Shown one piece after another: positions 1 to 64,000 of a DNA stretch of 64,000 bases. The stretch covers positions 62,001-126,000 of the forward strand of contig JAGVQM010000036.1 in the NCBI GenBank assembly GCA_020051695.1, in the 5' to 3' direction. A program made the translations under genes and the position numbers. Numbering within the stretch: the stretch's first letter is position 1; each line of letters starts with the position of its first letter. Under the pieces are notes generated by a model, which was not told the origin of the DNA, ran no database searches, and was given only the letters and a program-made list of their open reading frames with translations. The DNA is from Candidatus Zixiibacteriota bacterium. GTDB taxonomy: Bacteria; Zixibacteria; MSB-5A5; WJJR01; JAJRUJ01.

Positions 1-107
1 AACGGCTCGCCGGCGTACCTGGTCGCCAGCGCACTGCCGCCGAAGCAATGCGCCATGAAGATCACTGCGCCCGCAAGAAGCAGAACCCGCCGTATCCGGT
101 TCAACAT
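1..107 (-). CDS. Secreted protein, N-terminal fragment
   Basis: Only the first 35 codons lie in the window; the gene runs off the left edge. The reading from the ATG at 107 is MLNRIRRVLLLAG, a hydrophobic core and then SALA-TRYAGEP, which looks like a Sec signal peptide cleaved after ALA. A purine-rich GGGAG lies about 7 bases before the start. The mature start RYAGE resembles the beginning of PorV/PorQ-type outer-membrane proteins common in FCB bacteria, but too little is visible to assign a family. Confidence 0.6.
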   Translation of the reverse strand, partial: MLNRIRRVLLLAGAVIFMAHCFGGSALATRYAGEP

Positions 108-260
108 TCGACTCCCGTCCCCCACCGTTATACACTGCTGCGGCAATATAATGCTCTCATTTCGTCAGGCCAGCAAAATGCGGAGCTTGGAGAATGCAGC
201 AGATCGAAAACTCGAATGACCGGGACCGGGACCGGGACAACTCCCGATCATCCGGCAAGG

Positions 261-857
261 CTATTGATCCTGGACGGCCGCGTCGCCCTTTTCGGCCAGC
301 AACAACTCGATGGCCGCCTCATAGATCTGACGTGGGCGAAATCCGGAATGCCGTTCAATAATTTCGCCCTTTTGATTAATCAGGAAGCTGACCGGTATGC
401 CCTGAAAATTACCATATTTGGCGACAACATCCGCATCACCGATGAGAATGGGATAGGGAATCTTGAACGAATCGGCGAATTTTTCGATGACCGCGGCGCC
501 GCCTTCGTCAAGGGCGATGCCGACGACAATGACGTTTTTGTCTTTATATTGTTCATATACTTTGATCAGGTGAGGGATCGCCATCCGGCACGGCGGGCAC
601 CAGGTAGCCCAGAAATCTAGCAGGACAATCTCACCCCGATGATCGGAGAGCCGGAATGTGCCGCCTTCCAGGCGCGGGAGTTCAAAATCCGCGGCCAGGA
701 CCGTTTCGACTTCCGTGATCGGCGGTGGAGTGTTGCGCTGGTCCCCGGCGCCCTGGGCGGTCTGCGAACCACCGTCACTGCCGCCGCTACAACCACCACC
801 AAACGATAACAGAATCGCCAATATGCCATAACCAAGCACTTTACTTTTCGATATCAT
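261..857 (-). CDS. TlpA-like thioredoxin-fold lipoprotein
   Basis: Probable membrane-anchored, periplasm-facing thiol-disulfide oxidoreductase of the TlpA/ResA/AhpC-TSA group, about 198 residues. The N-terminus MISKSKV plus a hydrophobic stretch ending in FGGGC at residue 23 suggests a lipoprotein, although glycine at -3 is not a classic lipobox. A Gly/Ser/Gln-rich linker follows, then the redox motif WCPPC near residues 86-90 in the context DFWATWCPPCRMA, and the cis-Pro region GIPVSFLI. The start at 857 is preferred over the in-frame start at 878 because GGGAGG (865-870) lies 7 bases upstream. Such proteins reduce or rearrange disulfides, for example in cytochrome c maturation; no cytochrome genes are visible here, so the substrate is unknown. 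The gene has a strong promoter and a structured leader upstream (881-1014). Confidence 0.88.
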   Translation of the reverse strand: MISKSKVLGYGILAILLSFGGGCSGGSDGGSQTAQGAGDQRNTPPPITEVETVLAADFELPRLEGGTFRLSDHRGEIVLLDFWATWCPPCRMAIPHLIKVYEQYKDKNVIVVGIALDEGGAAVIEKFADSFKIPYPILIGDADVVAKYGNFQGIPVSFLINQKGEIIERHSGFRPRQIYEAAIELLLAEKGDAAVQDQ

Positions 858-880
858 CTGTAAACCTCCCGAGAACACAT

Positions 881-980
881 AAAAAAGCTACCGCTGCTCA
901 ATTTATCCGAGAGGGGGGCAGGGAAACTCGGACAAAGTGCGGAAAACAACGGTAGCCCTATTTTCTTCCCTTTTCGTTCC
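881..980 (-). ncRNA. Structured leader or small RNA ending in a terminator-like stem
   Basis: Transcribed on the minus strand from the promoter at 987-1014. GCTACCG (887-893) pairs exactly with CGGTAGC (950-956), and an inner hairpin is formed by TCCGAG (906-911) with CTCGGA (927-932). The outer stem is followed directly by six U residues (A run at 881-886), so it can act as an intrinsic terminator 24 bases before the TlpA-like start codon. It could be an attenuator or riboswitch for that gene, or an independent small RNA. It matches no riboswitch class that I recognise. Confidence 0.5.
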
Positions 981-986
981 ACTGGA

Positions 987-1014
987 ATTTTATCTGAAAT
1001 CGCGGAAAAGTCAA
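987..1014 (-). promoter_or_regulatory. Sigma-70-type promoter for the TlpA-like gene
   Basis: On the minus strand TTGACT (1009-1014), a 16-base spacer and TAAAAT (987-992) match the housekeeping consensus closely. The predicted transcription start is near 980, which puts the whole structured element at 881-956 into the 5' leader. Confidence 0.65.
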
Positions 1015-1150
1015 CTTTTTTTTAGCGCCAGGGCCAATTTACATGAAAATTTTTCGAACACCGCACAACCCCAAACTGCGCGCGGAATAATAAAAACACG
1101 GTAGATTACGGCATCACAACTGCCGCCAAATCAAGTTAAATCGTTGCACA

Positions 1151-1732
1151 TTATGGCTTTACTTGGCCACCGCCGTTTTTTCGTGTTTCCAGAAAATTGG
1201 CAAAGCTAACTCGTTCGTAGTGGTTGTCGCCGACATATTCGGCAATACTTAAAAATTCAGCAGCGGCTTTATAACCGGGGACGTTAAATAGGGCTTTCCC
1301 CTGTGGAGTAAGGAAAAAGTACGCGGGATAACCCCGGACACCGTACACATCACGTGATAGATTCTGTTCTGTAAGCTGGTGATCGCCATGGGTTACCGGA
1401 TTTGGTGATTCGGCATTCACCTTAATGGCAATCATTCTCTTGGAAATAAACTCCACAACTGCTTTATCTTGAAACGTCGAGTTGTCCATTTTTTTACACC
1501 AGCCGCACCAGTTGGTATAAAAATCAATGAGAATATGCTTATTCTCCTTTTTGGCCAGCGCCAAACCCTTGTCATAGGACAACCAGGTGATTTGCGCCGG
1601 TGCGGCCGGCTTGTTGGCCGGCGGCGCCGATTTCACCGAGTCAGCCTGGGCCCAGGCACATGGCAGCAGACCGGCAACTCCTCCCCCGAGCATGAAGCAG
1701 GTGCACACAGCAGTAACAAGAATCCTTTTCAT
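1151..1732 (-). CDS. Secreted thioredoxin-family protein (WCGWC)
   Basis: A 193-residue exported thioredoxin-fold protein of the thioredoxin_7/DsbD-gamma-like kind. The first 28 residues form a Sec signal peptide (MKRILVTAVCTCFML... ending CAWA). After an Ala/Pro linker the sequence has ALAKKENKHILIDFYTNW followed by WCGWCKKMDNSTF, where WCGWC is the redox-active pair, and a cis-Pro region GVRGYPAYFFL. This arrangement is typical of periplasmic thiol reductases fed by DsbD-like transporters; no such transporter is in the window. AGAGGAG lies 7 bases upstream of the ATG. It is the last gene of the minus-strand run, 49 bases after dnaE. Confidence 0.85.
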   Translation of the reverse strand: MKRILVTAVCTCFMLGGGVAGLLPCAWAQADSVKSAPPANKPAAPAQITWLSYDKGLALAKKENKHILIDFYTNWCGWCKKMDNSTFQDKAVVEFISKRMIAIKVNAESPNPVTHGDHQLTEQNLSRDVYGVRGYPAYFFLTPQGKALFNVPGYKAAAEFLSIAEYVGDNHYERVSFANFLETRKNGGGQVKP

Positions 1733-1781
1733 CGATCACTCCTCTGTCGGTCAGGACTTCACCGCCGGTATTCAGACGACC

Positions 1782-4700
1782 TCAGGCCCTCGTACAGTAC
1801 ACCGCCTCATGGCCCAAAAGTTCCCGCAAATCACTGACCAGCCGCCGGTCCGAGGCCACTCGCCGGTTCAACGCCCGCGCGCGAATCGTGCGACCGTCCT
1901 TGTGGTAATGGAAATACACAAACCCGCGGCCGTCAACAAATTTCTCCAAAACTCGTTCTATTTCATCCAGTACTTCAAGTGTCGCACTTTTCTCGTCCAG
2001 ATGGACATGCAAATCCAGATCGGCCCCTTTGCGGATATCGGCCAGCAGGTCGGCCTGCTGTAAAATTAATTTCGGACGCTCCTCTTCCCGCACTGAAATC
2101 GCCCCGCTCAGCAGCACGGCGCTGTCCACGGTCAGAATATTGCGGAACCGGGCGTATGGTTCGGAAAAGCAAATCACTTCCACCGTGCCGCCGTAATCTT
2201 CCAGCGACAAAAATGCCATCAGATTACCCTTTTTGTCCAAAGTCGTTTTTACCGATTGAATGATGCCCCCCAGCGAGACTTCGGACCCATCGGGCAACTC
2301 CTCGAGTTGATCAGTGGAACTACTGGCAAAAAGGACAATCTCATCGGCATACTTATCAAGCGGATTACCGGTGACATAAAAGCCCAGGACTTCTTTTTCC
2401 CGCGACATCGACTTGGCTTCCGACCAGGGGGGAATATCCGGCAAATCCGGCTCGGGCAGGACGCCGATCTCACCGCCGAACAGAGAATGCTGGCCTTTCA
2501 GCCGGTCGGCCTGGGCCGCCTGCCCCCACCCAATGACCAGGTCCAGCCCCTCAATCAGTTGTGCGCGGTGCGCACCAAGGGACTCAAACACGCCCGCGGC
2601 GATCAGGGATTCCAGCGCCCGGCGGTTGACCGCGCGCATATCAACACGATTGACAAAATCAAAAATCGAGGTGAATGCGCCGCCCTCGTCACGGGCGGCG
2701 ACGATTTTTTCCACCACGCTGCGCCCGACGTTTTTCACCGCGCCCATGCCGAAACGCACGGCTTTGCCCTCGACGGTGAAGCTGGTCGCCGAGGAGTTGA
2801 CCTCCGGTGGGAGGACTTCGATCCCCAACCGCTGACATTCCCGGCGGAGGACCGTCACCCGGTCGGTGTTGTCAATTTCCGAACTCATCAACGCCGCCAT
2901 AAATTCCACAGGGTAATGGACTTTTAAATATGCGGTCTGGTACGCCAAAATGGCATAACACGTCGAGTGCGATTTATTGAAACCATAGCGGGCGAACCTG
3001 GCCATAAATTCAAAAATCTCGCGGGCCGCTTTTTCGGGGATCTCGTTGGCCCGGCAGCCGGCAACAAATTCGTCGGCCATTTTGTTCATGATCTCGACGT
3101 TTTTCTTGCCCATGGCCTTGCGCAGGTGATCGGCTTTGGCCATCGAAAACCCGGCCAGTTCGGCAGCGACTTTCATCACCTGGTCCTGAAACACGATTAC
3201 CCCGTACGTTTCTTTGAGCACCGACTCCATTTTGGGATGGTCGTAGGTGACTTTCTCCCGGCCATGTTTGCGGTCGATATAGGTATCGATCATGTTTGCA
3301 TCCAGCGGGCCCGGGCGGTACAGGGCGTTCATCGCCACCAGATCACCGAGACTCTCCGGGTGGAGCTTGCGCAGGTAATCGCGCATCCCCGACGATTCAA
3401 ACTGAAAAATGCCGACAGTTTCACCCGAAGAGAACAGAGCATACGTCGGTCCATCTTCCAGCGGCAGCTGCTCCGGGTCGAGGACTACCCCACGGGTTTC
3501 GGCGATCAGCCGGACGGCATCGTCGATGACCGTCAGTGTCCGCAATCCCAGAAAATCCATCTTCAACAGCCCGATCTGCTCGATAATCTGCATATCATAC
3601 TGGGTGGTTACTTCGTCTTTATTCGACTTGAAAAGCGGGACATAATCGTCCAGTCGCCCCGGCGCGATAACCACGCCTGCGGCATGCGTGGAGGCGTGGC
3701 GGGTCAGCCCCTCCAGCGTCCGCGAAATGGCCACCAGCCGCTGCACCTGCGGATCGGCATCGGCCAGCTCCTGCAGCTCGGGTTTGAGTTTGAGGGCCTT
3801 GTCCAGAGTCATGTCAAGTTCGAAGGGGATTATCTTGGCAATTTTGTCCACCTCGGCATAAGAAATCCCCATCACCCGTCCGACATCACGCACCACCCCG
3901 CGCGCGGCCATGGTGCCGAACGTAATAATCTGGCACACCGATTCGGTGCCGTACTTTTCGATGACGTAGTGGATGATCTCATCCCGGCCCCGGTCGGAAA
4001 AGTCGATGTCGATATCCGGCATCGAAATCCGTTCCGGATTCAAAAAACGTTCGAACAACAGGCCATATTTAATCGGATCGACACTGGTAATCCCCAGCAC
4101 ATAAGACACCAGCGAACCGGCCGCCGATCCCCGGCCCGGCCCGACCGGTATCCTGCATGAGCGGGCATGATCGATAAAATCCTTGCAGATTAAAAAATAG
4201 CCGGGAAAGCCCATGCGGTTGATCACCGACAACTCATACTCCAACCGTTCGTCTAATTCCGGCGTAAGTGCGGCATACCGCCCGGCCAGTCCTTTGCGGG
4301 CCAGGTCCGCCAGATAAACCGCCGGGTCGTCGTAACCCTCCGGCAGCGGGTATTTCGGCAGCAAGTACTCGCCCCAGGTCAATTCCAGACGGCAGGACTC
4401 GGCGATTTTCAGCGTATTTTCCACCGCCTCGGGCACCTCCGCGAACAGCTTTTTCATTTCCGCCGGAGACTTGAGATATAGCTGGTCGGTGCCGTAGCGC
4501 ATCCGATCGGTGTCTTCCAGCTTTTTGCCGGTTTGAATACACAACAGCGCATCGTGCGCATCGGCATGGTCCTGCTGCAGGTAATGGCAATCGTTCGTGG
4601 CGACCAGGCCAACGCCCAGTTTGCGGGCCAGCGCAATCAACTGCGGCCTGATCCGGTTTTCGAATTCCAGCCCGTGGTCCTGGATTTCGATATGGAAATT

Positions 4701-5222
4701 TTCTTTGCCGAATAACTCGAGATACCTGCGGGCGGCGGCCTCGGCGGCGGCTTCGTTATCGCGCTGAAGATACCAGGCCAGTTCACCTTTGCCGCAGGCG
4801 GAGGTCACCGTGAGACCGTCACGATACTGTTTCAGCAATTCCATATCGACGCGCGGGCGATGGTAAAAACCCTCCAGATACGCGGCACTGACCAGTTTGA
4901 GCAGATTTTTGTACCCGGTGAGGTTTTTGGCCAGGGCCACCAGATGATAACCCGAATCAGGCATCCCCGGGATGCGTTCTTTTTTCAGTCGCGATTCGGG
5001 CGCAACATACAATTCGCAGCCGATGATCGGAATGATCCCGCCCGCGCGGCATTTTTTATAAAATTCAATCGCGCCGAACAGATTGCCGTGGTCGGTCAAA
5101 GCCAGGGCCGGCATTTTGTATTCGGCGGCGACCCGCACCATATCATTGATGCGGCACGCCCCGTCCAACAATGAATACTGACTATGATTATGCAGATGAA
5201 CAAAATCCGCGTATTTGCTCAC
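1782..5222 (-). CDS. dnaE: DNA polymerase III alpha subunit
   Basis: Replicative polymerase subunit, 1146 residues, the usual DnaE1 length. The PHP domain begins at once with FVHLHNHSQYSLLDGA. The polymerase palm carries GPGRGSAAGSLVSY and the acidic pair PDIDIDFSD, which includes catalytic aspartates; the fingers region has the NKSHSTCYA segment, and a helix-hairpin-helix and an OB fold (KGNLMAFLSLEDYGGTVEV) lie near the C-terminus. The start is GTG at 5222, overlapping the stop of the rhomboid gene (GTGA), so the two are probably translationally coupled. No exonuclease insert of PolC type is seen. Confidence 0.97.
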   Translation of the reverse strand: MSKYADFVHLHNHSQYSLLDGACRINDMVRVAAEYKMPALALTDHGNLFGAIEFYKKCRAGGIIPIIGCELYVAPESRLKKERIPGMPDSGYHLVALAKNLTGYKNLLKLVSAAYLEGFYHRPRVDMELLKQYRDGLTVTSACGKGELAWYLQRDNEAAAEAAARRYLELFGKENFHIEIQDHGLEFENRIRPQLIALARKLGVGLVATNDCHYLQQDHADAHDALLCIQTGKKLEDTDRMRYGTDQLYLKSPAEMKKLFAEVPEAVENTLKIAESCRLELTWGEYLLPKYPLPEGYDDPAVYLADLARKGLAGRYAALTPELDERLEYELSVINRMGFPGYFLICKDFIDHARSCRIPVGPGRGSAAGSLVSYVLGITSVDPIKYGLLFERFLNPERISMPDIDIDFSDRGRDEIIHYVIEKYGTESVCQIITFGTMAARGVVRDVGRVMGISYAEVDKIAKIIPFELDMTLDKALKLKPELQELADADPQVQRLVAISRTLEGLTRHASTHAAGVVIAPGRLDDYVPLFKSNKDEVTTQYDMQIIEQIGLLKMDFLGLRTLTVIDDAVRLIAETRGVVLDPEQLPLEDGPTYALFSSGETVGIFQFESSGMRDYLRKLHPESLGDLVAMNALYRPGPLDANMIDTYIDRKHGREKVTYDHPKMESVLKETYGVIVFQDQVMKVAAELAGFSMAKADHLRKAMGKKNVEIMNKMADEFVAGCRANEIPEKAAREIFEFMARFARYGFNKSHSTCYAILAYQTAYLKVHYPVEFMAALMSSEIDNTDRVTVLRRECQRLGIEVLPPEVNSSATSFTVEGKAVRFGMGAVKNVGRSVVEKIVAARDEGGAFTSIFDFVNRVDMRAVNRRALESLIAAGVFESLGAHRAQLIEGLDLVIGWGQAAQADRLKGQHSLFGGEIGVLPEPDLPDIPPWSEAKSMSREKEVLGFYVTGNPLDKYADEIVLFASSSTDQLEELPDGSEVSLGGIIQSVKTTLDKKGNLMAFLSLEDYGGTVEVICFSEPYARFRNILTVDSAVLLSGAISVREEERPKLILQQADLLADIRKGADLDLHVHLDEKSATLEVLDEIERVLEKFVDGRGFVYFHYHKDGRTIRARALNRRVASDRRLVSDLRELLGHEAVYCTRA

Positions 5223-5902
5223 CGGATAAATCCTCCACGCCGCTTACACCAGAACCTGCAGTACGCCAGCCCGAACACAAAACCGCCGATGTGGGCAAAA
5301 TAGGCCACACCCGACGCACCGGCGGCGCCGAGTGTCGGCAGGCCGTATAATAGCTGCAGCACGAACCAGGCGCCCAAAAAGAATACGGCCGGCAACCAGA
5401 CCAGACGAACAAAAAAGAAAACCCAGATCAACGTCAGCACACGAGCCCGAGGGTAGGCCACGACATATACACCCAATAATCCGGCTACGGCGCCGGAAGC
5501 CCCGACCAGCGGGACTTGGGCGTTGGGGCTGGTCAGCACAAATGTCAATACCGCCACGACACCGGAAACCAGATAAAACAGCAGGAATTGCAGCCGACCG
5601 AGTTTGTCTTCGACGTTATTCCCGAAAATCCACAAGAACAACATGTTGCTGCCCAGATGCAAAAAGCCGCCGTGCAGAAACATGCTGGTGAATATCGTCA
5701 ACACAATCGGCGCCGCATGCGCGGGGGTCACTTCTTCAAAATGAACGAGTTCCCAGGGTACCGCCCCGAATTCCCAGATGAACGCTTCCACGTGCGGTCC
5801 CAGTGCAAACTGATACAAATATACCGCCACGTTGACGGCAATCAAGGCTACGGTAACCACCGGCCGGTGGGATGTCGGGATGTCGTCTTTAAGCGGAATC
5901 AT
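5219..5902 (-). CDS. Rhomboid-family intramembrane serine protease
   Basis: A 227-residue polytopic membrane protein with the rhomboid catalytic features: HGGFLHLGSNM (residues 77-87) with the oxyanion-side His and Asn, GASGA with the nucleophile Ser136, and the dyad His204 in YFAHIGGF. About six hydrophobic segments are visible. It should cleave transmembrane substrates within the bilayer; the target is unknown. It starts 56 bases after the M23 peptidase gene and overlaps dnaE by four bases, so it appears to sit in one transcription unit with them. The C-terminal tail after the last helix (CKRRGG) is short and basic. Confidence 0.93.
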   Translation of the reverse strand: MIPLKDDIPTSHRPVVTVALIAVNVAVYLYQFALGPHVEAFIWEFGAVPWELVHFEEVTPAHAAPIVLTIFTSMFLHGGFLHLGSNMLFLWIFGNNVEDKLGRLQFLLFYLVSGVVAVLTFVLTSPNAQVPLVGASGAVAGLLGVYVVAYPRARVLTLIWVFFFVRLVWLPAVFFLGAWFVLQLLYGLPTLGAAGASGVAYFAHIGGFVFGLAYCRFWCKRRGGFIR

Positions 5903-5958
5903 TCATCTGTACCGGATGTCATGCACATCATGGAGATCAGGCTAGTCCCCGGTATCGG

Positions 5959-8319
5959 TCACTTCTTCGGGTCGATAACAGTAAAGTTGCGTACAAAGTG
6001 GTCCTCGCGGCCCACGCGGTCACGGGCGAATATTTCCAGTGTATGTTGCCCGAGTTCCAGGGCGCTCCGGGGCCGGGTCGTGCAAAGAAGAGTCTCCGGA
6101 TCATATTCGGCGATCAGCCACTCCCCGTCCAACAGGATTTTAATATCCTGATCAGACCCGATCCCGGAAAGGTCATCAGTGATTTTGCAGCTGATTTCCA
6201 GCCGCCGCAGACTGGTCGTGGCGCCCTTGTCCGGCACCACGTCACTGATTTGGGGCGGCAGGGTATCAGCCACCAACGCGTATGGACCGAACGACCACAC
6301 CGGAGCAGTCATGAACCTCCCGGCCGGATCGACGTCCCGGCTTAAATATTTCCAACCTTTCCGGTCGTTCCGCAGCGCATACAAAGCCAGATCATCCACG
6401 CTTGTCTCCAGTCCGGCGTAAGAAATGCCCACGGTGACTTTTTGCAAAAACGGCACGGAAATCGGTTCGAAGGAATACAACATCGAACTGGGCCGGTGCG
6501 ATAAATCACGCGGGAGGTTGTAGGGCCTGATCCGGATAAAAGTGCCGTCACAGACATCGCCGGAATTAAATTCCGCGCGGGCCGCTCCGTCTTTCGAATA
6601 CACGACCAGGGCCTCGCTCCCGTCAAACACAATGAGGTCTTCGGGCCAGCGCAAAACATCTCCCTTCGTTTTTTCCGCCGGACCGTCTGCCGGCCCCACC
6701 AACCCTGATCGATCGGGGGCCAGCACAAATGACGAGGTGGTGTTCATTTCAGAAAACGTCAGATAATCATCCGCCCCGACAAAGAACGCCCAGGGACCAG
6801 GCGAACGGCTGACAGACTGGAGCTCCATTACCACCATATCATCGGCCGGCCGCGATTCCGGATCGGGCGCCCGCAGAATCAATCCCCCGGGCACAAATTC
6901 CCCCACGACCGGAGCCAGATCCCGCCGCTCCGGATCCAAATCAGATTGCAATCCACCCGGCGCGCAAAAACGGCAGTTGGTAGTTGCACCCCAGTGATCG
7001 GTGACGGTCAAGTCCAGCGGTTCTCCACCGGCAAACGAGCCCGGTGTGATGTAGGAGAAATCTTCATTGACGACCGAGTCCTGCATCGACCAGACAACCT
7101 CACCCGGCTCACCGGTCGGCGTGATCCGACGCAGCTCGAAGCGGGTGATATGGTTATCGGAATCGGCGGCATGGCCGGAGATGTGCCACTGCCCACGGAT
7201 CGCCTCCAGCCGGACTTCCGCCAACTGCGGCGCTTTGTTGAATACAACGGTCATCTCCAGCGTGGATTCATTGCCCACGGCGTCCGTAGCAATTATGACA
7301 ATGTTGTTTTCACCGGGAACAATGGCGGTACTCGCCCGCTCCGGATCCAGCACGCCATCGCCCAAATCCCGATGATACCAGGGCAACTGATTGCGGGAAT
7401 GACGGTAAAGCCGCTGCACCTTTGCCCCAGTCCTGGCCAGCCAGTCAAAATCGTACTCCAAATCTATCTGACGGGTCGTGGCAAAATCCAGTGAGTCGTG
7501 CCGTATTTCGAAAAACCGCAGGTTGTTGGCAGTCATCAGGTAAGTCCTGGGCACGAGCGTGTATTCCTTGTATCCGGTTGGGTCGTCGCAATCGACGGCC
7601 AACCCCACGGCACCATCTGCCAATATCGGTTTTTGAATCACGTATCGTCCCGGACGAGGACCTTTTTCCGCCTGATAAAATGACGGTTCGCAGCCGCCGG
7701 CCACGCGGCTGTTCGGCTTTTCTGCAAACAAAGGCCGCACGAGGACTCCGCGAAATTCAGGGGCGATGCGGTCATCATAACCCACGCCCAGTGCCAGCGG
7801 GTTTAGGGGGAAATTGTCTGCCGTGCGAACTTCAAAATGCAAATGCTGCGGCCCATACCCGGTCTGCCCGGAGTAGCCAATTACCTCACCCCGCTGCACC
7901 GGGAGTTCATCCGGGCTGGGGAACAGGTTGGTTTTGTAGCGGCGGAGCGCATACTGTTCCTTTTCGACAAAAGCGGTAATCGCCTCGTTAAAACTGGACA
8001 AGTGACCGTAGACCGCGACCCGGCCATCGAGCATTTTGATATATACCGCCTTGCCATACCCCCAATAATCAGTGGAAACACGCAGGACATAACCGGCATC
8101 TGCAGCCCGCACCGCGAGACCTTCGACTCCCCCCGTGGAGAGGTCGATGCCGCTATGATAATGAGCATCCCGATAGGCGCAAAAACCCGAGGAGACATTT
8201 TGCGATTCCTCCAGTGGCCAGACATAGGATTCTGCTGCCGCATCCCTGGCCGCCGGTCCGGGGCCAAGCAACAGCGTCCCAACGAGTAGCGCAATGTGTC
8301 GTTTCGACGTCCTTTTCAT
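5959..8319 (-). CDS. Secreted M23-family peptidase with C-terminal Ig-like region
   Basis: Exported LytM/M23 zinc peptidase of about 786 residues, expected to cut peptidoglycan cross-links or act as a cell-division or envelope activator. A signal peptide (MKRTSKRHIALLVG... AAA) is followed by the metallopeptidase domain with HSGID (His55, Asp59), YGHLSSF and HLHFEV (His159, His161). The remaining roughly 600 residues are beta-rich, with Ig- or cadherin-like segments such as IIATDAVGNESTLEM and a C-terminal segment with ARDRVGREDHF. This architecture is common in FCB genomes. The start at 8319 is chosen because an upstream in-frame ATG at 8340 falls inside the promoter spacer; the transcript then appears leaderless. 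Confidence 0.92.
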   Translation of the reverse strand: MKRTSKRHIALLVGTLLLGPGPAARDAAAESYVWPLEESQNVSSGFCAYRDAHYHSGIDLSTGGVEGLAVRAADAGYVLRVSTDYWGYGKAVYIKMLDGRVAVYGHLSSFNEAITAFVEKEQYALRRYKTNLFPSPDELPVQRGEVIGYSGQTGYGPQHLHFEVRTADNFPLNPLALGVGYDDRIAPEFRGVLVRPLFAEKPNSRVAGGCEPSFYQAEKGPRPGRYVIQKPILADGAVGLAVDCDDPTGYKEYTLVPRTYLMTANNLRFFEIRHDSLDFATTRQIDLEYDFDWLARTGAKVQRLYRHSRNQLPWYHRDLGDGVLDPERASTAIVPGENNIVIIATDAVGNESTLEMTVVFNKAPQLAEVRLEAIRGQWHISGHAADSDNHITRFELRRITPTGEPGEVVWSMQDSVVNEDFSYITPGSFAGGEPLDLTVTDHWGATTNCRFCAPGGLQSDLDPERRDLAPVVGEFVPGGLILRAPDPESRPADDMVVMELQSVSRSPGPWAFFVGADDYLTFSEMNTTSSFVLAPDRSGLVGPADGPAEKTKGDVLRWPEDLIVFDGSEALVVYSKDGAARAEFNSGDVCDGTFIRIRPYNLPRDLSHRPSSMLYSFEPISVPFLQKVTVGISYAGLETSVDDLALYALRNDRKGWKYLSRDVDPAGRFMTAPVWSFGPYALVADTLPPQISDVVPDKGATTSLRRLEISCKITDDLSGIGSDQDIKILLDGEWLIAEYDPETLLCTTRPRSALELGQHTLEIFARDRVGREDHFVRNFTVIDPKK

Positions 8320-8325
8320 GGTCGT

Positions 8326-8354
8326 TTTATAGAACCACATTGCCCCGATGTCAA
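8326..8354 (-). promoter_or_regulatory. Strong promoter of the M23 peptidase operon, likely leaderless
   Basis: On the minus strand TTGACA (8349-8354), a 17-base spacer and TATAAA (8326-8331) are near consensus. Only six bases separate the -10 box from the ATG at 8317-8319, so the predicted start of transcription coincides with the start codon. Confidence 0.7.
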
Positions 8355-8450
8355 TCCTTTTCCCCGCTGTGCGCCCAACAAGCCGGACTGCGGGAGCTCA
8401 AGTCATCGTCGGCGGGTTGGATATTTCTGACGGGGAACTGCATTTTTTGG

Positions 8451-8479
8451 TTGGGGTTAAAGAAAATGATGATTATAAT
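8451..8479 (+). promoter_or_regulatory. Candidate promoter for the PpiD-like gene
   Basis: TATAAT (8474-8479) with a 17-base spacer to TTGGGG (8451-8456). The -10 box is perfect and the -35 box is weak. The leader would be about 110 bases and holds the palindrome CGGCCGTACGGCCG near 8524-8537. Confidence 0.45.
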
Positions 8480-8596
8480 GAGAAATTATGGCCGATTGAG
8501 CCGCCGCCGGTATTTATTGCGGGCGGCCGTACGGCCGAAAAAGACTATAGCGTCCGGTGTACACAAACCCGGGCCGAAACAGACAGGAGTAAGCCA

Positions 8597-10411
8597 ATGG
8601 TAATGGGATCGATGCGCCGGGTCACTAAACCGATCGTCTGGCTGGTGGCGCTGGCCTTTGTGGGAACGATTTTTCTGGCCTGGGGCATGGACTTGACCAG
8701 CCGTCCCGGCGAAAAAGGTATTATCGGCGAAGTCTCCGGAACCACCATTCAGGATGAGCAATACCGGCAAGTCCTGAACTATATGTATTACCAGCGTAAC
8801 GAACAAAAGCCGGGGCAGGAATTGACCGACACCGAGATGCGCCAGATGCGCGATGATGCCTTCGGCACGATTGTCAATGAAACGATCTTCGCCAACGAAC
8901 GCCGGCGGCTGGGGCTGGAATTACCCGATAACGAGCTGGTGGAACATCTGCGGCGGTTTCCGCCTGAGTTCCTGCGTTCGAACCCATCGTTTGCCGATGA
9001 GTCGGGGAACTTTGATTACCCCAAATACCAGCAGGCCATGCTCGACCCGCAACTGGGCCAGTTCTGGTCCCAGGTGGAGGGGATCATTCGGCCGCAGATC
9101 CAGCAGATGAAACTGCAGGAATATGTGGTCTCGCTGACCCATATTACCGACGCCGAGGTCCGGCTGTATTATGATGCCTCGGCGGCGAAAACCAAAGTAC
9201 GTTATGTGGCAGTCCCCTTTGCCGACTATGCCAATAAACTGCCCGATCCCGACTCCGCAGCGGTGCGGGCGTATTTCCAGGCCCATCAGGAAGATTACCG
9301 CCGGCAGGAGATGGCGGAATTATACTATGTGATGTTCATGAAAAAGCCCTCGCGGGAGGATACGGCAGTCGTGCTCAATGAACTGGCTGATCTGCGGCAG
9401 CGCGCGGCGGCCGGCGAAGATTTCAATGATCTGGCGCGGACATACTCCGATGAACCGTCGGCCGCACAGTCCGGTGGTGATCTGGGTTGGTTCGCCAAAG
9501 GCCGCATGGTCAAGCCGTTTGAAGATGCGGCCTTCGCCCTGGAAGCAGGCCAGCTTTCCGAACCGGTGCTGACCCGTTTCGGGTACCATCTCATCAAACT
9601 GCAAGAAAAACGCACGACCAATGATACCGACGAGGTCCATGCCAGCCATATCCTGATGAAGCTGGAACCATCCGGGCGCACGCTGAGTGATGTCCGGCTG
9701 CAGGCGCAGCAGTTTGTGGAAGAATCCGGCGATACACCCTGGGATTCGTTGTGCCGGACATATCATCAGGCCTCACGCCCTACCGGCAAGTTTGCGCGCG
9801 GCGAGAATATCCTTGGTTTCGGCCGGGATAAAAATGTCGAGGAGTTTGCCTTTCGGGCCAAAGTCGGCGCGGTCTCCAATGTCGTCGACAACGATGATTT
9901 CTTCGGCGTGTGCATGCTTAAAGCCCGGCACCCGGAGGGAATCCCTGAAGTGAACGACGTCTGGCCGACAGTCGTGACGGCGTTGAAAACCGATCTGGGC
10001 GCTGAATCGGCGCTGGCCGCGATAAAACTGGTCGAAGCGGAGATCCGGGTGGGCAAAACGCTGCAAGAGGCCGCACGAATCATTGGACAAGAGGCCAAAG
10101 AGACTAATTTGTTCGGCCGCTTTGACAATGTCCCCGGTTTCGGCGCCGACCCGGCGTTTCGCGGCGTATCGTTTTCGCTGACCCCCGCCCGCCCGCTTTC
10201 GCCTGCCTTCCGGGCCACGGACAAGTATTGTATTGTTGAATTGCTGGAGCAGACGGCTGCCGGCGCCGAACAATACGCCGACCAGCGTGACTCGTTGTTC
10301 CAGGCGGTCCTGGGCGGCAAGCAAAACCAGATGTACCAGTTATGGTACAACGATCTGTATGAACGGGCCGAGGTCCAGGATTTCAGGTACCAGTTGCCGG
10401 AGGGATATTAA
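8597..10411 (+). CDS. ppiD: PpiD/SurA-type peptidyl-prolyl isomerase, membrane anchored
   Basis: Envelope foldase of about 604 residues. The short basic N-terminus MVMGSMRRVTK is followed by one membrane segment (PIVWLVALAFVGTIFLAW), then a SurA/PpiD chaperone N-domain and a parvulin domain seen in DFNDLARTYSDEPSA, GGDLGWFAKGRMVKPFE and FGYHLIKLQEK. A second, degenerate parvulin-like segment begins at EVHASHILMKLEP. The fold and topology match PpiD, which assists newly exported proteins; the symbol is by architecture only. The start at 8597 is supported by AGGAG at 8585-8589; an in-frame start at 8348 would lie upstream of the promoter. The gene stands alone between a promoter and a terminator. 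Confidence 0.9.
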   Translation: MVMGSMRRVTKPIVWLVALAFVGTIFLAWGMDLTSRPGEKGIIGEVSGTTIQDEQYRQVLNYMYYQRNEQKPGQELTDTEMRQMRDDAFGTIVNETIFANERRRLGLELPDNELVEHLRRFPPEFLRSNPSFADESGNFDYPKYQQAMLDPQLGQFWSQVEGIIRPQIQQMKLQEYVVSLTHITDAEVRLYYDASAAKTKVRYVAVPFADYANKLPDPDSAAVRAYFQAHQEDYRRQEMAELYYVMFMKKPSREDTAVVLNELADLRQRAAAGEDFNDLARTYSDEPSAAQSGGDLGWFAKGRMVKPFEDAAFALEAGQLSEPVLTRFGYHLIKLQEKRTTNDTDEVHASHILMKLEPSGRTLSDVRLQAQQFVEESGDTPWDSLCRTYHQASRPTGKFARGENILGFGRDKNVEEFAFRAKVGAVSNVVDNDDFFGVCMLKARHPEGIPEVNDVWPTVVTALKTDLGAESALAAIKLVEAEIRVGKTLQEAARIIGQEAKETNLFGRFDNVPGFGADPAFRGVSFSLTPARPLSPAFRATDKYCIVELLEQTAAGAEQYADQRDSLFQAVLGGKQNQMYQLWYNDLYERAEVQDFRYQLPEGY

Positions 10412-10442
10412 GCAGCGGACGAGAACATACCGGGAGAATATT

Positions 10443-10478
10443 ACCGGGCGGAGCGTGCAGCGCCGCCCGGTTTTTTTT
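10443..10478 (+). terminator. Intrinsic terminator of the PpiD-like gene
   Basis: ACCGGGCGG (10443-10451) pairs with CCGCCCGGT (10463-10471) around a short GC-rich loop and runs into eight T residues. It lies 31 bases after the stop codon. Confidence 0.9.
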
Positions 10479-10484
10479 ATGAAC

Positions 10485-10510
10485 GCTGGCGTATAGGGAT
10501 GTACGCCAGC
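10485..10510. repeat. REP-like palindrome, copy 1
   Basis: GCTGGCGTA (10485-10493) and TACGCCAGC (10502-10510) form a perfect nine-base stem around an eight-base loop. The outer bases match the other REP-like elements near the transposase at 11221-11748, but the loop differs. Confidence 0.6.
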
Positions 10511-10529
10511 CACAACGTGGGTTTTAGAT

Positions 10530-11126
10530 CTACTGTTTCTGTACTACAGTTTTTTCTTTTTGTTGACCCGTAAATTCTATGATGGCCAAAACCAGCGACA
10601 GTGCCCCTATTAGAAAAGTTGTGACCCAAAACCTCTCACTATCTCTCCCTTCTTTTATCCAATATCTTAGTTCTTCCAATGTACAGACAAATCCCACTTG
10701 TTCGCTTGCAATCAACTTTCTCTTCTGTTGAAAATCTGTTTCTGAATAGTCGTAAAGGAACACTATTGGGTTGTTTTGTGGTGCGATCTTGACCCCTTCC
10801 CACTCTTCAGGAACATCACTATTTATCAATGTTGCATTTCCACCTATTCGGGCAATTGCAGACGGAGATTCCTTCAAATTTCTGCCTCGCGGCAGACGGG
10901 CATTCTTTGTCCGCATTGATATGAATTTGTGAAGAGCATCGAAAATCGGTTCGTTCTTAAGGATGATGACTTCAGTTGAAGAATTGGCATATGTAAGCCT
11001 ATTCCAGGCGTTTTCTATGTCATTCCTTCCGCTAATTTTGTCGCACCAACCATAATAATCGCCAATACCATATGCCAAACTAACCGCAATTATAATCAGG
11101 GTCAGGCTTTTTTTGATAACTGACAT
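10530..11126 (-). CDS. Hypothetical membrane protein, 198 aa
   Basis: I do not recognise the family. The protein begins with MSVIKKS and a hydrophobic helix (residues about 7-21), has a mostly polar middle of about 140 residues, and ends with a second hydrophobic helix (FLIGALSLVLAIIEF, near residues 172-187) and a charged tail GQQKEKTVVQKQ. Both helices suggest a protein with a soluble loop held between two membrane anchors. AAAGGAG lies about 10 bases before the ATG. It is A+T-richer than its neighbours and sits in an accessory patch beside a REP-associated transposase, so acquisition by transfer is possible. Confidence 0.6.
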   Translation of the reverse strand: MSVIKKSLTLIIIAVSLAYGIGDYYGWCDKISGRNDIENAWNRLTYANSSTEVIILKNEPIFDALHKFISMRTKNARLPRGRNLKESPSAIARIGGNATLINSDVPEEWEGVKIAPQNNPIVFLYDYSETDFQQKRKLIASEQVGFVCTLEELRYWIKEGRDSERFWVTTFLIGALSLVLAIIEFTGQQKEKTVVQKQ

Positions 11127-11194
11127 GGTCTATCGACTCCTTTCATGGTTTGACGTCAACTGCATCAACCACAATTTGCTCTTCCTTTCCTGTG

Positions 11195-11220
11195 ACTGGC
11201 GTACGTCCTCGTGCCCCAGC
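11195..11220. repeat. REP-like palindrome, copy 2 (inverted)
   Basis: CTGG at 11196-11199 and CCAG at 11216-11219 enclose CGTACGTCCTCGTGCC. Read on the minus strand this is nearly the same as the elements at 11755 and 11838, in opposite orientation. It abuts the transposase stop codon exactly. Confidence 0.6.
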
Positions 11221-11748
11221 TTATTGATAGATGAAATCATAGTCCCGGTCAACAGATATAATCCCAGAACCTTGACCGCACCAATCCCGCGCACTGGAAT
11301 ATTCAAAATCATCCGGCTCATCGACAAGATCACCCCGCACCGGATTCGTATGAATATACTCCAGCTTAATCCGAAATTGCTTTTCCGAAGCAATCACCAA
11401 ATCATCAAAGCGGCGCTGCCATAATTGAAAGCGACCATTGCGAGTCAAATGTTTTCGGAAATCTCCCAAGTCCAAAGATTTGATCTTTCTGGCGGCAATA
11501 CTTTTGAATGCCTGCATAACTTGGGATAATTCTGCGACATCAGGAAAGCCCAGAATCGCGTGAACATGCGACGGCATAATGACATAACCGACAAGGGCGA
11601 CACCGAAGAAACTCATTGTCTCTCGTAATTGGCGGGCCGCGGATCTGGCGACAGGTCGACTCGAAAATACCGGTATCCAATCTGTGACCTTGGTAGTCAC
11701 AAAGACCAAAGCCGGTCCGCCTATCCATTTGCATCTTTTGACTGCCAT
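11221..11748 (-). CDS. REP-associated tyrosine transposase (Y1/IS200-like)
   Basis: A 175-residue single-stranded DNA transposase of the Y1_Tnp/RAYT kind. The metal-binding motif is seen as IMPSHVHAIL (HxH), and the catalytic tyrosine lies in KLEYIHTNPVRGDLV, the segment that also gives the family its NPV(R/K) signature. LWQRRFDDLVI is another typical RAYT block. Such proteins are thought to have spread REP palindromes and are usually single copy and domesticated. The start at 11748 is preferred because a REP-like element occupies 11755-11783; the longer in-frame reading from 11865 would translate two REP elements. REP-like palindromes lie on both sides in inverted orientation. Confidence 0.85.
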   Translation of the reverse strand: MAVKRCKWIGGPALVFVTTKVTDWIPVFSSRPVARSAARQLRETMSFFGVALVGYVIMPSHVHAILGFPDVAELSQVMQAFKSIAARKIKSLDLGDFRKHLTRNGRFQLWQRRFDDLVIASEKQFRIKLEYIHTNPVRGDLVDEPDDFEYSSARDWCGQGSGIISVDRDYDFIYQ

Positions 11749-11754
11749 GGCTTT

Positions 11755-11783
11755 GCTTGCGCATGAGGACGTACGCCATTCAG
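11755..11783. repeat. REP-like palindrome, copy 3 (degenerate)
   Basis: CTTGCGCATGAGGACGTACG from 11756 resembles the copy at 11838 with changes in both stem arms. It lies six bases upstream of the transposase start. Confidence 0.45.
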
Positions 11784-11837
11784 ATGATAAAGAGCCACCG
11801 CTGAAATAATCAATCACTTTCTTCGATTGTCGCCCAT

Positions 11838-11862
11838 GCTGGTGCACGAGACGTACACCAGC
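11838..11862. repeat. REP-like palindrome, copy 4
   Basis: GCTGGTG (11838-11844) and CACCAGC (11856-11862) form a perfect seven-base stem around CACGAGACGTA. This core is shared with copy 2 in the opposite orientation. Confidence 0.6.
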
Positions 11863-11887
11863 CACAGGTTATTTGAATCGCGAAAAT

Positions 11888-11936
11888 GTCGGGTTTCTTC
11901 GTCCCGCCTGATGGCGGCGGGACTTCGTAACCCGAC
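11888..11936. repeat. Large nested palindrome at the 3' end of the DUF1858 gene
   Basis: GTCGGGTT (11888-11895) pairs with AACCCGAC (11929-11936), and inside it GTCCCGCC (11901-11908) pairs with GGCGGGAC (11916-11923). It ends one base before the minus-strand stop codon at 11937 and may act as a transcript end or RNA stabiliser. A related shorter form lies at 51591-51634. Confidence 0.55.
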
Positions 11937-12161
11937 CTACGACTTATTTAAAGCGGCGTTGAGCCGGGCAAGCATCCCGGCGACGTCCATGCCTTTGCTC
12001 TCAATGAGGTCACCGATCGTGCCCCAGTACGGCTCGCCGCATTTGATGCAGACGATATGTTCACGCATCAACAGCCCTACGGCATCGGGGTATTCGCGCA
12101 CCAGGTCTTCGACCTGCATCGTGGCGGTGATCGGTTGTTGCGGTGATGATGAAGGGTTCAT
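11937..12161 (-). CDS. DUF1858 domain protein
   Basis: A 74-residue protein that is almost entirely one DUF1858 (ScdA-N-like) domain: VEDLVREYPDAVGLLMREH, then IVCIKCGEPYWGTIGDLI with the typical Cys-x-x-Cys, and a final helix MLARLNAAL. These domains are found alone or fused to hydrid cluster or iron-sulfur repair proteins and their role is not settled; the two cysteines suggest redox or metal sensing. It begins 31 bases after purL and probably shares its transcript. A nested palindrome follows the stop codon. Confidence 0.8.
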   Translation of the reverse strand: MNPSSSPQQPITATMQVEDLVREYPDAVGLLMREHIVCIKCGEPYWGTIGDLIESKGMDVAGMLARLNAALNKS

Positions 12162-12192
12162 GAGTCGGCGTCATCTTCCTGCCGGTAAGAAT

Positions 12193-14421
12193 CTACTTCG
12201 TGCGCTCCATTAATTTCGGCAGACAGGCATAATAAGTTTCTTTCATTGAACGGGGATCGAGATCGCAGATATGCTCAATGCGGAAGCGATCGGCGGTAAC
12301 CGCGCCCAAAACAGTAAGCGGCACCTGATGTTTTGCCGCGAGTTGTTCGAATGCCGCCTGTTTGTCCTGCACCAAACTGATCACGATACGCGATTGCGCC
12401 TCGCCGAACCAGAGGGCATCGGCACGAATGTCTGAGTGCAGTCGAATCGCACAACCGAAAATACCATCGGGATTGGTGATGCAGCATTCGGCCAGACACA
12501 CCGCCAGCCCGCCGTCGGAGACATCATGCGCCGAATTGACCAGACCCGCCCTGATTGCCGCGAGGACGAATTGCTGCACGTTCTTTTCTTCTGCCAGGTC
12601 AAGGTAAGGCGCATCACCGGTGATTTTGCTGTGGATGGTCTTGAGGTATTCCGAGGCACCGAGGTCATCGCGGGAAGTCCCGATCAGCATGATGACATCA
12701 CTGGTTTGCTTAAACCATTGCGTCGTGATATGCGTGATATCCTCGATCATGCCGATCATGCCGATCGTCGGCGTGGGATACACCGCGCGTCCGGGGTCCT
12801 CGTTATAAAAACTCACATTCCCGCCGGTAACCGGGGTATTGAATGCCCGACAGGCCTCCCCCATTCCGCGCACGCATTCGGCAAACAGGTAATACATCTC
12901 CGGTTTATAGGGGTTGCCGAAGTTGAGGCAATTGGTCACCGCCAGCGGCGCGGCGCCCGAACAGATTAGGTTGCGAGCGGCTTCAGCCACGGCGATCTGC
13001 GCGCCGCGCCGGGGATTTAAAAAACAATAACGCCCGTTGCCGTCAGTGGTCATGGCCAGGGCGGTCCTGGTTTTGCGGATGCGCAATACGGCAGCATCCG
13101 AACCGGAATTGACCGCGGTGTTGGTCCGCACCATGCCGTCATACTGCCGGTACACCCATTCCTTGCTGGCGATATTGGGTGTGCCGATCAAGGTCATTAA
13201 GACTGCGCATAAATCACCGGGCACCGGGATAGCGGCAAAATCAAAATGCTGCGTTTGATCAAGCCGGGCCGGACGTTGCTCCTCGCGCTTGTAGACCGGC
13301 GTGCCGCCGCCCAGGGCCAGTGTCTCGGCCGGGATATCGGATTTCAGTTCGCCGTTTTCATAGACTTTGAAATGTCCGCCGCCGATCACCTCACCGATCT
13401 TTGCCGCCTGCAGTTCCCATTTTCTGAATATCGCGCGGACTTCCTCCTCCCGCCCGGTCTTGACAATAACCAGCATGCGTTCCTGCGACTCGGATAGGAG
13501 CGTTTCGTACGGGATCATGCCCTCCTCGCGCACCGGAACTTTGGCGATATCGATTTCAATGCCCTGCCCGCCGGCGAAGGCGGTTTCCGAGCAGGAACAG
13601 GTGATGCCTGCCGCGCCCATATCCTGGATGCCGACAATCAAATCCCGTTTGATCATTTCGAGGGTGGCTTCCAGCAGCAATTTTTCCGTAAACGGATCGC
13701 CGATTTGCACCGCAGGGCGTTTGGCTTCTGATTTTTCAGACAGTTCTTCGGAGGCAAAGGTGGCACCATGGATGCCATCCCGCCCGGTACGCGAACCCAC
13801 GACATACACCGGCGAACCGACCACCGAAGCCGTGGCCCGGGCAATGCGGTCGGTGCGGACAATCCCCACGGCCATAGCATTGACCAGGCAGTTGGTGGTA
13901 TAAGCGTCCTCGAAATAAATTTCCCCGCCGACGGTGGGCACGCCGAACGAGTTGCCGTAATCGCCGATCCCCCGCACCACACCGTTCAGCAGATACCGGA
14001 CTTTGGGGTCCTCGGGATTGCCGAAACGCAGCGAATTCAAAGCCGCGATGGGCCGCGCGCCCATGGTGAAGATATCGCGCAGAATGCCTCCGACACCGGT
14101 CGCCGCGCCCTGATATGGTTCCACCGCCGAGGGGTGGTTGTGCGATTCAATTTTGAAGACCACGGCCCGGCCGTCGCCAATATCGACAATCCCGGCATTC
14201 TCCTCCCCCGCTTCGGCCAGCAGGTTCGGCCCGGAGCGCGGCAGAGTTTTCAGCAGTAAAATGGAGTTCTTATATGAACAGTGCTCAGACCACATCACCG
14301 AATAAATGCCCAGTTCGGTGAAAGTCATTTCCCGGCCGAGGATTTCCTTGATCCGCTGGTGTTCTTCTTCGTTAAGCCCGTGTTCGGCAACTAATTCGGG
14401 GGTTACGGGTTGTTCACGCAC
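12193..14421 (-). CDS. purL: Phosphoribosylformylglycinamidine synthase II
   Basis: Small-type PurL (about 742 residues), which amidates FGAR to FGAM with ATP in purine synthesis together with PurQ and PurS; neither partner is in the window. Visible signatures are SEHCSYKNS near the N-terminus, [20 protein letters not shown] with the catalytic histidine, [30 protein letters not shown] and [18 protein letters not shown]. The start is placed at GTG 14421, preceded by AAAGGA seven bases upstream; the in-frame ATG at 14481 would add 20 residues unlike the family. A promoter and a hairpin-rich leader precede it. Confidence 0.96.
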
Positions 14422-14505
14422 CGCTTGGTCCTTTCTCCGCGCGACGATGGGACCCGGTTGGTCCCGTCGTTTCCCACCCACGCCGCCTGCGGCGTGGAAA
14501 GTGCC

Positions 14506-14533
14506 AATATACTACGCCCGCCAAAGATGGCAA
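14506..14533 (-). promoter_or_regulatory. Promoter of purL
   Basis: TTGCCA (14528-14533), a 16-base spacer and TATATT (14506-14511) on the minus strand. The predicted start is near 14499, giving a leader of about 78 bases with two hairpins: CCACGCCGC/GGCGGCGTGG (14479-14498) and a GACGGGAC/GTCCC..CGTC stem (about 14439-14467). Confidence 0.55.
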
Positions 14534-14578
14534 GGGAAGCTTTGATACTCGGGGACGGCCTGCGCGGCGAACGGCCGA

Positions 14579-15526
14579 TTACGGCCCGCCGGGATAATCG
14601 TCCTGCTCGATATACAGCGAATCCCACACCGGGTCTTTGGATTTCACGCCGGGAGAGATCTGTAGTTCGGTATTTTCCAGCAGGTTACGAATATAAATCG
14701 CACCGTCAAAGGGATCATCGTGCGCGATATAATTGCCGTCGGGCGACCAGGTGCCGGTAAATCCGCCATTGCCAGGAAGCTCCTGCACGCGTTGGGTGTG
14801 TACCTCAACGATAAACAGCCGCGGGGCTTTGCTTCCCTCGCGCCGGGCGTACATCACGCGCGTGCCGTCGGGCGAAACCCGCAGGTGCTCTTTGTCGGCA
14901 ATCTGGTCGGCAGTCAAAAACTCCAGCGAGGAATCATCCAGATTCAGGCGAGCAACCTGGATTTGATTGGCGGTGTCGGTGGTCAATAGGGCGAGATACC
15001 GGCCATCCGGGAACCAGTCGGGTGATTTTGCGTCGGCATACACCAGGGAGCGAGCTCCACCCGCGCTGTTCATCCGGTAGATGCCGGGAGATGATCCCCC
15101 GGTCCGGCCGAAGACAATAAAATTGCCGTCCGCCGACCAACTGGGGTGAAAATCACTGCCGCCGGAGGTCAATTGTTCGGGGACCCCGCCACGGTGCCAC
15201 ACTTTGTAGATATTGCCATAACGAGAAAATACGACCCAATTGCCGTCAGGACTCCAGCGTGGGCCGTGCAGTTCCGTGTCGTCGGAAAGGATCATCCGCC
15301 GCTGGCGGGTGGCAACCCCCACGACGAACAATCCGCCGTAGATATGATTTTCGGGGTCGCCTTTGGATAAATAGACAATTTTGCTGCCGTCGCGCGACCA
15401 GTCCGGTTCACGGTCATACAGGACCGTTTCGCGCGGACTGCCGTCAGGCCCGGAAGGATTGCCGCCACAGCCAATTAATGAAAGAGTGCAAATAACAAGA
15501 AGAATGAAACCTCTTCCCCAAACCAT
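14579..15526 (-). CDS. PD40/TolB-like beta-propeller lipoprotein
   Basis: Exported lipoprotein of about 315 residues with the lipobox LIGC. Six PD40 repeats are visible, each with a W/S-x-DG core: PDWSRDGSKIVYLS, PRWSPDGNWVVFSR, PSWSADGNFIVFGR, PDWFPDGRYLALLT, RVSPDGTRVMYAR and TGTWSPDGNYIAHD, enough for one six-bladed propeller like the C-terminal part of TolB. There is no N-terminal TolB domain and no Pal/Tol genes nearby, so a direct Tol role is not implied; binding of a protein or ligand in the periplasm is likely. The start at 15526 has GGAGG seven bases upstream. It has its own promoter at 15599-15627. Confidence 0.88.
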   Translation of the reverse strand: MVWGRGFILLVICTLSLIGCGGNPSGPDGSPRETVLYDREPDWSRDGSKIVYLSKGDPENHIYGGLFVVGVATRQRRMILSDDTELHGPRWSPDGNWVVFSRYGNIYKVWHRGGVPEQLTSGGSDFHPSWSADGNFIVFGRTGGSSPGIYRMNSAGGARSLVYADAKSPDWFPDGRYLALLTTDTANQIQVARLNLDDSSLEFLTADQIADKEHLRVSPDGTRVMYARREGSKAPRLFIVEVHTQRVQELPGNGGFTGTWSPDGNYIAHDDPFDGAIYIRNLLENTELQISPGVKSKDPVWDSLYIEQDDYPGGP

Positions 15527-15598
15527 CGACGATCCTCCCGAAAACTCATCGCGCACGCGACGCGTCTATACGGCCAACGCCATATAGACTACGAATTT

Positions 15599-15627
15599 AG
15601 AATACGTACCAATCCGATATCTGTCAA
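15599..15627 (-). promoter_or_regulatory. Promoter of the PD40 lipoprotein gene
   Basis: TTGACA (15622-15627), a 17-base spacer and TATTCT (15599-15604) on the minus strand, with a leader of about 66 bases. Confidence 0.7.
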
Positions 15628-15695
15628 GAAATACTCCAGGGAAAATGATTTGATTTGGGTGCCCCGGCGCCGTACCATTGGCCGGTGAGGAAACC

Positions 15696-16913
15696 ATGGC
15701 CCCGGTTGCAGATAAAATACTTTCGGTTACCGAAATCACGCGCGAAATCAGGTCGCTATTGGAGGGCGGTTTTTCCGCCTTATGGGTCGAGGGCGAAATC
15801 TCGAACTTCAAACGCCATACGTCGGGCCATTTGTATTTTTCATTGAAAGATGACTCGGCCAGTCTGCGGTGTGTTATGTGGCGCGGGACCGCCACCTACC
15901 TGCAGTTCGAACCGGAGGACGGGACAAGGGTCCGGGTGTTTGGCGATATTACCGTGTACGACCGCCAGGGGGTGTATCAATTACGGGTCTCCCAAATGCT
16001 GCCCCGGGGTGTGGGAGAATTGGAGATCGCCTTCCGCCGGTTGAAGGAAAAATTGGCGGCCGAGGGTTTATTCGATCCTGAACACAAAAAAGACCTGCCC
16101 CTCTGGCCGGAAACAATCGGAGTCATTACCTCTCCGACCGGCGCGGCAGCGCGCGATATAATTGTGACGCTGCGCCGCCGCTGGCCGCCGATCCGGATTG
16201 TCCTGCGGCCGGTGGCAGTCCAGGGAACGGGCGCCGCCGAACAAATCGCCGAAGCGATTGCCGAGTTTAATCAATGGGGTCAGGCGGATGCGCTGATCGT
16301 CGGCCGGGGCGGTGGATCGCTGGAAGATCTGTGGGCGTTTAATGAAGAAATTGTGGCGCGGGCGGTCTTTGCCTCGCACATTCCGGTTGTCTCGGCGGTG
16401 GGACATGAGATAGATTATACGATATGCGATTTCGTTGCCGATATCCGTGCCGCCACACCGACCGCCGCAGCCGAAACGGTCGTCCCGGATGCCGCTGAGA
16501 TACGGCGGCAGGTGCGGAACGCCCGCGAGAACATGACGGTCCGAATCAGGCGAGTCTTGCGGCGGAATCGAGAACTTGTCGACGGATTTGCCGGCCGGTA
16601 TGGAATGAAACGAGTGCGTGATATCATTTATCAAAACACCCAGCTGGTCGATGAACTCGAGCGGAGGCTGCGCCACAACCGGCGCAGGACAATTGAACGC
16701 GGGCGCGCCGATATCAAACAGCTCGCCGGGCGGTTGGCCGCACTCTCCCCGGCTGCAGTATTGCAGCGGGGGTATTCAATCACCCGCACGCACCCGGAAA
16801 ATCGATTGATCACTTCGGCTGCGGGACTGACGCCGGGGATGAAAATCCAGACGATTTTGGCGCAGGGCAGCGCCATCTCGACGATACAAGAGACGGTCCC
16901 TGCTGATCATTGA
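15696..16913 (+). CDS. xseA: Exodeoxyribonuclease VII large subunit
   Basis: About 405 residues, the usual length. The N-terminal OB fold is seen in SALWVEGEISNFKRHTSGHL and YFSLKDDSASLRCVMW; the catalytic region has GVITSPTGAAARDI, IVGRGGGSLEDLWAFNEE and PVVSAVGHEIDYTICDFVAD, all diagnostic. With XseB it degrades single-stranded DNA in both directions. The start at 15696 is preferred over 15678 because GGTGAGG lies at 15684-15690. It is the first gene of the operon xseA-xseB-ispA-nadK. Confidence 0.96.
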   Translation: MAPVADKILSVTEITREIRSLLEGGFSALWVEGEISNFKRHTSGHLYFSLKDDSASLRCVMWRGTATYLQFEPEDGTRVRVFGDITVYDRQGVYQLRVSQMLPRGVGELEIAFRRLKEKLAAEGLFDPEHKKDLPLWPETIGVITSPTGAAARDIIVTLRRRWPPIRIVLRPVAVQGTGAAEQIAEAIAEFNQWGQADALIVGRGGGSLEDLWAFNEEIVARAVFASHIPVVSAVGHEIDYTICDFVADIRAATPTAAAETVVPDAAEIRRQVRNARENMTVRIRRVLRRNRELVDGFAGRYGMKRVRDIIYQNTQLVDELERRLRHNRRRTIERGRADIKQLAGRLAALSPAAVLQRGYSITRTHPENRLITSAAGLTPGMKIQTILAQGSAISTIQETVPADH

Positions 16914-16956
16914 AAGTCTTGCGGACTGTCCCGATGATGAAAGGAAGCTGACGCGC

Positions 16957-17196
16957 ATGCCGTCAACCAGGAAAATCAAATTCGGCGAGGCGGTCAAACG
17001 CCTCGAGGAGATCGTCAAACTGCTGGAGCAGGATGGAATTGAGTTGGAAGAGTCCTCCAGATTGTTTGAGGAAGGCACCGAGCTGGCGAAGTTATGTTCG
17101 GAACGGCTCCAGGAAGCAGAGGAAAAAATCGAGCGCCTGATTAAGGATGGTTCCGGGACAGTCACGACCGGCCCGGCCGAAAGCACCGATGAATAA
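16957..17196 (+). CDS. xseB: Exodeoxyribonuclease VII small subunit
   Basis: A 79-residue helical protein of the XseB family: FGEAVKRLEEIVKLLEQDG, then LEESSRLFEEGTELAKLCSE and RLQEAEEKIERL. It forms the multi-copy helical sheath of exonuclease VII around XseA. It lies 43 bases after xseA and overlaps the next gene by eight bases (ATGAATAA), as in many bacteria where xseB precedes ispA. Confidence 0.95.
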   Translation: MPSTRKIKFGEAVKRLEEIVKLLEQDGIELEESSRLFEEGTELAKLCSERLQEAEEKIERLIKDGSGTVTTGPAESTDE

Positions 17197-18073
17197 CCCG
17201 GCCATCAGTCCGGACCTGACCGCCCACCTTGAATGGTGCCGCGTACACGTCGATCAGGTCATCGACCGGCGGCTGAGTACGCGGGATAAACAGGCGGACC
17301 GCCTGGTGGAAGCGATGCGCTATGCCATACTGGGGGGCGGCAAACGGCTGCGACCGGCACTCGTGGTCATGGCGTGTGAAGCAGCAGGGGGCGCGGCGCA
17401 GACAGCGTTGCCGGCCGCGGCAGCGATCGAAATGATCCACACGTATTCACTGATCCATGATGATCTGCCGTGTATGGATGACGACGACTACCGCCGGGGA
17501 CGGCTGACTGTCCACAAGCAGTATGACGAGGCCACCGCGGTCCTCGCCGGGGATGCTCTGCATGCCCTCGCCTTTGAAATCCTCGCCGATTGCGGCGGGC
17601 CGGACATCGTGCGCGAAGTGGCCCATTATATCGGGGCCGATGGGATCATCGGGGGACAGATGGATGACCTGCTGGCCGAAGGTATCATCACCAATGAGCA
17701 GCATGTTTCGTTTATTCATCTGCGCAAAACCGCATCGCTGATCACCGCCAGCGTGCGCGTGGGCGGCCGGCTGGGGGGCACGACAAGTGCTCAACTAGAG
17801 ATGCTGACCGGGTATGGCCGCGATATCGGCCTGGCCTTTCAAATCGTCGACGATATTCTGGACGAAGTCGGCTCGACTGAACAATTGGGCAAAACGGCCG
17901 GTTCGGACCGTGCCCAGCAAAAAGCAACCTACCCCGGCGTGATCGGTATTGAACAATCGCGCCAACGCGCAGCGGAACTATGCGCGGCAGCCAAACGGGC
18001 GATTGCTGGTCTGGGCCCCGGAGCGGACCAGCTGGTGGCCCTGGCCGATTACATGATCTTGCGGGACCGGTAA
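17189..18073 (+). CDS. ispA: Polyprenyl diphosphate synthase (FPP/GGPP synthase)
   Basis: About 294 residues. The first Asp-rich motif is HDDLPCMDDDDYRRG and the second is FQIVDDILD; GGGKRLRPALVVMA holds the IPP-binding Arg/Lys. The residues before the first Asp motif (MIHTYSLIHDD) and the two-residue insert in that motif suggest short-chain C15-C20 products of the bacterial type, supplying quinone, lipid-carrier or isoprenoid synthesis. The product length cannot be fixed by eye. The start ATG at 17189 overlaps the xseB stop, suggesting coupling; a longer in-frame reading from 17147 lies inside xseB and is rejected. Confidence 0.93.
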   Translation: MNNPAISPDLTAHLEWCRVHVDQVIDRRLSTRDKQADRLVEAMRYAILGGGKRLRPALVVMACEAAGGAAQTALPAAAAIEMIHTYSLIHDDLPCMDDDDYRRGRLTVHKQYDEATAVLAGDALHALAFEILADCGGPDIVREVAHYIGADGIIGGQMDDLLAEGIITNEQHVSFIHLRKTASLITASVRVGGRLGGTTSAQLEMLTGYGRDIGLAFQIVDDILDEVGSTEQLGKTAGSDRAQQKATYPGVIGIEQSRQRAAELCAAAKRAIAGLGPGADQLVALADYMILRDR

Positions 18074-18098
18074 CCTCCCGCCACGACAGGCAGAAACC

Positions 18099-19001
18099 AT
18101 GGCCAATCAATTACGACTGGGAATCATCGCCAACCATCGGCGGCCCGATGCACAGGGGGCGATTGATCTGGTGCACCGCTGGGCCGAAGCAAACGGTTGG
18201 ACAGTGGCTTTTTCCGAGGGGCTTTCCGACGATCCAAATTCCGGCCCGGTGACCATCCCCCGGCAGCAGCTCAAGGGAAAAGTGGATATGGTCATTGCTT
18301 TCGGCGGAGACGGCACGATGCTTTCGGCGGTGCGTTCGGCCGGACCGCTGGAAATACCGGTCCTGGGGATCAATCTCGGTTCGTTGGGTTTTCTCACCGA
18401 ACTGACCCCGGCAGACCTCGACCGGACACTCGACCGGATCAGGCAGGGGGATTATTTCGTGGAAAAGCGGATGCTGCTGGAGGCCCGGGTACACGGGGCA
18501 TCCCGGCCGGACGTGCTGACCGCCTTGAATGATGTGGTCATCGACAAAGGCGCGGTGGTCCGCGTGATCCATCTGGATTTGTATGTCAATGACGAATTCA
18601 TCTCCTCCTACGCCGGCGATGGAATAATCGCCGCCACCCCGACCGGCTCGACGGCCTACGCACTGGCAGTTGGAGGGCCGATTATTCATCCGACAATCGA
18701 CGCCATTATCGTGGCGCCGATAGCGCCCCACACCCTGGCCCAGCGGCCGATGGTCTTTTCGCAAAATGATCGGCTCAAGGTCATCGTGTCATCCAAACGT
18801 CGGGACGCCACGCTGACAGTTGACGGCCAGATCGCCTGCACGCTCCATCATGGCGAATCAATAACCATCCAACGCTCGGCAATAATGGCCCGGCTGGTCC
18901 GTTTTGCGGAAAACTCATTTTACAAGGTACTGCGGGATAAACTGTTCTGGGGTTTCAAACCGGCCGACGACAGAACCCACCCCCCCGATATCCCCGATTG
19001 A
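18099..19001 (+). CDS. nadK: NAD kinase
   Basis: A 300-residue NAD(H) kinase making NADP. Signatures are VIAFGGDGTMLSAVR with the GGDG catalytic motif, GINLGSLGFLTEL and SSYAGDGIIAATPTGSTAYA, which is diagnostic. IAPHTLAQRPMVF and VDGQIACTLHHGESI complete the C-terminal all-beta domain. It is the last gene of the operon that begins with xseA, 25 bases after ispA. A weak ribosome site (GGCAG) precedes the ATG. Confidence 0.96.
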   Translation: MANQLRLGIIANHRRPDAQGAIDLVHRWAEANGWTVAFSEGLSDDPNSGPVTIPRQQLKGKVDMVIAFGGDGTMLSAVRSAGPLEIPVLGINLGSLGFLTELTPADLDRTLDRIRQGDYFVEKRMLLEARVHGASRPDVLTALNDVVIDKGAVVRVIHLDLYVNDEFISSYAGDGIIAATPTGSTAYALAVGGPIIHPTIDAIIVAPIAPHTLAQRPMVFSQNDRLKVIVSSKRRDATLTVDGQIACTLHHGESITIQRSAIMARLVRFAENSFYKVLRDKLFWGFKPADDRTHPPDIPD

Positions 19002-19397
19002 GTTGCGGAAATGACGATCCCCTGGCACCTGACAACAGATAATTCACAACTTTAAATAGACAGGTTATTCATTGTTTTTCAAGCGAGTTATATGGTTTCA
19101 TTTTCCTCCGGCCATAGAGGCGTACCCCATAAGATATGGGCAAACGGCAATACCTTTGTCTGCTCCTGATCATCTAAAATAATGGAATATGCTCCGGTAC
19201 AAGCCGGGAGTCCTGGCAAATCCTGTTTATCGCTATATGGTTAACCGGAGAATGACAACTTCCCCTCATTGAGATCATAAATCGGTAAGACATTTGCATT
19301 ATCCTGTCATGCATATGATTAAGGAGATGACGTAAAGTAGGAGTATAAAATATATCGACTGTTGTTCCTCCTCTCTGTAACAGGTGGTTTCCGGACA
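19002..19397. other. Gap of about 400 bases with possible structured RNA
   Basis: No convincing protein gene is present. The stretch is A+T-richer than the flanks and holds a row of short inverted repeats: CCTC/GAGG near 19107-19120, CCCAT/ATGGG near 19128-19142, CTCCGG/CCGGGAG near 19192-19211 and CTGTT/AACAG near 19359-19382. A plus-strand terminator closes it at 19398-19437, so it may encode an RNA or a long nadK 3' end. Confidence 0.35.
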
Positions 19398-19437
19398 AGC
19401 GGGAGGGTCTGCGAGGACCTTCCCGCTGTTTGTTTTT
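19398..19437 (+). terminator. Intrinsic terminator, plus strand
   Basis: AGCGGGA(G)GGTC from 19398 pairs with GACC(T)TCCCGCT ending at 19427, followed by GTTTGTTTTT. The T tract is only on the plus strand, so it ends transcripts coming from nadK or from within the 19002-19397 gap, not the convergent kinase gene. Confidence 0.75.
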
Positions 19438-19469
19438 GGCAAGTTGATCGGATGGCCGATCACCGGTAC

Positions 19470-22112
19470 CTAATTGCCGGAAATGGCGCTTTTAACCGCC
19501 CGCCGCAATTCCCATAAATCATAGGGTTTTTGCAGAAAGCCCGCCGCCCCCGCATTCAGCAGTTGCCTGGCCGTCGACTTGGGGGCCTGGCCCGAGGACA
19601 AGAGGATTTTTAATGTTGGTGTTTCCCGCCGAATATCGGCAAAAATCTCTGCGCCGCTTTTGCCGGGCAATTCGAGGTCGAGGATCACCAAATCCAGTTT
19701 GCCTCCGGCTTCGGCAATAATTTTCATCGTTTCGGTCGAATCGCGCGCAGTTTGCACGATATGGCCTTCGCGGCTTAATATACGACCGACCACATGCCGA
19801 ACACCGTCTTCGTCATCAACAATCAAAATGCGGTGAGCGGTCCGACCGTTCGTCCGCGGCGCCTGATCGGGGACGCCGGCGACAACGGCCACAGATACCG
19901 GGCGAGCCAGGTCGATCCGAAAGATCGTTCCGCCGTCGGGCCGGTCCAGGACTTCAATAGTCCCACCATGGTTTTTCACGGCGCCGTACACGACAGCCAA
20001 ACCCAATCCGATACCCAGCCCGCGCTCCTTGGTGGTAAAAAACGGTTCGAATATCCGGTCTTTGATCTCCGGGGGAATGCCCTTGCCGGTGTCGCCGATG
20101 CTGACAGTAAAGGTTTCCACGTCATGTTCGAGACGTACCCCGGTTTTGATCTCCAGCACACCACCGTCGGGCATCGCGTCCCGGGCGTTAAGGCACAAGT
20201 TGCTGACCGCCTGCCACAACTGATTGTGATCGCCTAAAATCAGCAGGGGCGAATCGCTTAACGACAAACGCAATTCAGTGTTCTTGGGCAGGGTCGGACC
20301 GACAAAGCGAATGGCCTCTTTGATGATATCATTGATATCCAATTGGGCCATAGCCGACGGCCCGCTGCTGCCGGCAGTCAGCAACTGCGAAATTAAATCC
20401 TTGGCGCGGCGGGAGGTTTGCAAAATGTCGCCCAATGGCCGAAACCGAGAATCATCCGGCTCGGTCTGCGACAGGACATCCGAGGTCCCGGCCATAATGC
20501 CGGTCAGCAGGTTATTGAAATCATGGGCAATGCCGCCGATCAGCGTGGTCAACGCTTCCATTTTCTGGGTCTGGGCCAGCCGCTTGCGCAGTTCGTCCCG
20601 CTCGGACTCGGCATCTTTCATCTCGGTAATATCGACCACATTACCCAGGAACGCCTGCCGCCCCTGGTAATCCATGGTCGTGACAATCATCTCCAGCCAG
20701 CGCGTGTCACCTCCGCTGTTGACCACGCGAAAACTATAATGGCTCGGCAAGTCGGGTTCACCCAATTGGCGGCGCCGGGCCCGGTCCTTGATCATTTCCT
20801 GGTCGTCCGGGTGAACAAATTGCCAGACCGGCTGGCCGATGATCATATCGCGGTGCAAGCCCAGTATCTCCTCCAGCCGCGCGTTGCAGTAGACGAACCG
20901 GTCATCCCGATAGATGAAGATACCGTTGAGGGAGCTTTCGGTCACCGAACGATAATTTTCCTCCGATTCGCGCAATTTTTGTTCGATACGCATCTGATCG
21001 GTGATATCGATTCCCACCGCGGTAATTCGTTCCAACCGGCCATCCGGCGCATAGATGAATGTATTATGCCAGGCAATCAGCCGTTCCTGGCCCTCCCTGG
21101 TCAACCAGGGCGTGTAGGCCCGCTTGCGGCCTTCGCCGCCTTCGAGTAATTCGTGGAAAGCCGTGCGGACGCGCTCGACGAAACGCGGCGGGACCAGGGT
21201 TTCCCACAATACAGTCCCCAGGACTTCCTCTTTTTTCCAACCGGTCGTTTCTTCGCATTTGGGGTTGAACAACGTGATCCGCCCCGTGGTATCGAGGCAG
21301 ACAATCAGCGCATCGGTGGTCTCGATGATTTCCGAGGCGAATTTACGTTCGTCAGCCAAAAATTCCGCTGGTCCTTTTTCTTCACCGACGTCCTCGTAAG
21401 CCACGACTGCGCCGGTGACCTCACCGGCCAGCCCAATCAACGGAATCCCCCATGCCGGATAAAACCGGCGCAGCGAACCGGCAAACAATTCCAATGGATA
21501 CAATGCGGCATGACCGGCCAGCGATTCGAAACGCACCATTTCCCCGCCATACAGCCGATCGATGCTGCCGACCAGGTCCTCCCGGCGGTACGAGGGATCA
21601 TAGAGAATATTATATTCGCCGACATCCTCTGCCTGCAATCCCGACAGACGGGTAAATGCCGCGTTCACGCCGCACGATCGTCCCGCCCCATCGAACACCT
21701 GCATGCACCAGGGAAAGGGGTCCAGCACCGGCTGCCCGTGCGCATCACGCGGGATGCCCGGCCCAGCGGGTCCGGCAACCAGTACCACCTGCCCCGGCGC
21801 CTCGGCGAAACACTCCAGGACCAGCCACTGCCGACCGGCGCCCGAGGAGTGCAGGCATTGCGGAAAAAACGCCCGTACAGCCTGCGGATCAAGTTGGCGT
21901 ACGCGGTTAAAAATAGTGGGCGGCTTGAATGCCTCCAGAAAACGCTGCAGCGTCATGCCCGCCGGTTGTGGTGCGTTCAAGTGAAAATATCCGCTGCATC
22001 CCGGCGCATGGCCGGTAATGATCAACGTGCCGGAGGAGTCGCACTCCGCGCGCAACCAGATATCCCCCTCGAGCGGGCGGCGGAACTGGGAGTTGACATT
22101 CGCATCCGGCAT
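19470..22112 (-). CDS. Soluble hybrid histidine kinase (PAS-PAS-PAS-HK-REC)
   Basis: An 880-residue kinase with no membrane segment, so it probably senses a cytoplasmic signal. After an N-terminal region of about 120 residues without a recognisable domain there are three PAS-like domains (roughly 145-245, 262-375 and 385-500; the last has LNGIFIYRDDRFVYCNA and FVHPDDQEMI). The phospho-acceptor motif is IGGIAHDFNNLLTGIM, followed by ATP-binding boxes [23 protein letters not shown] and GLGIGLGLAVVYGAVKNHGG. A complete receiver ends the protein (LIVDDEDGV, VILDLELPGKSGAE). No partner regulator is adjacent, so the output is unknown. It faces nadK tail to tail. Confidence 0.93.
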   Translation of the reverse strand: MPDANVNSQFRRPLEGDIWLRAECDSSGTLIITGHAPGCSGYFHLNAPQPAGMTLQRFLEAFKPPTIFNRVRQLDPQAVRAFFPQCLHSSGAGRQWLVLECFAEAPGQVVLVAGPAGPGIPRDAHGQPVLDPFPWCMQVFDGAGRSCGVNAAFTRLSGLQAEDVGEYNILYDPSYRREDLVGSIDRLYGGEMVRFESLAGHAALYPLELFAGSLRRFYPAWGIPLIGLAGEVTGAVVAYEDVGEEKGPAEFLADERKFASEIIETTDALIVCLDTTGRITLFNPKCEETTGWKKEEVLGTVLWETLVPPRFVERVRTAFHELLEGGEGRKRAYTPWLTREGQERLIAWHNTFIYAPDGRLERITAVGIDITDQMRIEQKLRESEENYRSVTESSLNGIFIYRDDRFVYCNARLEEILGLHRDMIIGQPVWQFVHPDDQEMIKDRARRRQLGEPDLPSHYSFRVVNSGGDTRWLEMIVTTMDYQGRQAFLGNVVDITEMKDAESERDELRKRLAQTQKMEALTTLIGGIAHDFNNLLTGIMAGTSDVLSQTEPDDSRFRPLGDILQTSRRAKDLISQLLTAGSSGPSAMAQLDINDIIKEAIRFVGPTLPKNTELRLSLSDSPLLILGDHNQLWQAVSNLCLNARDAMPDGGVLEIKTGVRLEHDVETFTVSIGDTGKGIPPEIKDRIFEPFFTTKERGLGIGLGLAVVYGAVKNHGGTIEVLDRPDGGTIFRIDLARPVSVAVVAGVPDQAPRTNGRTAHRILIVDDEDGVRHVVGRILSREGHIVQTARDSTETMKIIAEAGGKLDLVILDLELPGKSGAEIFADIRRETPTLKILLSSGQAPKSTARQLLNAGAAGFLQKPYDLWELRRAVKSAISGN

Positions 22113-22261
22113 CCGGGTATCCTAATCTGATTTCAGCGGTGTCTGGGGGACAATGTATGCATTCACCCGCCGGGCCGCCACAGGTTTTATGGCGGCGGAC
22201 AGACAACACTCCGCACCTGCTACGGATAACCCGGCCCCAAACTGCAGTTTTGGAGAAAATT

Positions 22262-22288
22262 AAAAAAAGCGCGGAGGAATTTCCGCGC
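22262..22288 (-). terminator. Terminator of the pilin-like gene
   Basis: On the minus strand GCGCGGA (22282-22288) pairs with TCCGCGC (22269-22275) around a six-base loop and is followed by seven T residues (A run 22262-22268). It lies about 50 bases after the stop codon. Confidence 0.9.
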
Positions 22289-22337
22289 CTCTGAAATCTC
22301 GCCAGGACCACCCGGCCGGTTGTGCCTACTGGATAGG

Positions 22338-22838
22338 CTAACTCTCGGCGGCAACCTCTTCCATTTTCACTTTCCCTGTCCCGGCGATGACTGATACCTG
22401 GTACAACTGCTCACCATCCTGGGAAAGAAAGGTGACGCTTCCCGAGGACGAGGCCGAACCATCCGCATCGAAAATCACGACGTTGTTATTAAAAGTCACA
22501 TAGCCCATTTCGATTTGCGGGGAAAATTCTGCGGCCCGGATCAACTGGTCGGTTTCATCATAAAGCTGAGAGCCGACATCCACCGTATCGGCGAAAACGA
22601 CATAACCGCCCTCGTACGAATTGAAATATATCCCGGTCGGGATCTTCTCGGCGATTGCCGTGGAGCGGGCCAGGCGCAGTTGGGAGACGACCTCCCGCAC
22701 GGCCGCTTTGGTCCGCAAACGGGGAATATAATCCAGGAACCTCGGCGTGGCCATGGCGGCCATAATTCCGAGTGTGACTACAACAATCATCAATTCCATC
22801 AGGGTAGTGCCCCGCTGGTCTGTTTTAACCGGATTCAT
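22338..22838 (-). CDS. Type IV pilin-like protein / pseudopilin (GspH/FimT type)
   Basis: A 166-residue protein with a class III prepilin leader: NPVKTDQRG followed by TTLMELMIVVVTLGIMAAMA, with glycine at -1 and Glu at +5 of the mature form. The hydrophobic helix is followed by a proline-rich turn and AAVREVVSQLRLARSTAIAE, typical of GspH/FimT minor pseudopilins, then a beta-rich C-terminal part. It needs a PilD-type peptidase and an assembly machine, none of which is in the window. The start at 22838 is supported by AAAGGAG; the in-frame start at 22949 would lie close to the promoter and precede the leader with an unrelated stretch. Confidence 0.88.
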   Translation of the reverse strand: MNPVKTDQRGTTLMELMIVVVTLGIMAAMATPRFLDYIPRLRTKAAVREVVSQLRLARSTAIAEKIPTGIYFNSYEGGYVVFADTVDVGSQLYDETDQLIRAAEFSPQIEMGYVTFNNNVVIFDADGSASSSGSVTFLSQDGEQLYQVSVIAGTGKVKMEEVAAES

Positions 22839-22952
22839 CGTCGGCTCCTTTGCCTCCTGAGACTTCAATTTTCGGCAGCATTTCGCCGCCGCCAAAAATA
22901 AAAGCAATTCCCCTGCCCGACTGGATGCGAATTTCCGTTCAGTGCCCAAACC

Positions 22953-22981
22953 ATCTTATTAATACAGCTTTAGTTAGCCAA
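22953..22981 (-). promoter_or_regulatory. Candidate promoter of the pilin-like gene
   Basis: TTGGCT (22976-22981), a 17-base spacer and TAAGAT (22953-22958) on the minus strand, about 110 bases before the start codon. Confidence 0.45.
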
Positions 22982-23101
22982 ACGCGGTCGGGGCCGCCAC
23001 AGCCGCCCCTTTTTCATCCCGTGGACCGATTGCCGAAGGCAATGATCTGGGGGAGGTTTCCCATAGTCAGCGGAGAAGACAAAAACTATCCGGAGCGATG
23101 A

Positions 23102-24298
23102 TCAGGAAGTCAGGTGTGAATCGATAAAATCCGCGAGTTTTGCGCCCAAAGCGTCCCAGCCATATCGTTGCTCGACCAGCGCGCGGCCGGCCGTGCCCAG
23201 GCGTTCACGGCAGGCGGGATCGGCCAACAAACGGGAGACTCGTGCGGCGAATTCCCGAGGTGAATCGGCCAGCAGGATTTCACGTTCGTCCCCGACGGCC
23301 AAACCCTCCGCACCAATGGTGGTAGAAACCACCGCCTTACCCATGGCCAACGCCTCGAGGATTTTCAGGCGTGAGCCACCCCCAATCCGCAACGGAACGA
23401 TATAGACCGCGGCATCACGAATAAACGGGCGAACATCATCCACCGTACCGGTGACCGTCACGCCGGGGGTCGCACTCAACCGGCGCATTGACTCCGGTGG
23501 ATTACGGCCGACAAAAGACACTTCAAGATCGGGACGCTCCGCGCGCAGCAACGGGAAAATTTCAGTCGTGAAATAGAGTACGGCGTCCTGATTGGGCCGC
23601 CAGTCCATGGAACCGGTGAATACCAGTCGCGGCGCAGTCACGGCGCTTTTTGCCGGACGAAAATAATCCAGGTCAACTCCATTATCCACGACCTGCACCG
23701 GCGTACCGGGGACCAGCGCGGCAATCCGGTCGGCATCGGCCTGAGTTACGGCGGTGATGCCGTCCGCCTGCCGGAACACCTCGCGTTCAAAACGGGCCAC
23801 TTTGGCGGCCTGACGTTTGATATACCATTTTTTCACGGCATTGCGCTCGTACTCATAATACCGGGCCCAGATGTCGGCTTCAATGTTGTGTGCGGCGATG
23901 AGTCTTTTTGTTTCCGGGACATACGGAAAATACACGGCATAGGGCGTCCATTCACAGATGACCACTGCGGGTTTAATTGATGTGACGGCCTGTTGCACCG
24001 CGCAAACAAAGGCACGTGAATAATGGCTGGTCACAATATATGGCTGCGCGGAGCATAAATTGGCCGCCAGCCGGAGGTAAAACAGCGGCCCGGACTTGGG
24101 CGGCACGTGCGGCGGCACGGCCAGTGGCTGCAGTCCTGCTGCTTTAAGGAAGTCAGATCCGGGTGACTCTAACCGGCCGTAAGCCAGATAATGCACGGCA
24201 TGCCGCCGGGCGATTCTCCGGGACAAGTGGTAACTGCGAATACGTTTGCCGGTGTTCAGCGGGTACGGAAACTCTTCGTCAAGGATAAGGATATCCAT
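23102..24298 (-). CDS. Glycosyltransferase, GT4/GT-B family
   Basis: A 398-residue retaining-type glycosyltransferase with two Rossmann lobes. The N-terminus MDILILDEEFPYPLNTGKRI with SYHLSRRIARRH is typical of sugar transferases that act on exopolysaccharide precursors, including those beside PEP-CTERM/exosortase loci. The donor-binding lobe shows LVFTGSMDWRPNQDAVLYF, VYIVPLRIGGGSRLKILEAL and MGKAVVSTTIGAEGL, which contains the conserved Glu. It lies three bases after the acyltransferase gene, so the two probably modify the same glycan. Donor and acceptor are unknown. Confidence 0.9.
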   Translation of the reverse strand: MDILILDEEFPYPLNTGKRIRSYHLSRRIARRHAVHYLAYGRLESPGSDFLKAAGLQPLAVPPHVPPKSGPLFYLRLAANLCSAQPYIVTSHYSRAFVCAVQQAVTSIKPAVVICEWTPYAVYFPYVPETKRLIAAHNIEADIWARYYEYERNAVKKWYIKRQAAKVARFEREVFRQADGITAVTQADADRIAALVPGTPVQVVDNGVDLDYFRPAKSAVTAPRLVFTGSMDWRPNQDAVLYFTTEIFPLLRAERPDLEVSFVGRNPPESMRRLSATPGVTVTGTVDDVRPFIRDAAVYIVPLRIGGGSRLKILEALAMGKAVVSTTIGAEGLAVGDEREILLADSPREFAARVSRLLADPACRERLGTAGRALVEQRYGWDALGAKLADFIDSHLTS

Positions 24299-24301
24299 CG
24301 G

Positions 24302-24892
24302 CTACCTGTCACCGTCCCCGGCCGAGGATGCATCGCGCTGCCTGATCACCCGGGCAGGATTCCCGCCGACGATACAATGATCGCGCACTTCGTTGACCAC
24401 GACCGCGCCCGCGCCGATAATACAACCGCGTCCCACCGACGCCATGATGATCGCTCCGTTGCCGATCCAGGTGTTGTCCCCGATGGCGATTCGTTCAAAC
24501 GTGCCGTCGATCAGGCGCCCGTTTTCATCATAGGCGTGCTGGCCTTTGCCCGAAAGAACATGTACCGCCGAACCCAGCAGCACACCGCTGCCGATCTCAC
24601 ACGTCCCCAGGATACAATATGCGCCGCATGATGACCCCGGCCCCATGCGTGAGTGCCGGTGCGAGAAAAACGAACCGAAGCCCAGCCCGGCGGTCGGTGA
24701 AAAACAATCGAGCGTTAGATAATAATAGGCCTTGCGCGAGAAATCGCCCAATACCCCGGGATGCAGGCCCAGGGCTGTGGCCACGGAAACAAAGGGACGT
24801 TCGCTGCCCACGAGCAGCGTAAGGAGTTGCATCCCCAGGTACAGCGGTAAAACCAGTACGACAGCGATGCCAAAAGCGATTTTTTTCATCAT
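24302..24892 (-). CDS. Left-handed beta-helix acyltransferase, membrane anchored
   Basis: About 197 residues. One N-terminal helix (IAFGIAVVLVLPLYLGMQL) anchors the protein, and the rest shows hexapeptide repeats: IGDNTWIGNGAIIMASV, GCIIGAGAVVVNEV and HCIVGGNPARVIRQRD, the usual C-terminal cap of sugar O-acetyltransferases. The start is uncertain; MMKKIAFG with GGACAGG just upstream is preferred to the longer reading from 25006. It directly precedes the glycosyltransferase and probably O-acylates the same polysaccharide or lipid-linked sugar. Confidence 0.85.
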   Translation of the reverse strand: MMKKIAFGIAVVLVLPLYLGMQLLTLLVGSERPFVSVATALGLHPGVLGDFSRKAYYYLTLDCFSPTAGLGFGSFFSHRHSRMGPGSSCGAYCILGTCEIGSGVLLGSAVHVLSGKGQHAYDENGRLIDGTFERIAIGDNTWIGNGAIIMASVGRGCIIGAGAVVVNEVRDHCIVGGNPARVIRQRDASSAGDGDR

Positions 24893-25018
24893 GACCTGTC
24901 CGGCATTATCCATTCCTGTGATCGGACTGTTCAATCGGGATCTGCAGCGGAACGATCGTCCCTGAGTTTGCGGGCCATGCGCCTGAGGAGACCACTTTAT
25001 AATCATAATCGCTGATGG

Positions 25019-25147
25019 TCAAACGCGTGCCGCCATCTGCACCACCCCCCACAACCCGTTGCCGACGACAACTAGAAAAGCAACGACGTCGACCAGACAG
25101 ATGAGATACAGATAAATCTGCAACAACAGCATTTTGCGTGAGTTCAT
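25019..25147 (-). CDS. Small single-pass membrane protein, 42 aa
   Basis: A short reading frame starting MNSRKMLLLQIYLYL and continuing through hydrophobic residues to VVQMAARV. It would be one transmembrane helix of about 25 residues with a basic N-terminus. GGGGGGAG lies four to five bases before the ATG, a very good ribosome site. It stands directly upstream of the acyltransferase and glycosyltransferase genes on the same strand. I do not recognise the family and cannot exclude a chance frame. Confidence 0.45.
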   Translation of the reverse strand: MNSRKMLLLQIYLYLICLVDVVAFLVVVGNGLWGVVQMAARV

Positions 25148-25222
25148 CCGCTCCCCCCGTTTTCCGCCAAGCAGCAGCACGGGGTGCGATGTGTCAAGAT
25201 GAAACAGCCCTGCCAGTCCGGT

Positions 25223-26200
25223 TCACCGCCAGCCGTGGCGCATCAGATCACGCAGATGGTAGGTCAAAACTACCTGCGCACCCGCGCGGAAAATCGCGGT
25301 CAGGTTTTCCAGCACCAGCGATCGTTCATCGGCGTACCCGGATTTTACCAGTAGTTTGGCCGCGGCATATTCGCCCGAGACATTATATGCCGCCACAGGT
25401 AGCGACGTCGCCCGGCGAAAATCGGCAATAATATCCAGATAAGGCAGCGCCGGTTTGACCATCACCCAATCGGCATCTTCCAGCTCGTCCAGTTCCAATT
25501 CGAGCCGGGCTTCCCGGCGGTTGCGATAATCCATCTGGTAGGTGCGGCGATCGCCGAACTGCGGGGCCGATTCGGCCGCCTCGCGGAATGGTCCGTAATA
25601 CGCCGAGGCATATTTGGCGGCGTAGGCCAGGATCCCGACATCGGTATGTCCTGCATCATCCAGCGCGCGGCGGATCGCGCCGACCCGACCGTCCATCATG
25701 TCCGAGGGAGCCACCCATTGAACCCCGGCATCGGCCAGCGCGACGGCCATCCGCGAGAGCACCGGCAAAGTTTGATCGTTGTCGATCGTTCCGTCCACCA
25801 CCAGGCCGCAATGGCCGTGTTCGGTATAGGCGCATAGACAGACATCCGCGAAAACCAGCAGGTCGTCCCCGTAACGCCGCCGTATTTCGCGAGTGACCGT
25901 AATCACCGGATTATCCGCTGCATACGCTGCATCAGCGGTATCCGATTTCCGGCCGGTGACACCAAATAACATAATCCGGCGAATGCCCAGCGCGATATCG
26001 GCCTCAAGCCCGGCCAGAAATTCATCGGGGCTTTCGCGGAAGATCCCCGGCATCCCGGGAATTTCATATTTGACACCGGGCTGATCGGTAACGAAATAGG
26101 GCTGGATCAGCGAAGCGGCCGACCAGCGTGTTTCGGCGAGCATTTCCCGCACCAGTTCGTTGGCCCGTCCCCGGCGCGGCCGTCTACCCAAAATGGACAT
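25223..26200 (-). CDS. hemB: Porphobilinogen synthase (ALA dehydratase)
   Basis: A 325-residue enzyme joining two 5-aminolevulinates to porphobilinogen. FADVCLCAYTEHGHCG has the three cysteines of the zinc-binding type, and the Schiff-base lysines lie in AYAAKYASAYYGPFREA and VMVKPALPYLDII. YNVSGEYAAAKL is also typical. Its start overlaps the end of the hemC-hemD fusion by 17 bases, so the two are expressed together. The terminal tail after LRDLMRHGWR is short. Confidence 0.97.
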   Translation of the reverse strand: MSILGRRPRRGRANELVREMLAETRWSAASLIQPYFVTDQPGVKYEIPGMPGIFRESPDEFLAGLEADIALGIRRIMLFGVTGRKSDTADAAYAADNPVITVTREIRRRYGDDLLVFADVCLCAYTEHGHCGLVVDGTIDNDQTLPVLSRMAVALADAGVQWVAPSDMMDGRVGAIRRALDDAGHTDVGILAYAAKYASAYYGPFREAAESAPQFGDRRTYQMDYRNRREARLELELDELEDADWVMVKPALPYLDIIADFRRATSLPVAAYNVSGEYAAAKLLVKSGYADERSLVLENLTAIFRAGAQVVLTYHLRDLMRHGWR

Positions 26201-27851
26201 ATAATGCCTCCAGTACCCCGGCCAGATCGTGCGTCAGCGCTTCGTTTACGGGAGATACCCCGCGTTTGATTAAATAATCGGTCGTCGACGGCCCAATCGA
26301 AACCACACCTGCCCCAGCCGGGATGGCCGCCATCGCCAAAAAATGCCGCGCCGCCTTGGGGCTGGTCAAGATTACAGCATCGGCCCGTCCGTCCCACACT
26401 GGTCCGGTCTCCGGCTGAACCGTATTATACACGACCAGTGGTTCGATGACCATCCCGGCCTCTTGTAAGGTACGCTCCAATTCACCGCGGCGTTCGGCGG
26501 TAGTGGGAAAAAGTATCCGGGCGCCGGGTCGCCCGTGTCTGGTGATGAATTCCTGTGCAAAACCCTCGCCGGTGGAGACGGCGGGCACGAAGTCCGGGGC
26601 GCGGCCGGCCAGTTCGGCGAAGACCGCCGCGCTCCCCGGCCCCATGACCGCCACACGATTGGCGATCTCCTGCGGTTTGCCCTCCGGATTCAACACGGCG
26701 AAAAACATGCGGATTCCATTCCCCGAGGAAAAAAATAGCCAGTCATAACCGGGCAATCCCGCCAGCGCTCGCTGCTGTTGATCGGCATCTCCCGCGGCAA
26801 CGACCTGCAATGCCGGATAGCAGATCAACTCTCCCCCGGCCGCCACAACGGTAGCGCTGATGCCGGTGACCTGTTCTGCCGGACGAGTGATCACAAACCG
26901 CCGCCGGCAAAATGCCGAGGACGAGTCGGCATTGACCGGACGTGTCAGGGTTCCAACGACGGCATCTACAGCGCCGGTGATAGAACCCGCGGCGACACAT
27001 ACCCGCCGCGGTTTTTCCGACGGCGAGTTTTCGCGGGCGCCCAAAAACGCCGCGAGCGCAATAGACTCCCCCCGCCGGTCGGCACAGACTCCCAGCGGCA
27101 GCTGACAGCCGCCGCCGACTTTTTTCAATACTGCCCGTTCGGCCTCAACCATCTCGCGTGAAGCCGTATCGTCAATCAATCGGACCAGTTCGGTGACCTC
27201 CCGGTCGGCAACGCGGGTTTCGACTGCCAGTGCGCCCTGGGCCGGAGCGGGAATAAACTCATGATCGGACAACTCGACAACTTGTAATTCCTCGAGCGAC
27301 AGATTCAGCCGCCTGACACCGGCCACGGCCAGGACGATGGCGTCATACTCGCCGGCACGCAGCTTTTCGACCCTGGTCGGGACATTTCCACGCAACGCTT
27401 TGATCCGAAGGTCGGGCCGATAAAACGACAGCTGGGCTATCCGCCGCGCCGAGGAACTCCCGACTATCGCCCCCTCAGCCAACCCCCACCGCAAACCGGA
27501 TTCATAGCCGGGGTCGCGCGCCACGATCATATCGCGCCGATCGGCACGCTGGGGCACGGCCGCAAGGTGCAGCCCGTCGGGCCGCGTGGTTTCCAGATCT
27601 TTGCCGGAATGAACGGCAAGGTCGATTTCGCCGGCCAGCAGCGCGGCTTCCAGCTCCTTGGTGAAAAAGCCCTGGCCGGTCATGCGGTTAAAGGGCAGCG
27701 ACGTTTCCCGGTCACCTCGGGTGTGGATGACTTTAATTTCGATTTTGCACGGTCCGCATGCGGTCAGTCGATCACGGATATACTCGGCTTGAATCAGGGC
27801 CAGGTGGCTGCCCCGCGTGCCGAGGATAAATGTCCGCAAGGGTGAGTTCAT
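26184..27851 (-). CDS. hemCD: Fused hydroxymethylbilane synthase / uroporphyrinogen-III synthase
   Basis: One 555-residue protein carrying both steps after HemB. Residues about 5-300 are HemC: LGTRGSHLALIQAEYIRD, GRSGKDLE-type segment HSGKDLETTRPDG, GSSSARRIAQL and VGGGCQLPLGV, in which the Cys binds the dipyrromethane cofactor. Residues about 310-555 are HemD: RRRFVITRPAEQ, DWLFFSSGNGIRMFF and VSIGPSTTDYLIKRG. No stop, frameshift or start signal is seen at the join, so the fusion looks genuine. Fusion should favour handing the unstable hydroxymethylbilane directly from one site to the next. It overlaps hemB. Confidence 0.95.
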   Translation of the reverse strand: MNSPLRTFILGTRGSHLALIQAEYIRDRLTACGPCKIEIKVIHTRGDRETSLPFNRMTGQGFFTKELEAALLAGEIDLAVHSGKDLETTRPDGLHLAAVPQRADRRDMIVARDPGYESGLRWGLAEGAIVGSSSARRIAQLSFYRPDLRIKALRGNVPTRVEKLRAGEYDAIVLAVAGVRRLNLSLEELQVVELSDHEFIPAPAQGALAVETRVADREVTELVRLIDDTASREMVEAERAVLKKVGGGCQLPLGVCADRRGESIALAAFLGARENSPSEKPRRVCVAAGSITGAVDAVVGTLTRPVNADSSSAFCRRRFVITRPAEQVTGISATVVAAGGELICYPALQVVAAGDADQQQRALAGLPGYDWLFFSSGNGIRMFFAVLNPEGKPQEIANRVAVMGPGSAAVFAELAGRAPDFVPAVSTGEGFAQEFITRHGRPGARILFPTTAERRGELERTLQEAGMVIEPLVVYNTVQPETGPVWDGRADAVILTSPKAARHFLAMAAIPAGAGVVSIGPSTTDYLIKRGVSPVNEALTHDLAGVLEALYVHFG

Positions 27852-27899
27852 GGCCTGACAAGGATAATCGGTGGCGGGGGATTTGACAATGGTGGAAGT

Positions 27900-28262
27900 C
27901 TAACGTGACTGCTTTGGCGGATTGTCTATATCGCGGTTTTCCGGCTCCCATTGCTGATAACAAATCCAGTCCCCGTCGGGATTACGGCTTTTGTGGTCCA
28001 GGTAGAGCTCAAATATTTCACCGCAGGAAGTCCGCACCCGGAAATATTTCCGGTGCCGCCGAGACCGCCAATTCCGTTTTGCGGCGCCTGCGGAGAAATT
28101 CCAGTCAAACCAGGTGAGCAAAATCTCCGCGATATTATACCGACAATTGCGCCAGACAAAACTCCCCGGCTCGGAAATCTCCCGGACGCTTCGTACATCC
28201 ACTGTTTCCCCGACAAAAATCCAGCGTCCACCGTTCAGAATGTGATTCCGCTGATCATCCAT
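27900..28262 (-). CDS. Small DUF6504-like protein
   Basis: A 120-residue basic protein. The centre and end, KYFRVRTSCGEIFELYLDH and GDWICYQQWEP, resemble the DUF6504 pattern of a short beta sheet that is otherwise of unknown role. The first half holds WFDWNFSAGAAKRNWRSRR. No signal peptide or membrane helix. It is downstream of the candidate small RNA at 28288-28377 and upstream of hemCD by 48 bases, so it may be the first gene of the heme operon. The family call is from memory and tentative. Confidence 0.6.
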   Translation of the reverse strand: MDDQRNHILNGGRWIFVGETVDVRSVREISEPGSFVWRNCRYNIAEILLTWFDWNFSAGAAKRNWRSRRHRKYFRVRTSCGEIFELYLDHKSRNPDGDWICYQQWEPENRDIDNPPKQSR

Positions 28263-28287
28263 AGGCGCAGCATACTGAGTTTTTCCG

Positions 28288-28377
28288 GAAAAAACAAACC
28301 CGGCTCAAGAAACTTGAGCCGGGCGTCCTGGTGTTGCGAAGCCGTCTTCCTCGCGGAACTACTACAACGACCTCGCT
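28288..28377 (-). ncRNA. Candidate small RNA or attenuator leader, ~90 nt
   Basis: A promoter at 28384-28412 and an intrinsic terminator at 28299-28323 delimit a short minus-strand transcript. The terminator stem CCCGGCTCAAG pairs perfectly with CTTGAGCCGGG around a three-base loop and is followed by a U-rich tract (A-rich 28288-28298). A small hairpin GAAG-ACGG-CTTC lies upstream in the RNA. No reading frame fills it. It could be an independent sRNA or regulate the gene starting at 28262. Confidence 0.55.
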
Positions 28378-28383
28378 GAGATT

Positions 28384-28412
28384 AAGTTAATCATAAACGT
28401 CAGGTTAGTCAA
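28384..28412 (-). promoter_or_regulatory. Promoter of the candidate small RNA
   Basis: TTGACT (28407-28412), a 17-base spacer and TAACTT (28384-28389) on the minus strand; predicted start near 28377. Confidence 0.55.
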
Positions 28413-28632
28413 TGAGTTGTTGGGAAATTTTCGACAACGATAAAATGGGTTGGCACTTATGTTCTTATGGCATTAGGTGTTATAGAAACGACAAATTTAC
28501 GCACGCCCTCGATTTGCAGGCTTTTTACTGCGGTCATTTTTGCATGCGGCACTTTAAGCGGTGCACAAATGTCATAACCCTGCAGCACCTTAGCCGAATT
28601 CTAAATTGACACTGCCTTTGGATGAAATCGAA
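28413..28632. other. Intergenic stretch, no feature recognised
   Basis: A+T-rich relative to flanks. No plausible gene on either strand; a 65-codon plus-strand frame in it has no ribosome site and no recognisable motif. Confidence 0.4.
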
Positions 28633-28661
28633 CGCCCGGAGAACCTCAGGTCCTCCGGGCG
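28633..28661 (-). terminator. Probable terminator of the large TlpA-like gene
   Basis: CGCCCGGAG (28633-28641) pairs perfectly with CTCCGGGCG (28653-28661). It lies 25 bases after the minus-strand stop. The minus-side flank is only moderately T-rich (TTCGATTTC) and the plus side is TAATTTTA, so it could work in either direction. Confidence 0.55.
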
Positions 28662-28685
28662 TAATTTTAGTGATGGAAACTTGGC

Positions 28686-30203
28686 CTAAAATAGAGAGGC
28701 CAAAACCGAATCGAGGTTCTCCTGGCGCAATTGTTCGCCGGAGGCCACCAGATTGCCATTCTTATCGATCAGGAACGGTGAGGGAATACTATAGACATAA
28801 AACGATTTGACCAGCGTTGAACTCCAATCCTGTCCGTCATATACATGACGCCAGTTCATTCCTTTCTCCCTGGTCCAGGCATCGTAATCGTCGGGAGTAA
28901 TCCGGTCGGCGTAGTCCAGACTTACGGAAACGATTTCCAGACCCTTTTCGCGATATTTATCCCAAGCAGCGGCAATAAACGGCAACTCCCCACGGCAGGG
29001 GCCGCACCACGTCGCCCAGAAATCAAGAAGTACGACATTCCGGTCCTTATAATCCGCCAGCTTGAATTCCTTCCCGGTCCGGTCGGTTGCCGTAAAGGGG
29101 ATCGGCCACAACGCGCTAACCAGCTCTCCCTGGAAATTCATTGCCGCAACCTGCATCGCCGCGGGATTATCGGCGTAGTTTTCAGCGAACGTTTTTATCC
29201 GCGATTTCGCTGCTTCCGGTCCCGCCGTGGTATCGGCCAGGACAAAGTAGATTTTCCATGCTTCGGCAGGTCCGGCCCACTGGCTGCCTTCGGGAACAGC
29301 ATTAAAATAAACCAGCGCTCCTGAGGATGCCGCGGGCCAGTCCGCAGAAGTGAATTCGTAAGGCCGGGTTTTGCAGAAAGCCGCCACGCCGGCACGATAG
29401 TTGACTTCGGCTGCAAGTTCGGCCGCCGGCCGGCTCGCCAGATAACGCTGCACTTCAACAGCGATGCCGTCGGCCAGGGCCCCCCACGGTTCGTAGGGAG
29501 ATTTGAAGCGGGTCATCGCCCGGATACGCTCGAGGCCGACACTGATATACCCGCTGTCGCGGTCCGCAACCGGCAGGTTCTCCATCGCTGCAATGCGCCG
29601 GGCCTCCAGGTCCAGCGCCGCAGCCGAGTATTCCCAACTCGACCAGATCCGGCGATGACGGCGCAACAGGGTATTCCCATCAGCGTAATATTCATCGAGA
29701 GCTGCTTTGGAGTTGATCCCCGCCGGAGCCGGCACCAGCGGCATGCCGTCAGCAAAAATCCTCTCGTTGGCCTGCAACACCGAATCGGCCCGTGCCACCA
29801 GCACAGCAAACCGGGGATCGCCGCGGAGAGAATCCATGTCGTTGTCATAACCCAGATGTTCGGCGTCACACCAGCCATGGGCCACGGCGCGGCCCAGCCA
29901 GTCGATCCCGGCGTTCACCTGACCGGTCCGGCCATAAGCGCACGCCGCATTGTAATAACCCCAGGCGGAAGTCGGAACCAGTTCGGTTTGCCGGGTAAAC
30001 GCCGCCACGGCCTCATCAATTTTGCCTTCGTCCAACAACTGATACCCCGAATCGCCGGCGGCGAGGTAATGTACCACCGTCAGCGAGTCGTATGTTGCAG
30101 GCATCGGAAAGCCGGCGTCCGGTTCCGGGGTCGATTGCTGCGGACCGCTGCAGGCCGCAAACAGCAGCAGGACCACGCCGCAACCCACGATCATTTTTTT
30201 CAT
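28686..30203 (-). CDS. TlpA-type thioredoxin lipoprotein with TPR-like region
   Basis: About 505 residues. A lipoprotein signal (MKKMIVGCGVVLLLFAAC) precedes a helical region with TPR-like features (VAAFTRQTELVPTSAWGYYN, AACAYGRTGQVNAGIDWL) near residues 60-130, a long helical middle of unknown kind, and a C-terminal TlpA/ResA domain: DFWATWCGPCRGELPFIAA with the WCGPC redox pair, then YSIPSPFLIDKNGN. Combining a TPR-like region with a TlpA domain is frequent in Bacteroidetes-Chlorobi relatives. It should work in the periplasm as a thiol reductase with a protein-binding part. The start at 30203 has AGGAGG upstream. Confidence 0.88.
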   Translation of the reverse strand: MKKMIVGCGVVLLLFAACSGPQQSTPEPDAGFPMPATYDSLTVVHYLAAGDSGYQLLDEGKIDEAVAAFTRQTELVPTSAWGYYNAACAYGRTGQVNAGIDWLGRAVAHGWCDAEHLGYDNDMDSLRGDPRFAVLVARADSVLQANERIFADGMPLVPAPAGINSKAALDEYYADGNTLLRRHRRIWSSWEYSAAALDLEARRIAAMENLPVADRDSGYISVGLERIRAMTRFKSPYEPWGALADGIAVEVQRYLASRPAAELAAEVNYRAGVAAFCKTRPYEFTSADWPAASSGALVYFNAVPEGSQWAGPAEAWKIYFVLADTTAGPEAAKSRIKTFAENYADNPAAMQVAAMNFQGELVSALWPIPFTATDRTGKEFKLADYKDRNVVLLDFWATWCGPCRGELPFIAAAWDKYREKGLEIVSVSLDYADRITPDDYDAWTREKGMNWRHVYDGQDWSSTLVKSFYVYSIPSPFLIDKNGNLVASGEQLRQENLDSVLASLF

Positions 30204-30306
30204 CCGTCCTCCTGTGGATATTTTCTGATTTTTTTCCATGCCCCAACTCACAAAGAGTCAATATATGCCGCGACTCCCGGCTGGAAAATACTATTTCAAC
30301 AAAAAG

Positions 30307-31626
30307 TCACTGCTGGTCTTTGCCTTTTTTCCGGAAGCGCACACGGATCGGTACGCCGATAAAACCAAAACGCTCGCGCAGACGGTTGGTGATATATCGT
30401 TCATAGGGTTCCCGAATCAGCTTGGGATAATTGCAGAAAAACACAAATGTCGGCGGCGGGTTTTCCGCCTGGGCCACGTAGGGGATTTTAATATACTTCC
30501 CTTTAACCGCCGGCGGCGGCAGGGCCTGAATATCGGCCATGATTGTTTCGGTCAATTCCTGCGTCTTGATATGTTTAGTGCGTTCGGCGGCCACGGTCTG
30601 GATGAAATCGAAGACTTTATGCACGCGCTGCCCGGTCAAGGCCGAGATGAACACGACCGGCACGTAGGCAAAGGTACGGGCCTTTTGTTCCAGCCAATGC
30701 ACGTATTGCCCGGCTGTGGCCTCGTCCTTTTCCACGAGGTCCCATTTGTTCACCAGAAAAACCAAACCCTTGCCCGATTCGGCGGCATATTCAGCGATTT
30801 TGAAATCCTGCACGGCCGGCGGCAAGGAGGCATCAAACAGCAAACAAACAACATCCGCGCGGTTGATCGATTTGATCGTCCGCAACGTGGTATAAAATTC
30901 GATATTCTCCCTGATTCTGGCCTTGCGCCGCAACCCGGCGGTATCGATAAACACAAACGTCTTGCCGAAGGCCTTAATCCGCGAATCGACCGAATCACGG
31001 GTCGTACCGGGGATATCCGTAACAATATGGCGGTCGGTATCCAGCAATTTGTTGACAAACGATGATTTGCCGACATTGGGCCGCCCGATGACCGCCACCG
31101 CGATTTCATCAGCCGGCGCAAGGATAGATTCGGGCAGGCCGTCGATAATCCAGTCCAGCAGATCACCAATGCGGCGTCCGGCGGTGGCCGAAACCGCCAG
31201 CGGTTCGCCCAGGCCCAGGTTGGCGAACTCGGCGGCGTCGAGGTCGCCCGCATCGCCGTCGGCTTTATTGGCAGCCACCAGCACCTTGCGCCCTGATTTT
31301 TGCAGCATGGCGGCCAGTTCTTCATCGGTGGGATGAATGCCGATTTGGCAATCAACTAAAAACACGATGCGGTCGGCCTCGGCAATAGCCAGTTCCGATT
31401 GGGCGGTGATGTGTTTTTGCATCTCATCGTCGCTTTGCGGCACCAGCCCGCCGGTATCGACCAATAAAAACGACCTCCCCCCCCATTCGGCGACCGCATA
31501 ATTGCGGTCGCGCGTCACGCCGGGAGTCGGATCGGTCACCGCCAGTTGCCGGCGCAAAATCCGGTTGAACAACGTCGATTTGCCGACATTCGGCCGCCCG
31601 ATGATTGCAATTGTCGCCAACGCCAT
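30307..31626 (-). CDS. der: Ribosome assembly GTPase Der (EngA)
   Basis: A 439-residue double GTPase acting in 50S subunit maturation. Domain one has GRPNVGKSTLFNRI (G1) with DPTPGVTRDR and DTGGL; domain two repeats GRPNVGKSSFVNKLL, DIPGTTRDS and DTAGLRRKARI; NKWDLVEKDE is the second G4. The C-terminal KH-like domain includes FVFFCNYPKLIREPYERYI. The start codon is preceded by AAGGGGGG. It is transcribed away from the kinase-transporter locus. Confidence 0.97.
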   Translation of the reverse strand: MALATIAIIGRPNVGKSTLFNRILRRQLAVTDPTPGVTRDRNYAVAEWGGRSFLLVDTGGLVPQSDDEMQKHITAQSELAIAEADRIVFLVDCQIGIHPTDEELAAMLQKSGRKVLVAANKADGDAGDLDAAEFANLGLGEPLAVSATAGRRIGDLLDWIIDGLPESILAPADEIAVAVIGRPNVGKSSFVNKLLDTDRHIVTDIPGTTRDSVDSRIKAFGKTFVFIDTAGLRRKARIRENIEFYTTLRTIKSINRADVVCLLFDASLPPAVQDFKIAEYAAESGKGLVFLVNKWDLVEKDEATAGQYVHWLEQKARTFAYVPVVFISALTGQRVHKVFDFIQTVAAERTKHIKTQELTETIMADIQALPPPAVKGKYIKIPYVAQAENPPPTFVFFCNYPKLIREPYERYITNRLRERFGFIGVPIRVRFRKKGKDQQ

Positions 31627-31747
31627 AAAATGCCCCCCTTACGTCTCTAAATATATCAGACCGAGGGTAAAACACAACGCAAAACCGGCCAGCGCCGCAG
31701 AATTGGCGGAATGTTGGCAATATCAGCGGTAGGAGAACGAGTTATCC

Positions 31748-31776
31748 TTGACAAACATAGCCAAATCATGTTATGA
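31748..31776 (+). promoter_or_regulatory. Promoter of the kinase / receiver-transporter operon
   Basis: TTGACA (31748-31753), a 17-base spacer and TTATGA (31771-31776). The leader of about 60 bases contains the small hairpin CCCTGATAAGGG. Confidence 0.6.
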
Positions 31777-31843
31777 GTTTCACAAGCCCTGATAAGGGTA
31801 GCGGCATTTTATCGGCGGGGAACCTGCCGGCGCGGGCGGGGAC

Positions 31844-33526
31844 ATGGCGAGACTTCCGAGTATGGAAGAACACTACCGGGCGTTTAAACGCCGGAACCTG
31901 TTCCGCCTGTCGTTGACCTATCTGTCTCCATTGCTGGTCCTGATCATTTATCTGTACATTCAATATGACGGTTTGATGCAGGAAAGTAACCGCCTGCACT
32001 TGCGGGCTATTGCCGAAAGCCAGGCCAATACCCTCGATTTGTTCCTGGAGGAACGGCGGATCAACTTAAGCAACTTGATCGATGATCCGCGATTTAAGAT
32101 GCCGCCGTCGCCGGAGACTATTCAAGCCAATCTCGAAAAATTAAAACGGGCCAGCGGCGCGTTTGTCGATATCGGTTATTTCGACTCGACCGGGGTGCAG
32201 ATCGGCTATGCCGGACCTTACCCGTCGCTGGAAAAACGCAATTACAGTTCCGAACCCTGGTATATCACGCTCAAGCATGAACCGGATGAATTCATCATCA
32301 CCGACATCTATCGCGGATTTCGCGACCAGCCGCATTTCACGATTGCAGTCAGCCGCTTCATCAACGGCGAGTTTGCGGTGCTGCGCGCCACGCTCTCCCC
32401 CGACCGGATCCATGAATATCTCAGTTCGCTGGAGGGTTCACAGGAGGTTTTCTCCTCAATCGTCAACACGGACGGGTATTTTCAGGTCGTCACCGAACAA
32501 CTCGGCACACCGTTGGAACAATCGAATATCATCCCACCGCAAAATCCGCTCATCGGTTCGGACGAACATGAGGGAAAACCGGACCAGACAACAGCGGCAG
32601 TCGGCGCCGGATCGAATACATATGCGTACGCCTGGCTGCGCGGGGTGAAATGGGCGGTCATCGTGCAAAGTTCCTCCACCACCGGGGGCAGCATATTTTC
32701 GGGGTTCCGGCTGCGGATCATCCTGACCTCCGCGGTCGTGGTCCTGGTCATATTTTTGATCATCAACAACCGGGCCAATAAGCTCGTCCAATGGCAGAAA
32801 GAATCGGACGAGACGCGCGATCAGCTCGAACATGCCGCCAAAATGGCCTCGGTGGGGGAACTGGCCGCCGGGATCGCCCACGAGATCAACAACCCGCTGG
32901 CCGTGATCAATGAAGAAGCCGGGTTGATGAAAGACCTGATGAACCCGGAATTCGAGGAAACCGAAACCATCGAGCAGCTGACCGGCCATCTCGATACTAT
33001 CCAACAATCGGTTTTTCGCTGCCGCGACATTACCCGCAAACTGCTGGGGTTCGTGCGGCGCAGCGCGGCGGACTTGAAACCACATGATATCCACCGGCTG
33101 ATCGACCGGGTCGTGGACGGTTTGCTGGGACCGGAACTGGCGGTGTCCAACGTCGAAGTCATCAAGCGCTATGGGCCGGATATTCCGGAAATCACCACCG
33201 ATGAAAACCAGCTGCAGCAGGTGCTGTTGAATATTGTCAACAACGGTGTAGACGCCCTGGAGGAACGGCCCGGCCAAATCAGTCTGGCCACCGCGTGCGA
33301 GAAAGGCAAATTCCTGATCAGCATCACCGATACCGGCAAGGGCATTCCCCCCGATGAACTCGACAAGATTTTTTTGCCGTTTTTTACGACCAAGGAAGTG
33401 GGCAAGGGAACGGGCCTGGGATTGTCGGTCAGTTATGGGATTATCAAGGGGCTGGGGGGCAAAATCGAAGTCGAAAGTTCCGTAGGCCAGGGCAGCACCT
33501 TTATTATTTCGCTGCCCCTCAAATGA
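31844..33526 (+). CDS. Cache-type transmembrane histidine kinase
   Basis: A 560-residue sensor kinase. Two membrane helices (about 22-42 and 283-303) enclose a 240-residue extracytoplasmic domain with dCache features ([50 protein letters not shown]), a fold that binds small metabolites such as carboxylates or amino acids. The kinase core has [20 protein letters not shown] with the phospho-His, then [29 protein letters not shown] and [20 protein letters not shown]. No HAMP or PAS domain is obvious. The last bases overlap a 44-codon frame that leads into the receiver-transporter gene, so kinase and transporter are made together. The receivers at 33650 and 35702 are its likely targets. Confidence 0.93.
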
Positions 33527-33657
33527 TCAACATCATGATGGACGTGCGTGATCACATCGGGAACGAAGAACACAACATGACACCGTTTTTCGACCGCACC
33601 CTGATTGTCGATGCCCGGGACGCATTGGTTGGTCAGACGGAGCGACAGAATGACTAA
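33523..33657 (+). CDS. Overlapping small ORF between kinase and transporter, 44 aa
   Basis: A frame starting ATGATC at 33523 overlaps the kinase stop by four bases (ATGA) and ends at TAA 33655-33657, overlapping the next start by eight bases. The peptide begins [17 protein letters not shown] and ends ALVGQTERQND; it is acidic and soluble with no motif I know. There is no ribosome site of its own, so translation would depend on coupling. The exact fit of start and stop between two genes argues for translation, either as a functional small protein or as a coupling device. Confidence 0.4.
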   Translation: MINIMMDVRDHIGNEEHNMTPFFDRTLIVDARDALVGQTERQND

Positions 33658-35686
33658 AATACTGCTGGTCGACGACGAGGACGATTATCGTCTGCCCCTC
33701 GCCCGCCGCTTGCAGCTTCGCGAGCTGTTGACCCTTGATGTCAACAACGGCGAGGATGCCATCAAACAGATCCGCGCCGACAAGGACATTGACGTTGTTC
33801 TGCTGGACCGCAAGATGCCGGGTATGAGCGGCGAGCAGACGCTGGAGGAGATCAAGTCGTTCCGGCCGGAGTTGCAGGTGATCATGCTGACGGCCCATGG
33901 CTCGCTGGAATCGGCCATGGAAACCGGGCGCCTCGAGGCCTTTGCCTATTTGCGCAAACCCTGCGATCTGGAAGAGCTGATCGCGACCGTGGCCCGGGCG
34001 CGTGAGGGAAAAGTCCATCTGGCCGCGCGGCAGGAAATCCCGATCGTTGAGAAGGATTCGCTCAAAAAATGGCTGATCGGCACTCATAATTCCCGGCCGG
34101 GGATCATGATCCTGGGGCTGGTGATTTTCGCGGCGCTGCTGTTATGCCCTCCCCCGGCGCGGATGCTGACGCTGGTATCTACGCCCAAGACCGGAGAAGT
34201 CAGCGACCCGCATATGGGGTATGCCGATTACGACAAATTGAAACACGGGGAGACCATCGCCGAGTATTACAGCCACAAATACGGCCTCTCGATGACCGTG
34301 ACCAATGAACAGGGCGAAAAAGTCAAGCAACCGCTGACGCCGAGCCAGACCGCATTGCGCCTGCGGGTGATGCTGGGCATCCTGATCGTGGCAGCTTTGT
34401 TTTGGGCGACGGGCGCCATCCCGGTAGGATTCACCGCGCTGATGGTCGGCGCGGTCATGTATTTTATGGGGATTTTGCGCCCGGACGATATCGCCCAGGC
34501 CTATTCCAAAGATGCGGTAATTTTCATCTTCGGGGTCCTGGCGTTGTCACTGGCGATCAGCAAGACCGGACTTGACCGTCGCATCGGTCTGTTGCTGCTC
34601 GGGCCGGCTTCCAGCCGGGGGCGTCTGCTCTTCATTTTTCTCCCGCTTTTGGGAATCGCCTGTTCTTTTGTCTCCGAACACGCTTTAATTGCGTTCATTA
34701 TGCCGATGTTTATGATGGTCTATGCCGCGGCGGTGCGCGGCGCGGGAATCCGGCAGGATAAAGCGCTGGCGGCGATGTTCGTCCTGGCACTGTGTTTTAC
34801 CGCCAACTGCGGCGGCCCGGGCTCGCCGGCCGCCGGCGGCAGAAATGCGGTAATGATGGGAATCATGGCCGATTACGGCGTGTCACCCACGTTCGGCGAA
34901 TGGGTCCAGTATGGCCTGCCATATGTCCCGGTAATGGCGCTGGTGATTGCGACCTACTTTTACGTCGTCTTCCGACGGAAACTCAAGGTCAAAACACTAA
35001 ATGTTTCCGCATATGTCCGCCAGGCCGCCCAGAAGATCGGGCCGATGAATCATCAGGAATATCTTACCACCGCGGTGTTAGCCGGTGTGATTATTCTGTG
35101 GATTACGGCCAGCGATACCTATGGCATGGGCGGCCCGATCATTTTAGGGCTGCTCGCGCTGAATGTCCTGCGTATCCTGCGCTGGCGTGATGTCGCCAGA
35201 ATCCCCTGGGATGTTGTGGCCTTGTATGCCAGCGCCTGCGCCGTGGGCAAAGGACTGGCGGTGACCGGCGCCGCGTTGTTTCTGGCCGACAGCTTCATCA
35301 GCATTCTGCCGGAATTCATGCGCAGCGGCGAGGGACTGGCCATCGCGGTCAGTTTGTTTACGGGGATCACCACCAATTTCATGAGTGACGGCGCGACGGT
35401 TTCTGCAATCGGGCCGATCACCCTGCCCATGGCCCTGATCTCGGGGACTCATCCCTGGATGATTGGGTTTGCAACCGCGTTTGCCTCATCGTTTGCGCAT
35501 ATGCTGATCATCGGCACACCGAACAACGCCATTGCCTACGCAATGGCCAAAGACCCGATCACCGGCGAACAACTGGTGTCTCTGGGCGATTTTTTCAAAC
35601 ATGGGTTCGTCATACTCCTGCTCTCTTTTGCGGTGCTGTGGGGGTGGGCGTTCTTCGGATATTGGCGATTTCTTGGGTTTCATTAG
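33650..35686 (+). CDS. Response-regulator receiver fused to DASS/SLC13 anion transporter
   Basis: A 678-residue fusion. Residues 1-120 are a complete CheY-like receiver with the acidic pocket Asp8-Asp9, phospho-acceptor Asp53 (VVLLDRKMPGM), Thr81 (MLTAHGS) and Lys103 (YLRKP). A linker of about 30 residues leads to a first helix at 152-168, then a polar loop of about 70 residues and some ten further helices of divalent-anion:sodium symporter (SLC13) type. Conserved transporter parts are WATGAIPVGFTALM, GVLALSLAISKTGLDRRI, MLIIGTPNNAIAYAM. The two places where SNT motifs normally lie read SEH (342-344) and SDG (579-581). There is no DNA-binding domain. The start at 33650 has GGAG upstream and overlaps the small ORF. 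Control of transport by phosphorylation from the neighbouring kinase is inferred; the substrate is unknown. Confidence 0.92.
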   Translation: MTKILLVDDEDDYRLPLARRLQLRELLTLDVNNGEDAIKQIRADKDIDVVLLDRKMPGMSGEQTLEEIKSFRPELQVIMLTAHGSLESAMETGRLEAFAYLRKPCDLEELIATVARAREGKVHLAARQEIPIVEKDSLKKWLIGTHNSRPGIMILGLVIFAALLLCPPPARMLTLVSTPKTGEVSDPHMGYADYDKLKHGETIAEYYSHKYGLSMTVTNEQGEKVKQPLTPSQTALRLRVMLGILIVAALFWATGAIPVGFTALMVGAVMYFMGILRPDDIAQAYSKDAVIFIFGVLALSLAISKTGLDRRIGLLLLGPASSRGRLLFIFLPLLGIACSFVSEHALIAFIMPMFMMVYAAAVRGAGIRQDKALAAMFVLALCFTANCGGPGSPAAGGRNAVMMGIMADYGVSPTFGEWVQYGLPYVPVMALVIATYFYVVFRRKLKVKTLNVSAYVRQAAQKIGPMNHQEYLTTAVLAGVIILWITASDTYGMGGPIILGLLALNVLRILRWRDVARIPWDVVALYASACAVGKGLAVTGAALFLADSFISILPEFMRSGEGLAIAVSLFTGITTNFMSDGATVSAIGPITLPMALISGTHPWMIGFATAFASSFAHMLIIGTPNNAIAYAMAKDPITGEQLVSLGDFFKHGFVILLLSFAVLWGWAFFGYWRFLGFH

Positions 35687-35701
35687 AAAAGGACGGATCA
35701 T

Positions 35702-36187
35702 ATGGCCAACATTAAGCTGCTCATTGTCGACGATGAAGTGAAGTTTCTGGAATCAATTGCCCGCCGACTGGAAATGCGCGATTTCGATGTGACCACTGCC
35801 GCCAACGGCGCCGAGGCGGTCAAAGCAGCGCGTGCAGCCGGGTTTGACCTGGCACTGCTGGATCTGAAAATGCCGGGGATGGACGGCAAGCAGGTCCTGG
35901 AGCTGTTGAAAAAAGAACACAAATACCTCGAAGTTATCATTTTAACGGGCCATGGTTCGGTCGATTCCGCCGTAGAATGCACCAAACTCGGGGCCTTCGG
36001 CTATTTGCCGAAACCATACGAGCTGGAGGAACTGCTGGCGGTGTTGCAGCAGGCCTATGAGGCGCGAATGAAAAAGAAATTCGAGTCCAATCAGGCCAAA
36101 CTCGATGAAATCACCCGGCTGGCCATCGGCTCCAGCCCGCTGGGGATCATGCGCGAACTGGCTAAACTCGACGACAAGGAGAAATAA
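35702..36187 (+). CDS. Stand-alone receiver-domain response regulator
   Basis: A 161-residue protein: one receiver with the Asp pocket (LLIVDDEVKF), phospho-Asp in LALLDLKMPGMDG, Thr in ILTGHGS and Lys in YLPKP, followed by a helical tail of about 40 residues (ARMKKKFESNQAKLDEITRL) without a DNA-binding fold. It starts 15 bases after the receiver-transporter fusion and resembles that receiver closely (KMPGM, HGS, LEEL), suggesting duplication. It may be a phosphate sink, a shuttle or a competitor for the kinase. The family is well known; its role here is inferred. Confidence 0.93.
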   Translation: MANIKLLIVDDEVKFLESIARRLEMRDFDVTTAANGAEAVKAARAAGFDLALLDLKMPGMDGKQVLELLKKEHKYLEVIILTGHGSVDSAVECTKLGAFGYLPKPYELEELLAVLQQAYEARMKKKFESNQAKLDEITRLAIGSSPLGIMRELAKLDDKEK

Positions 36188-36197
36188 CCACTGCCCG

Positions 36198-36983
36198 ATG
36201 ATTATCACCACGCTCATTTTTGACCTGGACGATACCCTGATGGAACAGCGGCCGGCCAACCGGGCGGCGTATCAGGCGGTCGCCGAGTATGCCCGGCGAG
36301 ACTATGGCGTGAACGCCGAGGCGCTCTCTGCGGCGGTAAATACTCGCGGCGAGGAGTTATATCGTTCCGGCCCGCTGTATGAATACTGCCAGTCCGTGGG
36401 GATCGGGCGGACCGAGTGCCTCTGGGGCGAAATTACCGATACGATCCCCCAAATTCAACAACTTGCCGCATGGGTCCCCCGGTTCCGCCATGAAACCTGG
36501 CGGGCGGCGCTGGCCGATGTGGGAATCGACAATGAAATGCTGGCCGAGGAACTTGTCGCCCGCTTCATCGATGAACGCACAAAACGGCAGATTGTGTTCC
36601 CCGATGTCGAACCGGTGCTCAGCGAGTTGCAGAACCATTATACGCTGGCGCTGCTGACCAACGGCTGCCCCTCACTACAACGCTACAAAATCAACGCCTC
36701 CTGCCTGGCCGATTATTTCACTGCCCGGCTGATCTCCGGCAACCTGGGCGTCGGCAAACCCGATCCCCGTATCTTCCGGCGGATAGTGCAGGACCTCGAA
36801 GTCGAACCGGGTGCCGCAATCATGATCGGCGACAGCATCTCCCGCGACATCCTCGGCGCACAACACGCGGGCCTGCGGGCGATCTGGCTTAACCGCTTCG
36901 GTGACCCCCTGCCCGACGGTCCCGCTCCGGACAGCGTCATCGAAACCCTGACCCAGCTGCCACTTGTCCTCGAAGACCTTTAA
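36198..36983 (+). CDS. HAD-superfamily hydrolase (YjjG/REG-2-like)
   Basis: A 262-residue HAD phosphatase with motif I TLIFDLDDTLMEQ, motif II ALLTNGCPSLQ, the motif III lysine in NLGVGKPDPRIF and motif IV IMIGDSISRDILGA; the helical C1 cap lies between motifs I and II. The likely substrates are small phosphates such as nucleotides or sugar phosphates. It begins 10 bases after the stand-alone receiver and may belong to its transcript. A TACAAATATTGTA dyad lies just after the stop (36988-37000). Confidence 0.9.
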   Translation: MIITTLIFDLDDTLMEQRPANRAAYQAVAEYARRDYGVNAEALSAAVNTRGEELYRSGPLYEYCQSVGIGRTECLWGEITDTIPQIQQLAAWVPRFRHETWRAALADVGIDNEMLAEELVARFIDERTKRQIVFPDVEPVLSELQNHYTLALLTNGCPSLQRYKINASCLADYFTARLISGNLGVGKPDPRIFRRIVQDLEVEPGAAIMIGDSISRDILGAQHAGLRAIWLNRFGDPLPDGPAPDSVIETLTQLPLVLEDL

Positions 36984-37100
36984 ATAGTACAAATATTGTA
37001 ATAATTACGCCATAATTTCCATGGCCGACTTCGTCTATTACGGGTTGGGCGGCGCATGATGGCGCAGCGGAAGTCAGCCAAACAACCGGACTGAAAATCA

Positions 37101-39320
37101 TTGAACTATTGCAATTTTCGGCGCACATCATGGACCAACGTCGTGATCATCAGTACTATCTTCGCCGGGATGATCCTCGCAAGTTGCGGGAAGAATAAGG
37201 ACGGACACATGTCGGGACACGCGAAAACCGCTCAGACCGGGCGCAACCGTCTGCAACACGAACACAGTCCCTATCTGTTGCAGCATGCCGCCAACCCGGT
37301 GGACTGGTATCCCTGGGGCGAAGAAGCTTTTACCCGAGCGCAGGCGGAGGACAAACCGGTCTTCCTGTCGATCGGGTATTCGACCTGTCACTGGTGTCAT
37401 GTCATGGCGCACGAGTCGTTTGAAGACAAACAGGTGGCGGCGTTGCTGAACGAGACGTTTGTCTGTATCAAAGTCGACCGTGAGGAACGGCCGGATATCG
37501 ACAACCTGTACATGAGCGCTGCGCAGGTAATGAAACAACGCGGCGGCTGGCCGCTGACCATTATCGTGACGCCGGACAAAAAGCCGTTTTTTGCCGGGAC
37601 GTATTTTCCCAAACAATCCGGCCTAGGCCGTATCGGCATGCTCGAACTGGTACCGCGAATCAAGGAATTGTGGCGCACCCAGCGCGAGCAGATCATTTCC
37701 TCGGCTGCCGAAGTCACTTCGGTTTTACAGCAGGGGGCCACAATTGCGGCCGGCGGCGAGTTGGGTCCGGCCGATTTGGAACTGGCCTATCACCAACTGG
37801 CGCAACATTTCGATTCGACTTACGGCGGGTTCGGCCACGGAATGAAATTCCCCACGCCGCATAATCTCTTGTTTTTATTGCGGTATTATCATCGCAACGG
37901 CGACCCGCGGGCGTTAGCCATAGCGGAACAGACGCTGACCCGGATGCGGCGCGGCGGAATATTCGACCAAATCGGCTTCGGCTTTCACCGTTATGCCACC
38001 GACCGCGAGTGGCTGGTCCCGCACTTTGAGAAAATGCTGTATGACCAGGCCTTGCTGGCACTGGCCTACACGGAGGCCTTCCAGCTCACCCGCAAGGAGG
38101 AATATGCCCGGACGGTCCGGGAAATATTTGCCTATGTCCTGCGCGACATGACCGCCCCTGAAGGCGGTTTTTATTCGGCGGAGGACGCCGACTCCGAGGG
38201 CCGGGAAGGCAAGTTCTATCTTTGGACAATTGATGAGATCCGCACCGCGCTTAACGCCGACGACGCCACACTATTCATCGATGCCTTTAACCTGACGGCC
38301 GGCGGCGACTTTTCCGAGAGCGACCAAGCGGCAACCGGCGCAAATATTCCGCATTTGCTGGATGATTGGGCATCCATTGCTGCGCGACATCATCTGTCGG
38401 GCGCGGAAGTGCAGGACCGAATCGCCAGTATCCGACAGATGCTTTTTGACCGCCGGGAACTGCGTGTCCATCCGGGCAAGGACGACAAAATCCTGGCCGA
38501 TTGGAACGGGTTGATGATTGTGGCGCTGGCCCGGGCCGCGCAGGTGCTTGGCGATCCGGTGTATGCCGCCGCCGCCGCCGATGCAGTCACGTTTATCAAC
38601 AACCGGATGATTGACGACCACGGCAACCTGTATCACCGTTATCGAGGCGGCCATGCCGCGATCGACGGCAATGTCGATGATTATGCCTTTGTCATCTGGG
38701 GTCTGCTGGAATTGTACGAGGCGACGTTTACTGTGTCTTATCTCCAGCAGGCGCTGGCGTTAAATGAGCGGATGCTCGCGCAGTTTTGGGATCAGGAGAC
38801 CGGCGGTTTGTATTTTTCCGCAGAACGTGTTGATGATGTAATCGTGCGGCAAAAAGAAGTGTATGACGGCGCGGTACCCTCCGGAAATTCCGTGGCGATG
38901 TTGAACCTGCTGCGGCTGGGCCGGATGACCGGCCGGACAGACCTCGAGGATAAGGCCACACAGATCATGCGCGCGTTCTCGCGGCAGGTGGCGCAGGCGC
39001 CGGCGCAGCATACGATGATGATGTGCGCGCTGGATTTCATGATCGGCCCGACCAATGAAGTCATTATTGTCGGCCGCCCCGGCTCGACCGACACGAAAAC
39101 ATTGATCGCCGCCATCCGTGGCGTGTATCATCCGCAAAAAGTCGTATTGTTCCGCGCCGATGACGGCTCGACCAACGGGCTGGACAAACTGGCGGGATTT
39201 ATCAGATATTGCGAACCTCTTGGGGGCCAGGCCACGGCGTATGTCTGCCGCGACCACGCCTGCGAACTGCCGACTGCCAATGCGGATAAGCTGCTGGCGC
39301 TTTTGGACGGCGAGAAATAG
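37101..39320 (+). CDS. DUF255 thioredoxin-domain protein (YyaL/SPATA20 family), apparent lipoprotein
   Basis: A 739-residue protein of the family with an N-terminal DUF255 thioredoxin-like domain ([35 protein letters not shown] with the CxxC pair, [13 protein letters not shown]) and a long (alpha/alpha)6 barrel resembling glycoside hydrolases or epimerases ([35 protein letters not shown]). Its role is unknown in bacteria. From the TTG at 37101 the protein starts with an Arg-Arg, hydrophobic stretch and LASC lipobox, which would place it outside the membrane; relatives are normally cytosolic. A shorter start at ATG 37209 has AAGGA upstream and would give the usual cytosolic form. The choice is open. 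Confidence 0.88.
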
Positions 39321-39330
39321 ACCAGACACT

Positions 39331-39381
39331 TGTGGGCGGTCCGCCGTGGCGGATCCACATGTGCCCCGGCCTTCACCGGGG
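39331..39381. repeat. Palindromic intergenic element
   Basis: Two stems lie between convergent genes: an imperfect TGTGG...GGCGG/CCGCC...CCACA arm at about 39331-39359 and CCCCGG (39364-39369) with CCGGGG (39376-39381). It resembles dispersed palindromic elements of many genomes and could act as a bidirectional terminator. Only one copy is in the window. Confidence 0.4.
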
Positions 39382-39405
39382 TGACAAGGAATGTCATTTG
39401 CTGTT

Positions 39406-41484
39406 CTATGCCGGCGGCAGGCGGACTTCCACAATCGTGCCGCCGCCGGGATTCGGTTCGATGTCGATCGTGCCGCCGAAATCGGCGATGATGCGGGCCG
39501 TGATCGCCAGCCCCAGGCCGGTCCCCCGAGCTTTGGTGGTGAAATACGGCTGGAATATTTTATCGCGGTCCTCGGCGGGGATCCCCTCCCCCGTGTCGGT
39601 GATGCGCAGGAAGACCTCGTGGTCAGCGGAAGTTTTGCCGTACGTGACAGCGATGGTGCCGCCTGCCGGTGTGGCGGCAATGGCATTGGACAAAATATTA
39701 ATGACGGCTTTTTTCAATTCACCGGGAATACCCATCAACTCCAGACCCGGCTGGCCGGAAACCTGCAAATCGATATTTTTCTCCCCCGCTTCCAATTTGA
39801 ACAACGCGGTGACCTCATCGATGACGGCGGTCAGGCCAAATCGCCGCGGCGTTTCGCGCGGGGAGCGCGCCAGATCAAGGAACTCGTTAATGATCTTATC
39901 CAGCCGCCTGGTTTCGGAAATGATTGAGCCGGTAAACTGCTGAAATTCGTCCTCGTCACGTGTTACTTCAAATTCGAGTGATAATCGCTGCGCAGCCAGT
40001 CCGATCGCGTTCAGCGGGTTGCGCACCTCATGCGCCACCCCGGCAGCCATCGTCCCTAATTCGGAAAGCCGCTCGGCGCGGCGGATGCGTTCGGTCATGC
40101 GCCGGGCATCAGTCAAATCGACAATCACGGCGACCGCGCCGCCCGGTTTGCCGCCCGGGTGGCGGATCGGCGCAACACTGAGCGACAGGAACTGCTGTTT
40201 TCCGTCAACCGCCCGCACCAACTCCCGGCTGCGCAGCGGGATGCCGTCAGCCGCCACGGCGCGCAATCCGACCTCATCGCCGGGGAATAACTCCATCGCG
40301 GGCCGTCCGATGACCTCCCCTGCCGGCAGGCCGAATAACACCTCGGCAGCGGGATTGAAATGAGTGATTCGGCCATCTTCATTGACGGCGACGACCGCGC
40401 CGTCCATCGCGTCCAGAATCCGCCCGGTCAATGTGCTGATTTGCTGATACGAACGGCTGACAGTTTGCAAATTTTGCCGCACGATCACAAAACCGACCGC
40501 AGCAATGGTCAGCAGCCCGAGGAAAATCGAGGAAATCAGCAATTGTTGTTTCAGCCGGTCGGCGGCTTGCTGCACGGCATGCAGACTCACCCCTACGCGC
40601 AGGATGCCATCGGCCACATGCTCCGAAATGAATGGTTGTACCGCCTCGAGCACCTCCCGGCCCTCAAACACGAATTCGCGCGTGGCGGTCTGGTTATTGG
40701 TGACGGCCTCCATCAAAAACGGATCATTAGCAATACGCAGCACCGGCTTGACATCGCGGGAAGCGAACAAAATCCCGTCCGGTGTCTGCAGAATGATATA
40801 GTCGATGCCGGCCTTTTGACCGACCATTTGGATCAGCCGCCCGATGCCGATTTCACGGAAAACCTCTTCAATGCGGGTGACTTTCCGCCAGGCCGAATAC
40901 ACGCTCCCCTGCTTGCCGCCGACTAAGGAGCCGATCCATTCCTCGCCGTCGGCGCTGTCAGTGCGATAGACAGTCTCCCAGGGCGTAAGACCGCTGCGGA
41001 TATTCTCGAGCGCCGCAGCGATATCCGCATCGCCGGCATCCAAAAACGAGATCACCTCAGGGGGTTCGGCAAAGCGGCGATCTCGAGCATCGATAATCAC
41101 TACTCCGTCTACATCCTGTTGTGCGGGAAGCGCGGCCAGGGCAGCCGAATCAAGCTCACCCGCCTCGGTGCGGGCCGCCAGCAACTCCGCCTGATCGGCC
41201 AGGTTCCGGATTTGTTGCAGACGCATGAACTGGTTGGCCTGCGCGGTGACTTCGGTGGATTGGATCAACGATTCCAGCAGTGCGCGGCCCTGGCGATCGA
41301 CCGCCGCCAGCAGCGACGAGCGAAAAGCATTGTAGCCGATATTCCCCCAGATGACAAATATCGCGGCAATCAACAGCCCTAAACCGCCCACATACCACGA
41401 GTTTATCGGAACTCGTATCGGCGGCCCCGCCGTGAAAGGGTCGGACTCCTCACCGGTCGGCTTTCGTCGTGTGCCGGAACTCAT
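39406..41484 (-). CDS. Transmembrane PAS histidine kinase
   Basis: About 692 residues. Two membrane helices (SWYVGGLGLLIAAIFVIW and LLISSIFLGLLTIAAVGFVI) flank an extracytoplasmic sensor of roughly 260 residues. A PAS domain follows (DGAVVAVNEDGRITHFNP, PAAEVLFGLPAGEVIGRP), then GTMAAGVAHEVRNPLNAI with the phospho-His and ATP-binding boxes ITDTGEGIPAEDRDKIF and GTGLGLAITARIIADFGG. It is of the NtrB/AtoS kind, usually paired with a sigma-54 activator, which is not adjacent. The start at 41484 (MSSGTRRKP) is preferred to the GTG at 41529, which has no ribosome site. It is transcribed alone. Confidence 0.92.
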   Translation of the reverse strand: MSSGTRRKPTGEESDPFTAGPPIRVPINSWYVGGLGLLIAAIFVIWGNIGYNAFRSSLLAAVDRQGRALLESLIQSTEVTAQANQFMRLQQIRNLADQAELLAARTEAGELDSAALAALPAQQDVDGVVIIDARDRRFAEPPEVISFLDAGDADIAAALENIRSGLTPWETVYRTDSADGEEWIGSLVGGKQGSVYSAWRKVTRIEEVFREIGIGRLIQMVGQKAGIDYIILQTPDGILFASRDVKPVLRIANDPFLMEAVTNNQTATREFVFEGREVLEAVQPFISEHVADGILRVGVSLHAVQQAADRLKQQLLISSIFLGLLTIAAVGFVIVRQNLQTVSRSYQQISTLTGRILDAMDGAVVAVNEDGRITHFNPAAEVLFGLPAGEVIGRPAMELFPGDEVGLRAVAADGIPLRSRELVRAVDGKQQFLSLSVAPIRHPGGKPGGAVAVIVDLTDARRMTERIRRAERLSELGTMAAGVAHEVRNPLNAIGLAAQRLSLEFEVTRDEDEFQQFTGSIISETRRLDKIINEFLDLARSPRETPRRFGLTAVIDEVTALFKLEAGEKNIDLQVSGQPGLELMGIPGELKKAVINILSNAIAATPAGGTIAVTYGKTSADHEVFLRITDTGEGIPAEDRDKIFQPYFTTKARGTGLGLAITARIIADFGGTIDIEPNPGGGTIVEVRLPPA

Positions 41485-42071
41485 CTGCGAAAGAAAACCT
41501 CCCGGGCGGCCTTCCGTCAACCCAAACACTACTTTTTTTCTGTAAAAATATCATGTAGTTATCGTTAAAACACCCGATGCTATATATAAAGGACATTCGT
41601 CACAACATGGATTCGTTTGATCCTCCGGCGAATGTCCCGGGCCTTGCCGGACAAGGCCGCCGGGTTCAAGATTAAAAGCGAAAGACACGGATGTCTGCCA
41701 GACGGATTACATATCGCAGGACCAGTTTGCCGGCGCTCCCCTCGCTGCAACGGATGTCGGCCATGCATTCCTCGGCACCGGCGGTCTCTGCCGGCACGGA
41801 AGTGGCCTTCCGTTACAACATTAGTGCCAAACGAATCGCCCGCTATTTCCAGGTCGACCTGAAACAGACCCACCCCGTGACCGGCTCGCTTTTCGGCGCA
41901 TTGTCGGGCCTGAAACCCGGCAACCGTCCGGCTTGGCACGACTCCACCCCATGCAAGTAGTATTCCCACAATGAATTGCATTTCCACCGCCCGTTGAGCA
42001 CGTTACCGGACCGTTGATATTAATCCAAAGCCATAACCCGGAGCTGCCGATAAAGGAAGCAGGGAGATACC
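41485..42071. other. 587-base gap without a recognised gene
   Basis: A plus-strand frame at 41691-41960 (89 codons) and an overlapping minus-strand frame at 41580-41987 are the longest, but neither has a good ribosome site or a motif I know. An A+T-rich stretch at 41530-41590 probably holds the promoter of the minus-strand kinase. The rest may be a decayed gene. Confidence 0.35.
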
Positions 42072-42290
42072 ATGAATTTATCATTATCTTTGCGGGCTTC
42101 GGCAGCCGGGATCCATCGCAATGTCGAGCGACTGAATGCCGCCGCAGTCAAAATCGCGCGACCGGAAACAATCGGGCAGGTGGAGCCGCGGGTCGAGATG
42201 ACGCTGTCCCGGCATGGCGTGCAGGCCAATATCAACACATTCAGGGTCGCGTGCGGCATGAACCGCAGCGCAGTCGATATGATCGCTTGA
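42072..42290 (+). CDS. Small flagellar-rod-like protein, 72 aa
   Basis: A 72-residue soluble protein with AGGGAG six bases before its ATG. The first half (MNLSLSLRASAAGIHRNVER) resembles the start of FlgB/FlgC/FlgG rod proteins, and the second half (VEMTLSRHGVQANINTF followed by MNRSAVDMIA) follows the spacing of the conserved C-terminal rod/hook motif. The central body is missing. Small proteins joining just these two helices exist beside flagellar genes elsewhere, but no flagellar gene is visible here. It may be an axial-type helix protein, a remnant, or a chance resemblance. Confidence 0.45.
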   Translation: MNLSLSLRASAAGIHRNVERLNAAAVKIARPETIGQVEPRVEMTLSRHGVQANINTFRVACGMNRSAVDMIA

Positions 42291-42430
42291 ATTGGGACGT
42301 TGAACTCAGCAGTCCTTTCATTGGGCAGTGAAATCCATGCTATTCCATTCCCTCGAACTAGCAGAGGAATAACCGGCGCCGATCCATCAAACCCGACGCC
42401 CCATGACATCCCAACGCGGAGCCAACGAAG

Positions 42431-44416
42431 ATGCCGGATTATGCACCGAACGACCATAGCGATAATCGCCCGGCACCAGCCGCTGGCGGTGATGAGCCCT
42501 TTACCTGGTCAAACCCGCGGCGCAATTTCCGGCGCCTCGACACCAACCAGTTTGACCGCATCGGCTGGTTTGCCGGGGTCGGGACGTTCGTGCTGGCCTT
42601 GACGGTGTATGCCGCCACCATGTGCCGGACCGTGTTCTGGTGGGATTCGGGCGAGTTGGTCGCCAACGCCAGTATCCTGGGCATTCCGCATCGCCCCGGA
42701 TTTCCATTTTATATCCTTGCGGCGCGGATTTTTGGCTTCCCGCCGCTGGGCGATTATTTTACGCGGATCAATTTTTTCTCTGTGTTTTGCGCTGCCGCGG
42801 CGGCCGGGATCTTTTGTTATGTGCTGATCCGGTTGCTGGCCCGTTACGTGGAGCGCGACAAAGTCGTCGCCTATGCCGCATTGTTGGCGGTATGTGCCCT
42901 GATCGGCAATTATACATTCTGGATCCAGGCGGTCCGGACTGAGGTATATGCACTCAACGGGCTGGTCGTCGCGGTGCTTTTTCTGCTGCTGGAACGGGCC
43001 GACAGCGCAGCATCGTCCTCACCGCGGACTGCAACGAAATGTATCTACGCGGCAGCATTTATTTTTGGTTTGGGTCTGGGTGGACATCATGCCACCCTCG
43101 CCTCCACCGCGCCGGCCCTGGCGCTTCTGGCGGTGATGATCATGGGCCGGCGGATTTTCCGCCCCGGCTCACTGGTGACCCTGGGCATCATGTTGATCCT
43201 GGGCTTTTCGGTTTACCTGTATTTGCCGCTGCGGGCATCGCAGTCACCGTTGTTGAACTGGGGCTGGGACAACGCCTCGCTGGCCGATGGCGCACAGGTG
43301 GTCATGGCCACCGATGCCTACGGGTATATCTCGGCTCAGACATTTTTGGTAGTCGGCCGGAAGTTATTGCAGGCCTTAAACCTGATCGTTGACCAGATCG
43401 GTCTGCCGTTGTCGTTATTCGCCCTCGTCGGAATAATCTTTTGGATCGGTAAATCACGGCGTTGGGGTTTGTTTTTTCTCGCGATTACAGTAGGCAACCT
43501 GCTGATAGTGGCCTTGTTGGCGACGGAATTCATCGACTGGAATGCCGATTTACATGGTTATTTACTGCCCACGCTGGCCGCGGCACTGGCCGGCATCGGC
43601 TGCGGATTTTATCTGTTACTGAGGACAATTTCCCGGCTGCTGGACCGGCTGATCCCCTCGCACCACCTGCGTTTAACGGGCAAGACCGCGTTGGTCGGCG
43701 TAGCGGTGATGCTGGCGATTACCCCGGCGATCATCGGTGGGCCATTCTGCGACCTGTCGGATAACCGACTGGCCTGGGACCTCGGCTTGGAAACCCTGAT
43801 CGATCTGCCACCGGGCGCAGTGATTGTGATGGACGGGGTCAACTGGGATTTTGTCCTTCGGGGAATGCAATTCGTGGCAAATTTGCGGCCCGATATTGCC
43901 ATCGTCAACCGCTCGCTATTGCCGGCGCAATGGTATCAGCAGCAATGCCGCCGGCGATATCCCGCGATTTTTGCGACGACAGTCTTCCCGGTTTCGACAA
44001 AATCGGCTGAGGTAATCGCCTGGGCCGATGACCTGCGCGCGGCGGGCCTGCCCATTTTCTGGGAGTATACCGAGCGGGAGTTGCCCAGCTATAACCGGTT
44101 TCAACCGGCCGGGCACCTGTATTATCTGACCGAACCCGATTCGATAATTTCCGATTCGGCCCTGCTGGCCCAGGAGCATTTTGAACGCACCTCCCGGTTT
44201 TTCAGCGATATCGAGGAACTCAATTACGATTACGACGCCCAGGGAGTATACATCCAAAACCTCTACCGCGCCGGCCTCTACTACGAACGGTGGGGCTTGA
44301 TTTATCGCGCGCGGGAAATGTACCAGCGCGCCCTTACTGTCCGCCCCGCGGAAGGGATGATCTGGGGTGCGCTGCTGCGGCTGGAACACTCCGCCGCCGC
44401 CATGGACGACCACTAA
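42431..44416 (+). CDS. DUF2723 polytopic membrane protein
   Basis: A 661-residue protein starting with a polar N-terminal region of about 45 residues, then the DUF2723 signature TVYAATMCRTVFWWDSGELV and LGIPHRPGFPFYILAARIF, about ten membrane helices and a soluble C-terminal part with TPR-like GLIYRAREMYQRALTV. DUF2723 proteins resemble GT-C glycosyltransferases and are widespread in the FCB group, with some members linked to protein O-glycosylation; the first-loop acidic residues DSGEL fit that. The downstream TPR lipoprotein begins 105 bases later but has its own candidate promoter. Confidence 0.9.
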   Translation: MPDYAPNDHSDNRPAPAAGGDEPFTWSNPRRNFRRLDTNQFDRIGWFAGVGTFVLALTVYAATMCRTVFWWDSGELVANASILGIPHRPGFPFYILAARIFGFPPLGDYFTRINFFSVFCAAAAAGIFCYVLIRLLARYVERDKVVAYAALLAVCALIGNYTFWIQAVRTEVYALNGLVVAVLFLLLERADSAASSSPRTATKCIYAAAFIFGLGLGGHHATLASTAPALALLAVMIMGRRIFRPGSLVTLGIMLILGFSVYLYLPLRASQSPLLNWGWDNASLADGAQVVMATDAYGYISAQTFLVVGRKLLQALNLIVDQIGLPLSLFALVGIIFWIGKSRRWGLFFLAITVGNLLIVALLATEFIDWNADLHGYLLPTLAAALAGIGCGFYLLLRTISRLLDRLIPSHHLRLTGKTALVGVAVMLAITPAIIGGPFCDLSDNRLAWDLGLETLIDLPPGAVIVMDGVNWDFVLRGMQFVANLRPDIAIVNRSLLPAQWYQQQCRRRYPAIFATTVFPVSTKSAEVIAWADDLRAAGLPIFWEYTERELPSYNRFQPAGHLYYLTEPDSIISDSALLAQEHFERTSRFFSDIEELNYDYDAQGVYIQNLYRAGLYYERWGLIYRAREMYQRALTVRPAEGMIWGALLRLEHSAAAMDDH

Positions 44417-44454
44417 ACTGCGGCAATCCGGCAAAGATCCTGCGCAAGTCGGGC

Positions 44455-44483
44455 TTGACGTATCCCCCGCCGGGGGATACCTT
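44455..44483 (+). promoter_or_regulatory. Promoter-like site with a palindrome filling its spacer
   Basis: TTGACG (44455-44460), a 17-base spacer and TACCTT (44478-44483). GTATCCCCC (44460-44468) and GGGGGATAC (44472-44480) form a perfect nine-base dyad covering the spacer. It could be an operator, a hairpin terminator of the DUF2723 gene (T tract poor), or both. Confidence 0.45.
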
Positions 44484-44521
44484 GTCCCAAAACATGGACC
44501 CTGTGTAAAAGGACGATACAC

Positions 44522-46039
44522 ATGACTTGCTGGCGAAAAACATTGTTGGCGTTTATGGCGGCCGGGATGCTGCTGAGCGGCTGCGGTACCAATCCTGATG
44601 CCGCGCATTTATATCAATTGGAAAAATTGTTTCAACACGCCGAACGTGAGGCCTCTTTAACCGGCATCGGTCCGGCCGGCCCAGAAATGAGTGAGCGGGT
44701 GCGCCTCGCCGGATTGTACGGCGAAGTCGTCGATTATTACCTGCAGGCCATCGGCGAATTCCAGACAACGGCTACCACGGTGGAAAAAAGCAGCGCGATG
44801 AACCTGGCCGTACAAAGCAGTATGCGCATGGCCGCACTGCTGGGGACCACCGACCAATCTGACCGGGCGATCGACATTTATCGCGGTATCCCTGCTAATT
44901 TCCCGGAATTACCGGCTTATCACTCCATTGCCTCGTTCGAGCTGGCCCGGTTGTATGTCCGCCTGAGGCAGTGGGATTCGACCCTGGCCATTTATCACCG
45001 GCTGATGTATTCCTACCGCCCGCCTGCAGACACGGTTTCGGGGTATGACGTGGATTGGTTGAAACTCCCTCTGGAAATCGCCGAAATGAACCGGCTGCTC
45101 GAACGGCAGGATGTGGCCGCCCAATGGCTGGATACGGCGCTGATCTTCTACGACCGGCTCGCGCTGGAGTACCCGCCGGGAACGATCAACATGATCGCCA
45201 AAACCTACGCTTCGAATACGTACCGGCTCAAAGACGACAACGTCGCGGCAATCAGGGTCTTGCGCACGCTTATCGACAGCGCCGGGGTAGTCCTGCCCCA
45301 GGCCCAGGTGGAAATCGGCAACATTTTTTTGGAGCAGCTTAAAAACCCGGACAGCGCGGAGGCGGTGTTTAAAACTCTGGTCGCCCAGCATTCCGATTCA
45401 CCGGCCGCTACAATCGCCCAGACCAAAATCGCCGCAATCCTCATCGAAAAAGGCAAAAATGAGGAAGCCCGCGAACTGCTCCGCCCGCTGAAACAGGCCT
45501 ATGAAAAAAAAGGCCAGACTGTCGCAGGCATCCAGTTGTTGATGGGCCGGACCTACGAACAAGACGGCGCCTGGGACCGCGCGCTCAACGAGTATTCCTG
45601 GCTGGTAGAAAATTTCCCCGAGTTGCAGCAGTCCCTGGATGTATATCTCCATATTATCTCGCGCATGATCGAAATCGGCAACACCACTGTTGCCGAACAA
45701 TGGCAGCGCAATGCCGTACGGCATTTTGATCAGGTGATCTCGGCTAATCCCAATACCGAATTGGCGGCGCTGGCACAGAAAAACCTCGCTCGGAGCTGGG
45801 TCCTGATGAAGAACTGGGAGCAGGCCGCTCAGGCGTATCAGACATTGATTGACAAGTATCCCCCGGCGCCCTCGCGGCTGCAAATTTATATCGAGCTTGC
45901 CGCAGTCTACTCCGAACGCCTGGGCGACCGTGAAATGGGGGCAGTGGTCCTGGAACGCCTGCTGCAGGATTATCCCAATTTCCAGCGGCGGGATGAGGTG
46001 CAACAGCGGATCGATCATTTGCGCTCGACCAAATCCTGA
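44522..46039 (+). CDS. Tetratricopeptide-repeat lipoprotein
   Basis: A 505-residue lipoprotein (MTCWRKTLLAFMAAGMLLSGC) rich in TPR-type helical pairs through its length: SDRAIDIYRGIPANFPEL, WDSTLAIYHRLMYSYRPP, DSAEAVFKTLVAQHSDSPAA, AWDRALNEYSWLVENFPEL, WEQAAQAYQTLIDKYPPAPS. The last two repeats resemble BamD/YbgF-type TPRs, though overall it is too long for BamD. A periplasmic scaffold is likely. AAAAGGA precedes the start by about 8 bases. Confidence 0.88.
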   Translation: MTCWRKTLLAFMAAGMLLSGCGTNPDAAHLYQLEKLFQHAEREASLTGIGPAGPEMSERVRLAGLYGEVVDYYLQAIGEFQTTATTVEKSSAMNLAVQSSMRMAALLGTTDQSDRAIDIYRGIPANFPELPAYHSIASFELARLYVRLRQWDSTLAIYHRLMYSYRPPADTVSGYDVDWLKLPLEIAEMNRLLERQDVAAQWLDTALIFYDRLALEYPPGTINMIAKTYASNTYRLKDDNVAAIRVLRTLIDSAGVVLPQAQVEIGNIFLEQLKNPDSAEAVFKTLVAQHSDSPAATIAQTKIAAILIEKGKNEEARELLRPLKQAYEKKGQTVAGIQLLMGRTYEQDGAWDRALNEYSWLVENFPELQQSLDVYLHIISRMIEIGNTTVAEQWQRNAVRHFDQVISANPNTELAALAQKNLARSWVLMKNWEQAAQAYQTLIDKYPPAPSRLQIYIELAAVYSERLGDREMGAVVLERLLQDYPNFQRRDEVQQRIDHLRSTKS

Positions 46040-46110
46040 TCGGCCACCTGCCGGAACTTTCGGCCGGTGGACGTGTAGACTAACACCGGGGCCGCGGCAC
46101 GACGATAATT

Positions 46111-46707
46111 ATGAAAACGACACTGTACTGCCTGTTACTGGTGTGGACAACCGGCTTCGTCGGTGGGGCGGTCGCGGGAGAACCGAAAGACCATTTCGGC
46201 CAACCTGATAAAATAATTGTCGAAATCGCCCCCCAAACCACACCGGGCGGCTGGGAGCTGGGTGTTTACCTCGAAAACGACGAACCACTCGCCGCGATTA
46301 CGGTTCCTCTTTTGTTCGGCGACCGCGTCGGCCAGTTTCATCTCGATTCAGTGGTTTTCACCAATACACGGACCCACTATTTCGGGTTGCGCACAACCAA
46401 CAGTTACGATACGGTAAACAGCGTGCTCATTGGGTTGCTGTACACGCTGGGCGGTGATGAATTGCCGCTGGAACCCGGTACCGGCCCGGTGGCGTGGGTA
46501 TACCTCACCTCGCGACAGACTCCTCCGCAATCGGCAAAGCCGCCACGCATCGATTCGACCTTTTTCCCACCTTTTAATACTTTGGAACTGGTCACTCCCT
46601 CGGCGGTGCCGATTCGGCCGATCTTTAAGACAGTGATCGTCGAAAAACTCTCCGCGTGGGACAAAGGTGGAAAAGCGACGTCGGCCAAGCCCCGCGTCCA
46701 ACCGTAA
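46111..46707 (+). CDS. Secreted cohesin-like protein
   Basis: A 198-residue exported protein with a signal peptide ending GGAVAG. The beta-rich core (KIIVEIAPQTTPGGWELGVYL, ENDEPLAAITVPLLFGDRVG, FHLDSVVFTNTR) follows the pattern of cohesin-like domains: strands opening with an acidic N-terminal strand, LxN-D-EPLAAI-x-PL, then a short S-V-x-F strand. The tail is Ser/Lys-rich. The next gene encodes a peptidase with dockerin-type repeats, so an interaction is conceivable. The family call is by pattern only; no ribosome site is evident. Confidence 0.6.
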   Translation: MKTTLYCLLLVWTTGFVGGAVAGEPKDHFGQPDKIIVEIAPQTTPGGWELGVYLENDEPLAAITVPLLFGDRVGQFHLDSVVFTNTRTHYFGLRTTNSYDTVNSVLIGLLYTLGGDELPLEPGTGPVAWVYLTSRQTPPQSAKPPRIDSTFFPPFNTLELVTPSAVPIRPIFKTVIVEKLSAWDKGGKATSAKPRVQP

Positions 46708-46744
46708 TAACCACTCGGCCTTCATAAAAACTGCCCGTTTTCGC

Positions 46745-46772
46745 TTGGAATCCGGCGATTTTTTGTTATCTT
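46745..46772 (+). promoter_or_regulatory. Candidate promoter of the M14 peptidase gene
   Basis: TTGGAA (46745-46750), a 16-base spacer and TATCTT (46767-46772), about 100 bases before the start codon. Confidence 0.4.
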
Positions 46773-46871
46773 CTGTGATGTAAACTCCGGGGCGTGTGAG
46801 GGGACGCTGTCACCGGGTCAGGCAACCAGATACAAGAACATGTACTACTGCTACTTACCTCAGGAGAGCTC

Positions 46872-49085
46872 ATGAAAAACCGCCCGCATTTGTTCGTTTT
46901 CCTGGCCGCAACGGTGTTATTTTCAATAATCGCGACAGCCATTTCGGCCGCCCCACCCGATCTGGAGCAGACACTCGCGCAAAAGATCGTGGCGGTGTGG
47001 ACTTTTGCCGACAAAGCCGAGATGAAAGACGCCTTCGCCGAACATCTGGATGTCATGGAATTCCATTACGGCCAATCGGTGAAATTTCTGACCGACGCTG
47101 AAACCCTCGCCGCATTGCAGGGGCGCGGGTACGCAATTACGGTCGAAATCCCGGACATCATGGAATTTAATCGATCGCGGATGCAAACCCTGGATATGGG
47201 TGGTTATCGCACGCTGGCGGAGATCGAACTGGCCCTGGATACGCTGCATAATCTCAATCCATCGATCACCACGGCCAAATTTTCCATCGGGCAGACCATC
47301 GAAGGCCGCGAGATGTGGGCGATAAAAATTTCGGACAACCCCGAAATCGATGAAGACGAACCCGAAGCGCTGTTCGATGCGGCGACCCATGCGCGCGAGG
47401 TGATTACCCCGCTGGTCCTGATCGAAACGATGCGCACCCTGATTATCGGGTATGGTATTGATACAATGCTTACGCGGCTGGTCGATACCCGCGAGATGTT
47501 CTTCATCCCCTGCGTGAACCCCGACGGGTATTACTACAACGAGTTCACCAACCCGGGTGGCGGCGGGATGTGGCGCAAGAACCGGCGGAATAACGGCGAC
47601 GGCACATATGGCGTGGATTTGAACCGCAATTTCACATACATGTGGGGGTATGATAATGAGGGCTCTTCGCCGATCCCCGGCGATGCAACCTATCGCGGCG
47701 CCTCGGCCGGTTCCGAACCGGAAATTCAAAACTACATGAATTTCGTAGAGAGCCGGGAATTTATCACCAATATCACCTTTCATTCCTACTCGAATCTGAT
47801 CCTCTGGCCGTACGGGTATGAATACAATGTCTATTCGCCGGATGAGCCGCTATTCGCCACGCTGGGCGACAATATCTCGGCGTTCAACAACTACACGCCG
47901 ACCATCGCCTGGGGTTTGTATCCGACCAACGGGAGCACCGACGATTGGAACTATGGGGAGCAGACGACCAAAGACAAGATATTCAGCTTCACCATCGAAG
48001 TCGGCAGCAGTTCGGACAATTTCTGGCCCCCGACCTATCGTATCCCGGAACTGGTCGGTGAAAATATCCCGGCGGTATTGTTTTTAATCGATATCGCGGG
48101 TGATCCCTGCGCCCCCGCGCCCCCGCTGGCCCCGCTGTGGGCCGCCGCCGATACGATGCCCACCGGCTTTTTCGATCTGGTCTGGTCGCAACCGGATAAC
48201 CAAAACGAGGTTGTCGGATTTGAAGTGCTCGAATTAGCGGGCCCCCAGATCGGCGCCGACAACGCCGAAAGCGGTTCCGCGCGCTGGACGATGAACGGCT
48301 TCTCCACGGCGGCGAACCGCAAGTATGACGGATCATTCTCGTTTTACTCAGGTCTGGGCGACAACCTGTTCCGGACAATGACAACGGCTTACCCCATGTA
48401 TGTCACGGGCAGTGAGGTCTTCGAATTTTATACTTATTACCGCATCGAAGATGACTGGGATTACGCCTATGTGGAGGTGTCCACCGATCCGATTTCGGGT
48501 TTTGCGCCGATCCCGGGGAATATCACCACCACGTACGATCCCCACCTCCTCAATCGCGGCCATGGGATCACCGGTTCCACCAGCAGCTGGACGCATGCCC
48601 TCTTCGATCTTTCAGCGTTCGCCGGCCAGTATATTTATCTGCGGCTGACCTATGCCACCGACGGCGGATTGGTTGAGGAAGGTTTTTATGCCGATGTGAT
48701 TTCGCCGATTGCCTGGTTCGATCAGACCGAGGTCCTGGCTGCCGCGTATGCCGATTCGAGTCTTGCGGTAAACGACCGGCCGGTCGGAGAATACTATTTC
48801 AAAGTGCGCGCCACGGACGCGGACGATCAAACCGGGCCGTATTCCGCGCTGAGCCGGATCACGGTGGAAGGCGAGGTTATCTACGGCGACCTGGATGCCA
48901 ACACCCTGATCAGCCCCGTGGATGTCATCTGGCTGGTTAATCTGGTCTATCGCAGTGGCCCCCCGCCGCTGGCTCCAGGAGCTGAATATATTAACGGCGA
49001 TGCGTTCTGCAACCCCGTGGATGTTTCCTATCTGGTCAACCACGTATACCGTGGCGGCGCACCCCCGCTGGGGTATGCCGAATAA
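46872..49085 (+). CDS. Secreted M14 zinc carboxypeptidase with C-terminal dockerin
   Basis: A 737-residue exported metallopeptidase. After the signal peptide and a propeptide-like region the M14 domain (about 115-415) has the zinc ligands His173 and Glu176 (DAATHAREV), NPDGYYYNEF, DLNRNF with the substrate-binding Asn251-Arg252, third ligand His304 (TFHSYSN) and the catalytic Glu376 (SFTIEVGSS). A jelly-roll-like region with DNAESGSARWTMNGFS follows, then a fibronectin-like stretch, and two dockerin type I repeats at the end (YGDLDANTLISPVDVIWLVN and YINGDAFCNPVDVSYLVN). It should trim proteins or peptides outside the cell. CAGGAGAG lies just upstream, and a terminator follows. Confidence 0.94.
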   Translation: MKNRPHLFVFLAATVLFSIIATAISAAPPDLEQTLAQKIVAVWTFADKAEMKDAFAEHLDVMEFHYGQSVKFLTDAETLAALQGRGYAITVEIPDIMEFNRSRMQTLDMGGYRTLAEIELALDTLHNLNPSITTAKFSIGQTIEGREMWAIKISDNPEIDEDEPEALFDAATHAREVITPLVLIETMRTLIIGYGIDTMLTRLVDTREMFFIPCVNPDGYYYNEFTNPGGGGMWRKNRRNNGDGTYGVDLNRNFTYMWGYDNEGSSPIPGDATYRGASAGSEPEIQNYMNFVESREFITNITFHSYSNLILWPYGYEYNVYSPDEPLFATLGDNISAFNNYTPTIAWGLYPTNGSTDDWNYGEQTTKDKIFSFTIEVGSSSDNFWPPTYRIPELVGENIPAVLFLIDIAGDPCAPAPPLAPLWAAADTMPTGFFDLVWSQPDNQNEVVGFEVLELAGPQIGADNAESGSARWTMNGFSTAANRKYDGSFSFYSGLGDNLFRTMTTAYPMYVTGSEVFEFYTYYRIEDDWDYAYVEVSTDPISGFAPIPGNITTTYDPHLLNRGHGITGSTSSWTHALFDLSAFAGQYIYLRLTYATDGGLVEEGFYADVISPIAWFDQTEVLAAAYADSSLAVNDRPVGEYYFKVRATDADDQTGPYSALSRITVEGEVIYGDLDANTLISPVDVIWLVNLVYRSGPPPLAPGAEYINGDAFCNPVDVSYLVNHVYRGGAPPLGYAE

Positions 49086-49105
49086 TCCGACGTGGTCAAC
49101 ACTGC

Positions 49106-49131
49106 ACGGCGCCCCGGGGGCGCCGTTTTTT
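49106..49131 (+). terminator. Terminator of the M14 peptidase gene
   Basis: ACGGCGCCC (49106-49114) and GGGCGCCGT (49118-49126) form a nine-base stem with a three-base loop, running into six T residues. Confidence 0.9.
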
Positions 49132-49193
49132 ATTGGGAATTTTTGCGGCGGTGGCGTTTACTATAGTAAAACGATGGGCCGGCAAAGGAGCGC

Positions 49194-51584
49194 ATGATGG
49201 GGGGACGGTCGGGAGCGGTTTGGGGATGTCAAGCGTATCATTTCACTGTAAAAACCGCGCGGTATACGGTTATTTTCACTTTGCTTTCGCTCATGGTTGG
49301 GCTGCGGTCGCATCCGGCGAGGGCCAGATCGCAAGATAATCTTCCCCCGGAGTTGAAAGCGCAACTGGATTCCCTGTTCCAGCCGGTTTTTGGCGCGGGG
49401 TTGAACGCAACAGTCGGTGAATCAATCGCGCTGCAACGTGATTCGGCGCGTTTTGTGTTTATGTCGGGTACGTTCCATTTTTTTGCGCCGGTGCGGGGGC
49501 GGGTAACCGGCGCGTTATTCCGTGGACAGATGACTTTCGAACTGGCGCCGCCGACCGCAATGGAACGCGGACAACTGGCCCGGTTCACCGGCGATTCGGT
49601 ATTGACCCGTAAACTGGAAGAAGTGTATTTCCGGTTCACCGATTCGACGTTCGAAGAAATCAGGCCCCACCTTCACCCTGACCCGGCACAGGACCGGCCC
49701 GGCAGTGAGCCGCCTGAAAAATACGCCAAACGCATCGAGAATGAATTGTATTACGCGATGGGCAGCCGGCTGTTGTTGGATCTCTATAATGACGGAGACG
49801 ACATGGTGTTCTATGCCGGGCTGGATCCCGATGACGACAGCCATTATCATTATCTGATTGATCCGATAAATGACGAACCGGTGCAATTGTACCGCCGCCC
49901 ACCCAAGGGGGACGATCATGCCATCGACCAAGTCTGTTCCTGGCGCCGAACAATGAGAACTGAAGACGGCCGCACCGGCAGCCAGATTGCCTCAGTGCAT
50001 TATGATTTAAATACGGTAATCAACGAACCCTCGCGCACAGCGGTCACCGCCACGCTCGATTTTGCGCCGCGCCGCAGCCGCCTGCGCGCAGTGCGCTTCG
50101 ACCTGGCGGCCAACCTGGTCATTGATTCGCTGGCTGCCGATTCGGGTGAGGTGTATTACTATTATGACAATCCGGAAGTCCCGCTTAATTACAGCGCCGC
50201 GTTTCCCATGGCCGGGAGCGGCGGCCGCTGGGGCACCATCGATGTTTTTTGGAATGAGCCGCTTCCCGAGGCACAGATCAGCTCGCTGACGGTCTCCTAT
50301 CACGGCAAATACATCATGTACCAGTTCCCGTGGGGAGACTATTATATCAATGAAACCACCACCTGGTACCCGACGCACGATTGGCGCACACGGACGACGT
50401 ACACGATGACTTTCGAATTCGATGCCGCGCATGATTTGATTGCAGTGGGCCGGCTGGTGGACGAAAAAACAATCGGCGAGCGCACCTTTTCCCGCTGGCA
50501 GATGGATTACCCGGTGTCGTTTGTTTCATTCAATTACGGACAGTTCGAGCGGCTGGAGATGCCGCGACAGGAGGGGCTGCCGCAGGTGGAAATCTATCGC
50601 GGCAAAAACCACCGCGGCGATGTCCTCAACAAAGACATGAAACAGAAAGTCGGCGAGGATATCACCGGCGCGCTGGCTTTATTCACCCGGGCTTTCGGCC
50701 CGCTGCCGTTCGACCGGCTGGCCGCCACCGAAATCCCCGGCAGCCACGGCCAGGGATTTCCGCAATTATTGCATTTGTCGTGGTCCTCGTTTCAGGAGCA
50801 GCATGAGGGCACAACTGAACTGTTCCGCGCGCATGAGGTCGCGCACCAGTGGTGGGGACATCTCGTCGGCTGGACTTCATATCACGACCAGTGGCTGTCC
50901 GAGGGTTTCGCCGAATATTCCGGGGCGTGGTATGTCGAGCAGAAATACGGCCGGAATAAGCAACTAAAGGAAATCTTTGACGGCTGGCGGCAGGGCCTGC
51001 TGCAGCGCGGGGGGCGAGCCGCGTGGCATGACGGGCCGCAGGTTGCGCCGACCTGGCTGGGTGGGCGGTGTTCATCCTATGATTCGCCCGGCTCGTATTA
51101 CGCCCTGGTGTATTACAAAGGCGCGTATATTGTGCACATGCTGCGGATGATGTTGCATGATTTCAAAAGCGGGTCCGACCAGCGGTTTATGGACTTGATG
51201 GCCGCGTTTGTTTCCCGGCACCGCGACGGCACGGCTTCGACTGAAGACTTTCGCCGCGTCGTGGAAGATCATGTCGGGGCGCCGATGGACTGGTTTTTCG
51301 ATCAATGGGTGTACGGCACCGAAATCCCGCGCTTCACATTCAGCGACCAAACGACGCGGCAGGAGGACGGCAGCTATGTTGTTTCCGGCAGCATCGGACA
51401 ATCTGAGGTGACCAATCCCTTCCGGGTGTACATGCCGATCACCTTGGATTTCGGCAACGGACAGAAATCGACATTTGTTCAGGAGATCACCGACTGGACC
51501 ACAACCTTCACCACCCCTCCCCTGCCGCTGAAACCAAAGAAAGTCATCTTTAACGATTACGACGCAATATTAAGCCGGAATTAA
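49194..51584 (+). CDS. Secreted M1-family aminopeptidase
   Basis: A 796-residue protein. An N-terminal hydrophobic segment (YTVIFTLLSLMVGL) after a basic start suggests export. The catalytic gluzincin motif is HEVAHQWWGH near residue 547, with the third ligand in LSEGFAEYSG about 18 residues later; YYKGAYIVHMLRMML and FFDQWVYGTEIPRF are typical M1 C-terminal segments. The GAMEN-type exopeptidase motif is not clearly preserved, so strict aminopeptidase activity is not certain. AAAGGAG precedes the ATG. It lies just after the M14 peptidase terminator; together they suggest external peptide use. Confidence 0.92.
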   Translation: MMGGRSGAVWGCQAYHFTVKTARYTVIFTLLSLMVGLRSHPARARSQDNLPPELKAQLDSLFQPVFGAGLNATVGESIALQRDSARFVFMSGTFHFFAPVRGRVTGALFRGQMTFELAPPTAMERGQLARFTGDSVLTRKLEEVYFRFTDSTFEEIRPHLHPDPAQDRPGSEPPEKYAKRIENELYYAMGSRLLLDLYNDGDDMVFYAGLDPDDDSHYHYLIDPINDEPVQLYRRPPKGDDHAIDQVCSWRRTMRTEDGRTGSQIASVHYDLNTVINEPSRTAVTATLDFAPRRSRLRAVRFDLAANLVIDSLAADSGEVYYYYDNPEVPLNYSAAFPMAGSGGRWGTIDVFWNEPLPEAQISSLTVSYHGKYIMYQFPWGDYYINETTTWYPTHDWRTRTTYTMTFEFDAAHDLIAVGRLVDEKTIGERTFSRWQMDYPVSFVSFNYGQFERLEMPRQEGLPQVEIYRGKNHRGDVLNKDMKQKVGEDITGALALFTRAFGPLPFDRLAATEIPGSHGQGFPQLLHLSWSSFQEQHEGTTELFRAHEVAHQWWGHLVGWTSYHDQWLSEGFAEYSGAWYVEQKYGRNKQLKEIFDGWRQGLLQRGGRAAWHDGPQVAPTWLGGRCSSYDSPGSYYALVYYKGAYIVHMLRMMLHDFKSGSDQRFMDLMAAFVSRHRDGTASTEDFRRVVEDHVGAPMDWFFDQWVYGTEIPRFTFSDQTTRQEDGSYVVSGSIGQSEVTNPFRVYMPITLDFGNGQKSTFVQEITDWTTTFTTPPLPLKPKKVIFNDYDAILSRN

Positions 51585-51590
51585 ACACGT

Positions 51591-51634
51591 AGGCCGGGTT
51601 CCGACGCGAGCGGAGCGAACGTGAGAAACCCGAC
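51591..51634. repeat. Palindromic element with CGGGTT/AACCCG arms
   Basis: CGGGTT (51595-51600) and AACCCG (51627-51632) bracket a loop after the M1 gene, similar in the arms to the palindrome at 11888-11936. It is seven bases from the stop codon. Confidence 0.4.
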
Positions 51635-51659
51635 TTTTTATTGCTTACCGGTCAGCCTT

Positions 51660-51772
51660 CAGTTTTGTAGGTCGAAATCCCCGGGGTTTCGACAACTGTT
51701 TTATTCTTCGCATTCACATCAACCATGAAATCTAACCCCGCGGCCCGCCGCGGCGGGCCGGGCACCCGTGCC
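51660..51772. repeat. Direct repeat, left copy
   Basis: About 113 bases from CAGTTTTGTAGGTCG to GCACCCGTGCC, sharing about nine of ten bases with 52284-52395. It contains the hairpin arms GTCGAAA and TTTCGAC around CCCCGGGG and a stretch CATCAACCATGAAATC. The two copies face the same way. Confidence 0.8.
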
Positions 51773-51797
51773 AAAATCACGTCTTAGCTAGAAGCCG

Positions 51798-52241
51798 TCA
51801 CGTGTCGGATTTTGGCTGAATCGATACAATCACGGCGAGCACGGCACCAGCCAGGCCGAGAAGAACCCCAAGAACACAACTAACAATGCAGAATACCAGC
51901 AACTCACCGAATCTATGGCCGAACCCTCGCAGCCAGTCGATCACCTCGGCGACGACCCCGCCCCTTATCACCAGAAACGTGACTGCAGTGCTAAGCAATC
52001 CGGCCAGCATGCCGCCCCCGATCCGGTCTCGCCAGTGAGCCGCGTGTTCCGGCGTCGGCGCTCGCCACCGGCCCACCAGAAAGCCGGCGATCAGAGGTGT
52101 AGTAAGGAGGAATATCACGACCCGGTCAGGGATGCCATGGTTCCAGGTCACAAAATTGACCACCAGGGTTGCCAGCCAGTACACGAGAAACAACACCGCC
52201 GCCCATTTGTGGGCTTGGAAATCTTGCCAAAGTCTTCTCAT
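51798..52241 (-). CDS. Hypothetical membrane protein between direct repeats
   Basis: About 147 residues from MRRLWQDF. Four hydrophobic segments are visible: AAVLFLVYWLATLVVNFV, VVIFLLTTPLIAGFLVG, GGGMLAGLLSTAVTFLVI and LLVFCIVSCVLGVLLGLAG. No family recognised. AGAGGTG lies about 10 bases upstream of the chosen ATG; an in-frame start at 52319 would run into the right-hand repeat. The gene with its flanks is enclosed by two direct repeats, like a cassette. Confidence 0.65.
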   Translation of the reverse strand: MRRLWQDFQAHKWAAVLFLVYWLATLVVNFVTWNHGIPDRVVIFLLTTPLIAGFLVGRWRAPTPEHAAHWRDRIGGGMLAGLLSTAVTFLVIRGGVVAEVIDWLRGFGHRFGELLVFCIVSCVLGVLLGLAGAVLAVIVSIQPKSDT

Positions 52242-52283
52242 CTCAAAACACCTCTTTTCCGAATTGATAGGCGCACACCCAAG

Positions 52284-52395
52284 CAGTTTTGTAGGTCGAA
52301 ATCCCCGGGGTTTCGACAATTGTTTTATTCTGCGAATTCACATCAACCATGAAATCTAACCCCGCGACCCGCAGCGCCGGCGGGGCACCCGTGCC
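52284..52395. repeat. Direct repeat, right copy
   Basis: Matches 51660-51772 over its full length with scattered changes, including the GTCGAAA/TTTCGAC hairpin. Confidence 0.8.
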
Positions 52396-52528
52396 TAGAG
52401 CGCATTCAAGCTTCCGCTTCTCTATCGCCGTCAAATCGGACACAGAATCTGACGCTCCTTCTTACGCACAACAATACTTATATGATTTTTTTATAACACC
52501 TTTGGGCCGCGGGGTCAATCCCAAAATT

Positions 52529-52560
52529 AGTTTTGTAAGTCGATATCCAGGGGTTTCGAC
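52529..52560. repeat. Third, partial copy of the repeat
   Basis: AGTTTTGTAAGTCGATATCC followed by AGGGGTTTCGAC matches the first 32 bases of the two full copies with three or four changes. Confidence 0.6.
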
Positions 52561-52588
52561 CTACATCAATAATCTTTGATTCAGGGAA

Positions 52589-53356
52589 TTAATACGCTTC
52601 TATCGGCACGCCCAGCTCGCGGGTGGCGGTGGCGGCGATTTCGGCAAGACGGTCGGCAGAGACTTTTTCCAAATGCGGTTCGGCATGGCCGCGGACGCAG
52701 GTGTAAATCTGCCCGCCGAGGGGTTTGATTCGTTTGAGGCAGGACAGCCAATCGGCCACTTCGGCAACAGATGAATTATTAATTCGACCCTGCATGAATA
52801 ATGTCTGAATAGTCACGTCATTCAACTGAGCTAAACCGTTAACTACATCACCAAAGGATATCCCCGCCGCCGGGCGGTTGACCTGTGCGAACATCGCCGG
52901 GTTCCCGGCGTCGAGCTTCATGATCCGCACATCAAGTTTATTCAATGCCGAGGCAACATCGGGACGCGTGACCATGCACGAATTGGACAAAATCGCCAGT
53001 TTCGCCTGCGGGGCAAGCTGCCGGACAATCGGTTTGATTTCCTCGACAATGGCCGGAAAATCCGGGTGCGCGGTCGCCTCGCCGTTCCCGGAAAACGTCA
53101 CATAATCCGGTTTGTCGCCATTAGCCAGGGCGGTGGCCACGGCCGCGGCGACCGCGGGGACTTCGGGGAACAACCGGGAATACTCGGCGGAATGGATCGA
53201 GTGCAATTTCGTCCGCCCATACTGGCAGTACACGCAATCGAACGGACAGTACTTCTCTTTTGTCGGGGACAGATTAATCCCCAGCGAACGGCCCAACCGC
53301 CGTGAATTGACCGGGCCATAAATAATCCGGTGATGCAATGCCAGCAAATCCGCCAT
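52589..53356 (-). CDS. Radical SAM protein
   Basis: A 255-residue radical SAM enzyme. The cluster motif is CPFDCVYCQY (Cx3Cx2C), preceded by YGPVNSRRLGRSLGINL, and followed by VTFSGNGEATAHPDFPAIVE, the GGE-type motif that helps bind SAM. LAILSNSCMV and KLDAGNPAMFAQV complete the TIM-barrel pattern. It belongs to the group often annotated as YfkA/B-like or Fe-S oxidoreductase with MoaA-type core; the substrate is not known. No SPASM domain is present. It stands alone. Confidence 0.9.
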   Translation of the reverse strand: MADLLALHHRIIYGPVNSRRLGRSLGINLSPTKEKYCPFDCVYCQYGRTKLHSIHSAEYSRLFPEVPAVAAAVATALANGDKPDYVTFSGNGEATAHPDFPAIVEEIKPIVRQLAPQAKLAILSNSCMVTRPDVASALNKLDVRIMKLDAGNPAMFAQVNRPAAGISFGDVVNGLAQLNDVTIQTLFMQGRINNSSVAEVADWLSCLKRIKPLGGQIYTCVRGHAEPHLEKVSADRLAEIAATATRELGVPIEAY

Positions 53357-53568
53357 CACACAATCCCCATGTCACTTTCCTATTTTACGGGTTGCCGGAC
53401 ACGCGAAGTGTCAAAAACGCCGCCGGGCTGGCAAATATATTGTTGCCCAACAGCGGATAAGCCGGACAGCCACAGCCGTGCCGATCCCTAAACCTTACCC
53501 ATTTCGTCAATGTTATGACAATCCGCCCGTATACGATAGATGGTGTTTGACCAAAGGAGACGATCATT

Positions 53569-54648
53569 TTGACCTATATCGAACAGGCCGCAATCGAGAC
53601 TTACCACGTATTCCTGGCGGCCTCGCCGTATATTTTATTCGGCTTTCTTGCCGCCGGGCTGTTGTACGTGTTTTTCCCCGAGGAAAAAGTCCAGGCCCTG
53701 CTGGGCCGCAAATCGCTGGGTTCGGTGCTGAAAGCTTCGCTGTTGGGCATCCCGCTGCCTTTGTGTTCCTGTGGGGTTATTCCGGCCGCCCTGGCCTTGC
53801 GGCGGCGCGGGGCATCGCAGGGGGCGACAGCGTCGTTTTTGATCTCGACCCCGGAGACCGGCGTGGATTCGATCACTTTGACTTACGGCCTCCTCGGCCC
53901 GTTTATGGCCGTGGTGCGTCCGGTCGCGGCGTTTATTACCTCCATGATCGCCGGGATACTGGTCAATTTCCTGGATAAATCGGAGACAACGACAGAAATC
54001 CCCATCTTCGTCGCCGCCCCGGCGGGTTGCTGCTGTGGCAGCTCTTCGGTCAAAATTGAAACCAAAAAGCCATCATGGACCACCCGATTAATTGAATCGA
54101 TCAAGTATGTTTTCACCAATCTGCTGGGTGATATCGGGCACTGGCTGCTGCTGGGTATTGTCATTTCGGGCCTGATTCTGGCCTTTCTGCCGGATGGCTT
54201 CCTGGAACGAAACCTCAGTTCCAACTGGCTCACCATGCTGCTGATGCTGGTGATCGGTTTGCCGCTTTATATCTGCGCATCGGCCTCCACACCGGTGGCG
54301 GCAGCGTTGATGCTCAAAGGAGTCTCCCCCGGCGCGGCGCTGGTGTTGTTGATGGTCGGACCGGCAACAAATATCTCGACGATGATCGTGGTCTCGCGGG
54401 AGATGGGGAAAAAAGCGGCGGTCGCTTATGTGGGAACAATCATCGTGTGTTCATTGATTATTGCCGTGGCGGTGGACCTGCTGGTCGCCGGCCTGGCGAT
54501 AAATATCGCCGTCAACTTCTCACCGGAGCATCATTTCATCCCGAGTTGGATCGGGATTATCTCCACCGTGTTGTTGTTGGGCTTGATAGGAATGAACCTG
54601 GTCAAAAAGCTTTTGCCGAAAAAACCGGCAAGTTGCTGCGCGCATTGA
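53569..54648 (+). CDS. SO_0444-type Cu/Zn efflux permease (DUF318/ArsP-like)
   Basis: A 359-residue permease with about nine helices. Conserved parts are LLGIPLPLCSCGVIPAALAL and GATASFLISTPETGVDSI in the first half and GLPLYICASASTPVAAALM with MLKGVSPGAALVLLMVGPAT in the second, the internal repeat of the family. The cytosolic loop has AGCCCGSS, and the tail ends SCCAH; both Cys clusters suggest metal capture. Members have been proposed to export copper, zinc or organoarsenicals, and which applies here is not settled. The start is TTG, with AAAGGAG ten bases upstream. Confidence 0.92.
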   Translation: MTYIEQAAIETYHVFLAASPYILFGFLAAGLLYVFFPEEKVQALLGRKSLGSVLKASLLGIPLPLCSCGVIPAALALRRRGASQGATASFLISTPETGVDSITLTYGLLGPFMAVVRPVAAFITSMIAGILVNFLDKSETTTEIPIFVAAPAGCCCGSSSVKIETKKPSWTTRLIESIKYVFTNLLGDIGHWLLLGIVISGLILAFLPDGFLERNLSSNWLTMLLMLVIGLPLYICASASTPVAAALMLKGVSPGAALVLLMVGPATNISTMIVVSREMGKKAAVAYVGTIIVCSLIIAVAVDLLVAGLAINIAVNFSPEHHFIPSWIGIISTVLLLGLIGMNLVKKLLPKKPASCCAH

Positions 54649-54669
54649 TCTCCCGGTGCCCCTTACTAA

Positions 54670-55029
54670 TCACGAAAACCATCCCACGGATTCCTCCCGG
54701 AGCAGCACCCACAGGGAATAAATGCCCAGCGCCGTTCCGAACGGGATACTCAGCAGGCTCAGGAAACTCACGATAATCACGACGATCCGACCCCAGTTTC
54801 GGCGCTGCAGTAGGCCGATCCCGCCGATAATGCCGGGGAGCGAGGTGAGCACAACCAGGGCCATGACAATCTGGGCAATGATTTGCAGGATAAACGCGGC
54901 GCCCTCATGCCGGACATCGGGGACCAGCGAGATAATATACAAAACGATGAATGTCCCCACCCCCAGCAAGATCCCCAGAATGCTGTAGCCGATATGCAAC
55001 CAGCCGACGTACGGAATATGTTTTTCCAT
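54670..55029 (-). CDS. Small four-helix membrane protein, paralog A
   Basis: A 119-residue protein with four hydrophobic segments: LHIGYSILGILLGVGTFIVL, LQIIAQIVMALVVLTSLPGI, GRIVVIIVSFLSLL and ALGIYSLWVLL. It shares the plan and key blocks (GIIGGIGLL, IPFGT.LGIY.LWVLL.EES) with the gene at 55141-55500. The family is DUF-like and of unknown role. GGAGGTTTATCG precedes the ATG; an in-frame start at 55140 lacks a signal. Confidence 0.72.
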   Translation of the reverse strand: MEKHIPYVGWLHIGYSILGILLGVGTFIVLYIISLVPDVRHEGAAFILQIIAQIVMALVVLTSLPGIIGGIGLLQRRNWGRIVVIIVSFLSLLSIPFGTALGIYSLWVLLREESVGWFS

Positions 55030-55140
55030 CGATAAACCTCCGGTGACACCGCCGGCCTTACTTCCCGGCACAAGAGTGAATCGTTTCCTTTTTCCCCACC
55101 AGCCACATACCACAGTTCCCCGGATTTCGTTTTCCGGCAA

Positions 55141-55500
55141 TTACGCCGGAGACAACAAATGCTTCGATTCCTCATTCAGCAGGACCCACAAGGTATAAAT
55201 ACCCAAGATCGTGCCAAAGGGAATCTCGATCAGGTTCAGAACACCCAGGATCAACACCAGGATGCGGGACCAGCTTTTGCCCTTGAGCAGGCCGATGCCG
55301 CCGATGATCCCCGGAACGGAGGTGAGAATCATCAGCCCGCCGATGCCCCAGCCGATAATCAGCAAGACGCCGGCCCCGGCCGCGTCGTCGGGTAGCAGCG
55401 CCAACCCGGCAAAAAACAGAAAAAAGGCCAGCCCCATAAACAGCCCGAGAGCGCCAAAGACGATATACAACCAGCCCAGGATTTCGATATGTTTTTTCAT
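55141..55500 (-). CDS. Small four-helix membrane protein, paralog B
   Basis: A 119-residue protein starting MKKHIEILGWLYIVFGALG. The four hydrophobic segments and the shared GIIGGIGLL and IPFGTILGIYTLWVLLNEES blocks show that it is a tandem copy of the gene at 54670-55029, with equal length. The N-terminal M(E/K)KHI...GWL is also shared. GGGGGAGG lies about 10 bases before the ATG. Role unknown. Confidence 0.78.
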   Translation of the reverse strand: MKKHIEILGWLYIVFGALGLFMGLAFFLFFAGLALLPDDAAGAGVLLIIGWGIGGLMILTSVPGIIGGIGLLKGKSWSRILVLILGVLNLIEIPFGTILGIYTLWVLLNEESKHLLSPA

Positions 55501-55663
55501 TCGTCATTCCTCCCCCTGTCCACTGCGAATATCCGACGATTTCGCCGGCGTTTCAAATACTTTCTACTACGCAATTTTATGGCCGGGGTTGCCTGCAAAG
55601 CAACGGAAAAGCCGGCTCACAAAGTGATATCATCCTCCGGGCTTTCTATCATATATTGGCTTG

Positions 55664-57034
55664 ATGGCACCCGGCGGTAAAATTCGGACATTCTTCGCCT
55701 GCTCCGCTTGCGGCTCAACGTTCGCCAAATGGAGCGGGCAATGCACCGAATGCGGGCAATGGAACACCCTGCAGGAGGAACGCTCCGGCCCCCGCCCGGC
55801 CAAAGGCCGCGGCAAACCCCACCGCGAGAACACCGCCACCGCGCTGATCAATGTCCCTGCGCTGAGCGAAGAAAACTGCAGCACCGGCGTGCGCGAACTG
55901 GATGATGTGCTGGGCGGCGGACTGGTTTCCGGCGGCGTAATTATGCTGGCCGGCGACCCCGGAGTGGGCAAATCCACCCTGCTATTGCAGGTCGCCGACG
56001 CACTGGCCCTGCGGGGGCGGCCGGTGTTGTATGTTTCCGGGGAGGAATCATTGCCGCAGATCAAGCGCCGCGCGGCGCGGTTGAGGGTGGCTGCCCCGCA
56101 ACTTATTGTTTTGGCCGAGACCGATTGGCCGGAAATCGAGCAGGCCTTGCGGCAAGTCCAGCCACAGGCGGTGATTATCGATTCGATCCAGACACTGCGC
56201 CATCCGGAATGGCCCTCACCGCCGGGCACAGTAGGACAAATCCGTGAAAGCGCGCAGGCGGTGATCAATTATTGTAAACTCACCGGCACAGTGGGCTTTC
56301 TGATTGGGCATGTCACCAAGGACGGCGCGATTGCCGGGCCGAAAGTATTGGAACACATGGTCGATACGGTGCTGTATTTCGAGGGTCAGCAACACCAGAC
56401 TCACCGCATTGTCCGTTCGGTAAAAAACCGTTTTGGCCCGACCAACGAGATCGGCGTGTTTCAAATGACCGAGCGCGGGCTGGAGGAAGTCAGCGACCCG
56501 TCCGGGCTGTTTCTCTCCGAGCGGCCGGAAAACGCCTCGGGTTCGGTGGTCGGCTGCGCGATAGAGGGACGGCGGCCGTTCCTGTTGGAGGTGCAGGCGC
56601 TGGTCACCCCCACCCATTACGGTTCGCCGCAGCGGGTCTGTACCGGGGTGGATCCCCGGCGGCTGGTGTTGAATATCGCTATTTTGGAAAAAATCTGCGG
56701 ACTGGGACTGGGGGCCAGAGATGTATTCGCCAACATCGCCGGTGGGTTCCGCTCCTCGGAACCGGCACTGGATTTGGCGGTGTGCGCGGCTATTATCTCG
56801 GGGTATGAGGAATCCCCCGTGCCCGCCGGGACAATCGTCTTCGGCGAGGTCGGGCTGGCCGGAGAGATCCGCGCCGTGCCCCGGATCGAAACGCGGCTGA
56901 AAGAAGCGGAAAAAATGGGATTCGGCCACGCGCTCCTGCCCGCCGGGAACCTTAAAAAACTCGAATACCACGGCAAAATCCGCACGACCGGCATTTCTTC
57001 ATTGACCGGCCTCAATAAAATTCTGTTCCAGTAA
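55664..57034 (+). CDS. radA: DNA repair protein RadA
   Basis: A 456-residue RecA-like helicase/recombination factor. The N-terminal zinc finger reads ACSACGSTFAKWSGQCTECG. The Walker A is LAGDPGVGKSTLLLQ; VLYVSGEES, DSIQTLRHPEW and the RadA motif KNRFGPTNEIGVFQM follow. The C-terminal Lon-like domain begins near residue 290 (HYGSPQRVCTG, VFGEVGLAGEIRAV). The ATG at 55664 is preferred to the TTG three bases earlier. TATATT (55652-55657) lies six bases before it and no ribosome site is present, so the message may be leaderless. Confidence 0.96.
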   Translation: MAPGGKIRTFFACSACGSTFAKWSGQCTECGQWNTLQEERSGPRPAKGRGKPHRENTATALINVPALSEENCSTGVRELDDVLGGGLVSGGVIMLAGDPGVGKSTLLLQVADALALRGRPVLYVSGEESLPQIKRRAARLRVAAPQLIVLAETDWPEIEQALRQVQPQAVIIDSIQTLRHPEWPSPPGTVGQIRESAQAVINYCKLTGTVGFLIGHVTKDGAIAGPKVLEHMVDTVLYFEGQQHQTHRIVRSVKNRFGPTNEIGVFQMTERGLEEVSDPSGLFLSERPENASGSVVGCAIEGRRPFLLEVQALVTPTHYGSPQRVCTGVDPRRLVLNIAILEKICGLGLGARDVFANIAGGFRSSEPALDLAVCAAIISGYEESPVPAGTIVFGEVGLAGEIRAVPRIETRLKEAEKMGFGHALLPAGNLKKLEYHGKIRTTGISSLTGLNKILFQ

Positions 57035-57103
57035 ACTCAGGACCGTCGGTCGTACCATAAGTATGACGACGGATGACTGCGGACAATGGACAGGAGGTCT
57101 GCC

Positions 57104-57391
57104 ATGTTTGTACATATGTCGATTCATTATCCCAAACCGCACACGCGGGACCTGGTCCTTGATTCGATGCGCCGCTACGGCGCGGCGATGAAAGGCAAGC
57201 CGGGCTTTCGCACCGCCAGCGCGCTGCGCGACGAACGGACCGGTAAATTGATCGGGATGGCGTTCTGGGATTCGAAGGAACACTGGATCGCCGCCAAACC
57301 GGCAATGGACGAGGCGGTCAAAGATGATCCCTTCCATGAATGGGAGGATGTCCCGCCGAAAGTGTATCATCTGCATGAAGTGCAGCTGTAA
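57104..57391 (+). CDS. Small dimeric alpha/beta-barrel protein (ABM-like)
   Basis: A 95-residue soluble protein. MFVHMSIHYPK at the start, GFRTASALRDERTGKLIGMA and FWDSKEHWIAAKPAMDEAV match the fold of antibiotic-biosynthesis-monooxygenase-type ferredoxin-like dimers, which act as small oxygenases, heme degraders or ligand binders. No catalytic residues can be pointed to. AGGAGG lies six bases upstream. It follows radA by 69 bases with a hairpin (about 57042-57071) between. Confidence 0.72.
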   Translation: MFVHMSIHYPKPHTRDLVLDSMRRYGAAMKGKPGFRTASALRDERTGKLIGMAFWDSKEHWIAAKPAMDEAVKDDPFHEWEDVPPKVYHLHEVQL

Positions 57392-57653
57392 AATTCAATA
57401 AAGACCACGGAATTACACTATTCATGTCGGATGGCGAATACATCTCTCCAGCAGGCCGACAATGGCACCAATCGCCTCATCCCGGCGCCGAAACCTGTTG
57501 AAAAAGTCCGGCCGATGCACCGGCAGCCGATCGATCAATACCAGTGAGCATGATCAAATACTTGTGGAACGGGCGCGAAGTGCGTGACGGATATTCCGCT
57601 GCGAAAAATCCATTCCCGGCGGCGCACGATCGTACGCCATCCATAATCATTGA

Positions 57654-58316
57654 TTATCCGCGCAGGGCTTTGATCGCTGCAGCATAATCGGGGGATTTGA
57701 AGATGGCCGAACCGGCCACCAGAACATCGGCCCCCGCGGCGATGGCGCGGGGGGCGGTTTGGGGGTCAATACCGCCGTCGATTTGCAGGCGGGTCTGATA
57801 ACCGCCGGCATCGATCATCTTGCGGACCGCCCGTAATTTCGGCAGGACATCGGAGATGAATTTTTGCCCATAGAACCCCGGGTGCACCGACATCACTAAA
57901 AATACATCGAGCGCGGCAAAAATTTCCGCCGGGAGATTCAACGGGGTCTCGGGATTAAACACCACCCCGGCTTTAATGCCCAGCGCATGAATATCATCGA
58001 TTGCCTTTCGCGGATCAGCGACTGTTTCGACATGGACAACCAGGAGGTCGGCCCCGGCCTCGGCATAAACCTGCAGGTAGTCCAGCGGATTGGAAATCAT
58101 CAGGTGTGCATCCAAAAACATTCCGGTGCATTTGCGGACGGCTTTGATGAAATCCGGCCCGATCGTCAGGTTGGGCACGAAGTGGCCGTCCATCACATCC
58201 AGATGCAGCCAATCGGCGCCGGCCTGTTCGACCGCCTTGATCTCCTCGGCGATGCGGCTGAAATCGGCGGCAATGATCGAGGGTGAAATCAGGACATTGT
58301 TCGCGGACTTGTTCAT
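57654..58316 (-). CDS. rpe: Ribulose-phosphate 3-epimerase
   Basis: A 220-residue TIM-barrel enzyme interconverting ribulose 5-phosphate and xylulose 5-phosphate. ISPSIIAADFSRIAEEI, WLHLDVMDGHFVPNLTIGPD (metal and catalytic Asp), DAHLMISNPLDYL, VMSVHPGFYGQKFI and QIDGGIDPQTA with the second catalytic Asp are all present. It follows the PASTA gene by 25 bases and rsmB before that, an order known from many bacteria. Confidence 0.96.
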   Translation of the reverse strand: MNKSANNVLISPSIIAADFSRIAEEIKAVEQAGADWLHLDVMDGHFVPNLTIGPDFIKAVRKCTGMFLDAHLMISNPLDYLQVYAEAGADLLVVHVETVADPRKAIDDIHALGIKAGVVFNPETPLNLPAEIFAALDVFLVMSVHPGFYGQKFISDVLPKLRAVRKMIDAGGYQTRLQIDGGIDPQTAPRAIAAGADVLVAGSAIFKSPDYAAAIKALRG

Positions 58317-58341
58317 CTTGTCGCAATGACAGCGGACACGC

Positions 58342-59136
58342 CTATCTGCGGCTTCGCCACTTGTCCCTTGTGATTGTCAAATCAACTGCTGTACCCCGGC
58401 GAACCTGCTCCCCGGCGCCGATGGACTGGCGGACGACCGTACCGGGCAGCAAGACTTCATCGATTTCGTGGAAGACCGCCCCCAGTTTCAATCCCCGGCC
58501 GTCCAACAGGGTTTCCGCTTTTTTAATATGTTCACCGACCAGGATCGGCACCGTCACCAGGGCGAATTCATCGGTCTCATTAACCAGAATATTGACAACT
58601 GTGCCCATCGGGACCGAACCGCCGCCCGCGGGGATCGAGGAAACCACCACGCCCCCCGGCAAAGAATCATCACGGCAGTACGATTCTCCGCCGATCATCA
58701 GGCCGCTTTCCTCAAGCATCAGCTCGGCCTGCCGTATGGAATATCCGCGTAAAAACGGCACGACAGTCATCCGCGCCCCGGCGGAAACAATGACTTTGAC
58801 TCGGCGGCCCTTCTTGACGAGGGAACCCGAACGCGGGACCTGGTCGATAATGACATTCTCCGGGACATTCGGCGAGTGCTGGCGCGATTCAATCGCAATT
58901 TTCAAACCCTGCGTTTTGAGGATGGCCTCCGCCTCCCGCAGACTTTTCCCTCGCACCAGCGGAGTGGGAAATTCCGAACCGCGGCGGGTGATCAGCGGCA
59001 TGACCACCGCATCGCCCAACGTACCAAAGACGGCCACAAAGACAAACACGACCAGGGCATAATATGGCCAGCGCAACACCGGCCAGTGCCGTGATGAGCG
59101 CATCCGGTGATACCAGGCCTGTAAGCTCCCCCTCAT
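58342..59136 (-). CDS. PASTA-domain membrane protein
   Basis: About 264 residues: a short cytosolic N-terminus, one helix (YYALVVFVFVAVFGTLGDAV) and three PASTA repeats outside (about 62-120, 135-195 and 205-262), each opening with a G-x-S/x-I-x-x-A-E-x-x-L pattern: GKSLREAEAILKTQGL, GYSIRQAELMLEESGL, GEHIKKAETLLDGRGL. There is no kinase domain. PASTA repeats bind peptidoglycan fragments or beta-lactams in Ser/Thr kinases and PBPs. The gene lies between rsmB and rpe, where Gram-positives carry the prpC-prkC kinase pair. Its ATG overlaps the rsmB stop (four bases). Confidence 0.88.
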   Translation of the reverse strand: MRGSLQAWYHRMRSSRHWPVLRWPYYALVVFVFVAVFGTLGDAVVMPLITRRGSEFPTPLVRGKSLREAEAILKTQGLKIAIESRQHSPNVPENVIIDQVPRSGSLVKKGRRVKVIVSAGARMTVVPFLRGYSIRQAELMLEESGLMIGGESYCRDDSLPGGVVVSSIPAGGGSVPMGTVVNILVNETDEFALVTVPILVGEHIKKAETLLDGRGLKLGAVFHEIDEVLLPGTVVRQSIGAGEQVRRGTAVDLTITRDKWRSRR

Positions 59137-60503
59137 CGCGTTCTCCTCATCCGCGCGGCGAACACACAATCTAAACCTGAACGTGGCGGGAAGGTATTCA
59201 AAAATCCATCGGCATCGACAAATTCTCCAAACACAAATTCCCCGGCGCGCTCCAGCGCAAAATCAGGATGCTGCGCCAGGAAGCCCCGCACGATATCCCG
59301 GTTTTCCTGCGGCGTGATCGTGCATGTCGCATAAACCAATACACCGTCCTGGCGGACATGGGCGCCTGCGGCCTCCAGATAACGCGCCTGGTCCCGCGCC
59401 AGGCGGATGATATCGTCCGGCGTCTTTTTCCAGCGGACGTCGGGATTTTTCGGCAGCGTACCCAGCGCCGAACAGGGAACGTCGGCCAACACACGGTGGA
59501 CTTCCCGTTCGGGCAACTGGGTGGCATCACTGGTAAGCGTCAGGATCGATTTCAACCCCAGCCGACCCTTATTTTCCACGACCGATTTCAGGCGTTTGGC
59601 GCTTTTGTCCACCGCAAAAATATAACCGCGGTCATATTGCCGTTCGGCGATGGCGGTAGTTTTCCCGCCGGGCGCGGCGAACAAATCGGTGACTTTGTCT
59701 TTGGGGCGGGGGTTCAACAGCCGCACCACCAGCCCGGCAGCGGGGTTTTGTACGCTGGCCAGACCCAGGCGCAAAATTTGGGAGGTGGCCGACGGTCCTA
59801 CCGCCCCGATCCACTGATAATAGCCGGGAAAGCGGGGCACCACCGCCAGATCGATATCTTCATCTCTGGCTGCGGCCAGCAATTTCGGTTCGTCGGTTTT
59901 GAGCGGATTCAGCCGCAGGCAAAACTCCGGCTCCCGATTGCCCCACAGACAAAAACTTTCGGCGGCTTCCTCTCCGCCCAATTCCAACACCAGGTCCACC
60001 AGCCAGTCCGGATAGGAAAACCATTCGGCCAGAAAATCCCGGAAATGGGTCTTCGGCGATGGAAATGTCACTTCGCGCATCTGCTCGGAAAAGCGGCGTA
60101 GCACCGCGTTGACCAGCGCGGCGGTGCCCTGGTGTCCCAATTGCCGGGCCAGCTTCACCGTTTCAGAAACTGCAGCGTAAGCCGGAATGTTCTCGGACAC
60201 CGATAATTGGAATAAACCAACCCGCAAGACCGCGAGAATGTTTTTGGGCAACTTATCAAATTTGGCTTTCAGGAAATGGCGGGCGATGTAGTCCAGACGG
60301 CGTTTATATTTGATCGTCCCGGCCGCCAGATGATAGGCCAGCCGCCGGTCAACGGGAGACAGGCGCGCAAACCCGGGATGGTCCGCCAAAAGGTCGCTGA
60401 ACAGCCGCTCGTCCTCGAAGATATCGCGGACAATCTCGGTTGCCACCAAACGCGGCCCGGTCGCCGGGGCAGACTTCTTTGTTTTTTTTTCGTCGCCCGC
60501 CAT
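59133..60503 (-). CDS. rsmB: 16S rRNA m5C967 methyltransferase
   Basis: About 456 residues. The N-terminal NusB-like domain (RLVATEIVRDIFEDERLFSD, NAVLRRF) is followed by the SAM-dependent domain with DLFAAPGGKTTAIAE, DVPCSALGTLPKNPDVRWK with one catalytic Cys and VYATCTITPQENRDIV with the other. It methylates C967 of 16S rRNA in the family. The start at 60503 has AGGGGC upstream; the reading from 60575 adds residues unlike the family. It leads the rsmB-PASTA-rpe unit, 112 bases after hutU. Confidence 0.95.
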   Translation of the reverse strand: MAGDEKKTKKSAPATGPRLVATEIVRDIFEDERLFSDLLADHPGFARLSPVDRRLAYHLAAGTIKYKRRLDYIARHFLKAKFDKLPKNILAVLRVGLFQLSVSENIPAYAAVSETVKLARQLGHQGTAALVNAVLRRFSEQMREVTFPSPKTHFRDFLAEWFSYPDWLVDLVLELGGEEAAESFCLWGNREPEFCLRLNPLKTDEPKLLAAARDEDIDLAVVPRFPGYYQWIGAVGPSATSQILRLGLASVQNPAAGLVVRLLNPRPKDKVTDLFAAPGGKTTAIAERQYDRGYIFAVDKSAKRLKSVVENKGRLGLKSILTLTSDATQLPEREVHRVLADVPCSALGTLPKNPDVRWKKTPDDIIRLARDQARYLEAAGAHVRQDGVLVYATCTITPQENRDIVRGFLAQHPDFALERAGEFVFGEFVDADGFLNTFPPRSGLDCVFAARMRRTR

Positions 60504-60614
60504 TTGCCCCTGCCGGAAATATCCGCTCTGAATGTAATACACCGCCCCGGACGGGCAGGACCCGGACCGGTGCAATTTTTTAATGGTGCTCCACAGGCAA
60601 AGGTGTCTCTGCGT

Positions 60615-62276
60615 TTATTTGTTCTTCGGTAACATGGGGATTTTGATTCCCTTATTCGCCGCAAACTCGACGGCTTCGTCGTAGCCGGCATCGACATGCC
60701 GGGCCACACCGATCCCCGGGTCGTTGGTCAGCACCCGGTTAAGCCGTACCGCCATCTCCGCAGTGCCGTCGGCGACAATGACCTGTCCGGCATGGATCGC
60801 ATACCCGATCCCGACCCCGCCGCCATGATGGATTGACACCCATGACGCTCCTGAGGCGGTGTTCAGCATCGCGTTCAGCAGCGGCCAGTCGGCGATGGCA
60901 TCCGAGCCGTCCTTCATACTCTCGGTCTCGCGGTACGGTGAGGCGACCGACCCGCAGTCAAGGTGATCACGGCCAATGACAATCGGCGCGCCGATGTCGC
61001 CTTTGGCGATCAGCGAGTTGATCATCTCGGCGAATTTGGCCCGTTCACCATAACCGAACCAGCAAATGCGTGAAGGCAGTCCCTGGAAGGCGACTTTCTC
61101 ATGGGCCATCCTGATCCAGCGGCACAACGGTTCGTTGCCGGCGAATTCTTTCAGGATCAGCTTATCCGTGGTGTGAATATCCGCCGGATTGCCGGAGAGT
61201 GCGGCCCAGCGGAACGGGCCTTTTCCCTCGCAAAACAAGGGCCGAATATATGCCGGCACAAAACCGGGAAAATCGAAGGCGTCTTTAACTCCGGCCTTCT
61301 GCGCCTGTCCGCGGATGTTGTTGCCATAATCGAAAGTGACCGCGCCCGCCCGCTGTAAACCCAGCATGGCCTCGACATGTTTGGCCATCGATTCATAGGC
61401 GCGACGGATATATTCATCAGGATTGCCCTTGCGCAGTTTCGCCGCATCGGCGAGCGACAATCCCTTGGGAATATAGCCATGTAGTTCATCGTGGGCCGAA
61501 GTCTGATCGGTCAGAACATCTGGAATCTCGTCCCGTCGTACGATTTCAGGCAAGACCTCGGCACAATTACCGATCAGACCTACTGAGAGCGGCCTTTTTT
61601 CATCCACCGCCACATGAACCCACTCAAGCGCCTGATCCAAAGACGCCGTCATTTTATCGCAGTATTTCGTCTCAATCCGCCGTTGGATCCGGGCCGGATC
61701 GACCTCGACGCAGAGCACCACGCCGTTGTTGAACGTCACTGACAACGGTTGAGCACCGCCCATGCCGCCCATGCCGCCGGTGAGCACCCACTTGCCGGTA
61801 AGATCGGAGTTGAAATGTTTGCGGGCTAAAGCCGCGAACGTTTCATATGTCCCCTGTAAAATACCCTGGGTGCCGATATAAATCCACGAGCCGGCGGTCA
61901 TCTGGCCGAACATGGTCAACCCGAGCGCCTCCAGACGGCGAAATTCGCTGCCGGTGGCCCAATGCGGGACAAGATTGGCATTGGCAATCAACACCCGCGG
62001 CGCATAGGGATGAGTGCGAAACACGCCGACCGGTTTGCCCGATTGGACCAGCAAGGTTTCATCATTGGCCAACTCTTTAAGTGACCGCACGATCGCATGG
62101 TAACAGTCCCAGTTGCGAGCGGCCTTCCCCGAGCCGCCGTAGACGACCAATTCCCGGGGATTTTCGCCCACGGCCTCATCGAGATTGTTGTTGAGCATGC
62201 GCAGCGCCGCCTCTTGCGCCCAGCCCTTGCAGGACAGCGCGGTACCGTGTGCGGCATGTATCGGTGTGTAACCCAT
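60615..62276 (-). CDS. hutU: Urocanate hydratase
   Basis: About 553 residues, the normal length. It hydrates urocanate to imidazolonepropionate in histidine breakdown, using tightly bound NAD+. Diagnostic parts are [16 protein letters not shown] near the N-terminus, [53 protein letters not shown] and [18 protein letters not shown]. The start at 62276 has GGAGGAG. No hutH, hutI or hutG is in the window. A promoter precedes it at 62302-62330. Confidence 0.97.
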
Positions 62277-62301
62277 TTTTGCTCCTCCAGATATTTCCCA
62301 A

Positions 62302-62330
62302 AAGGTACGCGCGCCCGGCAGGATCGTCAA
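62302..62330 (-). promoter_or_regulatory. Promoter of hutU
   Basis: TTGACG (62325-62330), a 17-base spacer and TACCTT (62302-62307) on the minus strand. Both hexamers and the spacing are identical to the site at 44455-44483. Confidence 0.55.
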
Positions 62331-62362
62331 ACCATTTCCGCTTTGCTTGACAGAACATGCCT

Positions 62363-62390
62363 TTGATTGCCGTCACCAACCTGCTATAAT
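62363..62390 (+). promoter_or_regulatory. Promoter of the RlmD-family gene, likely leaderless
   Basis: TTGATT (62363-62368), a 16-base spacer and a perfect TATAAT (62385-62390). Seven bases separate the -10 box from the ATG at 62398, and no ribosome site can fit. Confidence 0.65.
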
Positions 62391-62397
62391 GGCGCCG

Positions 62398-63771
62398 ATG
62401 AACATGGTCCCGTTACAACCCGGCATGGAACTCACTGTCGAGGTCTCGGACCTGGCCTTCCAGGGACGTGGAGTAGCGCACCACGAAGGGCTGGTGGTTT
62501 TTGTCGATGGCGGCCTGCCGGGCGACACGGCGCGGATTGAAATTATCCGCAAGCGGCGAAGGCACGTCGAAAGCCGGGTGCTGAAGATTCTGCAGCCGTC
62601 GCCGTATCGTATCCCCCCGCGCTGCCGTCACTTCGGCCTGTGCGGCGGCTGCCGGTTGCAGGATATGGCCTATGAGCAGCAGTTGGCGTTCAAGGCCGAG
62701 CAGGTGCGCAATCATTTAATCCGCGTAGGCGGACTGGCTGATCCCGGCGAAATCCCGATTATCCCCTGCGAGCCGACATTCGGCTATCGCAATAAGATGG
62801 AGTTTACCTTTGGCACGGATTTCGACCGAAACCCCGCGCTGGGCCTGCATCCGCGCGGTAAATACTGGGAGGTTTTTGATTTGGAGGAGTGTTTCTTGCC
62901 TCCCGAAAGTTTTGCCCGTATCGCCGGGATTACCCGCGAATTTTTTGCCGATTCGGGCTACGAATCCTATCATCCACGGCAACATACCGGTTTTTTGCGG
63001 AACCTGGTGCTCCGGATCGGACAAAATACCGGCCAAATCCTGGTGAACCTGGTGACGGCCGAAGGCACGGTTCAGAGCGCCGGGGAATGGGTGGCCCGGT
63101 TGCGTGAAGCAGTACCTGAAATCGTCACTGTGGCGCACACGATCAATGCCACCCGGGCCAATATTGCTGTCGGCGACCTGGCCGAAATCTGGTACGGCGG
63201 CGGCACATTCACCGAGCGGCTGGCGGATTTGATGTTTACGCTGGGGCCGCGCTCGTTTTTTCAGACAAATGCCCGCCAGGCCGAAAAACTGTTCGCACGG
63301 GCGCTCGAATACGCCGCATTGAACGGCAGCGAGCGGGTTCTGGATTTGTATTCCGGAGCAGGAGCGATTTCACTCCTGATGGCCCGGCGGGCCGGAGCTG
63401 TGACCGGCGTGGAACTGGTCGCCGAAGCAGTCGAAGCCGCCATCGAAGCGGCGGGGGCAAATGGCATCGGAAACTGCGAGTTTATTTGTGACGACACCAA
63501 AGATTTTATGAAAAAGCAGGCCGCCGCGGGCGCGCGGTATGATCTGGCGATCACCGACCCGCCCCGTGCCGGATTGCACCCCAAAGTGGTCGACCACCTG
63601 ATCGAACTGGCCCCGCCGCGAATTATCTATGTTTCCTGCAACCCGGCGACGCTGGCGCGGGACCTGGGCTTGTTCCAGGCGGGAGGCTATGCGCTGCAAG
63701 GGATTACCGCGGTGGATATGTTCCCGCATACCGCACACGTCGAGGCCGTTGCCCTCTTGCAGCGGGTTTGA
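62398..63771 (+). CDS. rlmD: 23S rRNA uracil-C5 methyltransferase, RlmD/RumA family
   Basis: About 457 residues. An N-terminal TRAM domain (VEVSDLAFQGRGVAHHEGLV) precedes the iron-sulfur cluster cysteines in CRHFGLCGGCRLQDM, a central RNA-contact region and the SAM-dependent domain (VLDLYSGAGAISLLMA, DPPRAGLHPKVVDHL) with the nucleophile in YVSCNPATLARDL. The family methylates U1939, U747 or tRNA U54, and the exact site cannot be told by eye. The start at 62398 agrees with the promoter geometry; the reading from 62347 lies upstream of the -10 box. Confidence 0.93.
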   Translation: MNMVPLQPGMELTVEVSDLAFQGRGVAHHEGLVVFVDGGLPGDTARIEIIRKRRRHVESRVLKILQPSPYRIPPRCRHFGLCGGCRLQDMAYEQQLAFKAEQVRNHLIRVGGLADPGEIPIIPCEPTFGYRNKMEFTFGTDFDRNPALGLHPRGKYWEVFDLEECFLPPESFARIAGITREFFADSGYESYHPRQHTGFLRNLVLRIGQNTGQILVNLVTAEGTVQSAGEWVARLREAVPEIVTVAHTINATRANIAVGDLAEIWYGGGTFTERLADLMFTLGPRSFFQTNARQAEKLFARALEYAALNGSERVLDLYSGAGAISLLMARRAGAVTGVELVAEAVEAAIEAAGANGIGNCEFICDDTKDFMKKQAAAGARYDLAITDPPRAGLHPKVVDHLIELAPPRIIYVSCNPATLARDLGLFQAGGYALQGITAVDMFPHTAHVEAVALLQRV

Positions 63772-63878
63772 AAAGTGATATGACCGGCAATGGCGGGGCT
63801 GTTTTTATCCGGCAATTTGATTATCTTACTGGAGATGTCCCGGTTGGCGGGACGACAAAGACATGATGGAGCTATTAC

Positions 63879-64000
63879 GTGCTCGACTATGCCGTAATCA
63901 TCTTATTACTGGGGCTGATTATTTCGGTGTGGGTTATCGGGCGGCGTCTGTTTACTCCCCCGCCTCCCCCGGAGCCTGACCCGCGAGTGGATCAGATCAT
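63879..64000 (+). CDS. Membrane-anchored protein, N-terminal fragment
   Basis: The gene runs off the right edge. From GTG at 63879 it reads MLDYAVIILLLGLIISVWVI, one helix, then GRRLFTPPPPPEPDPRVDQI. The single N-terminal helix and Pro-rich start resemble RmuC-type proteins, but 40 residues are not enough to say. GGAG lies 9 bases upstream. A frame from the ATG ATG at 63863 stops after a few codons and is rejected. Confidence 0.6.
   Translation, partial: MLDYAVIILLLGLIISVWVIGRRLFTPPPPPEPDPRVDQI

Follow-up and report, generated by a model that had tools for sequence, protein, structure and literature searches.

A receiver domain fused to an SLC13/DASS-fold transporter in a Zixibacteria two-component operon: a candidate system for phosphorylation control of sulfate uptake

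An operon of Candidatus Zixiibacteriota encodes a sensor histidine kinase (HK), a receiver domain fused in frame to an SLC13-fold transporter (REC::SLC13) and a single-domain receiver (REC2), and from sequence comparison we think it likely that the three form a two-component system in which a secondary sulfate transporter is the direct output, changed by phosphorylation. Sulfate reduction begins with sulfate uptake, the control of which has been modelled as transcriptional; the covalent receiver-transporter fusion with an adjacent kinase makes direct activity control testable using three genes, and would extend the known range of response-regulator outputs to a transporter. A limited search of the open-access literature found no report of a transporter in that role. 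The features below are numbered within the window, i.e., the whole 64,000-nt stretch of contig JAGVQM010000036.1 that was analysed.

31844..33526, plus strand: membrane sensor histidine kinase, 560 aa (Pfam; orthologue, 39-62%, upstream of 49/55 fused loci)
31979..32665, plus strand: dCache_1 extracytoplasmic sensor domain, kinase residues 46-274 (PF02743, E=1.3e-14)
32855..33061, plus strand: HisKA dimerisation/phosphoacceptor domain, kinase residues 338-406 (PF00512)
33197..33520, plus strand: HATPase_c catalytic domain, kinase residues 452-559 (PF02518, E=9.8e-27)
33527..33649, no strand: gap where 48/55 relatives have a CBS-pair gene, none here (locus comparison)
33650..35686, plus strand: REC::SLC13 fusion, 678 aa (Pfam, homologues, AF2 mean pLDDT 86.6)
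33659..33991, plus strand: fused receiver domain, fusion residues 4-114, phosphoacceptor Asp53 codon 33806-33808 (PF00072, E=3.8e-22)
34364..35647, plus strand: SLC13/DASS-fold transporter core, Na_sulph_symp, fusion residues 239-666 (PF00939, E=8.2e-39, 134 bits vs cut-off 27)
34673..34681, plus strand: Ser342-Glu343-His344 replacing the first SNT motif (invariant in 55/55; aligned with SNT of VcINDY)
35384..35392, plus strand: Ser579-Asp580-Gly581 replacing the second SNT motif (invariant in 55/55; aligns with VcINDY chains at their second motif)
35702..36187, plus strand: single-domain receiver REC2, 161 aa, Asp54 codon 35861-35863 (PF00072, E=2.1e-29)

All three ORFs are intact and form the tight plus-strand run described in the first-pass annotation, with gaps of 123 bp between kinase and fusion and 15 bp between fusion and REC2, and Pfam places Response_reg and Na_sulph_symp in one uninterrupted 678-aa frame. 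That annotation had also named a frameshift or misassembly at 34010-34100 as the possible origin of the fusion, and adjacent unfused REC and SLC13 genes do exist (L153); nothing else favours a chimeric ORF made of two ordinary genes, and we give this reading practically no credence. It is refuted by more than 50 copies in other assemblies, which are full length and unbroken across the junction at 55-73% identity, by the conserved linker, and by the tree, in which the fused copies are monophyletic and separate from the unfused ones (support 99/99). The AF2 model is of lower confidence at fusion residues 81-100 and 121-140. Two further candidates were rejected: a 44-aa ORF between kinase and fusion, judged by eye to be meaningless and without visible CBS resemblance or any counterpart in loci L068 and L071, and a by-eye promoter (TTGACA-N17-TTATGA, ~31749-31777), which did not pass a consensus filter.

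Full-length fusion copies (55-73% identity) were found in 29 genomes of the same phylum as the window, with fragments in five more, and the fusion also occurs in Electryoneota, Planctomycetota and Desulfobacterota, four phyla in all. The architecture, earlier called rare, is uncommon but no singleton; 55 fused loci were compared. Spread by plasmids or viruses was rejected because neither the plasmid nor the virus collection held a fused match. The canonical gene order is HK - CBS pair - REC::SLC13 - REC: the kinase is conserved beside the fusion, as the first-pass annotation had suggested checking, the CBS-pair gene lies between kinase and fusion in 48 of the 55 loci, and REC2 follows downstream in 48. 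The CBS gene is absent from the window, L068 and L071, and has been lost from the window operon; elsewhere in the same genome a CBS protein adjoins an unfused SLC13 (L083). The window operon itself has three genes; a typical system includes a fourth component, which was overlooked earlier.

The kinase has the H box, the N, G1 and G2 boxes (conserved among orthologues) and the input domain expected of a HisKA-type sensor histidine kinase. Its putative phosphoacceptor His346 (codon 32879-32881) lies within HEINNPL and is kept in 43/43 full-length orthologues. The fused receiver has the acidic pair, phosphoacceptor Asp, Thr/Ser, Lys and fold of receiver domains (Foldseek matches it to receiver 3jte, TMt 0.90), and the claim that it keeps every phosphorylation residue was borne out: Asp8, Asp9, Asp53, Thr81 and Lys103 are all present. 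Across the 55 loci the five pocket residues are kept in 51-55 copies (D8 55/55, D53 54/55, T81 54/55, K103 55/55). The copies with degraded pockets, which derive from two independent losses (D9Q in L073, L074 and L076; D9P, D53A and T81S in L145), are exactly the four of 55 without a kinase, and in the genome carrying L145 (G155) a kinase orthologue is found nowhere. Two other loci, L106 and L143, end at a contig end; their pockets are intact and the kinase is found elsewhere in their genomes. REC2 (Response_reg at residues 7-115 by Pfam) and the fused receiver are sister clades in the tree, i.e., sister duplicates, and they probably share one kinase; the earlier proposal that the lone receiver tunes or drains the signal is conjecture.

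The transporter part belongs to SLC13/DASS (Na_sulph_symp) by Pfam profile and fold, its best Foldseek matches being the NaS1, NaCT and VcINDY folds, with the human sulfate transporter NaS1 (8y5w) as the top PDB match (E=6.8e-17, TMt 0.72). The two SNT motifs of Na+-coupled SLC13/DASS symporters proper are absent, and SEH and SDG stand in their place in 55/55 copies. As both signatures are replaced, Na+ coupling should not be assumed, and ion coupling, and even the charge of the substrate, are uncertain for a transporter of this sequence; the label divalent-anion symporter given earlier is unproven in its classical sense.

The external anion of the first-pass annotation can now be given a probable name, sulfate. 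Among the genomes, dsrA is found in 31/34 fusion carriers against 20/99 non-carriers (p=1.3e-13), in 11/14 against 5/41 within one family (p=9e-6) and in 14/16 against 5/23 within Electryoneota (p=6e-5), although these p-values overstate independence, the genomes being related. The aprA gene is present in 32/34 carriers, and the window's own genome has both dsrA (G000:C36) and aprA (G000:C14); two of the five Planctomycetota carriers have no dsrA match. The intended co-occurrence control, nifH, was found in 0/133 genomes and hence gave no contrast between carriers and non-carriers. Of the recurrent flanking genes, only two were informative as to substrate: a bifunctional Sat/APS kinase (ATP sulfurylase/APS kinase) gene adjoins three fusion copies and an APS kinase gene is found in three other fused loci. 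In one genome (G150) the operon lies ~10 kb from dsrA. We assign sulfate as the probable substrate because of the dsrA/aprA link, the nearby Sat/APS kinase or dsrAB genes, and an unfused relative in Desulfobacteraceae tied in the literature to sulfate transport. That the same switch acts on an organic dicarboxylate, a sulfonate or another anion is unlikely given this evidence, but it would fit the change of both SNT motifs, the score of 168.2 bits with the NCBI SLC13/DASS subfamily model TIGR00785 (curated cut-off 198.6), and the many substrates of SLC13 proteins; the association with dsrA and aprA indicates pathway context and not the substrate itself, so that the cargo may be some organic anion on which sulfate reducers draw.

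In the proposed mechanism, the Cache kinase would sense an external cue, probably sulfate itself, and autophosphorylate on His346; the phosphate would then pass to Asp53 of the receiver on the cytoplasmic N-terminus of the transporter, and also to REC2, and phosphorylation of the fused receiver would alter transporter activity directly. In most relatives, the CBS-pair protein might supply a further input from inside the cell (energy or APS status). The sign is uncertain; a brake limiting uptake is slightly favoured over an accelerator, because the copies without a kinase keep an intact transporter. The post-translational switch proposed in the first-pass annotation is well supported by the fusion in four phyla, the upstream kinase, and a pocket kept or broken together with it, but that proposal lacked the CBS part. 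Recurrence in four phyla, mostly in sulfate-respiring lineages, suggests that uptake is throttled by transporter phosphorylation rather than by gene switching. A transporter acting as a transceptor, with a receiver that mainly reports or scaffolds (recruiting kinase, CBS protein and REC2) while other regulators control genes, appears improbable. In its favour, REC2 is separate and mobile, the published sulfate-uptake model places regulators on promoters (PMC11887813), and receiver proteins of 459-490 aa, an NtrC-type size, lie next to some Desulfobacterota clusters. However, a Pfam search found no DNA-binding domain in the receivers of the window operon, none was detected in 49 scanned receivers (<= ~310 aa) of Desulfobacterota-type loci, neither the window operon nor its relatives contain a DNA-binding regulator, and the fused receiver has lost its pocket in precisely those copies that have lost the kinase.

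We lean towards a broader view: a response-regulator class that would have a secondary transporter as its output domain, the covalently linked receiver controlling the entry of sulfate across several sulfate-metabolising phyla, with CBS as second input and, in the DASS-fold transporter, the two SNT asparagines replaced by Glu and Asp, perhaps with a shift from Na+ to H+ coupling. The closest known system is the DASS-type sulfate transporter/two-component/CBS cluster of Desulfobacteraceae (Dvar_38230-38430; PMC11887813), which likewise has an SLC13-fold transporter near a Cache kinase and a receiver; a Desulfobacteraceae MAG (L155, genome shared with L014) carries an unfused homologue (44-45%). 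That cluster has a CBS protein, found in 48/55 fused relatives but not in the window operon. Transporter and receiver are encoded apart there, within large clusters, whereas the fusion makes them a single protein of a compact operon with three or four genes. Its model draws WalR-type DNA-binding regulators acting on promoters (PMC11887813), in contrast to the window receivers and the 49 scanned related-locus receivers (<= ~310 aa), in which no such domain was found; by a "Rosetta stone" argument from the fusion, the separate receivers of the Desulfobacteraceae cluster are predicted to act on transporter/CBS partners, not on DNA. VcINDY, NaCT and NaS1 (SLC13A1) share the fold and Pfam family of the fusion, but not its N-terminal receiver or SEH/SDG in place of SNT/SNT. 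The SLC5/STAC sensor kinases (CbrA, CrbS/MxtR; PMC7918813) also join a secondary transporter covalently to a two-component domain, but on the input (kinase) side via STAC; no SSF or STAC match was found by Pfam in the window operon, where the kinase input is dCache_1 and the transporter is the receiver output. Finally, as with single-domain regulators that work through protein contact (CheY type, and one of a phosphoglycosyl transferase, PMC12802240), the receiver would control a protein target and not DNA; the difference here is that the target is a transporter joined covalently to the receiver.

The three open reading frames lie exactly where the first-pass annotation had placed them, and the following domains were assigned to their products by Pfam search:

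31844-33526, plus strand: sensor kinase (dCache_1, HisKA and HATPase_c)
33650-35686, plus strand: REC::SLC13, receiver plus SLC13/DASS-fold transporter in a single frame (Response_reg and Na_sulph_symp)
35702-36187, plus strand: REC2, lone receiver (Response_reg only)

CitMHS gave a weaker match over the Na_sulph_symp part of 33650-35686. The annotated pocket residues Asp8, Asp9, Asp53, Thr81 and Lys103 were all found in the fused receiver. The AlphaFold2 model of REC::SLC13, made with 51 aligned sequences, shows two confident domains (mean pLDDT 86.6, pTM 0.76); in Foldseek the membrane part matched NaS1 (human SLC13A1), NaCT and VcINDY, and the N-terminus matched receivers. Elsewhere in the window, an apparent hydroxymethylbilane synthase/uroporphyrinogen-III synthase (HemC-HemD) fusion (26184-27851) and an ORF like a REP-associated transposase (11221-11865) were noted by eye.

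Around 55 fused loci the gene order on one strand is constant (kinase, CBS-pair protein, REC::SLC13, REC2), and median intergenic distances are a few tens of bases. Pfam recognises CBS in the CBS-pair protein (~185 aa), which is modeled as two CBS-like units (pLDDT 87). Its gene lies upstream of the fusion in 48 of the 55 loci and is missing from the operon in the window, L068 and L071, where it has been lost; loci L053, L070, L134 and L135 carry two in tandem between kinase and fusion. A 44-aa ORF in the window (33523-33657), whose ends overlap the stop of the kinase gene (ATGA) and the start of REC::SLC13, is probably due to chance, and no counterpart was seen in L068 and L071. At another locus of the same genome (L083, G000:C39:1-19500) a CBS gene comes after an unfused SLC13 paralogue (41% identity), and matches to kinase and receiver lie no more than ~5 kb away; this CBS gene might act in trans for the window operon. 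Paralogous clusters instead encode receiver and CBS protein as one fusion (~300 aa, e.g. L166:3362-4243). That receiver is joined to the transporter in some loci and to the CBS protein in others argues that all three cooperate. The REC::CBS fusion, encoded next to SLC13 genes that are unfused, is a parallel case in clusters of this type, and receiver proteins of ~300 aa also occur in L085, L135, L151 and L152.

The first-pass annotation had proposed that the kinase switches the transporter post-translationally. All 43 full-length kinases share the H box histidine, the N box and the G boxes without variation, and the fused pocket is conserved (Asp8 and Lys103 55/55, Asp53 and Thr81 54/55, Asp9 51/55; one genome is included twice, as L011/L132). 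The exceptions coincide exactly with the four loci that lack the kinase: L073, L074 and L076 carry Gln in place of Asp9, and in L145 Asp9 is replaced by Pro, Asp53 by Ala and Thr81 by Ser. No kinase orthologue was found in the genome of L145 (G155), and the genomes of the other three (G063-G065) each have one close orthologue, adjoining an intact first copy. Loci L106 and L143, where no kinase was seen, end at contig ends; their pockets are intact and a kinase is present elsewhere in their genomes. The chance of such a match is ~3e-6 assuming independent loci, which these are not, but two separate losses are involved. Of the evidence from sequence, this match of pocket decay to kinase loss speaks most strongly for an action of the kinase on the fused receiver. 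Because copies without kinase can be retained, there is a weak tilt toward phosphorylation being a brake on the transporter. The second copies in G063-G065, which lack kinase and REC2, are a kinase-independent, possibly assimilatory version. In a tree of 86 receivers, the clade of the fused receivers is sister to that of the lone ones (94/94), so the two are duplicates and likely share the kinase.

A protein search found relatives of REC::SLC13 in 35 of 133 genomes of the window's phylum, 34 of them with fused forms (full length at 64-73% identity in 29, fragments in 5) and one with an unfused paralogue. The fusion is also present in 16 of 39 Electryoneota (the phylum of Candidatus Hatepunaea; one of the 16 is split over two frames), in 5 of 392 sampled Planctomycetota and in 2 of 395 sampled Desulfobacterota (G899, G755); 13 of the 395 have an unfused relative. 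In the maximum-likelihood tree of the transporter part every fused copy falls on the same side of one branch (99/99), consistent with a single origin. Planctomycetota copies occupy three places, and one group nested amid Electryoneota is consistent with horizontal transfer. Judged from these sequences, the fusion is real and old. In L153 (G708) CBS, REC and SLC13 are three neighbouring genes, likely the pre-fusion state. The RPG motif (residues 149-151 of REC::SLC13) corresponds to one near the N-terminus in unfused proteins, which places the join point directly upstream of the transporter's native N-terminal segment.

Carriage of the fusion is associated with dsrA (TIGR02064): 31/34 carriers versus 20/99 others in the window's phylum (p=1.3e-13), 11/14 versus 5/41 inside one family (p=9e-6; membership of unlisted genomes deduced from handle order) and 14/16 versus 5/23 in Electryoneota (p=6e-5), with dsrA in 3 of 5 Planctomycetota carriers. 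In the window's phylum aprA is present in 32/34 carriers, and every carrier has dsrA, aprA or both. The window's own genome has aprA, and dsrA in a region read by eye as dsrAB-N-L-M-K (L174); an ORF near it (L174:2652-3176) is similar to window 11221-11865. Operon and dsrA share a contig ~10 kb apart in G150 and ~26 kb apart in G147. A bifunctional sulfate adenylyltransferase/APS kinase (Sat/APS kinase) gene adjoins the kinase-less second copies, and three further loci contain APS kinase genes. In Desulfobacteraceae, clusters have been described in which genes for Cache kinases, regulators and CBS proteins accompany those for sulfate transporters of the DASS type (2025 study, PMC11887813), a make-up shared by the unfused Desulfobacterota relatives. 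From the dsrA/aprA association, the Sat/APS kinase and dsr neighbours and this cluster likeness, we infer that sulfate is the likeliest substrate.

The switch proposal thus holds in outline, since the pocket is lost exactly where the kinase is lost and the operon is conserved, and is now extended by a likely substrate, a fourth partner (CBS), a natural experiment and the finding that the fusion is widespread. The parts of the system are ordinary; their assembly is unusual and well conserved (the literature searched was open-access papers).

VcINDY and mammalian SLC13 proteins have two SNT motifs, which bind cation and substrate, whereas alignment to VcINDY chains places other tripeptides at both sites:

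34673-34681, plus strand: Ser-Glu-His (SEH) for the first SNT motif
35384-35392, plus strand: Ser-Asp-Gly (SDG) for the second SNT motif

Both are invariant in the 55 fused copies and nearly so in unfused relatives, and the TIGR00785 score of REC::SLC13 is below the cut-off. We conjecture that the acidic residues at both sites reflect coupling to protons or another cation. SAH and SDA stand there in L002, an unfused paralogue from the window's own genome. Among 49 receiver proteins from Desulfobacterota and related loci (scanned up to ~310 aa) all have a receiver domain, 6 a CBS domain and none a DNA-binding domain; near some clusters there are also proteins of 459-490 aa, longer than those scanned and comparable in size to NtrC-type regulators. 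This is in conflict with the model in which activated WalR-type regulators act on promoters (PMC11887813). The REC::SLC13 fusion would be the missing link, by which the target of these receivers is probably the transporter and the CBS protein.
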